In this document: positions 1-64,000 of the stretch, in pieces
How the letters are laid out: every line of letters begins with the position of its first letter
How positions within the stretch are numbered: position 1 is the first letter of the stretch
Source: Branchiostoma floridae
Taxonomy: Eukaryota; Chordata; Leptocardii; Amphioxiformes; Branchiostomatidae
DNA length: 64,000 nt
Assembly: GCF_000003815.2 (NCBI RefSeq)
Contig: NC_049992.1
Location: 5,512,570-5,576,569 of the forward strand
Direction of reading: 5' to 3'
Notes under the pieces: model-generated
Database searches by the model: none
Told to the model about the DNA's origin: nothing
Seen by the model: the letters and a program-made list of their open reading frames with translations, nothing else
Made by a program: the position numbers and the translations under genes

Positions 1-2
1 TT

Positions 3-3000
3 CTACAGATCTTCATCATGTACATGTCTTTTGACTTCCAAAGGTTTATCCATATTCACGATGAGGTGATAGTAAAAGTTCATGACTCTCTCGTAATCCC
101 TCACAGAGATCCTCTCGTTCAGCCCGTGGAATCTCGGGAGATCGGACGGTGTCATGACACATGGGTTGAACCGGTAGATGGCGCTGCTCAGGTTCCAGTA
201 GTGCCGTGTGTCCGTGTTGGCAATCATGAAGGTGGGGGTCACCAGGGCATCTGGGTAGATCTGTGTGTGTACAACATCATGTCGATACTATTACAAATCT
301 TATTAAATCGTATTAGTCGTACTATCCTTTTACTACTTTTAGACTAGAGTAGACACTTGTGATATTGTTTTTACACTGTATGAATCTCTCATGTTACCTG
401 CAATTAGCACACGGACAAGAATTTGCAATAAAACTTTATCATCAAAATTTGACCTTGACCTTTGCCCCCCCCCCCCACACACACCTACCTACATAACAAA
501 TGGTATTGCAATTTATCCAGAGGTTCAAAAGTTATGCATGAAACACGAACACACACACACGCAAAAGTACACACACACACACATAAAAAAACCGCTTTAA
601 TGGTTGTAACAACGAAAGACAAATGAAGCAATAAAGAAACAGTATATACTAGAAATTGAGAAATGGTATATTGTTCTTCTTAAACACACATGTGCTTACA
701 TGTACCCACCTGCTGAATAGTCTCCTGAAGCAACATATATGTAGGAGAATCCTTCCCGTAAGGTGAGGTCGGAGCAGGTTCCAGACTGTTTATAACATTA
801 ATCTTAACCCTGGGATCATTGATGACCTTTAGGTCATGTTCCATCACTTCCTCCACACTTGACATTGGATGTATCCGGTGGTCTATGACGGCCACGGCCT
901 CCGGTGAGATGACGTTGTCCTTGACCCCCGCGTTGAAACGCGTCACGGCGGTCGTCGTCCGAGCGAACGCGTTGGTTTGTGGTTTTCGTGCGTACACCCA
1001 GGCGACCAATGGAGAGAAGAGCCACAGGTTAGCGGTCAAGATCCGGTAAGGTAGGGTCATCTCCGTGGCAACGTACTCCAACGTGCGCATCTCCGGACCC
1101 GTGCCGAACAAGTTAGGGTGTGGGTTGTCCTCAAGCTTACTGATGGCTCTGGATAGGATTCCTGAAATACAAAATGAAAGTGGCACAATAACCTAGCAAT
1201 CAGGTCTAACGGCTTGACCTGGATATCTAGAAGAACAAGTTTACTAAAGATAATGCCTTAGAAGAGTCAAACCAACTGAAATGATTAGTCCATGGGCTAG
1301 TTCCCCAAAAATGATAGATAGTTTTATTTATTTATTTATTGAAACTTCACAGATCAGTTACAATCTGAGGGGAGCCGGCAACAGAAATCCAGTTTCTCTA
1401 CGAGGCCGACTCCCCAGAAGATCTACAAGCAATGTAATAAAAACCTATAATCGAAACCTACATATAAATACAATAAAAGATTGATAACAAGTTAACAAGT
1501 TCAATAACGGTTGGGAATAAAATAGCTAGTGAATCATGAAAGTAAGCAATGAGAGCAGCGGCAAATAGAAGTCCAGGTACAAAAATCATCAGCTGAGAAG
1601 GTGTGATCTGTGCGGGATGTATAGTGATTGACCAGTAATTTCCTAACAGATGGAATGGTAAGGTTTGAGTACATATGTTGTCGGATTGTTGCAGGTAAAG
1701 TGTTCCAGATAAGTACAATGCGGCTGAAGTAAGAGAAAGTAAATGTTTCGGTTTTACATACACGGACAACAAGTTGGAAAGGGTCAGTTGAACGGAGTTG
1801 TCTATGTGATAATGATACTTGTACAAACCGATGAATATCAATGGAGTATAGGCCACGAAAACACTTAAAGAGAAACAATATGTCAAAAAGTTCACGCCTA
1901 TAACAAAGAGGTAACAACTTAGTGGTTACAAGTCTGTCCCTATATAACAAATCATAGCTGTTACAGATGTATTTGGTGGCTCTCCGTTGAACTCCCTCAA
2001 CTTTACGTAAAAGAAATCTCGTGTGAGGGGACCACACCTGTGAGCAATAATCTAAATGCGGTTCTCACCGATAGCTGACTCGGATCTAGGCATGGAGGCG
2101 TGGCCGCCTTCTTCTTTCACCTCTAGGCGCAGCTGCAAGAATCCTTTCTCAGCAACACTGACGAGGGCAACAAGTTTGTCTACACCTGAAGACAAAATTG
2201 GACACTTGTGGGGACTCTTCAATCATCATCATCACCATATCTCTCTACAGCACAATGCCTACAATATTTCTGCTAGATTACCTTTTTCTGTCTGTAACGA
2301 CCATGACACGTACTATGAACAATATGTGCGACCAAATTGTTTAAGCATGAAAGTTCATCTGTGTTCACTTGGTATTGTGGGAAAACTTAAGTCCCATTTA
2401 AACTTGGTGTTGGTTAAGTAAAGTTGAGTTTTCCCACAAAGAAATTGTTTTAAATCATTCTTGATGTCAAATACATGTATATCTACATGTAAGATATCGC
2501 ACATAAGATGCTCACCGGGCATAAGACCATCTCCTACCGGAGTTCCTTCGTCCAGGATGAATGCTATTTTCTCTCCCCTCTGAGTCAACACGTCACTGAT
2601 AACCTTTGCCCCGAAATGACCACCTATCTCCTCATCGTGTCCGAAGGCGAGGTACAAAGTACGTTTGGGCTCATGTCCTCTCGATAGGAGAAACTCCACC
2701 GCCTCTAGACTCCCCATTACGTTATGCTTGTCGTCTAGCGTCCCTCTCCCATAGATGTACCCGTCTCGGACCTGTCCCGAAAATGGCGGTGCCTCCCAGT
2801 CAGTTTCCTGTGTGATGGGCACCACGTCTAGGTGAGACGCCAACATGTAGGGTTCTAGCGAGCCGTCCGACCCTTCCACTCGGTACAACAAGCTGTAGTT
2901 CCCGACCACTTCCCTCCGGACCAACGGTGAGCTGTGGATCGTCGGGAAACCGTCCTGGATAAACCGGACGAACTTGAGTAACTCCTGTGGTGTCCCCACG

Positions 3001-3230
3001 CCGCGTTCATAAGACACGGTTTGGAACTGAATGGCTGAGCTGAAACGGGCTAGTCTTTCCTCATCGGCAGGGATGAAGTCAGGGTCGGTGGTCTTACACT
3101 CCGGTGGGGAGGTTTGGTAGGACGGGAAGGTCAAAGTTGTAATAACAACAATCATCAGAACCAAGGCCAGCAACACAGTCAGAAGCTTCAGGGCGGCGAA
3201 TAGAGTACGCTGGATTCCCACTGTCGCCAT
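3..3230 (-). CDS. PM20D1: PM20D1-like M20 peptidase, N-fatty-acyl-amino acid synthase/hydrolase (4 exons, complete)
   Basis: Exons on the minus strand: 3230-2516, 2185-2069, 1161-710, 260-3; all junctions are GT/AG and phases match, giving 513 aa, close to the roughly 500 aa usual for the family. Residues 11-34 are a hydrophobic signal peptide or membrane anchor. The M20 metal site is visible: ASHLDVV (H133, D135), GRGTLDDKHN (D166/D167), HDEEIGG (E200/E201), DEG (D227/E228), and a late His in LPRFHGLNE. Known members condense fatty acids with amino acids, and hydrolyse the products, outside the cell. The start was set at MATVGIQR (3230) because upstream in-frame Met at 3266 would only add a polar stretch before the hydrophobic segment. 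The stop codon lies at 3-5, so no 3' UTR is seen. Intron 2 (1162-2068) is largely a retroelement. Confidence 0.9.
466..590. repeat. C-run followed by (CA)n microsatellites
   Basis: An 11-bp C run is followed by ACAC tracts, with further CA tracts to about 587. It lies in PM20D1 intron 3. Confidence 0.8.
1316..2058 (-). mobile_element. 5'-truncated non-LTR retrotransposon (reverse transcriptase C-terminus) in PM20D1 intron 2
   Basis: Reading from 2058 leftward gives the typical RT C-terminal pattern HLDYCSQVWSP, then KVEGVQRRATKYI, YRDRL, CYRRELFDILFLFK, and FSRIVLIWNTLP, as in CR1/L2-like elements. The 3' end carries a simple A/T-rich tail (plus strand tttatttatttatttatt at about 1320-1340). 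It lies in the same orientation as PM20D1, and its recognisable coding part begins about 9 bp inside the exon 2 donor. It is 5' truncated and is not a host gene. Confidence 0.8.
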
Positions 3231-5874
3231 GTTGCTTAAACTGTCTCGCCGTAAATACACACACAAACACGCCAGACTGTTTATTTTTTGATTGCTTTTT
3301 TGTCTGTCTTATTCAAACAACCGTGGGACCGATGTACGTATCATGTTTCTTCTAAGCCCTCTGCTCTATTAGTGCAATCAACGGTCACGATTCTGAACTC
3401 AGTTAGTGTTTTTGGCTATTTTTTTCTGTCCATTTCCTTTTATTTGACAAACCGACAATAGCGAAACCCATACAGTCCTACATTTTCACTATTACCAAGA
3501 AGCGAGAAGAAGCCGAACTTTTGTGTTAGACTAGATTTGTGACACTTTTATGTATGTAACGCTCCTATTTTTTGGAAAAAAAAATAAAAATAAAATTACC
3601 ACTCAGCAAATTTTCACCATTAACGAAGCCATTCACCAACTTTCTGGTGTAGCAAACATAAAAACTGACACTACTTTTGTAATTTTCAATGAACAGGTGC
3701 TGTTACTGTACAGTAATAGTGTTTTTGTACTTTTTTCAAGCTGAGAACTTTTTATTCTTTATGTTTTGGATTAGCCTTTACCTTTACCCCAACCATTTTA
3801 CAAGTTTTAGTTTTATTTTTATTTCGCCCTCTCGCTCCATATTTTTTATGAAAAAATCCGTGAACCAAGAAATTAAATTGGTGTGGCCTTATAGAGGGAT
3901 TGAAGACATTATAAAAGGCTCTCAAAGTACTGTATAATTATGTACAACTAAGTGAAAATCTAGGCCAAGTAAATCATTAAGGGTACAGTTAAACTTAGCG
4001 GCCACCTTTGCATGGCGACCACCTGGCTATTGCGGTCACTTTTTGTAGGTCCCTTGGATTTTTTCCATTGACCTAAGCATTAACAAATAGTCTACAATAA
4101 AAAAGAAATTACACTACACAAAACATGCAAGATTTTTCAAGCAAAATTTACTATTCGGATGCAAAAACAAAAGCTTCAGGCATTCTTATTATTTCCAAAT
4201 ACAGGATAATTGTACATGTACCTCTATCTAAGTACAACTAATATACACTGTACTTTCTTCATCATTTTCTATATTTTTACATAGACTTTATGTATTGTAC
4301 TAGACAAGGCGCAAACAACAATACTTTACTGTTAGAAATGAATTGAATGAGCCATGGGAAGACATCGTACGTCCTTTTGATTGTATGAAGTTGTAGTAAA
4401 CCTGGTCACATGTCAGTTGCATGGAACATGAAGTAGTGCATTTTTCTTACTGCCTTTGCAGTAGTCAGAATTGAATATTGCACCACTATTTCATTTACTC
4501 TTCAACTTCAGCAGGGCCGGACAAGTTTTCTCAAGTTCACTTGTCCTATCGGGCAAGCACATAAAAAATCTACTTGCCCGAACCAATTTTTCACTTGCCC
4601 AAAATTCAAATGTCACCGTTACTCGTATATGTATTTTCACTTCCAGCAATTGAATTCTCTGTTGACCATTGCTTGATGTTATGACAGTAAAAAGTAACAA
4701 GTAAATCAAAATTGAGGTCAATCAATGGAAAATCTTACTTGCCCCATCGGGCAAGTGGTGTAGGTCATGCACTTGCCCGATCAGCACTTTCACTTGCCCT
4801 GGACAATAGGGCTAGTGGACTTGTCCAACCCTGTTCAGACATTTGAGAATAGGTACTTGTAAAATATCATTTCTTGTGTATATTGCAGATCTTAAGTATC
4901 TTTTTCTTGACATGTCTTAGATTTCACCTCCAGAGACAAACACAGCATTACTGCCACCTTGTTGACGGAGAAACTTTCAATAAAACTTTTGCACAATGGA
5001 AGACAGTCACTGAAAACGTCAGTTGTTGAGAAGGGAGAATACAGTGTTCTGGGCCATATACTCTGGACAAATATCTGCTCAACTCATGTCTTGTCTTGTC
5101 AAGTCTTAGAGTAACTGTTGTGTACATGTGTTTAGTTCCAGCTTAATTACTGTGAACGGCTAATAATTTCATCTGTTTGAATACTTGATCCTAAAAATTC
5201 AAATCTTCTGATCCTTTTTAAACTTTTAAAGTTATTGCTAAGGTCACATGTCCAAAGTTTCTAACAAAAAGTGCAATTGTGGAGGAGACGTCCAAACATG
5301 TGGAATGTCTGTAATTGTTCTGTGATAGACACTTTTCTTTTTCGCTTCTCTTTCGAAACATCCTGGTCGGTGCCTATTTTGGAAATGTGACCTTAAAGCA
5401 TTACAATGCGGTCACAACGCGGTCACATATGTATGACTTTGATGCTTCAAGCAGGTTGTGACAGACCCAACCACCGACATGGATCCAAAACAGCATTTTG
5501 TGCACCAAGAGAGTTGAACTTTCTGGAGACATACATTTTTGTCCTCCAAATTGCCTGAAGCTAGCGATCATATGACGAATGTGACCGCAACCTTAGACTC
5601 TGTATGTGACTGCAACCTTAGAGGACAAGTTTGACAACATCTAAGAGAGAAAGAGACATCAATATATGCTCCCTTCTGTGGGACTGAGTGTAGGCTTTGC
5701 GGGAGGGGGGCTGCCAGGAGACTCCGGTGTCTGAGAGAAAGAGACATCACTACTTGCTCCCTCCTGTGGGACTGGGTGTAGGCTTTGCGGGAGGGGGGCA
5801 ACCTACTGTATGTGACCGCAACCTTAGAGGACAAGTATGACAGGAGAGAAAGAGATCTAAGAGAGACAGAGACA
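3231..5874. other. Intergenic region between PM20D1 and ATAD3
   Basis: AT-rich sequence with no exon I can support. It contains a partial sequence resembling the mariner-like MITE at 46642 (about 3990-4060), a hAT-like element (4512-4833), and the 3'-end minisatellite of ATAD3 (from about 5585). PM20D1 and ATAD3 run head to tail on the same strand, so this must hold the PM20D1 promoter and the ATAD3 3' UTR; I could not mark either exactly. Confidence 0.6.
4512..4833. mobile_element. Non-autonomous hAT-like element, ACTTGCCC-repeat family
   Basis: Imperfect terminal inverted repeats CAGGGCCGGACAAGT and ACTTGTCCAACCCTG are flanked by the direct repeat TTCAG (4507-4511 and 4834-4838). The body has many copies of ACTTGCCC/GGGCAAGT. 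A second copy lies at 17885-18272. No coding capacity. Confidence 0.7.
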
Positions 5875-5975
5875 TCACTGCTTGCTCCCTCCTGTGGGAC
5901 TGGGTGTAGGCTTTGCGGGAGGGGGGCTGCCTGGAGACTTTGCGGGAGGGGGGCTGCCTGGAGACTCGGGTGTCT
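5585..5975 (-). repeat. Minisatellite built from the ATAD3 3' coding end and stop codon
   Basis: Three diverged units of about 110-140 bp each repeat the sequence encoding the Pro/Ser-rich ATAD3 C-terminus ([10 protein letters not shown] then stop) plus the following UTR (GAGACATCA and GAGGACAAGT motifs). Inside the coding exon a 27-bp block is also duplicated in frame, giving SPGSPPPAK twice. Confidence 0.8.
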
Positions 5976-8900
5976 GTGTGTGCAGCCATTCCATCTTCTG
6001 TCTGTGGGCGACCACAGCGTCTTGGACACGGGCGTCAATCAAGTCTTCTCCCAGGACCCCGTCTTCAGAGGCATAGGCTGTAGCCTGGTTGGGGCAAATA
6101 AAGTAATGGTAAACGTTATCTATCTAATATACTGTAAATTCATTAAAGTTTGCGGAAATTTCACAGTAGCGGGAAAAAGGACTTTTTGCGGTGGTTTTAA
6201 GTTTGCAGTAGCACCATGCACTGGTGGGGGCAAATAAAGTAATATTAAACATTATCCATCAAATATATTGTAAATTCATTAAAGTTCGCCGAGATTTAAT
6301 TTTGCGGTAGCGGGAAAAAGAACTTTTTGCTGTGGTCTTAAGTCTGCGGTAGGATTATGCACTGTACAGTCTCTAACTGCCATGGAAAGATGTTTGGTGT
6401 GGTTCTTATTCGCGGTGAATCAGCTACTGCAAAAACCACGAAAATTACACCATCGTGAAAGTTTCTGCATTTACAGTATATAGGAAAGATGTTCGCTGTG
6501 GTTCTTATTCGCGGTGAATCAGCTACTGCAAAAACCACGAAAATTACACCATCGTGAAAGTTTCTGCATTTACAGTATATATCTAATAAATAAAGTATAT
6601 ACAAATTAACAGAAGTCTACAAATTTTCAGTTCTATAACAGCTGAGCAGATTCAAATATCACATCGCATAGTACAAGAAACAAGACTCAAAACAAACAAG
6701 CTCACACAAGCTGTCACTCAAAATGTACAGACGCCAGATATAAATCTCTGTTTTAATCTATTTGTAGAGACTTCATTGCATTTGAAGACTGTTTAACTGG
6801 ACTTCTAACCTTTATAAACGTAAGCTAACACGCAAATAACAAGGAACACCTGGAACTGTAACGGAAAGTATCGCTTAACACATTTTCACTGCCTTTATTA
6901 TATGTATATACATCAGGCTTTTAGCTAGGATTTTATAATAGGGAGTCCAAACTTATCTGTGAGTCGTGGTAAGTGACTATTGTAGGGGGTCTGGGGGCAT
7001 CCACCTTCCATGGTGCAGAGTTTTTGATGATTTCAAGTTAAAGTAGTGCATTCTAAGGTTTCCCAAGTGGCAAAAATACTGTTACAGAGGTCACAGTAGA
7101 AGACTGTGAACACAGATGACCTGGTAGCATCCCTGGTCAATCAGAATTTCATGCATGTCAGATGATTTTCTCCCCAGTACAGGGCGTCCAGGGGCATCAA
7201 ATTTCTTGTTGTTCTAAGAAAAGTGCGTCCAGATGACGCGTTGACGCATGCCTTGCTAAAAGCCTGATATACATCACAAGATGCTGGCACTTTAGTTTAT
7301 GGAAGAGTGCAGGGATATTTTGCGTCACAACACTTATAGAATGGAAAATGCTTTGCATTTCAATAAGTAGGTATCTACGACACAGAATTAGTTCCCGCGC
7401 CTGATGGCGCATAGGGCGGCGCCCATCTCCGTTTCAGTAGCCCTTGGGCCACACAACGCAATCACTACAGCAGGGGGCTAGTCCACTGGTAGTGGTGTGT
7501 GTTCAACTTTCATACTCTTTCCCAAATGCTGAGTGCTAAGCATGAGCAGAGAAAGCAGCATTTACCATTTTTAAAGTCTTTGGTATGACTCGGCCGGGTA
7601 TCGAACTCACGACCTACCGAATGCAAGGTGAACACTCTACCCACTCAGCCATTGCACCGGTTTACGACACAGAATTGTTAGAGAAAAAGGTCCATTGAAT
7701 TAGTGCTGTTCCATACCTGCCAGGCCACTCCCAGCTTGGCTATCTCCCTTCCAGACAGACCCTCCACAGTTCTGGCAATCTCAGAACACTTGGCACCGTA
7801 GTCAAAGTCGGCTACCTTTATTCTCCTGAAAAACAAAACAGCAACATGCTCTAACACGACATTTCTCAGAAAAAGAAAACTGGTTTTCTTATAAAGATGC
7901 AAAACATGAAAATTCTGAGATAGCAACTGCAACTGTACCAGACTTCTTAAAATTTCAAAACGGCAACATGCTCTAACACAATATTTCTCAGAAAAAGAGA
8001 ACTGGTTTCTTATGAAGATGCAAAACACGAAAATGCTGACATAGCAACTGCAACTGTACCAGGCTTCTTAAAATTTCAAACATTAATCGATAAATGAACT
8101 AGTATGCCTATATCTATCCAGGACTTTCGTCAAGTGTTGAAGCCAAAAAGATTTGGTATTGATTCCTATATATAGAATGGTAGATGCAAGCTTTCTGACA
8201 ATTGGGAAATCAAGTTGGTATGGGCTGGAATAAAAAAAGAAACTAGAATAGTAACATTTGCAAGCAAATAAAAAATGTCTACCTTCACATGGCAGGGCTC
8301 AAAATACTGGGTGCATGTGCACCCAGGTGCACCCAAAATTGGAGCTGTGCACCCAATTATTTTCTGTGGGTGCACAGCCCGTGCACTCAAATATTTTTTT
8401 TAGGTTAAAGATATCGAGTATACTAGTATACATCATATTCTTGACATCTAAGTGTTAGAAAGATAATAAAAATGTCTGTCATGGTACTTGTTTAAGAATT
8501 TGATAGCTTGTAACTTAAAGTTTTGTTATTACGTTTTTCTGACATTCTACTTTAATTTAAGTGGTGCACCCAAAATTATTTTGGTGCACCCAATTTTTGC
8601 CTTGCCGCCAGGCAAGGCTTTACGCCAGCTTTCTTCCTTGGACGGACGGACGGACCTGTTAACCTTGCTCTTCCAAAGACCCTTTCAAAGGCCCTTCCAA
8701 ATCGCCTTTCTCATGGACAAGTTTGACGGCTCAGGCAGACAATGGTACATCCCTGTTGAATTTTAAACCGTCCATTTTACGTATTTGTTTCTGTTTGCGG
8801 TCGGTTCTAAAAGCATTTAATATTTGGTTACATTGAATAAATGAAGCGTTTGTATGGTAAAATTCCAAATTCATTTGGAGTGACATAAAATCAAGTGCAT

Positions 8901-11900
8901 TATCTCGCAACAAGAATTGCATTAGCTATTCATAAAGATGAAACAATTTCCAAATCAGGCTAATAAATTGTATGTGAATATATAAGTAGCCATGACGTCA
9001 TCAAAACGTTGGAGAGGCCTTCCGAGACCGCAGCAAAACGCTAACGTGAGTTTAGGAGAGCGCCAGCTCAAAACGTCACACGAGAAGTCGCAATAGATAA
9101 TATTTAGGATCATTTTGTTATATCGCTGTGGCTATTGACACACTGAGTGTGCCTATAGCCTAAACAGGCTATTGACACACCGAGATTCCAGCCAGCCAAT
9201 CAGAGCTTGTAACATGCCTTTCCCGACATTATTTTGCCAGGCTCTCGTCTCATTACAAACTTTTCACATAAGTAACAGTTGTTTAGACATTTTTCGGAGG
9301 ATTAGACATTAGAATCTTTGAATCTTGGAATGAACGGACATATTCAAGTTATGCCTTAGATTTGGATACCTGTTAATACAATTTGGTACTGTGAATGTTA
9401 GCATGGCGTAGTGGTTAGCGTGATTAGTCGCCACACTGCCGACCCCGGTTCGAACCCGCCTAGGGAAAGTTTTTTTTTTTCAATTGTCCTTTTACCTTTT
9501 TATAACATCCATTTGATATAAGAATATTTTCGTCATGCGACCAGAACCATGAAAACCCACCTTTGGGACTTTTTGGTCTGCATTTTCAAGAGTGCATGTT
9601 TAGGTAACAGTTACGTTTATTTTTTTCAGCCGCAGAATCCACCCGCTACGTTCTTATTTTGGACGGTACACTTATTATTTCTTTTAAATTGGACCAGGGA
9701 CCCCTGAAATAATAAAATGTGGGGTTTTCCAAGGATAAAAGCTCCTTGGGTTTTCTAACCATAATTCTGCGGTATTTTTGCTCAAAATTCACGCCGTCGA
9801 AGCATATATTTCCGCGCCGCTATGTCATCCAAACATATCGGTTGATCTCGCTATGACGCTACAAAGTTCTTTCAAAATAATGAAAGTAAAACAACAACTA
9901 TAACTTCGCTTCACTTGTGATATCAGTTTTGAGGCCGCAAATTCTCCCTAACGGCAGGAATTCGTCGGCAAACACAGCTGAAAACGTGTTCCAACATGGT
10001 CACATGCGGTGTTTGCATGGTACTAAATATAGTTAGCTCATTTGCATACTTGTGACTGGCTACATGCGGCCTATACCGTAAACACGTGAAAAAGATCGTA
10101 TTTTGGGTTGATGATGGGCACAGAATGCCATTTGTATTTTCAGAGTGTTGCCTTTCAAATATAATCGTAAGATTTTCTCATTTTCGTGGTTTCTAGTGTC
10201 AAAATTTTAATAATACGTATTTAGCAGACAAGCAAATTATCCTTACTGCACGCCAAGGCACAGCATTTTGCCTTGCCGGGCTTGAAGTGCCGACCTACCT
10301 TTTCCTGACGATATTCCTACCACGCGGCAAGGCACAGCTTTTTTAAAAAGATTTCTTGTTTAAGCTGGGTGCACCAGTGCATCTAATCCCAAAAATGAAT
10401 TTCGAGCCCTGCATGGTTTAGTGCGCTGTTTACTCTTACTCAAAAACATTCAGATATACATGATTGTATTATGTTGACCAGCCCCTCCAGCTATGTCCTA
10501 CCACTTGCTATAAGATGTAATCGAACACCAAGTGTGTCTGATACTTTTATAGTGACAGTGGTCTGGTCCGTGTCACTGACTTTATTTCATTGGAGAAGAA
10601 GAAGAAAGAAAAAGAAGGAATGTGGACAAAAAAAAAACAGTGAAGGGAAGTGGAGTGGCTCTGATCTCCGCCATGACAGACAGATTAGGACTTCACGTAG
10701 TCGAAAAAAGAGACAAGAGTTGTCATTTATGCCTAGAGCTCTGAAGTTGTACAATACGAAAACTTATTGAATGTGCTATACTGCGTGAAACTGACTCTTA
10801 TACAACTGTTTTAAATAGCTTTTAACTACTTGTAATCTCGTTTTTGCCTTTTTAACATTCACTTTGTTCTGTAACAGTTAAATAGAATTAATCATATGTA
10901 TTAAATAGTAGATGATTGCTTTTACCTGTACTGTAATACTATTTAAATCCTTGTATGAACCTCGCAATTCAGCCTTTCTGGCTGCGATGAGTTTCGTTTT
11001 CAATAAACCTTGAACCTTGAAAACATAACGACACTGACCTTCCCCTGCCCCCCGCGGCGGGCTCCAGGACGTACTTGTCGAAGTACAGCCTGACGAGCCG
11101 CTCGCGCTCCTCCAGACCTAGAAGACAGAAGGAAAATGTCCAGACTTTCCATGATGTACAAAATAACCAATAAACTGGTATACCAACTGATAAGTATCTA
11201 ATACCAGCTCAAAAAAGAACAAGAAACAGTCATGCCTTCAAATACCAGAGTTACCAACCTAGGATTGATGTGTTCAAAAATTCGTACTTTCCCAGAACTA
11301 TCGTAGAGTGGAATTTGTTATCACCAAGTACAGTAGGGGCATCTTCTCTGGGTAGTTTTAAAAAACTCTTGCAGATAGATGTGCAAAAGTTAGGTGTAAT
11401 GAGTTGTTCGGTGTAATATAACAAGCTGCTGCCGCACGGCGTGCCTGCGAAGCTGGTGTGTTACGCCGAACAGTGGTTATACCGGCTATATAGATACAGA
11501 TACAGACCTGGCAGGTCAAACAGCACGATCTCGTCCAGACGGTCGTTGATGGCCCAGTCCAGCTGCTCGGGCTGGTTACTGGCCAGCACTAGCATGAACC
11601 TGACAAAAAAACAGCATAATTCTTTATGTTGCAACTTTAAACTATATCCGTACACAAAGAAAACGCTTACCAACTATCTAGTGCTCTTTTTATTCTGAAA
11701 TGACCCAAAGTCTACAAATGTATGTCACACATCTGGACTGGAAGTAGCCTCCACTTACTTTCTTGACTGTTCACCAGTTCGGTACAGGAATGCATTAAGT
11801 GTGCTACGGAGGTCTTCACTAATCTTTTCCTGTGGGGAACGAAAAAAGAGAACATATTTCAAGATGGAGACAAAAAAAGCAATAATAAGAATTTATCATG

Positions 11901-14900
11901 AGCAGTATAAGGTACATTAGTCTAGTTGAGCTAGCATACAATCCACTATTGGCTGTATTTCTATTTCTCCAATACTCAGTACTATCACCCATGTTGACAT
12001 AACACCAAGCATTCAGTCTCTTTCACAGAAGGCATTCAAATCTAACTTACTTGCTGTATTATGGCAAGCACCTTTAACTAGTTTATCATGTCCTAAGACT
12101 AGAGTGAAATACTGTTGGACTTGAGCTTCATCATTGTTGTACTCACTGTAGCTCTTTTCCTGAGGAATGCATCAGATTCATCCACAAAAAGCAGAAGCCT
12201 GTATGGAAAGTAATAGTATCAATATAATAAGATTATAGAAGTGAATTGTGAATATACAGAGCTACAATGTACTAAACCAGCTAAAGCTACTATTAATATA
12301 TTATAACAGCTAAAACTAGAGATTTACTGTCTACAATGTACAATGTACTATTATATTATAACAGCTAAAACTAAAGATTTAGTGTGTCTACAATGTACTA
12401 TTGTATTATAACAGCTAAAACTAAAGATTTAGTGTGTCTACAATGTAATTATATTATAACAGCTAAAACTAGAGATTTAGTGTGTCTACAATGTACTATT
12501 ATATTATAACAGCTAAAACTAGAGATTTAGTGTGTCTACAATGTACAATTATATCATAACAGCTAAAACTAGAGATTTAGTGTGTCTACAATGTACTACT
12601 ATTAAAAAGTATTATATTATAACAGCTGAAACTAGAGATTTAGTGTGTCTACAATGTACTATTAAAAAGTATTATATTATAACAGCTAAAACGAGAGATT
12701 TAGTGTGTCCACAATGTACCATACCAGCTAAAGCTAGAGGTTCAGTGTTGGGACCACTTTGAATGGAAGGACTACAAGGAAGTTCATGACAAAGAGAAAC
12801 TGAATCTTTCAAAGCAAAAAGCAGTATACAGTATACTCTCCATTACATTTGTAATCTGTATGTTGTAATGATGTAAAACTTTGGATTCAGAACCAAGGAC
12901 GGGACATGGTATTCGATACTTTATGGTAGATCTAGCAACAAATAAATCTATCTTTTGCATGAGTCACTCACCCTCTTCTGCTGGTGCCTGCCCAGTCGAA
13001 CACTTTGTGCATGGCTGTAACCCCCTCCCTCCCCATGGGGGCTACGTCCCCTCCAGTCATAATGGCATAGTCCATCCCAGAATGCAATGCTAAACTCTGC
13101 AACAAAAAAGTTGTTTTTCATTCAGGAGCAACTGCAGCAATGTTTGATAAAGATAGACAAGACAACAGAAACTACAAAATCTAGCTTGCTGTTGGTAAAA
13201 AATTCATATGTGGACAAATTACACCATATCTGACAGCAGAAAATTAAAATATGTTGTTGGGACATTTTGAAAATGGTGATATTCATTGATGTCGAACATG
13301 TAGATAAGTTATGACACTTAGTATGTATTACACATGAAGGGATTCTTTTTTGTTACATAACATGTACTGTTCATCCATGCAGATGATAGATTTTCCTTTA
13401 GAACAATTTAATCATCCTTTTACACATTTTAACTACATCTACTGCCTTTTAACATGCAAACATGTAATCTAAGCCAGTACTAAGTCTAATTCTTGAAGTT
13501 CTGTCTTACCTTTGCAAACATGGTCTTGCCAGTACCCGGGGGTCCGTGGAACAGGATATTTCTGTACACGCCTCGGTTCGCCTTGGTGTTCCTAGTTGCT
13601 ATGGCAATGTCTCGGACACGGGATTCCAAGGAAGGCTTGGGGGTTCAGAAAAAAATTATAATGTTTTCCCAGGTAAACATATTGTTTATGCAGGTGTGTT
13701 ATTTTTTCTTCTTCTGTCTGGGCTTAAAAGTGCATTAAGATATTGTAAATACCATACTTTTTATTCATTTTCAATCCCAAGCAATACTATAGGGCAAGAC
13801 TGACTAAAGGCCAAATGGGAAAACATTCTACATTTTTGCAAATATGTTGCCTTTCTAGTTTCTTTTATTTTCTCAATACCTACTGATATTATTATGGTAC
13901 GTGCACAAAGTTAATTATTTACTTTCTTATATACATCAAAGAGCATGAAAAACAAGTGCCAAATATAAAATTAATCTGAAAAATTTTCCCTGCACTATTT
14001 GATATGAAAGACAATTCAAAAACCTCACATTGAAGAGTATTCCCTCCAGTGCATCTTCTGGCTTGGTCATCAGTCTCTTGACTGTCTGAAAATTGAATTA
14101 TACGTTGTCAGTATCTTTGCATTTAAATGCAATCTTTATGAGCAGGCAAATCAAATCAAAATGTGTATCTTCACTACGTGCAGGGCAATCACTTTTGAAA
14201 AATAATCTTTTAAACATTTATCATAACTAGCTTTGCATTTAATATCACAAATAACAACAGCAATTATATCAGTAATAGGGGTGGGTACGGGTACAGAATT
14301 TTCAGGTCCGGTCCAGGTATAGAAGATTAGGTCCAGGTTCGAACCTGGACCTAACTGTCTATAAAACTTGTGAATGGACAATATGTAAAATAATGGTTGA
14401 TTATGCTAAAAAGGAACCTGTTTGGTGGAGTATCTGACTCCACTTGGTGTATTAACATCACATCTTCATGTAAACAACACTAACTGTCTGTAAGTTTTGA
14501 CAGTAGAAATTTGGTGACACTATAATACTAGTACTTTGCTCCTGTTATTTTTGTGGACCTGTAAGTCCTGAAACGTACACTGTATTAATGCCTGCCGATA
14601 CAATCTGACCATATTCTAATTGGTCCAAAATCTGGTCCCCTGATATCTTTCAGGTCAGTTCTTTTTACCGTTCCAACGGGATAGAAAAAAACTCTTTGTA
14701 CCGGTAAACCAACCCCTAATCAGTAATGTACTGTACATGATGATTTTCTAAAAATGGACATAACAAATTTTCTCAGGTTATTTCTTGTGGCTTGTCTTAC
14801 CTTAACGGGGTGTCTAATTCCCTCGAAGACACTTATTCTGGAAGTCTCCCTGACGAGTGCCGGTTTACCTAATCTGGCCTCGATGTAGCGTGCTGCGACT

Positions 14901-17900
14901 CCGGTCGCACCTCTGGCGGTATAGACACCTACTGCTAGTAACGTCAGACCAGCAACCTGAGGAGGTCAAGAGGGCTTTTAGCTAGGATTTTATCATAGGG
15001 AGTCCAAATTTATTGGTGAATTGCCGTAAGTGACTATTGTAGGGGGGTCCGGGGGCATCCACTTTCCATGGTGCAGAGTTTTTGATGATTTTAAGTTAAA
15101 ATAGTGCATTCTAAGGTATCCTAAGAGGTAAAAATACTGTTACAGAGGTCATAGTAGAAGACTGTGACCACAGATGACCTGGTAGCATCCCTGGTCAATC
15201 AGAATTTCATGCTTGTCAGACTTTTCTCCCCAGTGTAAGGGCGTCCAGGGGCATCAAATTTCTTGTTATTCCAAGAAAAGTGACGTGTTGACGCATGCCT
15301 GGCTAAAAGCCTGAGGTCAAGTTCAGAAAATATAGCCACTGCGCTCGAAATTCATTTTTGGGATTAGGTGCACTGGTGCACCCAGCTAAAAAAAATTGGG
15401 TGCACAAAAAACTTTTTGGGTGCACCACTTAAATTTAAGTATTCTAATGTCAAAAAACCTAATAACAAAACTTAGTTACAAGCTATCAAATTCTTAAACA
15501 AGTAACATGACAGACATTTTTATTATCTTTTTAACACTTAGATGTCAAGAATATGATGTATACTAGTATACTTGATATCTTTCCATACATAAACCTAAGA
15601 AAACATTTGGGTGCACCCTGTGCACCCACTGAAAAAAATTGGGTGCACAGTTCCAATTTTGGGTGCACCTGGGTGCACATGCACCCAGTATTTCGAGCCC
15701 TGATAGCACAGCATTCAGTTTTGAACAAATATATTGGAAGGCACCAATATCAAAGACAGGCCCCTAGTGTGGCTTCTACTGATGCCAGCATAATTATATG
15801 TGTGAAACAACTACATATAGAGGGGCAAGAGCAACAGAAAGAAACAATATCCTGACTCCCGGGATTCGAACCCGGGTAGCCTGATCTTGTCCCAACACGC
15901 AAACCACAACACCAAAAGCTCAGAGCTGTTGGCCTGGTCAGTTTGGCCTACTGTTGAACCCCACTGTTACACGTTCGTGCAAGATGACCAGGTTCATAAA
16001 ATTGTTTCACAATCTACAATATTGTCGTTTGAAAGTGTTCAAGGTGGCTTGGCATGGAAGTACACGAAATGTTAACACTTGATGCATGACAATGATGACT
16101 GAGTACACTGTACTTATAGTGCAAAAATTTATAACATCATCAGCTTGTGATTAAAAGCAGGGCTCGAAATACTGGGTGCATGTGCACCCAGGTGCACCCA
16201 AAATTGGAACTGTGCACCCAATTATTTTCTGTGGGTGCACAGGGTGCACCCAATATTTTCATAGGCTTATGTATGTAAAGATATGAAAGTATACTAGTAT
16301 ACATCATATTCTTGACATCTAAGTGTTAGAAAGATAATAAAAATGCCTGTCATGGTACTTGATGAAAACATATATTAACTAAGTTTTGTTATCAGGTTTT
16401 TCTGACATTCTACTTAAATTTAAGACTTAGTGGTGCACCCAAAATTTTTTTGGTGCACCCAATTTTTTAAGCTGGGTGCACCAGTGCACTTAATCCCCAA
16501 AATGAATTTCGAGCCCTGAAAAGAGATGAACCAATGCAGCATGTAGTAATCCTGAGGTATATATACTTCAGATATTAAGGTATAAAAACTCACTGTGGCT
16601 GAAACTTTGTCCCAATCTGCAATAAAAGCCTTGAAACCATCCCCCAATACTGCACCTGCAGTTCTGGAGTGAATCACAAGGGGGCATTGTCAGTACAACC
16701 TGTCACCAATACCAACACAATTACTGCCTTAAAATCACTTTGTAGCAAGATGTATCATCGGTATGTTGTACTTTAATGCAATAGTGAAGGCATTCAGTAG
16801 TTATGCTAGATAGATCTTGCTCACACAGCACACTACTTGTTTGTAAAAATGGTCTTGTGCTACCATGCTAAGGCTAAGTTTGATACAGAAACAACAATTT
16901 GTGCCAAGATGAGAGTTTCTAGTACAACTTACTTGATCCCCTCCATGACCGTACTTCTGTGTTCGGAGGCCTTCAGTTCCACAACAAAATACTTTGGTAA
17001 AATGTGCTGTGCTACCATGGTCAGGCTAAGTTTGATACAAGAAATAACCCCACAGTATGTTTTTTTCCTTCCATTTTCACTACAAGATGAGAGTTTTCCA
17101 GCACAACTTACTTGATCCCCTCCATGACCGTAGTTCTGTGGTAAAATGTGCTGTGCTACCATGGTCAGGCTAAGTTTGATACAAGAAATAACCCCACAGT
17201 ATGTTTATTTTCTTCCATTTTCACAACAAGATGAGAGTTTTTAGCACAACTTACTTGATCCCCTCCATGACCGTAGTTCTGTGTTCGGAGGCCTTGAGTC
17301 TGATCTGCTCCAGGTTCAGGTCTTGGTTCTCACGGTCGGCTTTCGCCTTCGCTGTCGTCTCCGCTTCTATTCTCTTCATGTCGTTCTGCAGACGGAGCTG
17401 TGCCTCGTATTCCATCGTAGCTGAAGGAAATAATAATAATAAGTTTATTGCGAATCCTTGTTCTTCAGTCAAAGGGGCATTGTTTGTTTCATTTGCGGAT
17501 CCGAAATTAACTTTAACCTCCTCAAAATCTTTGTTCAAAGTACAAGACTCATAGACCATCGTCCTCAAACAAATATGCAAATTTTCTTTAAGCCAATCTT
17601 TTGCTCTTTAATCAGATTTTGGATACCCAATAGATGGAAAAAAAGTTTCTGTGGCCTGTTTGATATGTAGCAAATCCCAAGGATATCAGATCAATCATCT
17701 GATAAGTTAAACACTTATCTAATAGGAGTAGTCAGTGGGTTGGTATGGTGTCAGTCTCTTTGGAGCTTACTTGTGAGTACACCCACTTTCGGTTGCTAGA
17801 AAGCTTTCAGTTGCTCTCTCAAAGTCAAACATGCCTGTCTAAGATTGTTGCCCCATCAACTTTTGCTTGCCAGAAAGGTGACTGCAGGGTTAAACAAGTT

Positions 17901-20900
17901 TTCAAAAATTCACTTGTCCTATCAGGTAAGTACATAAAAAATTTACTTGCCCGAACCAAATTTTCACTTGCACGAAATTTAATTATATTTTTCTATGTAT
18001 TTTCACTTTGTTTACCTCGCTGACGAGAGAAAGTTTTTGAGTTTTGATGTGGCCCTATCATCCAAAATCGATGTTTCTACTGGCTTGAAAATGACATGGT
18101 CAATATAGGTAGGCATTCAGCCCCATGTGCTGTCACACTCAGTGGTAATTTGAGCGGGTCACAACTGGAAATTCTTACTTGCCCGTCGGGCAAGTGGGGA
18201 AGCACTTCTGCTTGCCCGAACAGCACTTTTACTTGCCCGGAACAATTGGGCTAATGGACTTGTTTATCCCTGGTGACTGGCACCCAAGGTACAGAATAGG
18301 AAGTTGAAACACACCAAGGCCAAAGAAACCTAATCTCCATGCAGATCCTACGATGGAATAAAATAGTACTAAACTGGCAAAGGAGTGTAGTCAGCTAAGA
18401 GGTGTGCATTTTCCTTGTAGTGTGTTTGGCAAATGTACACCTCTTGGCTGACTATACTCCTTGGCCAGTTTGGTTACAACTTATGCCATCATAGGATCTC
18501 CTTGGAGATTACTCCTTGACCAGCTTTGACCACGGTAGCGAAACACACTAAGCCGGCTTCACTCCTCTGCCAGCTTTTGATACTATCACATGCTACCATA
18601 GGATCTGCTTGCATTGGAGATTATAAGAAACCCTGCTGGGCTCCAGGGCTGTAACAAAGACAAAGAGTGAAAGTACATCACACCTTTCCTCATGGCCTCC
18701 TGTTTCTTGACCGACTCCTCCTGTCTGGCCAGCTGGTCTTCCTGCATCCTCTTCTGCTGAATAAGCTGATCGTCGTACCGCCTACGCGCCAACTGGTCCT
18801 GGTACTGTGCTCGCTGTGAAGGAGAAGGGCAAAATAGTAGATAAACTAGAGTTCAGGGACCTCATACCTCCATGAAATATTTATTGCTTTTTTTGTGGAT
18901 GGTATGTATGTTTATAGTCGGTTGTATTTGAGAGTAATGGTTATAAATGTTATGGGAAAGTAGTGGTGTATTTACACAGAGGATGTCCATCTGATTAGTA
19001 ATTATTAAAATGTGACACTTAATTGTGGAATGTGCGTTTAATAGGTCGGTGGCATATGGTAGCGTGGTGTTCCTTAAGCTTGATGTTTGGCATTTAAACT
19101 GTCTAAGGTTGTCAGCATTATTGAGGTTCGACTATGTGCCTCAGAGCGGTGTGGTGGGAGGAAGTTGGGAAACTCAAAAAGAAGGGATGTGGCCAATTTT
19201 AGTCAGATGGTGATTTGATTTTCCAACAATATGTCATAACATCAGCTGTTCACACAGTACAAAAACGAGATGCACACTTTCCTCTGACAGCCCTACACCA
19301 ACTGTAAGATGAATACTTGGCGCCAACCCCGTCTGCTAAAAAACAAGCACCATTGGCTACAAAACAGACAACTAACAACTGTCCCTTATCGTAACAAAAT
19401 CTGTATCGCCCATAAAACTTCTGACACCCAACCCAGATGAATATAACCTCCATTCCATGACATTTCATGGAGGTAACTATCATCAGTACCATTCGATTAG
19501 CTGACAGTGACAGCCTGAATTTTGTCTGCACAGAGGACCAATGCTGTCTGATGTTTTACTGATTTCAGCTGGGCAAAAGTCAATAAGAAGAACTGCTCCA
19601 TGATCATTTTCATCATCATCTTTGTCATCTCTATATAATGTTGAAATTAGGGGTGTGTACCAGTACAGATAATTCAGATCCAGGTCCAGTCCAGGTGCAG
19701 AGGATCAGGTCCCAGTCCAGACCTAAAGCTGGACCTTACTGTTTGTGAATGGGCAATACTCAAAACAATAGTCCATTTTGCTATTAATAATAAAGGAATC
19801 TGTTTGGTGGAGTGTCCTATCTTCGTCTTAACAACACTAACTGCCTCTGTTAATTTAGACCAAATATGACTATAGCAACTTGATAGATAGAATTGACTAC
19901 TGTAAATGCAGAAATGACCACTTCACCGCGAACTTAAATCCACTGCGAACATTTTTCTATCATGATATTAGATTGCAGTCTATGGTGTTACTGCGAACTT
20001 AAGTCCACTGCGAAAAGTCCTTTTTCCCGCTACCGCGAAATTAAATCCCTGCGAACTTAAATGCATTACATTATATCAACTCTCCTCTATGCACTCGTGG
20101 TATTTGCTTGGACCAATAAACGTCAAAACATAACTGACGCCGTAGTGCCGGTATAATCTGTTCATTTTCCAATCGGCACAACATCCGGTCCACTAAATTT
20201 ATAAGGGTCCATTTTTTTCTGGAATGGCCCAACAACAAAAAAAATGGATTTTTACCGGTGTGCCAGTACTAACCCCTAGTTTGTTCAAAGATCCAATATT
20301 ATGCATCTCAGCAAATTGACTCTAAATTCTTAGGAAGTCAAACTCAAAGGAGCTTCTTGAGCAGCTGAGGACCTTGACTTGTGCCAGTTCTTACCTCCTG
20401 ATGTTGTTTGGTCTCTGCTGCCATGAGACAGTTCTTACCTCCTGATGTTGTTAAGTCTCTGCTGCCATGAGACAGTTCTTACCTCCTGATGTTGTTTGGT
20501 CTCTGCTGAGACAGTTCTTACCTCCTGATGTTGTTTAGTCTCTGCTGCCATGAGACAGTTCTTACCTCCTGATGTTGTTTGGTCTCTGCTGCCATGAGAC
20601 AGTTCTTACCTCCTGATGTTGTTTAGTCTCTGCTGAGACAGTTCTTACCACCTGATGTTGTTTAGTCTCTGCTGAGACAGTTCTTACCTCCTGNNNNNNN
20701 NNNNNNNNNNNNNNNNNNNNNNNNNNNNNNNNNNNNNNNNNNNNNNNNNNNNNNNNNNNNNNNNNNNNNNNNNNNNNNNNNNNNNNNNNNNNNAGCTGCA
20801 CTCTGTGATGCGCAATTCCTCACATGGATTAGCATGGAAAATGTTACAGTTAAAAGCTGGACACACTCAAGGAAAAAGACGAGCCTGGAGACAGCTTTGT

Positions 20901-22218
20901 GTCTACCTTGTCTCTCGAACGACCTGGAGGTCAAGGGACAAGGTAGGTACATGTAGGTAGACCCTAAGTTTTAAAGATACATGTATGATGTACTTTCTAG
21001 CTCTTATATAGAGATATGAAGATAGTACATGTCTGTATATTAGACCATTCAATGATAGTTATCCTAAACTGTGAATACAAACTGCTGACATTTGATGAGG
21101 AATTAACACTTTGTTAGCAAGCTAAAGTATTGAGCCAGCGTTTACTACAGAGTGACCTCTGGCTCAACACTTTCACTTGCTAACCACTGGTCACTACAGG
21201 AGAAGGTAGTCAGGCTAGAATTTACTCACTTTGATCTCTTTCTGTTGCTCCAACTGTTTGGTCTCCTCCTGCATGCGAGCCAGCTGGAGAGCCTCTTTTG
21301 CATTGACTGGGAGTGAGGAATAGAGAAACGATCAGTCAGACTTACTCAGAGCATTTCGAGTGTCTTTGAAATCAAAGGTCTTTGATTTGGAAGGTTGATA
21401 AGGAGTTTGAGGTGACTCTGACAGCTGAAGGAGTGGCCTGGATGCCAGACTGTTTCCAGGGCCTACAGACCAGCTCCTCTAGCTATCTGCTCTACAGCGT
21501 ATACATTTGTACACCATTACATGCAGGCCTGAAGAACTTTAACCACAGCCCTTTTACCACCAACTACGATTTCTTTCTTCGTTCATCAAACTGTGTCATT
21601 CAAATTTCAATATTTATGTTAGTCATCGCTCATCAAGTCACTGGAATATTGTGAATATTCATGAATATGATTTGTGACCTTCATAAATTGATCCGCATAT
21701 GGAGGTCAAGTGCCAGGCCACATGCACCATAATGCTTAACAATCATATACATACATGTATTCATACCTTATATTCATAAAAGAAATTTTGCATCATACGC
21801 TCAATCATAAATCATGCAAGTATTTTGAGGTACAAATAATTATGTACGAAGAAAAAGCATGCTAGTACTGTATTTAGTAAAAATAAGAGAGGTACTGATG
21901 TAAATTAAACCATAATTTGTATGGCTGACCATCAACACATTTTAACGTTCATTATTCAGTATAAAACAAAAATTCCGATCTCTATCTACGCCCAGATCTC
22001 GACTTACCAGATTTGTCCAGCTCTCTTGCCGCCGACGCTGCCCGTTCAAGTCCCGTCGGGTCGAACTTCCATCCTCCCCCTCCTCCACCGCCGCCTCCCT
22101 CCGAACCTTCCGACGACCCCTTCCCCTTGTCGTCTCCCCCCGGGGGTGGTGGGGGGTTGGCGAACTGGGTAAAGTCCTGGGGGTACTGGTCCTTCTTCAC
22201 TCCGAATAACCACGACAT
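5875..22218 (-). CDS. ATAD3: ATAD3 family mitochondrial AAA+ ATPase (16 exons; exon 3 partly in the assembly gap)
   Basis: Exons on the minus strand: 22218-22008, 21306-21230, exon 3 in or next to the gap at 20694-20793, 18813-18684, 17420-17255, 16663-16594, 14956-14801, 14085-14029, 13635-13510, 13096-12972, 12198-12147, 11829-11759, 11599-11508, 11117-11039, 7825-7717, 6084-5875. Exons other than 3 give 576 aa in one frame with consistent phases. Order of features: MSWLFGVKK and a Pro/Gly-rich N-terminus, [10 protein letters not shown], long charged coiled coil, membrane segment [14 protein letters not shown], Walker A GPPGTGKT, Walker [28 protein letters not shown], and C-terminal ASEDGVL. 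ATAD3 proteins sit in the mitochondrial inner membrane and affect nucleoids, cristae and cholesterol handling. The C-terminal tail is extended by a Pro-rich duplication. Introns are heavily invaded by transposons. Confidence 0.93.
6132..6575. mobile_element. Mariner-like MITE, CTGTAAATGCA family (composite)
   Basis: Starts TA|CTGTAAATTCA and ends TGCATTTACAG|TA, as at 47457-47664. The interior repeats a block (TTCGCGGTGAATCAGC) twice, so it looks like two partly merged copies. Lies in ATAD3 intron 15. Confidence 0.65.
6914..7266. mobile_element. Non-autonomous hAT element with exact 8-bp target-site duplication
   Basis: TIRs CAGGCTTTTAGC and GCTAAAAGCCTG, flanked by ATATACAT at 6906-6913 and 7267-7274. 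CAGG-type ends and an 8-bp duplication fit hAT. A second copy is at 14971-15313. In ATAD3 intron 15. Confidence 0.85.
7404..7663 (-). mobile_element. tRNA-derived SINE
   Basis: Read on the minus strand from 7663, it opens with a tRNA-like head with an A box (TGGCTGAGTGGG) and B box (GAGTTCGATACC); the anticodon loop CTTGCAT suggests a tRNA-Ala(TGC) ancestor. The body continues to about 7404. A second copy is at 36405-36672. The head lacks a paired acceptor stem, so it is not a working tRNA gene. In ATAD3 intron 15, about 55 bp from the exon 15 donor. Confidence 0.75.
8599..10358. mobile_element. Unclassified insertion nested in a hAT-like element
   Basis: Bounded by the break in the host element. 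The left end has GCCTTGCCG inside a small palindrome and the right end has CGGCAAGGC at 10325-10333, so short inverted ends are possible. It has no ORF beyond about 63 codons and carries a tRNA-like segment followed by a T run. The class is unknown. Confidence 0.6.
9402..9481 (+). pseudogene. tRNA-like Pol III sequence with T-run terminator
   Basis: A box TGGCGTAGTGGTTAGC, B box GGTTCGAACCC, and a T run at about 9471-9480. Acceptor and T stems pair poorly, so this is a tRNA-derived element or tRNA pseudogene rather than a functional tRNA. Confidence 0.5.
10600..11025 (+). mobile_element. 3' end of a non-LTR retrotransposon
   Basis: The reading frame ends [15 protein letters not shown] then stop at about 10770, matching the SFxPRAxxLxN close of many CR1-like RT proteins. 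It is followed by a 3' UTR ending in AATAAACCTTGAACCTTGAA. The tail ends about 18 bp from the ATAD3 exon 14 donor, antisense to the gene. Confidence 0.6.
11113..11509 (+). mobile_element. 5'-truncated non-LTR retrotransposon that fills ATAD3 intron 13
   Basis: Encodes, with one frameshift, RT C-terminal segments: [20 protein letters not shown], then [11 protein letters not shown], then [20 protein letters not shown] and [10 protein letters not shown], stop at about 11416. It is followed by a 3' UTR and a GATACA-type tail. The direct repeat CAGACCT lies at 11113-11119 and 11503-11509. These repeats coincide with the splice junctions of ATAD3 exons 14 and 13. Antisense to ATAD3. Confidence 0.85.
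12305..12730. repeat. Minisatellite, unit about 50-60 bp
   Basis: About eight copies of a unit containing ATAACAGCTAAAACTAGAG and TTTAGTGTGTCTACAATGTA, within ATAD3 intron 10. No exon sequence is included. Confidence 0.85.
14276..14718. mobile_element. Non-autonomous hAT element, TAGGGG family
   Basis: Ends TAGGGGTGGGTAC and GTAAACCAACCCCTA, flanked by exact 8-bp ATCAGTAA at 14268-14275 and 14719-14726. In ATAD3 intron 7. Related copies at 19648-20278 and about 38885-39045. Confidence 0.85.
14971..15313. mobile_element. Non-autonomous hAT element at the ATAD3 exon 7 acceptor
   Basis: A second copy of the 6914-7266 family, flanked by exact 8-bp AGGTCAAG at 14963-14970 and 15314-15321. Exon 7 begins at 14956, so the element ends 14 bp before it and its terminus plus the duplication form the polypyrimidine tract. 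Confidence 0.85.
15339..15702. mobile_element. hAT-like GGTGCACCC-family element, inverted copy
   Basis: Same family as 8293, 16158 and 38238 but in the opposite orientation; the left end is degenerate (CTGCGCTCGAAAT). In ATAD3 intron 6. Confidence 0.75.
15857..15925 (-). pseudogene. tRNA-like sequence with strong B box
   Basis: The minus strand has a perfect T stem-loop (CCGGG/TTCGAAT/CCCGG) and an A-box-like TGGTGTTGTGGTTTGCGTG, but the acceptor strands do not pair. Probably the head of a tRNA-derived element. In ATAD3 intron 6. Confidence 0.5.
16158..16518. mobile_element. hAT-like GGTGCACCC-family element
   Basis: TIRs CAGGGCTCGAAAT and ATTTCGAGCCCTG, flanked by AAAAG at 16153-16157 and 16519-16523; 361 bp. 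In ATAD3 intron 6, 75 bp from exon 6. Confidence 0.85.
16848..17300 (-). repeat. Tandem array copying the ATAD3 exon 5 3' end and its splice donor
   Basis: Three units, spaced about 179 and 143 bp. Each holds the exon 5 tail (TTVMEGI, then the AA|GTAAGT donor) and downstream intron with CTAAGTTTGATAC. The genuine exon 5 ends at 17255; the extra exon fragments lie at 17112-17140 and 16933-16976 and lack their own acceptor. Confidence 0.85.
17885..18272. mobile_element. Non-autonomous hAT-like element, ACTTGCCC-repeat family
   Basis: A second copy of the 4512-4833 family: ends CAGGGTTAAACAAGT and ACTTGTTTATCCCTG, flanked by GTGACTG (17878-17884 and 18273-18279). In ATAD3 intron 4. Confidence 0.75.
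18331..18635. mobile_element. Palindromic DNA element, ATCTCCAGGCAGAT family
   Basis: Begins AATCTCCATGCAGATCCTA and ends in the reverse (ATCTGCTTGCATTGGAGATT), with inner repeats such as GGCCAGTTTG and ACTCCTTGG. Related copies at 25541-25678 and 26143-26363. In ATAD3 intron 4. Confidence 0.6.
19648..20278. mobile_element. hAT element, TAGGGG family, with a nested mariner-like MITE
   Basis: Ends TAGGGGTGTGTAC and AGTACTAACCCCTA. The interior at about 19900-20070 is a copy of the CTGTAAATGCA MITE, placed after TA. In ATAD3 intron 3. Confidence 0.65.
20385..20693 (-). repeat. Minisatellite copying the ATAD3 exon 3 donor junction
   Basis: Eight copies, up to the gap, of a 39- or 44-bp unit. 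On the minus strand each unit reads exon (AETKQHQE, the conserved ATAD3 SEETRQHQ region) then the donor GAG|GTAAGAACTG. The 39-bp units keep the reading frame open as 13 codons; the 44-bp units carry an extra 5 bp and shift it. One copy has a changed donor flank (CACCTG on the plus strand). Confidence 0.9.
20694..20793. other. Assembly gap of 100 N
   Basis: Exactly 100 N, the usual placeholder for a gap of unknown size. It hides most of ATAD3 exon 3 and the other edge of the minisatellite. A possible acceptor (CACAG|AGTGCAGCT on the minus strand) lies right at its far edge at about 20794-20802. Confidence 0.98.
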
Positions 22219-22544
22219 TTTGAAGATTTTTAGATGGTTTTGCGGAGAGAGGTTTGAAGTGATGTAACTCGCACGTGCGGTTTCACCTCTGTTAAAGCGC
22301 CGGGTAAGAGCACGTGCGTAACAACAGTGTATGTTTGGCAGCTTCAAAATTCGCATTGAAAAATTTCATATTTTTATCATAAACAGCAAAAATGGAAACA
22401 TTTCCAACAAAACAACTTTTTGTAAACTTTTAACATGCTTACTTTATAACTTAATTGACAAATATTGAGTGTATTGTACGTTTTAAGGTTAGTAGTGCAG
22501 GGTTAGGCAATAAAGGACTACGTTTTTATAAATGATTTTCCAAG
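22219..22544. promoter_or_regulatory. Bidirectional promoter between ATAD3 and TYW2
   Basis: Only 326 bp separate the two divergent start codons. Two CACGTG E-boxes, each in the context GCACGTGCG, lie at 22272-22277 and 22311-22316. A YY1-like CAAGATGGCCGCG (22541-22553) overlaps the TYW2 start codon. Factor identities are inferred from motif resemblance. Confidence 0.7.
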
Positions 22545-25500
22545 ATGGCCGCGCCCATGGATTTTTGTGTGGCCGTGAAAAAAGAGGACGCACAAAACGT
22601 TCGAAAGAAACTCGAAGCGGCGGGGATTCTCGACAGATCAAGGAAAATTCAAATTCTGTCGACTGGAGAAGCTGTTATACCTGTCAAGAATCACACATCT
22701 GAAGAGATAAATGACATTTTAGGAACGTTAACATTAGACCACAGGATTTTGGATGGCGCCCCCCTCCAACCCTCTAGGAGAAAACAACATATTTCCCAGC
22801 AAGACCGACTGCGGACAGCCATTTCTAAGTTGTTAGATAAAGAAGAGTTGGACAGAGAGCTTGAAACGGACATTCCAACGAGATGGGAGAAACATGGAGA
22901 CCTTATCCTTTTGCCAGAATTTTCTTTTAGGTGTGCCCCATAATTTAATATTCTAGCCATTAAACTATGATTGATGTTATAACTTTATTTTGTGAATTTG
23001 AACAAAACAAGTTGTAGTCTGGCAGTTTGGATGGAAACCGGTTGTTGGAATTTTCGACAGCAGTGCACATACATGAGTTTGAATCAATCAAACTATGGAG
23101 CCCCAAGCAGTTACCGTAAAATACGGACTCTATACTGATATCGAGTCTAAGGGACCGTACGGCGTTTAGTGAGGGGGGAGGGCCGGTCGCCAGAGGGTCG
23201 GGTCAAAAAATTTTTGCATGGCCCTCCCCCCAGGTAAAAATTTTTTTGCTAGGCCCTCCCCCCAAGACAAAATATTTTTGCTTGGCCCTCCCCCCTCCTA
23301 TCAACTTTGAAAAAAATATTCAAGACGCCAATAAAACACTGCGCTCCCGCATTTGGAAATGTGCTTTGCGTCATACTTTTTCTTCATCGAGAAGCAGATC
23401 TCTCACCCCTAGTAAAAAAGGAAAACAGAATGGCTCAAAATATCTGCTAAATAGAGGGATAAATATCTGCTTCATAGAGGCATAAATATTTGCTTTATAG
23501 AAGCTATTTCATTGTTTTGATATTAAAACAACACCTAAAAAGCATTTGTACCTGGATTTCTAGTAGATTTGCGCCACGAAGCGGCGCGCGCCCCGCTCCC
23601 TAAATGTACGTATTGCAAGCTCGCGGGAGCGGGCCTGAGCGGCTTGACGGAAACTATTTTCAATTTACATATATTTTGGACTTTTTCTTGGTTCTGTGGT
23701 GGTAATAACTTTTGGTAAATCGGGGGAAAAAATGAATACCAAAACGACAGCACGATTCGACTTCCAAAACTGTAGTGGGGAGGGGGGCGCCGACGCGTGA
23801 CGCTGATTTTCCCACGGCGGGGTAAGACCGGTCGCCTCTCTCTAGCCGCCAGCGGGCGTGAGACCGCAGACTTGCAGGAGATCTTTTAGAAATGCCACGC
23901 TTTTTTTGCCACGATTTCCTGCATTGCTTTTTTATGGGAAAATTTGCTGGTTAGATGACATTTCTATGAAAAAAAAAATACGAGGGTTTCAAGTTTTTGA
24001 GAACGACGTTCCGAACACCATGTTCGGCGCGAAAGGCACGAAGAATCGCAAGGTAGGTCCGGGAGAATTTTGAAATCTTGACCCTCTTAAAAGCTATTTC
24101 CTTCAGTTTGAGGAGATATTTTGCTGACAAACAAAGCTAACTTTAATAGCATTTCAATTTAGAAATACAAAATTAAATCCCCCCCAAACACATTATCACG
24201 ATGTCGGTCATCAAAGGCGCGAGGCCGGTCACGTCAAAAGGGATCCAGGGAAATTTGCAAATGTTTACCTTCGAGCTCTGAAACGCCATTTCTTACATTT
24301 TGAGGGCAATAAGACAGGGATAAATTTTGCTGGCAGACTAATCTAGAGTTTAATAACATTTCTGTGCGTGAAGAAGGTTTTCGAGGGCGTCATGCATAAG
24401 CCCTGCCCCCTCACTTTCGCATTTTCACTGTATCCCGAGCGCCAACCTCGGGCGATCCCTTGCAGAGGTCCAGAAAAATTTTGAAATCTTGACCCTCTGT
24501 AACGCCGTTTCTTGGATTTTAAGGGACATCTTTTGCTGGCAGACCAAGCTATTTTTTTTTTGCTTGGCCCTCCCCCCAAGTAAAAAAAAATTGCTAGGCC
24601 CTCCCCCTGGCAAAATATTTTTTTGCTTGGCCCTCCCCCCCCTGGCGACCGGCCCTCCCCCCTCGCTAAATGCCGTACGGTCCCTAAGTATGCAGACCCA
24701 GGTACAGGGCTTTAGCCAGCTTAAATTTTTTTTCCGTCAGCCAATTACAATCGTCGCGAAAATTAATTAGAAGAACTGAACTGAAACCTTGAAAAACGGG
24801 TTTTAATGAGATTATCCTATCCGAAAGGGCGCCGACACATATTGTCAACAATCATAACAATTGAATAGCAAAACAAACAGTGTATGGCTTTTACGGCCGT
24901 GGACGGCGTCCCCAAGCCGCCTGTAGCTTCCAACAAGGATTTTTGTCCTTCAAGGTTGACGGAGTGGTTTTAAGATTTTTCCGTGAGACGCAACAAATTT
25001 CCGTCAATTGACGGAAAAACGGACGCTGGCTAGAGCCCTGCCCAGGTATGATATAAAAGCTTAAAGGCATCTCCATTCAGATTCGCCATGACTAGCATAT
25101 CCCCAATATGTATGAAATGTTTCATTATTAACATGTCTAAAATTTGGATTCTGAGGTCAGCTTAGAATTGCTTTCTCAATTTTTTCCAGATCTCCCAAAT
25201 GGAAAGAGATCCAGGCAAAATTTCACCAGCAGGACTGTGAGAACCAAGGCCTGCCCTGTCAGATGTACAGATGTTTCTGGCAGCTGATAACTGAGTCCCT
25301 GGGGGGGACCCGACTGGCCAGGAAGGGCACCATACAGGACGACCTCTACAGGTCACCCAGGGTGGAGCTGTTGCTAGGCGACCATGGATGGGTGGGGCAC
25401 ACAGACAATGGGATCAGGTGGATGTCTATTCTGTTTTCTAGCATCTACCAGGCTAGAATTTGCCCCCAAAATGGTGAAATTGACCAGGGGAGTTAATCAA

Positions 25501-28500
25501 TGCTAAGCTTTAAGCGTTTCCCCTTTGGTGGTTGTATGTAATCTCCAGGCAGATTTATTGACAAGTGGCATAAGATAGTAGCTGGCCAATGGCTTGCTGA
25601 CTCCCTTTGCCAGCTATACTCCTTGGCCAGCTTTGATACTGTCTTAGTATGCCACTGGAAAATCTGCCTGGAGACTATATAGGCTCCGTGATCTGATACA
25701 TCTCCTTGATAAAACTAATCAGACCACTTGAGGAAGGATTATCATTAACCCGCCCCTCCCTGTCCCTTGTGGGAGACACAAAAGATATTCTTATGTTAAA
25801 AAGGTGTGAAGAGGATTTTATTGTGTCCTGCCCTCATTGTAACAACAATGATGATAATTACACAGTGCTTATCTGTGCTATACACATGTAAGTGGGGTAA
25901 TCTGCAATAACAGTAAGGGGTAGATTTATCAACTCTTTAGAGAGTGAGTCCCAGAAATACTATTTTTAGACCATAAGAATTTATTTATTTATTTCTGACA
26001 TTAAAAAAAAGATGAAAGATGAAAACATAGCATTTGGTAGAAAACTTGAATCTATTTCACTTTCTAAAACTGTTGAGACATATACATGACCTTGTGTGCA
26101 TGGCAAAAAAAGGCAAAATGTAGAGAACGACCAAAAAGGCAAATCTCCAGGCAGATTTATACCATTGCCATAAGAGGTGTATATTTGCCAAACACACTCC
26201 TAGGCTGGCTTCACTCCTATGGCGCCTTTTGATACTATCTTATGCTACCGTAGGATCTGCTTGTAGATTAGAGTACAGCTGGCCAAAGGGCCCGTCTGAC
26301 TCCCTTTGGCCGACTATGCTACGAATACTCCTTTGCCAGCTTTGATCTGCCTAAAGATTACATAAAGGCAAGTTATAGGGAAGCCCCTCTTCACTACCAC
26401 CAGCTGTTTACAAAAAGGTCATTCAAATTTTACCTTACGTTTACCTTTCTCCTCAGGTACACCTTTGATGTGACAAGGTGCATGTTCTCACCTGGAAACA
26501 TCACAGAAAAGCTGCGAGTAGCCAGGATGGGCTGTGAGGGACAAACTGTCGTGGATCTGTATGCAGGTGTGTTTCTTTATTTCTTTATTTCTTTATTTGA
26601 ATTCACCACATGCAAAAACAAGTGGAAGGGAGGACAAAACAGGTGTATCAACACCTTTACAAGTTGTCCTCCCAAAAACCCGTGTTGTGAGAAGATATAT
26701 TTTACATTGTAACTGTGATGAACTGATGACAAATGTATGCTCTGTAGGTATAGGATACTTCACCCTCCCGTTCCTGGTGCATGGCAAGGCGGCAGAGGTG
26801 CACGCCTGTGAGTGGAACCCTGCAGCTGTAGAGGCACTGCAGAAAAACCTGCAGATCAACAAGGTCCAGGACAGGTAAGTAAAGGTGCACTCTCACTGCA
26901 CTTGAGTCAAGCTTGCGTCACTGCGGGGTTCATTCACCGCATCACTGTGTTGTTATTTTCTCCAATTTTTTCGAATTTAGATATTGCGTAACAGGTCAAA
27001 GTATGACTTAGAAGATGGCAAAATGCACAAAAAGTAAGAAAATTCGTTCTTTATCTCTGAAATGGGTTAAGTATTTTGGGAACCCTGCAGTGACGCAAGG
27101 GTGACGCAAGTGTAGTGAGAGTGCATCTTAACAGGCTCAGGATATTTTACAGAGAAACAAACAGTGCTCTAGTCATTGTCTGTTTTTGCATCAAAAACGA
27201 AACTTTACTGGGTGTGACAGAAAAATTTGTCAACCAATCTGTCCACCTTGACTTACAAAAATCATTGATATTAACCCTCTCAACATGTCATAATTTCAGT
27301 CTATACAGGTGCCAATTAGTACTTTTTGTGTATTATTATTACAGCTGTTATGTAAGGAGTAGACTAGGAAAACTATATATTGCTGGAAAGCTCACAGAAT
27401 GGCCTTTCCAAAACAAGCAAAATAAATATCATACCATCTTTCTGAGGACAGCAATCGTCATGGAAACCACTAAAAAACACATTTGCAACACTCCCAAAAA
27501 AAGTTTCACAAAAGAAAACATTTGGCTAGGGGCTGAGTTTTTTGTGTCATTATATTTCAGCCATACCATATATGGTATGGTGAAATATATTGTATTCGTA
27601 ATGTTTCTTTCTTTCTTTCTTTCTTTCTCCTGTCAAATCTTCAAAGCGATTCATCTCCGTCGTTCCGTGACCGAATGACCTGAAATTTGGCACAAGGGTA
27701 GAGTGGGTCAATACCGAGGTGCTGTTTTCTCATTTTTTTCATATCTGCCTCTAAAATGATTTTATTGAAGTTTAAAGGTCATGTTTTGACCAAAACGGTA
27801 TATTGTGGCCCCCTGTTCCCTTGAATTACAATGGAATGACCTTAAATTTGGTGTAGATAGGCATTAGATAGTTTGTAAAATGATCCAAGTAAAATTTTGG
27901 GCATAAACTACTTTAAAATGCTTAATTTCAGCGCTTTTCTGAGGGGAAATTGGTTTTCTTTCGGCTTCCTGCCGTGAACTCCAGTGACCCCAGAGCCCAC
28001 ACGTGCCAGGTGCCGGCGGTCTGGGGAGAGCGAGAGATAATTACTTTATGGACGCCAGCCAATCAGCGACGAGAAAGGCGAATGCTAGTTAATATTCATA
28101 AGCGGGGCCTTGCAATCCCGTATATACACAAACAGATGCATATTACAGCCTTACAGTGGCCATATGGTCCCCTTTGCCGGGTTTGAAATTGTAGTTTGCG
28201 AGGATTTGGAGTTCAGACAGGGTCATTTGAGCGGTAGCGGACGGTACGCGTGCATTGAACGTTAGTGTCGATGAATTTACCAACATTCCGCATAGCACTA
28301 TCAATCATTTTCGGCAGATTTGGACAGGGAAAATTGGACAGTTTGCGTTTAGTTTTGATACGTAAGTTTGACAGTGGCGAGAATGCATGTATTTTTTCCC
28401 GAACAAATGTAGGTATTTCTAGTGTTGTTGTTGTTCTTTTTTGACGTAAACTTTGTACATTCAAATTGTAAGTAACTTTAAACTGCCAGAGTTTGAGCCC

Positions 28501-31488
28501 AATAAAACACTCTCAGTACCAGAGTATCACCACTGACCTCCGAAAAGAAACCCCCGAACAAAGTAGAAACACCTATCCTCCAGGTCTCGCACGCTACGAG
28601 CAGGAAATTATAACACTCAGACAAGATTACGTCCGATGGCTGATTGCATACAAAGTAAAACAATTTAACAGTGGTATGCAGGGGCATATACTTAACAAAG
28701 AATTCGAAGAAAAATGAAATATATAGATAAAGCAAAATCAAATTAACTTGTTGGTCCTGGGATCTTTCAGAAAAGAAATGAAGCGACAGAGTGGTAAAAT
28801 TCTTGTAAAATTTCGAGACGTCTCCGTTTATGTAATGGCTCATACAAAACAAGAAGAAGATTGAAGTTTTTAGCTTGAAAAAAAAAACAACAACACTCCT
28901 ACTACACAGTACCTGCACCTGACAATTATTAAAACGTATGCCCTACTTGCTTAAAAAAGGTTCATTGCAATAATAAATGTACCCACATCACAAAGAGATT
29001 ATGACGGTACTTAGACCTAGTTATCGAAGTGGAAATTGTTGAATGGCGTCATGTAATTTCATTATGAAAATTTTCTGAATGGAAGATGCGTTTTTTTTTC
29101 ACTCTCGGAAAAATAGGAGTTGCCGCAATTCTAAAAACCAATCAGTTATGCCTAGGCGCTCCTGTGGAAGATTATATTCTTCCATATGGGCCCGGGGCAT
29201 ATTGGACAAGCTCTGTTTTGACCTGGAATCAATTCACAATATTATTTCTCTTTTGGGGATAACTTACAGTTAAAATTTTGCATTTTTGCGCAGGGGTGAC
29301 TTGGAACAGTCCAATGTTGCGTGGGAATGGGTATGGCTGAAATATGCTGTATTTGCACCCAAGCAAATGTCGGCCTTTCTAGTTTATCATAAAACTATGT
29401 AGAAATACTCAAACATACATACACAATGCTGGTATGCTGTTAGAATGACCAAAACTAAAAATCAAAGCATGATTTCAAATAAGTTCAGTGTTGATAAACA
29501 AATGTTCACCCCAATAAACAACATCTGTGCCCCCCTCCCCACACCTGTAGTTAAAATAAATAAAAATGATGAATATGCCTTGTGCTAAATAGCAAATTAT
29601 TTTTCTGGATGTTCTCCACATATCAGGGAGTCAAATAAATCCACTTACTATGACTTGGGTAGAGAAACAGGTATCAGAGTATCTAAAATGTCAATTGGGA
29701 CCAGTGACCTATCTGACCTGACCTGGTCCACCTCATGTCCCAAGAAAAACAACAAGGAAGCATACATGTAGAACTCATTAGACACAGTGATATCAGCTCA
29801 TTTGATCTCAACAAAAACAGCTGGGTGTTTGCCTTGCTGTCCCTCAAGGATTTCCCTGTCATCACTCTTGTAAGCCTCCAACAAAATTATCCACCAAACT
29901 GTCTCCATTTCTGCTAAATTTACTAAATAAACCTGTAGAAAACTGAAGCCAAAACACACGCTGGAGGCCTCAGAAACAGGGCTCAAATGCTACATCCCTT
30001 CTGGTTGGTCAAAGATCCTGATTGGCAGACTCTGCCAAATTTCCCATTTCACAGTAGTCAGTTTGAATTTCCCGCCGAATTAAACCTGAAGCCACCAGCG
30101 ATGATCGTGGCTTCTCGCGTCCTATGGGAAAGCCATGATAGTGGCTTCTCGTGTTGAGAGGGTTAAATGATGAAAAAAAAACTGAATTTGAATAAATAAA
30201 ATCCCATCTTATTAGCCCATCAAAAATATCAAACAACATTTCTTCCTAGCCTTGAAAAGTTCAATCAAAAATAGGTCGGCTGTAAGTTACTTTTGCACGA
30301 TTTTTATGTTAATGACCATACCCAGGTTAGAACTGATGGTAACTATGAAGCATTAGCTGTAATAGCAATTGCAAAATACTGTAATTCCTGATTTTTTCAA
30401 TGTTCACGGTTTTCACGGTGATGACTGTAATGTGAACTTATCATTACTGATAACAAATAATTGACAGACTTTTTTTATGTGCACTTGCCGTGACAGTGAA
30501 CATTTAGTTCCGAGAACAAGTTAAATTTTCTCAGACCGTGAAAGTTTAGTACAGAGAAGACAAAGTGAATTACAGTAATACAAATGTGAGAGATGTTTTC
30601 TTCCTTCTTTCCTTCGTCCTGTATTTTCGTAAATGTGGCCTCTCTGGTTTACATGTGTGTTTTATGTATTTGTCCTACAGATGTACAGTCCACCATGGAG
30701 ACAACAGACAGGTGTGTCCGAGGGGCGTGGCGGACCGTGTGAACCTTGGTCTGATACCCTCCTCCAGGAGTGGCTGGCCGGTGGCCTGTGCCGCACTGAG
30801 ACCAACCACAGGAGGCATTCTGCACATTCACGAAAACGTCACAACTTTCCACAAAAACGACACTTATGGTGGCAAAATTTCTGTCGCTGGAACAATGGCC
30901 AATACAAAGACACATGATTTTAAACAAGATTCAAGCCAACATACAAGCAATAGCTTTGAGGAAGATGTTTCTTCGGAACATACGGAGATATGTGGTAGTA
31001 GCAAAAATAAAGACGCTTCAAGTGAGTTTTCTGTAAATCATAATCTACAGAAAGAAGAGCATGAAAGTCAAATATACTGTAAACAGTGCTGTCATAAAGT
31101 ACATTGCAGTAGAGAGAGTGAAGCAGGCACATGTGATTTAAAGGGTTTTGCTACATCTTCAGATAGTGGTGAAAGTGTTCAAATGGTAAAAGATAATGTA
31201 CAGAATACGGGAAAGGACAATTCTGGTTTTGTTGCCATTCAAGATGAAAGTTGTCAAAGACAAAAAACACACCAGACAGATTCTGCTGTGAGTGCAAAAG
31301 CTACATCTGTAAAAGAGGAATGGAATCTTTGGGCTGACAGAGTTGCTAATGACATCCAAAGATTGTTGTCAGAAATGCAAGGTGGTACATGGCAGACAAG
31401 GGTTTTACATATTGAGCATGTAAAGTCGTATGCACCACATGTTGACCATCTTGTGGTGGATTTAGAGTGTAGGCCTTTACAGACCTGA
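22545..31488 (+). CDS. TRMT12: tRNA wybutosine-synthesizing protein 2 (TYW2/TRMT12), 5 exons, complete
   Basis: Exons: 22545-22930, 25190-25417, 26457-26566, 26748-26874, 30681-31488; phases agree and give 552 aa. TYW2 transfers the 3-amino-3-carboxypropyl group of S-adenosylmethionine to the modified G37 of tRNA-Phe on the way to wybutosine. Diagnostic stretches are LLGDHGWVGHTDNGIR, MFSPGNITEKLRVA, the SAM-binding VVDLYAGIGYFTLPFLVHG (about residues 235-253), CEWNPAAVEAL, VNLGLIPSS, GGILHIHENV, and C-terminal HVKSYAPHVDHLVVDLE. It is about 100 aa longer than the human protein because of a hydrophilic insert around residues 344-493 in the last exon, containing a Cys/His cluster. The first ATG has a good context (CAAGATGG). 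Introns 1 and 4 are full of transposons. Confidence 0.93.
23151..24684. mobile_element. Non-autonomous PIF/Harbinger-like transposon
   Basis: 1,534 bp with inverted ends of about 44 bp that differ at only two positions (GGGACCGTACGGC... and its reverse), flanked by TAA at 23148-23150 and 24685-24687. The 3-bp TWA duplication fits PIF/Harbinger. Subterminal blocks repeat GCTTGGCCCTCCCCCC. The interior holds about three diverged copies of a block around TTTGAAATCTTGACCCTC. No long ORF. In TYW2 intron 1. Confidence 0.8.
24705..25040. mobile_element. Non-autonomous hAT element with exact 8-bp duplication
   Basis: TIRs CAGGGCTTTAGCCAGC and GCTGGCTAGAGCCCTG; target duplication CCCAGGTA at 24697-24704 and 25041-25048. 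336 bp. In TYW2 intron 1. Confidence 0.9.
25541..25678. mobile_element. Short ATCTCCAGGCAGAT-family palindromic element
   Basis: TIRs TCTCCAGGCAGAT and ATCTGCCTGGAGA bracket 138 bp. In TYW2 intron 2. Confidence 0.7.
26143..26363. mobile_element. ATCTCCAGGCAGAT-family element, larger diverged copy
   Basis: Starts AATCTCCAGGCAGATTTA and ends ATCTGCCTAAAGATTAC. The interior matches 18331-18635 (GGCTTCACTCC, TTTTGATACTATC). In TYW2 intron 2. Confidence 0.65.
26883..27128. mobile_element. PIF/Harbinger-like MITE next to the TYW2 exon 4 donor
   Basis: TIRs of about 50 bp (AGGTGCACTCTCACTGCACT... and its diverged reverse, with TTGCGTCACTGC inside), flanked by TAA at 26880-26882 and 27129-27131. 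Exon 4 ends at 26874, so the element starts 8 bp into the intron. Diverged relatives at 54413-54890 and near 55790. Confidence 0.75.
27540..29380. mobile_element. Possible DNA transposon in TYW2 intron 4
   Basis: A motif ATATTTCAGCCATACC near 27556 (within a hairpin) recurs inverted as GGGTATGGCTGAAATATG at about 29328. The sequence between includes a TTTC microsatellite (about 27603-27632) and no convincing coding sequence. The ends are uncertain. Confidence 0.35.
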
Positions 31489-33165
31489 AAAGTTAATTTT
31501 AATGAGTTTGTCAAGAAATGTAATAAATGATGCAAAATATCGCTGTATTGTTGTTGTTTCCTTTTTTAGTGTTATTACTTTTAGAATAGGTAGATTTGTA
31601 TCAGACCTAAATATCTGGTCTGTTTCAGTAATGAGAGAAGAGGGAGCTCAGGATAATCATGGGATAATGTAGGACACCACTAATATGATGACTTTCTAAC
31701 ATACCAGTATATCCTGCAATAATAGAAGGTTTTGCTATGTGGCGTAATTGAAGCGTGTTTGTCAGCTGTCGCACCACTACATTTAGGCATTTACATAGAA
31801 AACCTACCATGCGTAACTTTTCCTTCGCAGCAATGCGCAGGTGAATTGTTCCCAAGTAAAGGCAACAAGTGTACTCAGTGGATAGCAAACATTGTCTGGG
31901 GGATTTGACACAATAACCGTTTATGCGTCATTGACGAATTATGTTTCAGGAAATAGTAAGGTGAGTAACCTTAGCCAGGAAGTAACGTTACTCCATTCTG
32001 ACTCAATGTTTGCACAAGGCAGGAATATGTAAAAAACAGGCCTTTGGGTCTTTCTGGTCAACATTATTGCTGAACAAGTTGGTCAAAACAAAAGAAACAA
32101 TAGACTTTCACAACTTGATATACGGAAAGAATGTCTTGATTTCCCAAAGACTTCACTTCTTAAAATTTCACCTTTTTTTTGTTGCAAATATCAAAACAAC
32201 GCTCTTTTTTGCTGATATTTCTAGTACTACTGTTAAAAGAATAAAAGAAAGGAAACGAAAGCAAACAAATGACTGAATACTTCGGCGTAACGTCAAAGAG
32301 TAAACTTTTAGGTTACGTTAACGTTATTACTTTGATGACGCATAAGGATACAGCAACAACAGTATTGACTTTCATTTAGGTTATGCATTCATTTTGAACA
32401 ACTTCAAGAGCCACTGAGACGATTTCCTTGTTCCGGTGATTTAAAGACGCTTATCATGACAGGTAAGTGACCCCGCCCATCCTCTTTATTTATTATACCC
32501 ATGGTGATGTGACGTCGGCTGACAGGCTAAGCATGGGGCAGTTAGAGGGTCATTGTAGGGGTTTTCACATACATTCAAATGATCATTTATAAAAATATGC
32601 AGCATCTAAAAATAATCTAAACCAATACATACATCTTGTAATATATTTTATGAATCGTTAAGTCATGTGAGTGAGGTATACTTGGCTTGGATATTACTAA
32701 ATGATCTAAAATCGAGTTCACAAAAGCCTAATACTGAGCCCCAGTTTTGGACGCCATCTTGAACGAGTCGCTACGCACGGAATATCGACCACCACGGGGA
32801 ACTTTCGTCCTGTCTTCACGTTGGATCGGATTTCTCGGCACTGTTGACATCAAAACGTTTGAAACTGTATCGGACTGTGTCTCAGATATTTACAACACTT
32901 AAGGATTACCCAAGGAGTGGATTGTACGACGTTTGGCGGACAAAAAAACTATCGCGAAGCTTTAGTTTGGGACACTTCTTCTAGGTTTGGGACGTCCCGA
33001 AAGAAGGATAAAGTTTTGCGGCTCAAACTGTGCTCCTCACGAAGTGATTGTGAAGCCATGGTGAGCTGAACAGCTCTGAGACTTCTGACAGACTTACCAA
33101 GCGACTGTCTGGACAGGAAAAATCAAACTTTCGGAGATGTCAGGGTAGCGGAAACCACGAGAAAG
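31489..33165. other. Intergenic region and 5' UTR/promoter of the LRR gene
   Basis: No exon is supported between the TYW2 3' end and about 32440. A YY1-like GCCATCTTG at 32753-32761 suggests a transcription start nearby. A possible alternative first exon ends at ATGACAG|GTAAGT (donor 32463), but its frame does not join exon 2 of the LRR gene, so it would be non-coding. Confidence 0.5.
31522..31527 (+). terminator. Poly(A) signal of TYW2
   Basis: AATAAA, 34 bp after the stop codon. Confidence 0.6.
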
Positions 33166-36100
33166 ATGTCGGAAAGGTGAGTGTACGAAGGGGAGGGGGG
33201 CGACAGAGAGGTCTGTCATAAAAAACGAAAACATGCCCAACATGTTTTACCTTTAACTAAAACTTTATTAAAGTTAAACTAAGAATGTTCATTTTGAGAT
33301 TCGTACAAATTAGGAGTTCAAGATACGCTCGAGATCTTAAAGTATACTTAAAAACAGAAGAATGTAAAATGTATGGCCTGGTGATTCAAATAATGTGGAT
33401 GTGTTGATACTTCTAACAGCAGCGAAGTCCAGTGTGTTTGTCTTTAAGGATCTGATGTTAGTTCTCAGTGAGCGTTCTGTCTCACCAAGATACTAGTAGG
33501 ATTCTTCCCAAGTGACCCTTTACTTGTAGTTCCCAGTGGCATCCAATGTGGTATTCTAGTAGTGTAAGTAGAAGAAGAAGAAGAAGAAGTAGTAGTAACT
33601 TACATGCTCCCTGGGGAAGTGACCATTGTGTATGCTGTCCTCTTGAGAGTAATCAGACATGTCTGTGGTTGATTCGCAAAGTTATTCACATAATTTTTTA
33701 ACCGAAATCTTTAGCCATGTACTTATACTATAGTAACATTGTGGTTAGTCCATAATTGACAACATTTTCTTAATTTTTCCAGAACAATATTAACTGACTG
33801 CATTTAGCTCCAATGGGGCATGAATATGCAATAAACTTCATTGTCATTAAAAGTTGCAGTGTCACAATCAGATGTTGGACCTGTAGCAATTTCATAATTA
33901 TAGGCCAAAAACTTAAGGTAGTTTAACCCTAAATAAAGGAAACTTAATCTTGGTTTCACATATTTAGGAAAGGTGCAGTGAACATTAGAAAGTCACTTCA
34001 TTAGAATAGATTGCATGGTCTAAATGAAGAAGAAGGTGGGAGGTCAGGGAGGATGACCCAATTTTTCTACCATTATAATTTGCAGTTTAACAATACCCCA
34101 GGGACTAAATGGCCCACCTGCTAGACGACTTTGTCATGAATATGTCACATCTGATCTATTTAAAAACCTGCTCCACCAAATTAAGCCAGGTAGAAAATCC
34201 ACATGTTGTTGTCTTGAATATAATGTGTTCCCCAAAGCAGAGGGATTCGTTCAGCGAAAAAGTAAAACACAAAAATCGTAAAACTAAAATTGAGATGAAG
34301 TTGTATCAATTTTGACATACACATGTAGCTGAAAATACCTTGCTATGATCAAGGATGTTAGATGATCAAGGACGTCTTTGCTATGATTACGAATGTGTGC
34401 GAAGTCCCGTGCACAATTTTCTTCTATCCTCCTTCATAGTGGACAGATTCGCATACGATCAACGTACATATACTAATACAAGTACACATGTACGTACTGC
34501 GGCCAAGTTTTATGCCGGGAAGGTTCAATTTCCAGGAGGTGCAGGAATATCTGTGGGTGCAATATGTTGAAATATGATATATTTAGTTCCTGGCCACGAC
34601 ATGTTTAAAATAGGGAATCTGCGCCCCAAACAAATTATGCCAATTGATGCCTGCAAAAAATGTCACGAAAGAGGCTAATTTTCTTGCTGGTAAGTTACAG
34701 GTTCATGTAACTGCACTTTGATGTTGTCACATACACAAGTCTTGTGACAATGATCTATATTATTGGTAAACACAAGCCAAGAACTTTCTCACGGTACTTT
34801 GTGTGTGACAAGTCAGGTGTATTGTATACACTACATTACATACAGGTGTCTTTGAACCTATGTGTACATTCGTGTCGGGGTTGGGGTTCAAGGTTTTCTC
34901 AAAGTTCACTAAAATTCACATATGACTTGGACAGTTGTAAGGCTATGTAGCTGTATCTAATATATCTGTACCTATATCTTTTTTTCGCTGAGTTCGATCC
35001 CAGGGTCTGCTCAGCTCGGATAATATTGTTGTAAGGGTTTGCATTTGTCTTTTGGAAGGTGTACAATTGCAAGATGGGGATCCTGTGTTTGAGGAGGTGC
35101 ATCTAGCACGTAAAACAGCCTTATTACTCAGATTTGGTACGTACTGTCTGCAACAATATACCAAGGTGACCACCTTAAAACTAATACTACTAGTTACATG
35201 TAGAATAGACTTATACTATATGTTATAGTTGAACAGAGGTTGACCTCAAAATGGGTCGTCAGCAGTGTTGTACCTCCCCTTGGTAGAAGCATTGCCATGC
35301 AATTGTTCAACTCTACCCACTGGTAACAGACAGCCGTGACCAGTTCCATAGCGACTGCTTATTGTCACTACGGTTCGTCTCACTTCTGTTTGCATTCTTC
35401 CGTCTTTGTGGTGGTCAAAACTTTGCCTCTCGCGGAAATCTTTGTAGAACGCAAGAACGTTTTGCCGATTGTGGCGGCTAGAACATTGTCTTACTTAGAA
35501 CTGTTGTAACAATTATTACAATGTTCAGCAATGCGTGGTATGACACAAAGAGGCGAGCGCTATTGTGTCACATATTGTTCATTTGCAACAATGCATGACA
35601 GACCCTTACCTGAACCCAAGTCTCATTGACATACATACAAAGGTAATCTGGTAAGGATAGCAGCAGTCTTGTTTTCTCTGCACTACAAAAAAAACTTACA
35701 TTATCAAGAAGTTTTAAGGTAATACCAGATTTGGTACTGTTAATGTTTGTTTCTTTTAAATAATCCATTGAAAAGCAAATTAACAGCTTTTTCATCCCTG
35801 GCAAAAGTAATATACATAATCATTGCCTTCCACTGTAACAGTTACTGTAAGCCCTTTGCGTGACATTAACTATAGTACTTTAAGCCAACTAACGCAAACC
35901 CAATGGATTGCGTGCTAAAGCCTAAAGTACATGTATGTATGAAAGCAAACAAAAAAACTTCTTCATATAGAAAAGATAACAACCAAGGAAGCTTTATTGT
36001 CTATTGATGCAGCAAAAAGTACAGTAAGTTTTGTACAATCAACTACATGAATGTTCAACTTTTGCCATTCAAACTAAATTAAAGACGAAATACTAGTAAC

Positions 36101-39100
36101 TTATTATATACAATTTGAAATTAGCAGTGTACCATTTTATTCTGACATCAATTTATAGTTAGACATCTGCATAACAACAAGAATGATGTAAGAAATTATC
36201 AGCAGGGTCGTTACTCTACCAAAGGTCATCGTGAATTACAATGGGTTCCGGTAATTGCTCGTTATCTCCTGGGTACCCAATAAGAATAAGGTGATAACAA
36301 CAGCTGTTACCATGGTGGTCTCAGGAGCGATGAGACAGGCGATAGTTTCCTTTAATAAGAAGTGCATATTTTGTTACTTTGTATATCTTAGTTCCCATGT
36401 CAGTTGGTGCATAGGGTGGCACCCATCTCTGTTTCAAGCCCTGGGCCACACAACGTTTGTGCACTCACTCAAGATACAGCAGGGGGCTTGTCCACTGGCA
36501 GTTGTTTGTGTGTTCAACTTCCATACTCTTTCTCAAATGCTGATTGCTTAGCAGAGAAAGCTGTTTGTGCCATTTTTTTTAAATTAAAGTCTTTGCTACG
36601 ATTGTCTAGGGTTCAAACTCACGACCTACAGAATTTGCAAGTTGAACACTCTACCCATTCTACCCACTAAATCGTACATGTCTATATATGTAATAGCTTA
36701 ATGTTTGGTTACTAGTACTGGTATCAAATATTTAAATTTACATTAAGAATGAGTCATAATTTATGTAGATAAATATTCAAGGCAGCATTCATCAAGGCAG
36801 CAAACCATAATAATTGGTTCAAAACTTTGGCAAAAGATTTTAAAATAAGCTCCCATCTGGAGTTTTGGTTAACACCTGTTCTGCAAAGCTTGTTTAATAG
36901 CTTCTGTAACACCTGGGAAATTGGACCATTCCTACGTCACCTAGTGTTGAAAGTATTTGAGTGACATTTTCCTTGCCATGTTGTGTTGTTTTGCAACTCT
37001 CTTTGTTTTTGTCATTGTTTCTCCCAAGGAGTTTATTTAACCAGCGTGTTTCTCCCTGTTGTTTCAAACTTGGGAAAGTGTTCTACCAATTAGTGTATGT
37101 ACAAGTCATGTAATAATTACTAATATTTACGATAATTGTAGGTCACTACTACTTAGCAGAAATTACAGTAGATATACAAGCAACAAAATACGTGTTACTA
37201 AACATGCAGTTACTAGTAGTACTAGTAGTACTAGTAGACATTTAAGATATACAAAGATGCATCCACTATCTTCTACCTGTAACATCTGACAATCTACAAA
37301 ACATTTCTTGTTTCTTGAGTAACTAATTTTCTTTCAAGTGTTCAATTAGCCCTTTCACAGAATGCATGTGCAGTAACAGGAATTCTACTAATTATAATAT
37401 AATGTATTTTAAAGGTAAAGGCTTCGAAAAGAAAACTGTCCTTGTCTTTTTGTGGGCCTTTACCTTCAATATAACCGAGAATTCCTGTTGCCAAACATGC
37501 GTTCTGATCTTAAATGTGAAAGGGCGTCTTAACTGGTTGTCTAAGATGAAATTAGAGGCATTGCTTAGTCTTAGTTCCCAACATAGATCATTGTAACAGT
37601 ATCACCTAGGAATCAAAAGGAAAAATGAATTTTTTTTCTATAGCGAAAGGAAGATAACTTGCACAGGGGTCACACTGGACCAGTGCTTTTGTTCAGTGTT
37701 CTTTCAGCTGTGGTATGCAGCAGACAAAAGCACCCACGGACTTCTACAGTTTGGGCAGATTTATGTTCTTTCTATCCTTAGTTATGCAAACCGTCATTCC
37801 ACTTTGTTCCCTGCTGCCAGTTCCAGCGATTTTTCTGTTTGTTTGCTTGGTTTTCCGCTCCTAGATTGAGGTTCAGTGCATGTGTATATTTAAAATAATT
37901 ATCTAAATTAATGTACCTTTTGTCTGTATTTGATATCAATATTGATTGTGATAATGCTTTTTCTTTTTTGGCAGATGTGTCTTGATATTTGATTATATAT
38001 ATATATGTGGAGAAAACAAAATAAGATTTCGTTTTTGGCCCCCTTGTGCCTTGTTATGGTACTGTGCAGGGAAACCTTTAGTTTTTATATCTCCTGTTCT
38101 AAACAGACTAGGCATGAGTTGAGGGGTGGAAAAATCATTCTAGTGCATGAGAAGGAATGATGATAATTGATATGAATGTTTGACTGTTAATTTAGTGTTG
38201 GCCTAGTGTCTCTGGTCACGGTCTGACTGTCAATATACAGGGCTCGAAATACTGGGTGCATGTTCACCCAGGTGCACCCAATTATTGTGCACCCAAATAT
38301 TTTCTTGGGTTTATGTATGTAAAGATATCAAAGTATACTACTATAACATAATATTCTTGACATCTAAGTGTTAGAAAGATAATAAAAATGTCTCTCATGG
38401 TACTTGTTAAGAATTTGATAGCATGTAAGTACGTTTTGTTATTAGGTTTTTCTGAGATTCTACTTAGATTTAAGTGGTGCACCCAAAATTTTTTTGGTGC
38501 ACCCTTTTTTTTAAGCTGGGTACACCAGTGCACCTAATCCACAAAATGAATTTCGAGCCCTGCTATATCATCTGTGTAGTCCATCCCAGTACTACCAAGG
38601 AGGTTGAAAAAGGCAACCTTCTTGGTAGTAGTATTATGTACATGTAGTAGGTCAGGTGCCCAAGAGACATGTTATAGGTTAATGACATTCTTTGTAATCT
38701 GATCTGTGGCTGTTATAGAGGCCATAAAATAATCATGATGTTGTGAGGAGCGATATGTAGGCCTGTCATAAATCATATACGTCAACCTTTAAATACCAAG
38801 CCAAGGACGTTATAACTTATATAATAAGGAAATGGCTATTGGTAAAAACAATATTCTAATGATGATATCCTAATTCATGAATTTGTCCCAAACATGTGCC
38901 GGTATTATCTGTTAATTTTCAGTACAAAATCTGGTCCGCTGATTTTTTTTCAGGTCCAGCATTTCTGGACTGATCCAACAAGAAAAAAAGAAAAAAGTTT
39001 TGTATCAGTGTCAGTACACCTTTCCGGTACCCAATCCTAGTCTCTATAGTCTATACAAAACTTTTCTGCACTTACTGTAACCAAAATAGGCAATTATGTT

Positions 39101-42100
39101 TATTAAGGAACTTCAAACCCTTAAAATGTAACCTCCTGTCATTTGAATTTATGGTTATATACATTTGGATAGGTGTAGCTACGTGAAGCATTGTTGACTC
39201 ATGGCATTCTTGCTTGCTTTGTACGTTTGCGTTGCGTGACAGTGGCGTCATAGGTCCATGGAACGCAGGACTTCAGCTGTTGGTACCTGATCAGTTTTAC
39301 AATAGAACTTGACATAAATTGAAGACGTAACCAATGTCTATTGACAGTAGAGGTCCGACCGTGATAGTTGCATTGGTACATGCCATGGTGAATGGCAAAT
39401 TTGAAAACATACATTTTATCATTGTATGTTGTATAGCTTTGGTACAATGTCTTTACCCTAGGATTTTTAGAGTCATGAAATTTGCAACTGGATATGATAC
39501 AAGACTAGTACAAGTGCACATTATAAATGAACTTGATATTTAAGTACAATATATATTTTTTATCCTTATGATCATCGTCAATAAGAGTATGAAATATTAA
39601 TGATATCAATGAAAAACCTTTGACTACCTGTCAGAAATGATATCATTCAAGTCCCAGGGTATAGATATAATTATAGAATTTTGCAGCAAAATCTTTGATG
39701 CCATGGCGTATTTCAAAACTTGATGTATCTGTACAAAGTTAACTTAAAAAAATCATAATAATTGATTATTATTTCTGACAATTGAATTCACCACACTATT
39801 TAATATGCTATTTAATATGCTATTATCAAAATACTCTTTTAAAGAGGGCTCCTTCCAGGTGTTAGTAAATCTGAATTGAATCTGTCTCAATATATGCAGC
39901 TTGCACTCTTCAGTACAAACCTGGTGTGTTATGCCATAAGGTGGTTTGCCAGGTACTGTGCAATATAAACAAACAAACAAATTTAAAGCTCATAAACATT
40001 TTTGAATATGAACCTTTGTTCAGTTTTTAACAGTACTAATTGATAACTAAGTCAACCAAACATAAAGTTATACTTGTCTAACTTTTTTCTTTGTTTCCCC
40101 CCAGTTCCTCCATAGGTACCAACAGTAGCAGTGGTCTGGGGACCATCCAGAGTTCCCAGTCTGGCTCCAGTGACTACAGTGACATCAGTGGGACGACAGT
40201 ACCTCTGATCCTGGTCACCTCACACAGGGACGATACCACCAGCAAACTGGGCAGTCAGGCATCGTTCAAACAGGTGAGGAAAATCATGACAGTCTTATAA
40301 TAAGGTGTTATGAAAAAGTAGAGTGGCAACATTTTTGCAAAAATTCAGAATGTTTTCCCAGGTCTGTAGCCTTTAGTCAAGCTACTAGCATACAATACTA
40401 TACCATTAGGCTTGTCCCCAAAGAAGTGCGTGCTATGAATGGAGGTACATGTATCTGAGTAGCCTGACGTGATAGCCAGTCCAGGTAGCCAGGCCTGGTG
40501 CACAGTCCAGCTTTTCTGTAAACCTTTTTTGCTAGGAGTAGGATGGAGGTAAAAAAAGAACAGACGAGCAAAAACGATATGTTTTCTCCTTTCGGAAAAC
40601 ATAAAAAATGCATATTTGCTGTTGGAATCCTGAAAAACTTAGGGTCTTTTGGTATGGATTTATTTTAGACTTTGGCCAAAGTATGTCTATTGAATAGTTG
40701 CTGAAGAAATCACTGTGATGTGAATAAGCTGCCGACTGTCACAGACATTACACAATGTCTTATATAGTAGTTAAATGACCTTGTAGTCTATTGGTCACCT
40801 ATTTTATGATTCGGTTATAGTTGTTTACAATTGGGTCAAATTGTTTTACAATCACTGCCTTAGCTTGTTTTTATCTACCATTGAATTTTTTTAGTCCATC
40901 GTTTGTCCTAATCAGCAAGTTAATTTTGTGCTTTTAGCAGTTTTTTGTAGGTCAGAAAAGTCTTCATTTTTTACTCATGTCATTTCAGCTAAATCCAGGA
41001 GAAAAGGAGTGTTTTATAATTATTACAAAATATCAAATTCTTAAGTGACCCCAAATATCTTAGCCTAAGGAAATGTTTTCATGTACTGTAACTAGAAAAC
41101 ATGTCGTGCCCAATGAGCTAGCCCAAATTGAGTTTGCTTAGCTCAACAGTTGAAATAGCAGGGGGAGTGGTACATGTACATACACGCAACAGTACACCTG
41201 GCTGTGCGTCAATAATCATTCACTCTTCCCTGCCGACAAATAAGCAGATTACGTTTTCTAAAGCCTAGGGTCTTCCTGTTCAAACTGTTTAGGCTGTTAA
41301 AAGTGCTTGCATTACCAGGTTGTATTGACTACGCACAAAGGCGTTTGAAAGTGGACCTGTATGGTCTGAAACGGGTAGGTGTAACGTTTCCCCGCGTCCA
41401 AGAAAAAGACAACAACGGGGTTTCGTTTGGCGTGACTGGATCAGGTCGGCACGGGCAGACGAACAAGAAGGGTGGAATGTCAGGTAACCACTGTTGACGT
41501 GGTTGCCATGGCAACAAGATAAACAGAGCTTTAAGCTCTTATTAGCCCCCAGGAGTCGCTGACCTATATATAGTGTCAGGCTGTCTACCTAGTTTACAAA
41601 CTAAATTATTCAACCAACTGTGAAAAAAAGGTATAATGTAGCAAAAAGCAACTTGTTGCACCTTAGCTGACTGTCTCAAATATAGCTTGCCATTGACAAC
41701 TTGCTATCTTTAACGTTAACTTGACCATTAGCATTGTCAGGCCATGTTGATTTGATGTGGATGACATCTGCACACACAGTTTTCAGTTTTCCCAGAGTTC
41801 CCAGAGAATGTCATACACGTAATCAAATCAAAATATCCTTATGGACAATCAGAGATATGTGATGCCACACCTGTTATGTTATATTTATAAAGAGTCAGCA
41901 TGTAAAGGATAACCTTTAAGAGACTTGTTGGGTGCTAAGCTTGAGCTTTGTATGTTTCAGTATCTTTCTATGGAAGGAAATTGGATCAAAGTACTTGAAA
42001 ATTTAAAGTCAACATGCGTTGAGTCAAATGTATCATTTACAATTTTCATTATTAGATGTGAACATTCTTTGACACATTTACAATGTAGTTGAATTTATCC

Positions 42101-45100
42101 ATCAAACAAAAAGTATTAAATTTTACAATGCCATGTAGTAACTGAAGTAGTAAACAAAAATGTTGTTGTGTTTGTCTCAGCTGCCAGCCAACAGATACTG
42201 CTACACATCCTGGCATGAAGTCAGAAATGCGGAGGTCAAAGGTGACCAGCTCAACTGTCCACGGATTAGAGAAGGTAGGGAACAGTCACTTTATATTGAT
42301 GGAAAAGTATTTGCAATTACCAATACTTAGTTCTAGTAGAAATGCTTTGTTTGATTATTTGCCATTAATTATGAGGCCTGCCCTAACGTATAAATATGTG
42401 ACACCTTAAGAAATTGTCTTGTTTGGTGTGCAGTATCTTGACATTGGTTTGTCGTTTACCTCAGGTCCCAGAGAAAAGGAGAGAACGTTTTACTCTCTGC
42501 GTGATGAGGATGGTAACCCGATCCACCACGACAGGAAAGGGAAGAAACGGATGGACTATAGGAACAAGATGGAGAACTGGGAAAACGCAGTGGTGAGGCT
42601 TCAAGTTTTTATAGATATTCAACTGAATGTCTTCTTTCTTAATCTAGTTGACCGTGTACTTGAATGTGATTTTCTTAGAGAACAAAAGAGAGGATTTCTT
42701 TTTTCTAGCCTAAGACCGTATCAACAATGTAATAAAATCAGATTAGTTAGTCTAACCAAAAAATTGAAAACTACAAAAAAAGTACATTTACTTTATATGT
42801 TGGAGCATTTGCCTGGAGTCCCAGCAGTCCCTACCTTGTGGGATAGTAACAATTGAGAGTGGACCAAAGCGAACAAGGCTTAGCCTCCTTCACCGGCCTC
42901 TCTGAGGGCATTGGCATCAGTTGTTAGGGGGGAGGTCGATTCGCGATTTTTACTGATACGCCAGGAAGGAAAATATGGCGTGAGAGGAATATATGCCGGG
43001 AAGCTTGTACTCGCCCCCAGCGAGCCTGCGAGATTTCGGCATGCACAAAGCCCCATTAAAAACACTTAAAACCATTTGGTATGGATGTGCAAACTTCCCG
43101 TCATAAAATGTTCGCTGTGGTTTTAAGTTCGCGGTGAAGTGGCTACTGTGAAAACTGCGAAAATAAGACCACCGCAAAAGTGTAGTACTTTGTAGCTAAA
43201 TGGCTGTCAGAAATACTGCAGACTTTTGCTCCAACATCTGCTTGCATTCTTGCGAATCAATAAACAGATGTTGATACATTGTGTTCTCTTTGTCTCCAGT
43301 CCGTCAACTTGTCCTTCCAAGACCTGGGCGATGCCTACCAGCGTGAGAACTTCATTAGAGTCTTGAAGAGGCTGATCAGAGCTGAGGAGTTACAGCTGAT
43401 GGACGACTCACTAACGGACTTACACTCTGTCTCCTTACCAAGGTACAGACCAGTAACTCTGTCTGTCTTCCATGATTCTTGATAAACTCACTAACAGACT
43501 TACATGCTGTTTTCTTACCAAGGTACAGGCCAGTAACTGTGTCTGTGTTCAGTGATTCTTTATAAACTCACTAACAGACTTACAGGCTGTGTCCTTACCA
43601 AGGTACAGACCAGTAACTGTGTCTGTCTTCTGTGATTCTTTATAAACTCACTAACAGACTTACAGGCTGTGTCCTTACCAAGGTACAGACCAGTAACTGT
43701 GTCTGTCTTCTGGGATTCTTTATAAACTCTCTAACAGACTTACAGGCTGTGTCCTTACCAAGGTACAGACCAGTAACTCTGTCTGTCTTCTGTGATTCTT
43801 TATAAACTCACTAACGGACTTCAGGCTGTCTCCTTACCAAGGTACGGGCCAGTAACTGTGTCTGTCTTCTGGGATTCTTTATAAACTCACTAACAGACTT
43901 ACACGCTGTGTCCTTACCAAGGTACAGGCCAGTAACTGTGTCTGTCTTCTGTGATTCTTTATAAACTCACTAACAGACTTACACGCTGTGTCCTTACCAA
44001 GGTACATGCCAGTAACTGTGTCTGTCTTCTGGGATTCTTTATAAACTCTCTAACAGACTTACACGCTGTGTCCTTACCAAGGTACAGGCCAGTAACTGTG
44101 TCTGTCTTCTGTGATTCTTTATAAACTCACTAACAGACTTACACGCTGTGTCCTTACCAAGGTACAAGCCAGTAACTGTGTCTGTCTTCTGTGATTCTTT
44201 ATAAACTCACTAACAGACTTACACGCTGTGTCCTTACCAAGGTACGGGCCAGTAACTGTGTCTGTCTTCTGTGATTCTTTATAAACTCACTAACAGACTT
44301 ACACGCTGTGTCCTTACCAAGGTACAGACCAGTAACTGTGTCTGTCTTCTGTGATTCTTTATAAACTCACTAACAGACTTACAGGCTGTGTCCTTACCAA
44401 GGTACAGGTCAGTAACTGTGTCTGTCTTCTGTGATTCTTTATAAACTCTCTAACAGACTTACAGGCTGTGTCCTTACCAAGGTACAGGCCAGTATCTCAA
44501 CGTGTCTGTCTTCTGGGATTTGATAAAAAGCATTAAAGTTTGATGTTTAATTCTAAGTGTGCCTAATACATGTAGTATACTACTAGTATGTGAAACTGAA
44601 AAAAAATGTCAAATTCAATCTCAAATCTGATTGTAAAATGAGGATACTAAATTTCTTGAGTTGCATGGCTGATTTGTTTATTCCCTCTTCAGGTGTAAAT
44701 ACTTGAATTTGAGCAGAAATTTCCTCCCATCATTTAAGGTAAGACAGACTTTTATCATAACTGTTTTAACTTTATGATAAATTATTACATGTAAGAAATA
44801 CAGTTGTGTGTTGTTTGTTCTCTTTCTGTAGTATTCCAGTTATTATTCACTACTTACTTTGGATATTTCTAAAGGAATTGAGCATTTTTCTCTACTTTTG
44901 TTTCTTATTGAATATGAAAAGCTTTAAAGAACATCTTAATTATGTTGATTGTGTTATATTTACTAACGATGTTTGTTTGTTCTATAGAAGTTGCCCAGGT
45001 TACCAGTGGTAGAACACCTGTATCTGGAACAGAACAACATCACTTCGTTAGACGGTCTGGACGTGTTGAGAAAAGCACCACTTCAGTCCCTCCATCTCAG

Positions 45101-45957
45101 GAGTAACCCTGTCTCCTTCACTGTCAACTACAGGCAAAGGTAAAAAAAAACAAATACATGCATCTATGTCATACCTGGTCTGTGATAAAGTTCTTGAAGG
45201 GTGATACAAGGTGATAATTTTCTGGATCACATACTATTACTAGTATTAGGCTTTTTAGTTGTATCACACAGACTTCAATTAAATAGAACACACTCCAGTG
45301 TGTCGCCTGCCGTTGCAAGGGAGCGGATTTCTTTTCTTCGAATTTTTCTCAAATTGAAGTTCTTAAAGAATAAAGTTGTTGGCGTAGGTTGAAACAATGT
45401 GTCCAATTTTATCCTTTTTATGACTAGTTTGGCAATCAAATAAATGACTTCCGACCTGGCTATGACATAAATACTGACCGTATCACCCTTGGTTGTATTC
45501 TATCTGTAGTGCTGTAAATTATTGTCAGTATGATTTTGTTTTTACAGATTTTGCAGATTTTCACTGCAAAGTCATGTGACAGGAAATATGTGCTCCCACT
45601 GTTTTGCTTTTGTAATATGGAAATATTTCATACATGTGAACACCCCTTACGTCTTGTATTGCAAAATTAAAAAGTTAAATAAAAAGATAAATAAATTTAA
45701 ATCAATCTCCAAGTAGAGGTGGTCTGTCCAAGCTTCACAGTCTATTGTACATGGAAAGGTTTTTCATTGAATCAAATGTACATGATGGTAGTTACCAACT
45801 TTCAGGAGTGTGCTAACATCTTTTTTTTCATCTTCCTTCTTGCAGAGTTTTCCAAATCTTGCCAAACTTGAAGTCCTTAGATGGAGTAAAAAGACTTCCC
45901 TCGGATTCCGTGTTTGACTCAGAAGAAGAACCCTCAAGAATGTGTGTCATCTGCTAG
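33166..45957 (+). CDS. Leucine-rich-repeat protein with C-terminal CaaX-like motif (8 exons)
   Basis: Exons: 33166-33176, 40105-40273, 42181-42274, 42465-42592, 43300-43442, 44693-44738, 44988-45139, 45846-45957; phases agree and give 284 aa. The first coding exon supplies only MSE plus two bases. Residues 4-60 are Ser/Thr-rich and probably disordered; 85-135 are highly charged; about 155-262 carry four SDS22-like leucine-rich repeats ([56 protein letters not shown]) with an LRR-cap-like end ([20 protein letters not shown]). It ends Cys-Val-Ile-Cys-stop, which fits a prenylation CaaX box. I do not recognise an orthologue. LRR proteins of this type bind other proteins; a prenylated tail would suggest membrane attachment (inference). 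Exon 5 runs into a donor-duplicating array. Confidence 0.85.
36405..36672 (-). mobile_element. tRNA-derived SINE, second copy
   Basis: Matches 7404-7663 along its length in the same orientation; the tRNA-like head is more decayed (B-box-like GAGTTTGAACCC on the minus strand). In LRR gene intron 1. Confidence 0.75.
38238..38562. mobile_element. hAT-like GGTGCACCC-family element
   Basis: TIRs CAGGGCTCGAAAT and ATTTCGAGCCCTG, 325 bp; the flanks ATATA and CTATA are a near match for a 5-bp duplication. In LRR gene intron 1. Confidence 0.8.
43090..43190. mobile_element. Partial CTGTAAATGCA-family MITE
   Basis: Contains the family core (TTCGCTGTGGTTTTAAGTTC, GCGGTGAAGTGGC). In LRR gene intron 4. 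Confidence 0.55.
43407..44515 (+). repeat. 80-bp tandem array that repeats the exon 5 splice donor of the LRR gene
   Basis: The unit is about 36 bp of exon (encoding [11 protein letters not shown]) ending CTTACCAAG|GTAC, plus 44 bp of intron (CAGTAACTGTGTCTGTCTTC...). Donors recur with GT at 43443, 43523, 43603, 43683, 43763, 43842, 43922, 44002, 44082, 44162, 44242, 44322, 44402 and 44482: 14 copies, spaced 80 bp with one step of 79. Confidence 0.95.
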
Positions 45958-46001
45958 CACACAGCAGTTAGTCTGGGTCGCAGACACTCTGGACGCTGTG
46001 G

Positions 46002-46022
46002 TAATAAACAACAATGAATAAA
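46002..46022 (+). terminator. Poly(A) signals of the LRR gene
   Basis: AATAAA at 46002-46007 and GAATAAAG at about 46017-46022, 45-60 bp after the stop. A further AATAAA lies near 46946, so a longer 3' UTR is possible. Confidence 0.5.
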
Positions 46023-46641
46023 GTGCCAGTCTACTGAGGCCATGTACAGATGATCCACTCGCAAAGCTCAGTCATACAGTAGACACATGTTGTGATTCCA
46101 ATGCAAAACATAGCTAATGTCCATGACATGATGACCAATTGCTTCACCCACAGAAACACAAGGACCCGCCAGCCTGCTGTCTGCTATGCTCTCTTAGGAG
46201 TGATAGGAGTCACTTATTGGCCTTTTTGATATGTATCCTCCAAAGTAATTATAAGTCTGACTAGGGAAAAAAGGGAAGATACACACATGAAATATCTCCC
46301 CTTCTGCTGGGTGTGTTTCTCCCGTGTTTCCCCTGAGTTTCCACTATTGAACTGAGTATGGGGTTTCACCCTTGGATCACAAGGAGCTGGAATATTCTGT
46401 TTTGTACATTCATTAGCTAAGGCAGAAAGAGGAAAACTATTTTAAGCTGTAAATTTTATGTAAAAAGTTGTCAATGAATCGTAACACGGTTGGATGTGTA
46501 AGAAGAGAAAAAAAGGTCTTTTGTCAGTGCAAATATTTGGCATTGTGTGTGTCCTAAGAGCTTTAATGTTTGTAAATTTTTTGTACTTTGAATACCTCTC
46601 CAATACTTAATATGGGATGATCTGCAATTTGTGTACATGTA

Positions 46642-46801
46642 CAGTCAAGTCTGCCCAAGATGACCTCACTGTTCACAGGATTCTTGAATCTGTGCCGAAA
46701 AGTATCTACATTTTTGTATATAAGAGGCCACCAAAATGTGGTCACATTGGCAATTTGGTCCTTGCATAGAGGTCACTTCTGGTTCTGTGCAGGTTTGACT
46801 G
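46642..46801. mobile_element. Tc1/mariner-like MITE
   Basis: Ends CAGTCAAGTCTGC and GCAGGTTTGACTG, each next to TA (46640-46641 and 46802-46803); 160 bp. Just downstream of the LRR gene, perhaps within its 3' UTR. Confidence 0.75.
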
Positions 46802-47456
46802 TACCTGAAAGAAATGGGAAATTGTGTATGCTGTTGTGCAGTATGTTCAAACATTTTAAATTCATCTAAATGCCTTTTAAGTAATTGAAAATTTGCATCT
46901 TTGGAAGTTTGACATTCTTGTGTTAGAAATTACTGTTAAAAGCTCTGAATAAATTCTATCAACAGATGAACTTTAAATCTTTCATGTTGATGTTGGTTCT
47001 TCTCTACTGTGGAAATTGGTGAACTAATTTGTTGAATTTGACTCTAAAGATGAACTATGTTCCTAAAAAAAAGCTTTATATTTTTATTCTCTCATCTCTA
47101 TCAATGTATATACACTGATAGTATGTACATACATGTAGATGTATTGATTAACAATACCACATGTAGTGTTTTTACTTAAGATAAAAAAGACTTACATGTA
47201 ACATTGGTAGTGTGTTTCTTAGCTTTAAGTCTCTGTGTGTGTCATAGATTCAAAAGAATATAAATCTTATTCTATGAGGTAATAATTTTATATGATGTGT
47301 ATGTAATTGATTGTCTCTTGTTATACATTATACAAATGTATGTGCAACTTGACAGCAGTGTTCTATGCCAGTGTAAATTCATATTTACTTGTGGCTTTGC
47401 TGTTTTATTTTACACAATTGTAGATGCTTGCTGGTCCTTATTCTTCTGTTACAGTA

Positions 47457-47664
47457 CTGTAAATGCATTTAAGTTCGCGGGGATGTAATTTCGCGGTAGC
47501 GGGAAAAATGACTTTTCGCAGTGGTTTTAATTTCGCGGTAACACCATAGACTGCAGTCTAATACTATAGTAGAAAAATGTACGCGGTGGTTTTAAATTCG
47601 CGGTGAAGTGGTCGCCGTGAAAACCGCGAACATTAATCCGCCGCGAACATTTCTGCATTTACAG
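47457..47664. mobile_element. Mariner-like MITE, CTGTAAATGCA family (intact reference copy)
   Basis: TIRs CTGTAAATGCA and TGCATTTACAG next to TA on both sides; the interior is rich in TTCGCGG/CCGCGAA. Confidence 0.8.
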
Positions 47665-47841
47665 TAATTTCATCCTTAGCTAGCCAGATGGTTTGTTTTT
47701 GTCTCTCATACACAATTTTGCGCATTTTCATACATCATATCACGCCCTGTTAAACCATTGGAGGCTATAATTACTTATGTGGTACAAAAAGCACACAGTA
47801 ACTTATTTGTTCGTTAGTCCTGAAATGCCTGCAGTCCCTGC

Positions 47842-48210
47842 CAGGGTTGTAGCCAGCCTGAAATCATTTTCAGTCCCCTTGATTTTGAATGGGAATCCTA
47901 TGGAGTACCGAAGGCATGGCATGACGTTGCGCGTCATTTCTAGGGGGTCTGGGTCCCAGAAAATCTTTAAATCAAGACCCTCTGAAACAGTATTTCCTGC
48001 ATTTTGAGGTGGAAATTGTGCTTGTAGACTAAGCTGTTCAATGTCATCTGTTTTGGTGAAGAAGAACACATGGGTTTCAGTTTTTTTTATATATCTTTAC
48101 ATATCAATTTTGGTCTGCCACAGGGGACGGAATGGGGAAAACTTTTTTCAGTCCCCAGCTGCAAAATTCCTTCAAAGGAATGAAGGACAGGTGCTGGCTA
48201 CATAACCCTG
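47842..48210. mobile_element. Non-autonomous hAT element
   Basis: Ends CAGGGTTGTAGCCAGC and GCTGGCTACATAACCCTG; flanks GTCCCTGC (47834-47841) and GTCCCTAC (48211-48218) match at 7 of 8 positions. The interior shares a block around AATCAAGACCCTCTGAAAC with the Harbinger-like element at 23151-24684. Confidence 0.75.
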
Positions 48211-50479
48211 GTCCCTACCCTTTGGTCTTCGTACATGTACTGTGCTGTATGTTCAGCAACAAAACCAATAGACTGATTCTATGCAAATGCCACACAGTGA
48301 ATTCCAGTGATACACCTTGTCAAGATAGTGCTTTGTGTAAATAATACCAACCAGGTTTTGTACCTATTGTAATGTTTGCATGGGGCAGCTCTTAAGTACT
48401 AAATTTGTCTAACCAATAAGATTTACTCGCAAACTTACTTAGACTCGCAAAGGAACACGGAAAATTTAGATTTTTTTCATATAAGTATTTTCATTGGAAA
48501 AAAAAAACTATCAATGGTACAATGGTACCATAAGGTACAATGTATATGCACAATTTTTTTACCACTGTAAGAAGTTAAGCATTTTTCACCATAGATTTTG
48601 TTAGAAATGTGACAAGGATGGGTAAAATATGGAGGCAATGGTCTTACTATGAAGGTTAGCCTATAATGTTAAACAGAGTTTGTAAGTGTATATGATTTTC
48701 TACTTGTGTGTAAAGAATTCCCAGCTGTCTGTACAGTGCAATCTTCGATCTAAATGATAAGACTGTGTTTTGATACCACCTTTGGAAGGAAAATATATTT
48801 TCAAGCATAAAAGGACAATGTGTGGAGTCTGTATTTTGGGTGAATGGGTTGATGCATGAATGATTGGATGTTTTAACACGTATCTATTAAGTACAAACAC
48901 TACATTCACAGTTGATAATGGCAAGGACATTATATATTGCCCTTGATAATGAGTGAAGGCCAGAAACGAATCTTTAGAGAGCAGTACAAAGATGCCCCTT
49001 CCCAAAGGCGGTCTAACAGCGCCCTCTGGTGGAGGCAGTCAGCAGCACACTGTTTTCAGCCTGTAGTATTGTTATCACCCACTAGTCGGCGCTTCAATAC
49101 CGTACAATGTGAGTGCGTGTGCTGTATTCTTGTACATATGTTTGGGAGACTTACATGTATACAGACTCTGTAAAACAAAGGAATGTAAAGGATTTGGACA
49201 GACTTTGCGTGTACACAGGTAGTTAGAGAAGTGAAGCCGACGAATAGACAGTTCATTTTGATTTCCCCTTGTGGCCAAACTGTCCCAGGAAATTTAAAAG
49301 GGCTTAGAGACACGCTATAATCTTTGACGTTTAATCTTTGCGCTATTCCTCACATGATTAGACTACTGAACGCTTAATTTCCCTTACTTGATATATATTC
49401 TTCGTGTTTTGAACTATTAGCCTGAAAAGTTTATACATGAATAAGATATCCTGTGATATAGTATATGAACAGTTTTATTCAAATGTTGCGAACTTGCATA
49501 ACCTGTAACGGTCGTGCTTCATGAAAATGTCATTGATCGATGTTTTTAACATGCGTATTTAGTGCTATTGATCGACATTTTTTAACTAGTGTAACGCTAT
49601 ATGCATTTTATCCATCATGATCGTCAGCAAAATGTTACTTAACTAATGATGATTTCAATGACTCTGTAAAGTTTCCAACGCAATTCAGCCCTTGGCTGCA
49701 GTGTGGCAAAACTGCAGCATCTGAATAAACAATTATTATCGTTATCATATAACCCCCATAGAAATATTCGTTCAGCGAAGCCAAGCCAAGACAAGGCGTG
49801 CAAGGTAACTATGGTAAGAGGCACTAGTAGTCTATGGATTAGTATTGAGTAGGATGTTAACGTTATATATAAGATCATTTAACGTCCTTGGTATTGGCAA
49901 TAATAGATGGGCTTGCAGTTCGTACAAAAGTCTTCATATCAGACAAATTGTACGCCAAAAACTGGAATATGTAATTCTGTATCTTTGCAAGCCTTGTGCT
50001 ATGTGCTTTATTTTCCCGTTTTAACCACGACACCGAATTCGTTCAATCTGATCATGATTTGGCGGTCGTTTTGGAGCATCTTCTCGTTGCGGTCGGGAGT
50101 GGTACTGCAGATTAGACGCTTACACTGAATTATAGGTACATTGTTCCAACTTTGAAAGTATCTAAGGTTTGAAAGCAAGGAAGCTTTAACGTTCATTTTG
50201 TATATACAATACGTGACTGTTTTGGTAGCTTACGATGTATTGTTTAAATCTCATGGGAAATATACAGCTATGGTTAGCACTGACTTCTCTTTCAATTGAC
50301 AAGGCAGAAATGTTACTTTCATGCGCCAGTGATTCAGTAGATAGCATATGACTACATCCATCACGATTCTTTCTGCCCGCAATACATCCTGACAGAAACC
50401 AGAATAACTCCAAACAGAAACTGTCAGTAGTCAAAAAATCACGTTCTAGCAACGGCATGTACATATTAATTGAGTAAAG

Positions 50480-50925
50480 GTTCGGAGTCTATTTGCCTCA
50501 TTGCGCCCTTCAGCTAATTATAGAGAGTTTATTATACATTTTATTTCTAACTGCCTCTCCAATGACCAGAAAAGAAAGGAGTTATTTGAAGAGGTTTGCA
50601 AAACACACAAAAATTTCCAAACGCTTACCGACGAAAACAAAACTATAAAGCTGTTGACGTCACATAACCCACTCATCATAGAAAAAGTGGGGTACTTCGT
50701 CTTCCACTGCTTCCAGAAAAGAAGTCAAACCCCAAATGCGTAGATTGTAGTTCTCAGCAGTCAATATCATTGATAGAATAGTCACTTGTTTACACTTGTC
50801 ACCATTGTTATCTACACCAAATTACTTTATTTTATGTATGTTTACTATATCTTCTGTATGCTTCATGTTGCATTTAGCCCTCGGGCAAGAACTTGCAAAT
50901 AAACGTCATTATAAACGCTAGAATT
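50480..50925 (+). mobile_element. 5'-truncated non-LTR retrotransposon 3' end
   Basis: Encodes REFIIHFISNCLSNDQKR... to stop at about 50743. This resembles the C-terminal HFxxxCxxY region of CR1-like elements. It is followed by a 3' UTR with GCAAATAAACGTCATTATAAA. Confidence 0.65.
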
Positions 50926-50934
50926 GGTGTAGAG

Positions 50935-52810
50935 ATAAGGAGGATGTAGATTTCTTTCTCAAAAACATGAATAACGGTATATATCTGTAACTAGCCATCA
51001 TATTAAAACGCCCAAATGCAATCACTTGACTACAGACAAGAAAGCATAAGAAAGAAATAATTTCAAAATCAAAAGTAGCCGCCATATCAAAGGTGTGATG
51101 TGCCCATGGCATTTTGAGTACAGACAAGTCAGAAACAAAATTCAGCTTCAAAACGATATCTAATCTCAGTACGTTTTGTTGTAGAGTTGGAAAAATAGGA
51201 GTTTATATAAAAAAATAACCGCCAAATCCGAATGGTGTAATGTACCCACTGATATTTGACTACAGAGAGGCCAGAAACAAACTTGCAGCTTCAATGCGAT
51301 ACATACTAAGTATTTTGGGCCGAACGGTGTAATGTGTCCATGGCATTTTGTACAGACAAGCCAGAAACAAAATTCAGCTTCAATACGATATATAAGCTCA
51401 GTACGTTTGGTTTTGAAAAAAGATAGTTAATGTAGAAATTAATCGCCAAATCCGAATGGTGTAATATGCCTAAAGACATTTACAAGCCAGAGACAAAATT
51501 CAGCTTCATAATGATACATGTATATTGTCTCATTATGGTTGGTTGTAAAATTGAAAAAAAAAAGATAATTTATATCAAACCTAACTGCCAAATCCGACTC
51601 ATGATGGTGTAACTAGCCATCATATTAAGACGCCCAAATGCAATCACTTGACTACAGACAAGAAAGCTTAAGAAAGAAATAATTTCAAAATCAAAAGTAG
51701 CCGCCATATCAAAGGTAATGTGCCCATGGCATTTTGACTACAGACAAGTCAGAAACAAAATTCAGCTTCAAAACGATATCTAATCTCAGTATGTTTGGTT
51801 GTAGAGTTGGAAAAAAAGGAGTTTATATCAAAGATTACCGCCAAATCCGAATGGTGTAATGTACCATAGATATTTGACCACAGAGAGGCCAGATACAAAA
51901 TTGCAGCTTCAATGCGATATATAATCTCAATACGTTAAACTTTGGTCTTGAAAAAAAGATATTTAGTTTATATAAAAACTAATAGCCAAATCCGAATGGT
52001 GAAATATGCCCATAGACATTTACAAGACAGAGACAAATTTCAGCTTCATAATTATACATGTATATGGTCTCAGTATGTTTGGTTGTAAAATTGGAAAAAA
52101 AAGATAATTTATATCAAACCTAGCTAACTGCCAAATCCGACTCATGATGGTGTAATGTGCCCATGGCATTTTGACTACAGACAATCCACATACAAAATTC
52201 AGCTTCATAACGATATCAATTTATAATCTCAGTACGTTTGGTAATGAATTGAAAAGAAAGAGAGCTTATATCAAAACTAACCGCCAAAACCGGGTGTAAT
52301 TTGCCCATGGCATTTTGACTGCAGACAAGCCAAAAAAAAAATTAAGCTTCATTACGATATACAATCTTAGTATGTTTTGTTGTAAAATTGAAAAAAAAAG
52401 AGAGTCTATATCAAAATTTAGAACGAACGAATATTTACGAACGAACGAATATCAAAATTTACTGCCAAATCCGATTAATGTAATCATGTTCATGGACATT
52501 TAACTACAGACAAGCCAGAGTCAAAATTTCGCTTCTTTGCAATATGTAATCTCAGTCTGTTGGTTGTAGAATTGAAAAAAAGAGAGTCTACATCAAAAGT
52601 AATCACCAAATCCGAATGGTGTAATTTGACTACTGACAAACCAGAAACAAAATTCAGCTTTAATAAGATACATGTAACGTTATACTGTCTCAGTATGCTT
52701 GGCTGTAAAATTGATACCGTTTGCATCAAAAGTAAGTTCAAAATCAAAAGGTCTAACAGATCCACTTGAAAGACAAGCTCTATACAAAATTCAGCTTCCT
52801 TGCGACAGTA
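50935..52810. repeat. Satellite-like tandem array, monomer about 140 bp
   Basis: About 13 diverged monomers with shared blocks CAGACAAGCCAGAAACAAAA, TTCAGCTTCA, and CCGCCAAATCCGAATGGTGT. A larger repeat of about 620 bp (50990-51600 against 51610-52140) shows higher-order structure. Confidence 0.85.
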
Positions 52811-53069
52811 TCAGCTTTCATTACATAAAACCGACCAGAGGCGTTTAATTTCGCAGACGTCTTTTTTTCCACAACGTACACTAAGTGTTTTGCACTTTTG
52901 AAATCAAGGTAACATTTCCGGCTTGGAAAATGTCACTAATCTGTTTTGCGTGGATAACTTAGCAACGAATCGTAAAGTTAACCAACTCAATGTGTACACG
53001 TGGCATGCAAATGCCAAGGACTTTATTTAAAAGCCTATCCAGACCGGGTGGAGTGGTTGTTTGTGTGTG

Positions 53070-53088
53070 TCGGGGGGGGGGGGGGGGG
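53070..53088. repeat. Poly-G run
   Basis: About 18 consecutive G after GTGTGTGTC. Length may be unreliable in an assembly. Confidence 0.85.
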
Positions 53089-54009
53089 ACTTTCATTTCG
53101 CATAACGCTCGAAAGGCTTACGATAGCGCCACCAAATTTAGTGAATTTTCTTAGAAATTTGTTGGCGACAATTTTTTAACAAAGTTTAGTGAGTTTTCCA
53201 TCTTTTAGTGTTGCCCTGACAACCTGTTGTTGACAGGCATTTTAACGAAAATTGTTAATTTCGGTTCCAACAATGTATTTTCAGGTTTTCTCGCTTATAA
53301 TACGCAACTGCACTTTCATTTCATGAATAAGATCTTATCTAATTGTACAAAGTAAACATGTCATTCCGGACATGATAACTTTTGTAAAAGCATTAATAAA
53401 GTACCCTGGACCATAAGATTTCACAAATACAATATCATAGTTAGTTTGCGGAACTCTGTCGAAACGCAATATTGGATTACACTGAAATTTTCCGTTGTTT
53501 AAACTGCATTTCATCTTGTATATATCTGTCACGTTTCAACAACAAATATGTATAAATATTCGTACTCTATTACACACATAGGCTTAATGCAATAGTTAAA
53601 CTATTACATAGAATATGTAAGGTAAGATATCATTACATCATTACTTGTAGTTTTGCTAGTGAACAATAAGAAAGAAACAGCTAAATTCATGTTACCACTA
53701 AATCTATGTCTTCTTTCAAAACAAGTGGATACAAATTAGTTTTTTTTTGCCTGAAATGTTGCCCAAGTATGTCACGACATATGCAGTTTCCTTGGCTTCT
53801 ACTAAATCATACCAAAAGCATTCACCTTTTTCTTCATTGATATGATCGTCCTTGCCCTACTACTCACATTCCAGAAGGACCGGATAGGTATCATGGCAAC
53901 CTGGCGCCGTATCTACAAAACTTACCAAACTGATGAAGAGAAATTGAGATCAAATGAAGATTAAGTGAATGAAAAACCGGTGAGATCGAATTAAGGTAAT
54001 CATGTTACG

Positions 54010-54210
54010 GAACGTGTAGATTCCCTCCAGGCCTAACGCACCAGCATGTACTATTAGCACATCATAAAAGATGTTGAAAAACGACTTTATAAGTCTTTTT
54101 CAGTCGTATTCAATTTAATTACAGCAAATTAAGGCCAGCCCTTTGAAATTGCCTTGGCTAGTTGGGCGACCTTGGCTGCCTGTAATGTCAGCCGAATGAA
54201 TAAATAAACA
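54010..54210 (+). mobile_element. Retroelement 3' UTR fragment
   Basis: Ends AATGAATAAATAAACAAATTT after a TTGCCTTGGCTAGTTGGGC stretch, in the style of a non-LTR 3' tail. No coding part is seen. Confidence 0.4.
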
Positions 54211-54412
54211 AATTTGAAATAAAATTGATATCGATATATATCTTTGAATAGCTCGGTGGCGAGCTTGAAATTTTAACCGGATACATAGATTGCCAATAAT
54301 TAAGCAAAAAATATCTAAGATAGATTCTACAATTAGTGTAAATGTATGGAAATGATATCAATAGTGTAGTATTTGATTGGGGGATTGTGTAGACTTGATC
54401 CAACCGCACTGG

Positions 54413-54890
54413 CTTATGGTGCTACTCACTGGTGCGGCACTGCGGGGTTCGAAATGTTATAAATAATGATAATAATAATAGCCTTTATTGCACATTCATG
54501 GCTTATCGGGCTAAGTACAGCATATAGATACAAAAGGTAGTAATGCAGTACACATGGTTTCTAAAACATGGATTCTAAAACTAGTCTAATACATTTGTTC
54601 GGCTTCTTCTCGTTTCTTGGTAATGTTGAATATGTAGCTTGAGATGTGTTTGTATAATGTCGTTCGATCAAACCTCATAAGAAAAATGAATTTTTCAACA
54701 TCAGACAAAGAACAAATTTCCTTAGTGTTTTGTGTATTTTGTTCTCTTCTAAGGCATACATTTGTGTATTACGCACTGAGTATCTAAATTACAGAAAAAA
54801 TTGCGAACATATCGCTGACAACAGTGCCGCAGTGAACGAACCCCTCATTGCCGCGCCGGGGCTCCAAGTGCAGTGAGATAACACCTTTAA
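54413..54890. mobile_element. Harbinger-like MITE relative carrying a retroelement fragment
   Basis: The left end (GGTGCTACTCACTGGTGC, GGCACTGCGGGGTTCG) and the right end, inverted (AACCCCTCATTGCCGCGCC, GTGCAGTGAGATAACACCTT), match the 26883-27128 family. Inside, on the minus strand, lies a non-LTR tail (GCAATAAAGGCTATTATTATT, about 54455-54790). Confidence 0.55.
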
Positions 54891-54970
54891 TCATGTCAAT
54901 AAATGTGGTGGTTGTACGACATACTAAAGACAGAGGCTTTATACATTAGGCCTCACACAAACAAAATCTA

Positions 54971-55019
54971 TGTACCTTCACCCACGCATGTCCACGCACA
55001 GTGCGTGGGTGAAGGTACA
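54971..55019. repeat. Perfect 18-bp inverted repeat (hairpin)
   Basis: TGTACCTTCACCCACGCA at 54971-54988 and its exact reverse complement at 55002-55019, with a 13-base spacer. Confidence 0.9.
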
Positions 55020-56509
55020 GCCACACATAAAAACAGGGCATCTTCCTTGTCTGCTCCAAATTGCTTTAGGAAACTGCGTCTTCCGTATAAATTTGTACCA
55101 ATTTGTCCTTGTGGTCACGCTGACGTGCAACGCATTAGACCCTGGTAAACCAAACAAACTGGCCGCGCCCAGAATGTCACTTTTACATATTCTAACCTCT
55201 ACTTAATTACCTCCATGACAATTGGAGTTTTTTTTGGCTTGTGTGTTTGTACATGTATGTCTGTGTTTCCGGATATTCATCACCATAACTTGAGAACCTC
55301 ATGATGGACTACAATAATATTTAGTATATAGTTAGGGGTTGGAAAGCGAAGGTCAAGGTCTATTTGGGGCCCCCTGGTGTGTGACCTTGGTACTGCAACA
55401 GAACTCCAATTTTTTGCATCTTTTGACCTGGACATGCTATGGTCTTGATTTCTTGGTGGCAGATAGCTTATGATCTAAGGAAGAAGTGATGTATGTTTTG
55501 GGCCCCCTAGCAGCTTGCTCTGGAAATGCAAGGGCGTTATTTCAAGTAACAGTGTTGACACTGAATTAATAGCCAATTCACAAAGATTGACAATTTACCA
55601 AAAAGAAATTTGTGGTGGTTAAAATACATATTCGCGTCTTTTTGGGGGGTGGGGGGTGGCGGTGGCATGGTAGGATTTTCACCAATGGATTTTTGTCAAT
55701 TTGAAATGTTTGTTGCAAATGCCTAGCGCACTTTGGAGCAGTATACTATTGCGTTACCAGCTATACATACGCACAATCACAGTGCCCCACCGGTGCCCCA
55801 GGTGCAGTGAGATACCACCTTTACCTGCTGTACATACGCACATACAAATTCATTGAGCCACGGGATCATTTTGGAGTACATTTATGTTTAACTTCAAACG
55901 TCCGATTTCAGACATTTTGTTTGATTTTCTGTTTGAAATCTCTGACATCTAATGTACATCAAACAGAGATATAACCTTCAACCTCGCTCACGAGGCAAAT
56001 ATATACAATGTATCAAAAGAAAATGAAACATGACGTGTACCGCCCGCGGCCACATCTATTTACGCAACACCGCCGGATTCGAAGAAGCTTTTATACTTAA
56101 ACACCGCCCTCTGATGCGGATACTAACATAATGGTCCGTGCGGTGCGGTTGTGAGCACAGTCCTCCGGTCTTTATTTGGTCTCAAAAACCCATCATTTGA
56201 GGAGGCTGCATGACAACCGGCTGGAACTAGTATTTATCTCCAGGCGGAGGGAATTGTTTTTCTCTTTTTCTTGCATCGATTCTGTTGCCTCAGTCTTTGC
56301 GCTGAAAGCCTTGCGAGACGGACGCAGGGTGCTATTTACATCTGGATAGAAGGTACGTACTCCGACATTTCTACGATTCTTCTGGAGAAAAAAACCCGGT
56401 ACATTTCATCTTCCGAAGCTTGATGATGGCATATGGATTCATTTTCATTTGGGTTTATGCTTCAAATTTTCGATGAATTTACAAGAATTACAATGTTTTT
56501 TGTACATCA

Positions 56510-57000
56510 CTGAGTTGGCTACGGTCACAATTGTACCGGTGCCCGTCAGGGATCTAGCCCCGGCCGGGCACCGAAGCCACACATTTGCCCCACGGTCCGG
56601 CAAACTACTGAACACCGGCGTACCCCTCGGTGTACCCCACGGATAGTTACCGGCGTCTTTTTGTTACCGGGTCCCGGAGTGATTTTAAGGCACGATCTAC
56701 ACCGGTTTTTCCCGATATCGGAGAACCTATAACCTCTCGCCGACAGCTTTTTTTCATCGTCTAGATGGAACTACTATGTCGCCATTACGATATCGGGAAA
56801 ATTTCTCCCGAAAGGTCCGGACCATTCGTACGATACCTTACCGATAGCTTAGCAGGGGTCCCCGACAGCTTCGCGCTTGTAGATGCCTCCCGACTTCGGG
56901 AAGGCTCATTAGCATATAACGGGTGTCCGGCCCCCTACGTTCTAGATCCCTCCCGACATCTCCACAGATATCGGTAAAAACTGTGTGTAGATTGGGCCTA
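56510..57000. repeat. GC-richer inverted-repeat region
   Basis: CAGGGATCTAGCCCCGGCC near 56548 and an inverted match (GGGGCC/GGATCTAG-type) near 56928-56955 suggest a decayed DNA element. The 70-codon ORF inside (56765-56977) has no recognisable domain. Confidence 0.35.
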
Positions 57001-58729
57001 AGTCCGAATTGAAATAAACCCGGGGCCCGGTTGTCCCAAGGGGCCGCGTAGGAGTGACGGCCGAAAGTAAAATAAAAACGGCCGTCAGTCCTCCCTTTTT
57101 TTAGATTTAGACCGAAACTGTAGTAAGGGGTTGTGTTCACATTTATGCATAGTTCTTTACCCGTAGTCGAGGATGTGAAGGAAGTACATATAAGTATTTT
57201 TAGTACAAAGAACCTCGATATGTGGTTTCAAGTGTTTTTTTCCGATGCAAACGCACCGTTATATGCGTTGTGATACACCGTATGACTCTACTCAGTTCTA
57301 CTAAGGTGTGGTTGAGCGATAAATTCTAGCATGTATACCTCTTTGCGGGCTTTCGCAGTGGACAAATGCGTTCTTTATTTCACTCCTTTATATCCCCCAT
57401 AGGGAACATGTACATATATCGTGGGTCTTACTTACACCTTCGAAGGCTATCATGACCATGTGAACGGCTTATGCGGGGCACTGGCGACGTTGCTAGCAAT
57501 GGCCCCTCTTCTCTAGGACGGCGCTCTCGCCGCGCTCTCTCTGCGACCTCAAATTTGACAGATCCCTCAGCGAATTGCGTAGAAAAGAAACGAATCTTTT
57601 TACACTTTGAGCGTTCTGTTGTCTTTTGATTCACACTTTTACGTTTTGTATGATATACCCAGTGTGAAAGCGAAGGTTACACATATCCTATTTAGGTCGC
57701 TGTGAGAGCGAAGCACGATCGCCGTCTAGTGGAAAGGGTGCCTTACCTGCACATGTAACACCGGATCTTTTGGTCATTTATCGAAGTTTTTGCCCTCTTT
57801 TTGCTTAACTATCTTTTGATTATTGAAAGCAACTGGCAGATCATCGAATGTTGCATGGAAATAGTACCTGTATGAATGAAAAATGCGTTTGGTGTGATGT
57901 GATATGCTATGACATGTGGTTATCGTTACAAAATGGAAAATAGGTATCTTTTAATTGAGAAATATCGCATTCATACCGCCCCCGCTGCAACGTGATTTAT
58001 TCTTATTTATAGTTCCATCGTATATCATGTTGAAAGGCATTCAATGCTGCTACTAAAAATGCTGGTTGATTCTGTCAGACCGATGTCGGCAGCCCAGAGC
58101 CTTGACGTTAGCTTAAATGGCAGTTATCAAAAATGTGTGCATTGTTATGTCGCTCAGTTCTTCGTCGGCCGTACTCTCTTTATTAATCTGACAACTAAAG
58201 ACGTAACTTATGGAAAATGGAAAATTGCAGTTTCTTTCTGGAATTGCATTATAAGTTTTGTACGGCGTGGCATGCAGTATTCATGAGTATGCCATTAATT
58301 AAATAATAACGACGCCAAACTCTTGTTCATAGTTTATCTTTGTTGCATGACAATTGAGGTTTTGGACTTATCCACCACTTAAGTAAAACGGTGACTTTGA
58401 AAAAAGCAACAGTGGTCGTTGGAAACTTAATCCGTGCATACCTTTGTGTTGGAAAAAAGTTTAGCATTGTACTATGTTTACTACCAACACAGATAAGCTT
58501 CCATGATAATGGTGACTCAGTTAATATCTACTAGGTTATCGGTATATGATATTACACTGCCAACACCCCCCACCCCCACCCCCCCCTCCACACACACACA
58601 CAAGAAAAGTCTATTCTTTTCCATACCATGGCCGGATTGCATGGTGTACTGCAGCTTATGTTCCAAGACACTAAGATTTGACACCTTTAGTTGAACCCCA
58701 CATCCCACACCAAGGAAGGACATCCTATG

Positions 58730-60250
58730 TATAAGACCCAAGACAAACACTACATGTGAAATAGGACTATAACATTGACTCTGTTTTTGTGAGGGGATGT
58801 TTCCATTTTCCACCCCAAAAGACGTTCTTCCTCTATAAGACCCATGGCCAACATGATTAGTATTGTAAGTTGCACTGGTGGTCGAGCTTTACGATAGTCC
58901 GTTAAGGCTCAGATATTGTTACTTTTGATGTGATGTTGGCTTTTTCATCAATCTCTGCAAAATATCTCCCAGAAAAAAGTTCATTGACCCCGTATAATAC
59001 CCATGGTGAACATGATTAGTATTGTATGGTGCACTGACGTTTGAGCTTTACAATAGTCCGTTTAGGCTCAGATATTGTTACTTTTTGATATGATGTTGGC
59101 TTAAGACAAAACTTCATAAATCACTGCAAAATGTCACACAAAAAGAGGTCAATCCTTTATAAGACCCCTGGCCAACATGATTAGTATTGTATGTTGTACT
59201 GACGTTTGAGCTTTACAATAGTCCGCTAAGATTAGGACACGGTTACTGTTGAGGGGATGTTGGTTTAAGAAACACTTCATCTTTCGTTGTAAAATGTCAA
59301 CCGCAAAGAAGTCCATCCTTTATAAGAGCCATGGCCAACATGATTAACATTATATGCTGCACTGTCGTTCGAGCTTTACAATAGTCCGCTGAAACTCAGA
59401 TATTGTTACTCTTAAGAGGATGTTGGTTTAAGACAACAATTTATCTTTCGCTGCCAAATGTCACCCAAAAGAAGTTCATCCTTTATAAGACCCATGGCCA
59501 ACATGATTAACATTATATGCTGCACTGTCTTTTGAGCTTTACAATAGTCGGTTAAGACTCGGATATTGTTACTTTTAATATGATGTTGGCTTAAGATAAA
59601 ATTTCATCAATCACTGCAAAAGGTCCCAACAAAAAGTTCATTGACCCATGGTATACCGGTAGTATTTTATGTTGCACTGACGTTTGAGCTTTGCAGTGTT
59701 CCGGTGAGACTGAGGTATTGGTACTTCTGACGGAATGTTGGTTTAAGGCAACATTTCATCATTCGCTGCCAAATGTCACCCAAAAGAAGTCCATCATTTA
59801 TAAGACCCATGGCCAACATGATTAACATTATATGGTGCACTGTCGTTCGAGCTTACAATAGTCCGCTAAGACTCAGATATTGACTTCGCTACTGTTGTGA
59901 GGATGTAATTTTAAGACATGTTTCATCATTCGCTGCAAAATGTCACTCCGAATGAAGTCCATCTTTATAAAACGCATTTATGACTTGATTAGTATTTTAT
60001 GCCGCACTGCCGGTTGAGCTTTATAATAACCCACTTAGACTCAGATATTGACTTCGTTACTGTTTGGTGGATGTAGGTTTAAGATATATTTCACCATTCA
60101 CTTCAAAATGTCACTCCAAAGTAAGTCCATCTTTTCTAAGAGCCATGGTGAACATGATTTGCATTACATGGTGCACATGCCGTTCGAGCTTTTCAATAAT
60201 CCACTAAGACACAGATATTGACTCCGTTACTGTCCAGGGATATAGAATTG
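58730..60250. repeat. Satellite-like tandem array, monomer about 160 bp
   Basis: About nine monomers share ACCCATGGCCAACATGATTA, GTTTGAGCTTTACAATAGTC, CTCAGATATTGTTAC, and GCAAAATGTCA. Spacing of the ACATGATTA block is close to 160 bp throughout. Confidence 0.85.
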
Positions 60251-61639
60251 TGGTGACACTTTATCAACTTCAGCACAGTAATCCCATCCATTGAAACCGT
60301 TGAAACCACGTCGTCTGGATGACGTCGAACCGTATTCTCAAAGGGCACAGAAAGAACGACTTTAATAAAACGCAGCGGGTGATTTTATGAAGGGTGAAAT
60401 CCAGCCAAATGCGATACTGGTCCCATGCGTTTAAAAGAGAATTAGAGTTATAAACAGTGCTACTGTAGACGAACCTCGCAAGGCGGTGGTCGGGCGTGGG
60501 GTAGAATGCAAAGACCAACTAACCAGGACCTTGAATGTAAGTTCAGCTGTGTCGGTAATCAACATTACGTTGCAATTTTAAACTCAACATCCATACACAA
60601 AATAAAGCGCTTACAAACAAGCTTTCTATCAGTCCTCTGATCCTTATCAAGTTGAACTAAGTATAGAAATAAAGGTTTGATAACCTTGCATTGGTTCGTT
60701 GGTTTCTTATCTTTTTTTTTCATTATTCCCATCGCATGGATATAAATTGTTCTTTCTTGTACAGTTCTTTCCCTGGCTTCAACTATACATGTAAATGTCT
60801 TGACCATTGATGTTAATTTTACGTTTATAAAACTATGAATTTGAAGGTCGTTTCAACTTCAAAGCTTACCCATTTGTAAATTTGATATCATACCGGAGAA
60901 ATTAATAGAAAAACTCCAAAATCAACGTCATTATAGAGCAGCAAGATATTTATAATACGATGTAAACAATATCTAGCCGAGCTACATCTCCCAAACACGC
61001 AGAGTTTCCAATTGTAAACTCGGTGGAAGGTATTGACTAGTGAAGACCTTGTACATTTCTGCTCCACTGTGCTAAACACAGGTCACATGTTAACAATCAT
61101 ACATATTTGTGTATAACGTCTAGCCTACTCCTGGACGAATACATTCGACTTCCTCTCGCTTCTTCGTAATTGCATAAATGTAGTGAGTTGTATGATGAGA
61201 TGGGATCGGTTTACCGAAGGCTGACATATAAATTTTGAAGTTGAATTGAATTTTCAAAAAGCAATGTAGAGAAGCTCCAAACACGTGTATACAGTTGAAA
61301 CGTTGCGACTATTTTTGACGCTCGGTTGATCAGAGAAATACGGACACGCCGCTGACAGGGTCTGCACTTTCATCCGATGAAAGCAATTAGCTTTTACCCA
61401 AACCATTGATTAAATTCAAAGACGCTACTCATATAAATAGCAAATGTAATGCTTGAGATGCAATGACCTACTTTTTAGTTAAAAGCATGTAATTTTGCAC
61501 ATAGACACATAATCAAGTACACGTATTCTTCTCAATCAATGCATAACCGTACTCCTCTAGAATACGGTATATGTAGATCTACATAAATCTAATAAGTTAG
61601 GAGATGAACATCATTTTGTAGTAAAATGTATTCTATACG

Positions 61640-61918
61640 AAAAAAAAACTGAAGTCTATAGACTGCTAGAGCAGTTCCCCTACTCCATACAGCTAAGTAA
61701 TATAGAAAAATTTATATTCCTTATGAATTTAAACAAACCTTTACTTCTAAAGCATATCTGCTCCTATATTTTCAATATCATTAAGAATCGAGATGAAGTC
61801 GAATAGACGTAGTAGTATTTTTAGATTCATTGTAAATTTATTTCATATATCTTTTGTTGCGACCTGTACTTAACCCAGTTGGTATGAATATACAATAAAG
61901 GTCTTCATTCATTCATTG
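61640..61918 (+). mobile_element. Retroelement 3' end
   Basis: A short frame (LSNIEKFIFLMN..., stop about 61805) and a 3' UTR ending CAATAAAGGTCTTCATTCATT resemble the tail of a non-LTR element. Confidence 0.45.
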
Positions 61919-62414
61919 TTGGTACAGGCAATTAACAGTGGGAATTGCCTCTAGCAAAAGCGTTTCACCCATACTTCGCGTCACCCTTAAGTTGCTGCAG
62001 AAAATGTCAAGAGGCAATTGGAGTGTCTTGAGAGATTGTATACAGAAGACGTGATGGCTGACTGTAGGACGCGCCGGAAATGGAACCAATAACAAGCTGC
62101 GTGAATGGCATGAATACTAATTGCTGCATGCGTGTGCTTTGATCTTAACATTTCAAAAGAAGTCATTTTAGATCTTTGAGTGCTGGCATAAAGTCCTTAG
62201 GTGCGGCGGACTACAAAGTAGTTGCTTCGATATTTCACATGGATGAGAGATCTCTTGCATAGGACTGGTAATTATTTTCACAGATGAATCGGACAACGTT
62301 TCAAAAGATCCCCCCCCCCCCGATAGATTTTGTTGCAACCAGCTCCTCTCTAGTCTGTTTCTTTGAGTGTGTGTGATGTAGTTTATCGTTTTTATCGTCC
62401 GCTGTACAGAAACG

Positions 62415-63947
62415 ATGGAGTTCGAGTACGTTTTACCCGGCGACATGGATGTTTTCGTGGACAACGCCACGACCAACGCTTCCTGTGGCAATGGGACCGT
62501 ACTGGAAGGTGCAGACATCCTGCCATCTGTTGGACCCACCGCTGGGAGGATCGCTACAGCAGCCTTCCTCTTCCTGATCGCTGCACTGACTGTGGTGAGT
62601 TGTGAAGAAACATCACATCGTTGCTTTGCTTATTTGCAATGTTCATTTGCTTCTGAATCAATATCTCTCGTATTTATCATTACACGTATTGTTACCTTGC
62701 TTTGATAGTTGTAAGTTCTTGTTATGTTACCATTATGTTGTCAACATAACATTATTTATTTTATTGTTTTGTTTTAATATCTTATGTGTTTCATACGCTA
62801 CCTTGTGTTGATTGTTACTAGTTCTTGTTATGTTCTTATTATTAACATTTCTTAACTGATTTGCTGATTTTGTTTCAATATCTTACGTATTTGTTATCAT
62901 TAAGTTACTTTGCATTGATATTCGTAAGTTCTTGTTATGTTACCGTTGTTAACATCACATCAATTATTTGCTTATTTTATTTCAATATCTTACGTATTTG
63001 TCATCATTAACTTACCTTCCGTTGATATTTGTAAGTTCTTGTTTTGTTACCGTTGTTACACATTCCATGATTCATCTGTTCATATTATTTCAATATCTTA
63101 TGGTGCATTTGTTAACTTACGTTGATAGTTGTAAGCTCTTGATGTGTTACCGTTGATTTTAATTGATATCAATATCGATGACTGTGTTATTTCTGAGGTA
63201 TTCCTCCAAGGAACATTAAAAACGCCAGCTTATAGAGGATATACCTCCTGGATGATAAGTAAACAAACAAACAAAAAACAACTAATCTTCAAGCAGATCT
63301 CTTTACGGTAATGGGACATCCGGTCGCTCATTTTCTTCAGATGATAAAGTTCATGCAAGTGTTTTGAATATGTACACGTAATTTTTTAGGCATAGCACAA
63401 TTTCAAGAGTCCTTATTACCAAAAACAACAGCAGGGTAATGCGTATAAAGAACAAGAGTTAATCTAGCAATCACCCAAACTTGCAAACAATTCTATTGGC
63501 AGGGTCAATTTAAAATAACTAGTCCTACACCATGCACCTGAGGCCGTTGCAATTTTCCTTATAAGCTGTAGTGGCCATTGGTTTGCAACGGAAATCCAAA
63601 ATTTCAATAGCGGGCAATTACTGCTCTCCAAGCAAAGGTTAGGCTCCGGCTGTTTTTTAACGTTTTTTTAGTCGTTTTTATCGGGCTTTCTATTTTTTTT
63701 AATTTTATCTTGCTGGGTACTTTAAAAAAAATGACAAAATAGAAAGCCCGATAAAAACGACTAAAAAAACGCTAAAAAAACGGCCCGAGCCTAACCTCTG
63801 CTTGGAGAGTAGGCAATTACAGTGGATGTGTCTTTCTTTGCCCCGCAGGTTGGAAACGGGCTGGTCCTGTTGGCTGTAGCCAAGCATAGAAGTCTGCAGA
63901 CTCTGACTAATGCCTTCATCATGTCTCTCTGCGTCTCAGACTTGCTG
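62415..63947 (+). CDS. Class A GPCR, aminergic/adrenergic-like, N-terminal part (exons 1-2, truncated by window end)
   Basis: Exons 62415-62594 and 63849-63947, both phase 0, give 93 aa. The extracellular N-terminus (1-44) has N-glycosylation sites NATT, NASC and NGTV. TM1 runs about residues 47-70 with the class A motif GNGLVLLAVA; it is followed by the first loop pattern KHRSLQTLTNAFIMSLCVSDLL, which is TM2 with the conserved Asp. LQTLTNxFIMSL is close to beta-adrenergic and related biogenic amine receptors. The ligand cannot be named from this fragment. Introns interrupt TM1 and TM2. The second exon ends in a GTAAGT donor, so the gene continues past the window. Confidence 0.85.
62690..63150. 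repeat. Tandem repeat of about 107 bp in GPCR intron 1
   Basis: Four to five units share GTAAGTTCTTGTTATGTTAC and TTTCAATATCTTACGTATTT. No exon sequence is included. Confidence 0.8.
63622..63811. mobile_element. MULE-like palindromic MITE in GPCR intron 1
   Basis: 190 bp, almost entirely a hairpin with arms of about 80-85 bp (TGCTCTCCAAGCA... against TACTCTCCAAGCA...), flanked by the 9-bp direct repeat GGCAATTAC at 63613-63621 and 63812-63820. A 9-bp duplication is typical of Mutator-like elements. Ends about 37 bp before exon 2. Confidence 0.8.
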
Positions 63948-64000
63948 GTAAGTGTACGAGAATGTCCTGTAGATAGGCAACAGTATTTATAGTTGTAAAC

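Follow-up and report, generated by a model that had tools for sequence, protein, structure and literature searches.

Intron 13 of ATAD3, a mitochondrial gene of Branchiostoma floridae found in a 64,000-nt stretch of genomic DNA (the window), was very probably created by the insertion of a non-LTR retrotransposon. The intron consists of element sequence, a family with the same tail is present in the genome, the listed relatives of ATAD3 are uninterrupted at this position, and the anatomy recurs in other reading frames. The original prediction of a retrotransposon-created intron thereby gains support from the 389 element bases among the 390 of the intron and from the read-through in all 120 listed relatives (of 266 matched).

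Guided by the human protein, we reconstructed lancelet ATAD3, which has 16 exons. Exons 13 and 14 were assigned from ATAD3 protein homology and splice sites. Exon 13 (11508–11599, minus strand) ends in GACCTGCCAG, intron 13 (11118–11507, minus strand) is a phase 1 intron of 390 nt with the donor AG/GTCTGT and the acceptor CTTCTAG/, and exon 14 (11039–11117, minus strand) starts with GTCTGGAGGAG. On the minus strand, the segment 11103–11520 thus runs from GACCTGCCAG into the intron at GTCTGTATCTGTATCTATATAGCCGG, and from ATTTTCCTTCTGTCTTCTAG at its end into GTCTGGAGGAG. These coordinates, the strand, the phase and the length are those originally predicted. We tried 437 combinations of GT and AG in and near the intron: 30 leave the frame open and a single one, the 11117/11508 pair, gives the conserved ATAD3 junction protein, which fits the claim that splicing would keep one copy of the junction repeat and restore an uninterrupted frame. 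Lancelet ATAD3 proteins are uninterrupted over the exon 13/14 junction in the six of six that were read; the nearest one (P0001, 94%) comes from the annotation of a hybrid, Branchiostoma floridae x B. belcheri, followed by those of B. lanceolatum (91%) and B. belcheri (90–91%).

The donor GTCTGT had been described as weak, and it indeed has the lowest score of the 14 ATAD3 donors scored with a matrix (1.58, the others ranging from 2.8 to 6.85). Such a donor would be compatible with an insert that is inefficiently spliced and with an ATAD3 allele that is damaged. We consider this very unlikely: the joined frame is intact, the annotated lancelet proteins are contiguous over the junction, retention of the intron would bring a stop 14 residues past DLPG, and the same donor is present in the four other open-frame introns described below.

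The ATAD3 locus also carries several repeats. Exon 3, which was not recovered whole, coincides with an N run (20694–20793); this run is adjoined by a 44-bp tandem array with six exact core copies (20385–20693), inside which lie the 3′ end of exon 3 and its donor (ACAACATCAGGAG/GTAAGAAC). At 16932–17283, the end of exon 5 and its donor (GTCATGGAGGGGATCAA/GTAAGTTGT) are found three times consecutively, two of them within a 144-bp tandem unit. Intron 10 contains a minisatellite of about 50-bp units (12297–12719), and a 27-bp in-frame duplication near the C-terminus (KSPGSPPPA, 5911–5966) is not in the closest protein P0001.

The insert is a 5′-truncated non-LTR retrotransposon copy lying antisense to ATAD3 (11118–11506, plus strand), delimited by its match to genome copies and by comparison of the junctions; unambiguous element sequence starts at 11121, the first three bases of the copy being ambiguous with the host. 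It comprises what is left of the C-terminal part of the presumed reverse-transcriptase ORF, with a 4-bp deletion (11118–11416, plus strand, from tblastn with P0121–P0127), and the 3′ tail GATACAGATACAGA (11493–11506, plus strand), recognized from the (GATACA)n tails at other copies. The description of the intron as almost wholly element stood and could be sharpened, by the match to family copies, to 389 of 390 bases. Older intron sequence is absent, as predicted, with a single base that is not element.

We searched 513,431,437 bases in 431 contigs and obtained 3314 first-look candidates, 40 of which were scored; these best 40 of 3314 are the window copy and 39 other copies at 94–95%. Thirty-three of the 39 listed copies cover exactly window positions 11506–11118 (389 bases). 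On inspection, all 39 have (GATACA)n tails, and their 5′ ends differ where seen. The assignment to an antisense, 5′-truncated non-LTR element is thus confirmed by the family, the tail and the variable 5′ truncation, all found in the same genome. The reverse-transcriptase piece has 67–90% identity over the matched part to seven short environmental ORFs. No Pfam family scored above the cut-off for the element pieces, and no relative of the element turned up in scans of viral and prokaryote contigs; from sequence motifs, with Pfam giving no name, we take the enzyme to be of the CR1/L2/jockey-like type. Elsewhere in the window (1534–2064, minus strand), there is a C-terminal piece of a distantly related reverse transcriptase, with 22–24% identity to P0124 and P0126; the ORF beside it (2355–3308) presumably encodes an M20-type peptidase.

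The window copy was compared with the majority of 19 listed copies, a high-scoring and not a random set from which L024 was excluded as truncated. It differs at 14 of 389 aligned bases, in addition to the 4-bp deletion, and at nine of these 14 positions the base is unique to the window, with no second base among the other copies. The latter differ from the majority at 0–14 of 387–393 bases, and the window copy ties with the most diverged. Since the difference from the family amounts to only 14 of 389 bases, the intron gain looks recent. The copy divergence of 3.6% lies near the level of allelic divergence in lancelets, so that intron 13 could still be polymorphic.

Both junctions carry the repeat AGGTCTG. 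Its first copy (11503–11509, minus strand) provides the AG/GT donor, and its second copy (11113–11119, minus strand) provides the acceptor AG and the opening bases of exon 14. The junction repeat is 7 bp long at intron 13 versus 0–4 bp at the 12 others of the 13 measurable ATAD3 introns, and in 181 mispairings of ATAD3 donors and acceptors it is at most 5 bp. On the plus strand, the tail GATACAGATACAGA continues into the repeat CAGACCT; at the far junction, most family copies have CTTGAAGA whereas the window has CTAGAAGA. Since the CAGA of the repeat also extends the GATACA tail and its CT equals the bases of the family, the duplication may measure anything from 1 to 7 bp. The 7-bp repeat foreseen at both junctions is therefore present, but it does not count as a whole as target duplication: we gave up taking it as proof of a 7-bp duplication, part of it being attributable to element sequence.

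An exact-match script applied to 20 other copies found a 9 bp repeat in L011, a 10 bp repeat within a TA repeat in L024, repeats of 4–6 bp in six copies and none in 12 of the 20; this count is rough, as L023, scored without a repeat, shows 6 bp by eye and copies longer than the retrieved stretch leave their 5′ end unseen. A clear duplication is thus often absent at other copies, as it might be if the element fragment were filler captured in the repair of a staggered double-strand break rather than a product of reverse transcription; short repeats at recently gained Daphnia introns are interpreted in this way in a review (PMC3488318). Random filler would not, however, be anchored in the element tail, and the insert ends exactly in this tail at the junction, like the family copies, with the same tail-end junction repeated in four other introns. 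We accordingly give filler capture little credence and retain insertion by reverse transcription as the preferred reading.

The position of intron 13 was examined in relatives by using the joined exon 13 and 14 region as a query, which matched 266 proteins, 120 of which were listed and assessed. All 120 are continuous over the DLPG-EERERL position, 112 by a script rule and eight by eye, so that none of the 120 listed relatives (of 266) shows the shared intron position that would have spoken against a gain. The listed relatives are mostly short ORFs, mostly ending or diverging at the positions of lancelet introns 12 and 14. According to the script, 42 of them combine a divergent upstream flank with a frame stop at the intron 14 position, 31 have only this stop, 21 only a downstream divergence, and 13 a divergence at both flanks. 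Another 12 were scored as joined to the neighbouring exon on one side (P0164 and P0177 wrongly so by the rule), and P0226 was the sole one left unclassed. Named relatives among those listed are Mytilus galloprovincialis (P0230) and Ophiophagus hannah (P0167), and P0153 is one residue away from what we take to be the human sequence. As most of the listed ORFs end or diverge at introns 12 and 14 and all span 13, introns 12 and 14 appear to be shared, and intron 13 is not seen. Because all 120 listed relatives (of 266) read through the position, the gain of intron 13 most likely falls within the lancelet lineage.

The human gene structure adds a coarser comparison. The exact human exon border at this site was not found in papers on splice variants, so the exon count of a human ATAD3 fusion gene was used instead; this gene combines exons 1–11 (residues 1–405) from ATAD3A with exons 12–16 from ATAD3C (PMC7010973). 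The region with five exons in the fusion gene has six in the lancelet, a count that does not say which intron differs. Human exons 3 and 4 are 162 nt long combined, according to another paper (PMC10127305), in agreement with the same exon numbering.

Copies of the family do occupy existing introns near splice sites. L054 is situated 5 nt into an existing intron, behind an exon that is presumably Lon-like, and L106 is found in an existing intron, close to the splice site upstream of an exon that we take to be nitric-oxide-synthase-like. By analogy, intron 13 might be an old intron in which the element inserted later and displaced the original sequence. We regard this as very improbable: only one of the 390 bases is not element, the same repeat stands at both ends exactly on the splice sites, and the 120 listed relatives (of 266), in which introns 12 and 14 are visible, have no intron here. 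A gain by insertion of the element itself remains by far the better reading.

The same anatomy was found in further genes. The exact pattern AGGTCTGTATCTGTATCTNNATAGCCG occurs at four places in the genome and at none in a reversed control, and all four places read as introns in an open reading frame, namely ATAD3 (L031), L029, L030 and L032. The putative L029 intron has 403 nt, with element sequence up to base 400, and Pfam names no protein for it. At L030, the predicted intron has 332 nt, with element sequence up to base 329 and about 100 nt of other sequence held internally, and a Transglut_C domain spans the joined junction. The L032 intron (386 nt) would join an exon pair whose junction is spanned by Adaptin_N; the element makes up its first 313 bases, at 74% identity, and this is the weakest case, the 73 nt at its 3′ end lying outside the element. 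An extended version of the pattern, searched with at most three mismatches, gave 1735 matches, about 100 of which were listed; among those listed, AGGT stands at the junction in seven (ATAD3, L029, L030, L032, L104, L105 and L106). L105 provides a fifth candidate, an intron of 466 nt whose frame is rich in arginine and serine. In all five introns the next exon opens with GTC, which the patterns do not force, and AGGTC thus stands at both ends. At L029, L030 and L105, the acceptor AG differs from the bases of the family at this place and is probably host sequence. We infer the gain at L029, L030, L032 and L105 from this anatomy, the comparative evidence being that for ATAD3 alone.

The L029 and L105 introns contain tandem copies of the 3′ end unit of the element, as if several tail modules had been joined. 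L029 and L030 share their truncation point, beside TTTCTTGTTCTTTTT. A mobile truncated subfamily was considered as their source and found no support, the shared truncation junction with NAGGT being found at these two genome places only; the sharing fits the survival of spliceable insertions better than a special subfamily.

Among the copies read, an intron excess appears at a single host triplet of the junction. In nine copies host AGG was seen to stand immediately upstream of the antisense tail TCTGTATC, and five of the nine read as introns in open frames: ATAD3, the transglutaminase gene L030, the adaptin-domain gene L032, L029 and L105. The remaining AGG-junction copies, L104, L106, L049 and L064, were rejected as element-made introns; in L049 and L064 the tail is of a different length. 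The control consisted of 26 copies with another triplet, taken from the matches listed (L076–L103 minus L083, the L030 place, and L081, an AGGA copy that the script did not match); four of them (L084, L085, L092 and L093) have one flank in common. None of these 26 combines GT-AG ends, a junction repeat of at least 5 bp and an open joined frame; L078, L079 and L098 have 5–6 bp repeats without GT. GT is present at the donor place in 12 of the controls, the other 14 being incapable of forming this donor. Fisher's test gives p = 9e-5 for 5/7 versus 0/26, and a calculation by hand p ~0.006 for 5/9 versus 0/12 GT-bearing controls; both values are descriptive, as the classes were set after looking.

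Proximity to AGGT is not enough to make a copy an intron. None of the 39 listed copies at 94–95% could be shown to be an intron, with AGGT at most 30 nt from the tail in four of them. The pattern AGGTN{0,10}GTATCTATATAGCCGGTATAAC has 21 matches, among which ATAD3 is the single clear element-made intron; L054 is the copy in an existing intron described above, L060 is doubtful, and 18 matches lack accepted coding evidence, as judged without homology comparison, several of them having joined frames that are open by script. The idea that every copy near AGGT is an intron was rejected, ATAD3 alone having held up among the 21. Intron status is thus rare within the family and apparently tied to the AG/GTC junction. 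We hold it somewhat more probable than not that this family has given rise to introns more than once in the lancelet, a judgement lowered by the four copies that have the AGG junction and yet form no intron.

We propose that a non-LTR copy was inserted, antisense and 5′-truncated, into an AG/GTC(TG) site of an uninterrupted ATAD3 coding stretch. Insertion would probably have proceeded by target-primed reverse transcription, in which the tail would pair with the GA of the GACCT target and the target bases would end up at both ends of the insert. The donor AG/GTCTGTATCTG would then consist of the host G and the complement of the GATACA tail, the pyrimidine tract would be the antisense of the reverse-transcriptase coding region, and the second target copy would supply the acceptor AG at the opposite end. 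Splicing would remove the element together with one copy of the repeat and leave the protein unchanged. The reverse-transcription step and the actual splicing are what we infer from the sequence anatomy, as is the recent date from the divergence of the copies.

Such an origin resembles that of Introners, some of which, according to Gozashti et al. 2022 (PMC9860276), recruit splice sites from duplications, most carrying DNA-transposon signatures. In both systems, copies of one family would be spliced as introns in different genes, here as read from the sequence; donor and acceptor would come in part from a short duplicated target, and the mRNA length would be unchanged. Introners, as portrayed there, are mainly DNA-transposon-like elements with terminal inverted repeats or duplications, whereas the lancelet source is LINE-type with variable 5′ truncation, and most copies of the lancelet family are not introns, five introns being seen. 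The proto-splice-site or transposon-insertion model (Dibb, as cited in PMC3488318) likewise envisages insertion into AG/G(T) in coding sequence and regeneration of AG/GT at both ends. The lancelet case differs in identifying the inserted sequence and its supply of splice signals. In plants, introns reportedly arose from a single SINE or Ds element, in rice catalase and maize shrunken-2. What they would share with ATAD3 is a single mobile-element copy spliced as an intron; the lancelet case differs in that the source is a LINE-type family, that more than one gene of the same animal genome is concerned and that there is comparative evidence of gain at ATAD3. Mechanisms of intron gain are termed poorly understood in a review (PMC3488318), and human and mammalian intron gains are the subject of two further papers (PMC12124190 and PMC3257199). 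Titles and abstract openings searched, largely outside the subscription literature, contain no report of a lancelet or LINE-made intron.

The way in which animals gain introns is an open question, with few clear cases in which the source sequence is known. The ATAD3 case displays the source element and how it is oriented, the splice signals that it brings and the target, together with a gain most likely on the lancelet lineage and an anatomy that recurs in other genes. We lean, by a modest degree, towards regarding this LINE-type family as an introner, in which an antisense GATACA-primed copy at an exonic AGGTC can be an intron at once, with gain that would be recent or ongoing and some introns, that of ATAD3 included, maybe polymorphic. 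Repeated intron making by a LINE-type family, if true, would be a variant form of the Introner concept. Should the copies be as young as they appear, alleles with and without the intron could be set side by side in living animals, and the early life of an intron would become directly testable.
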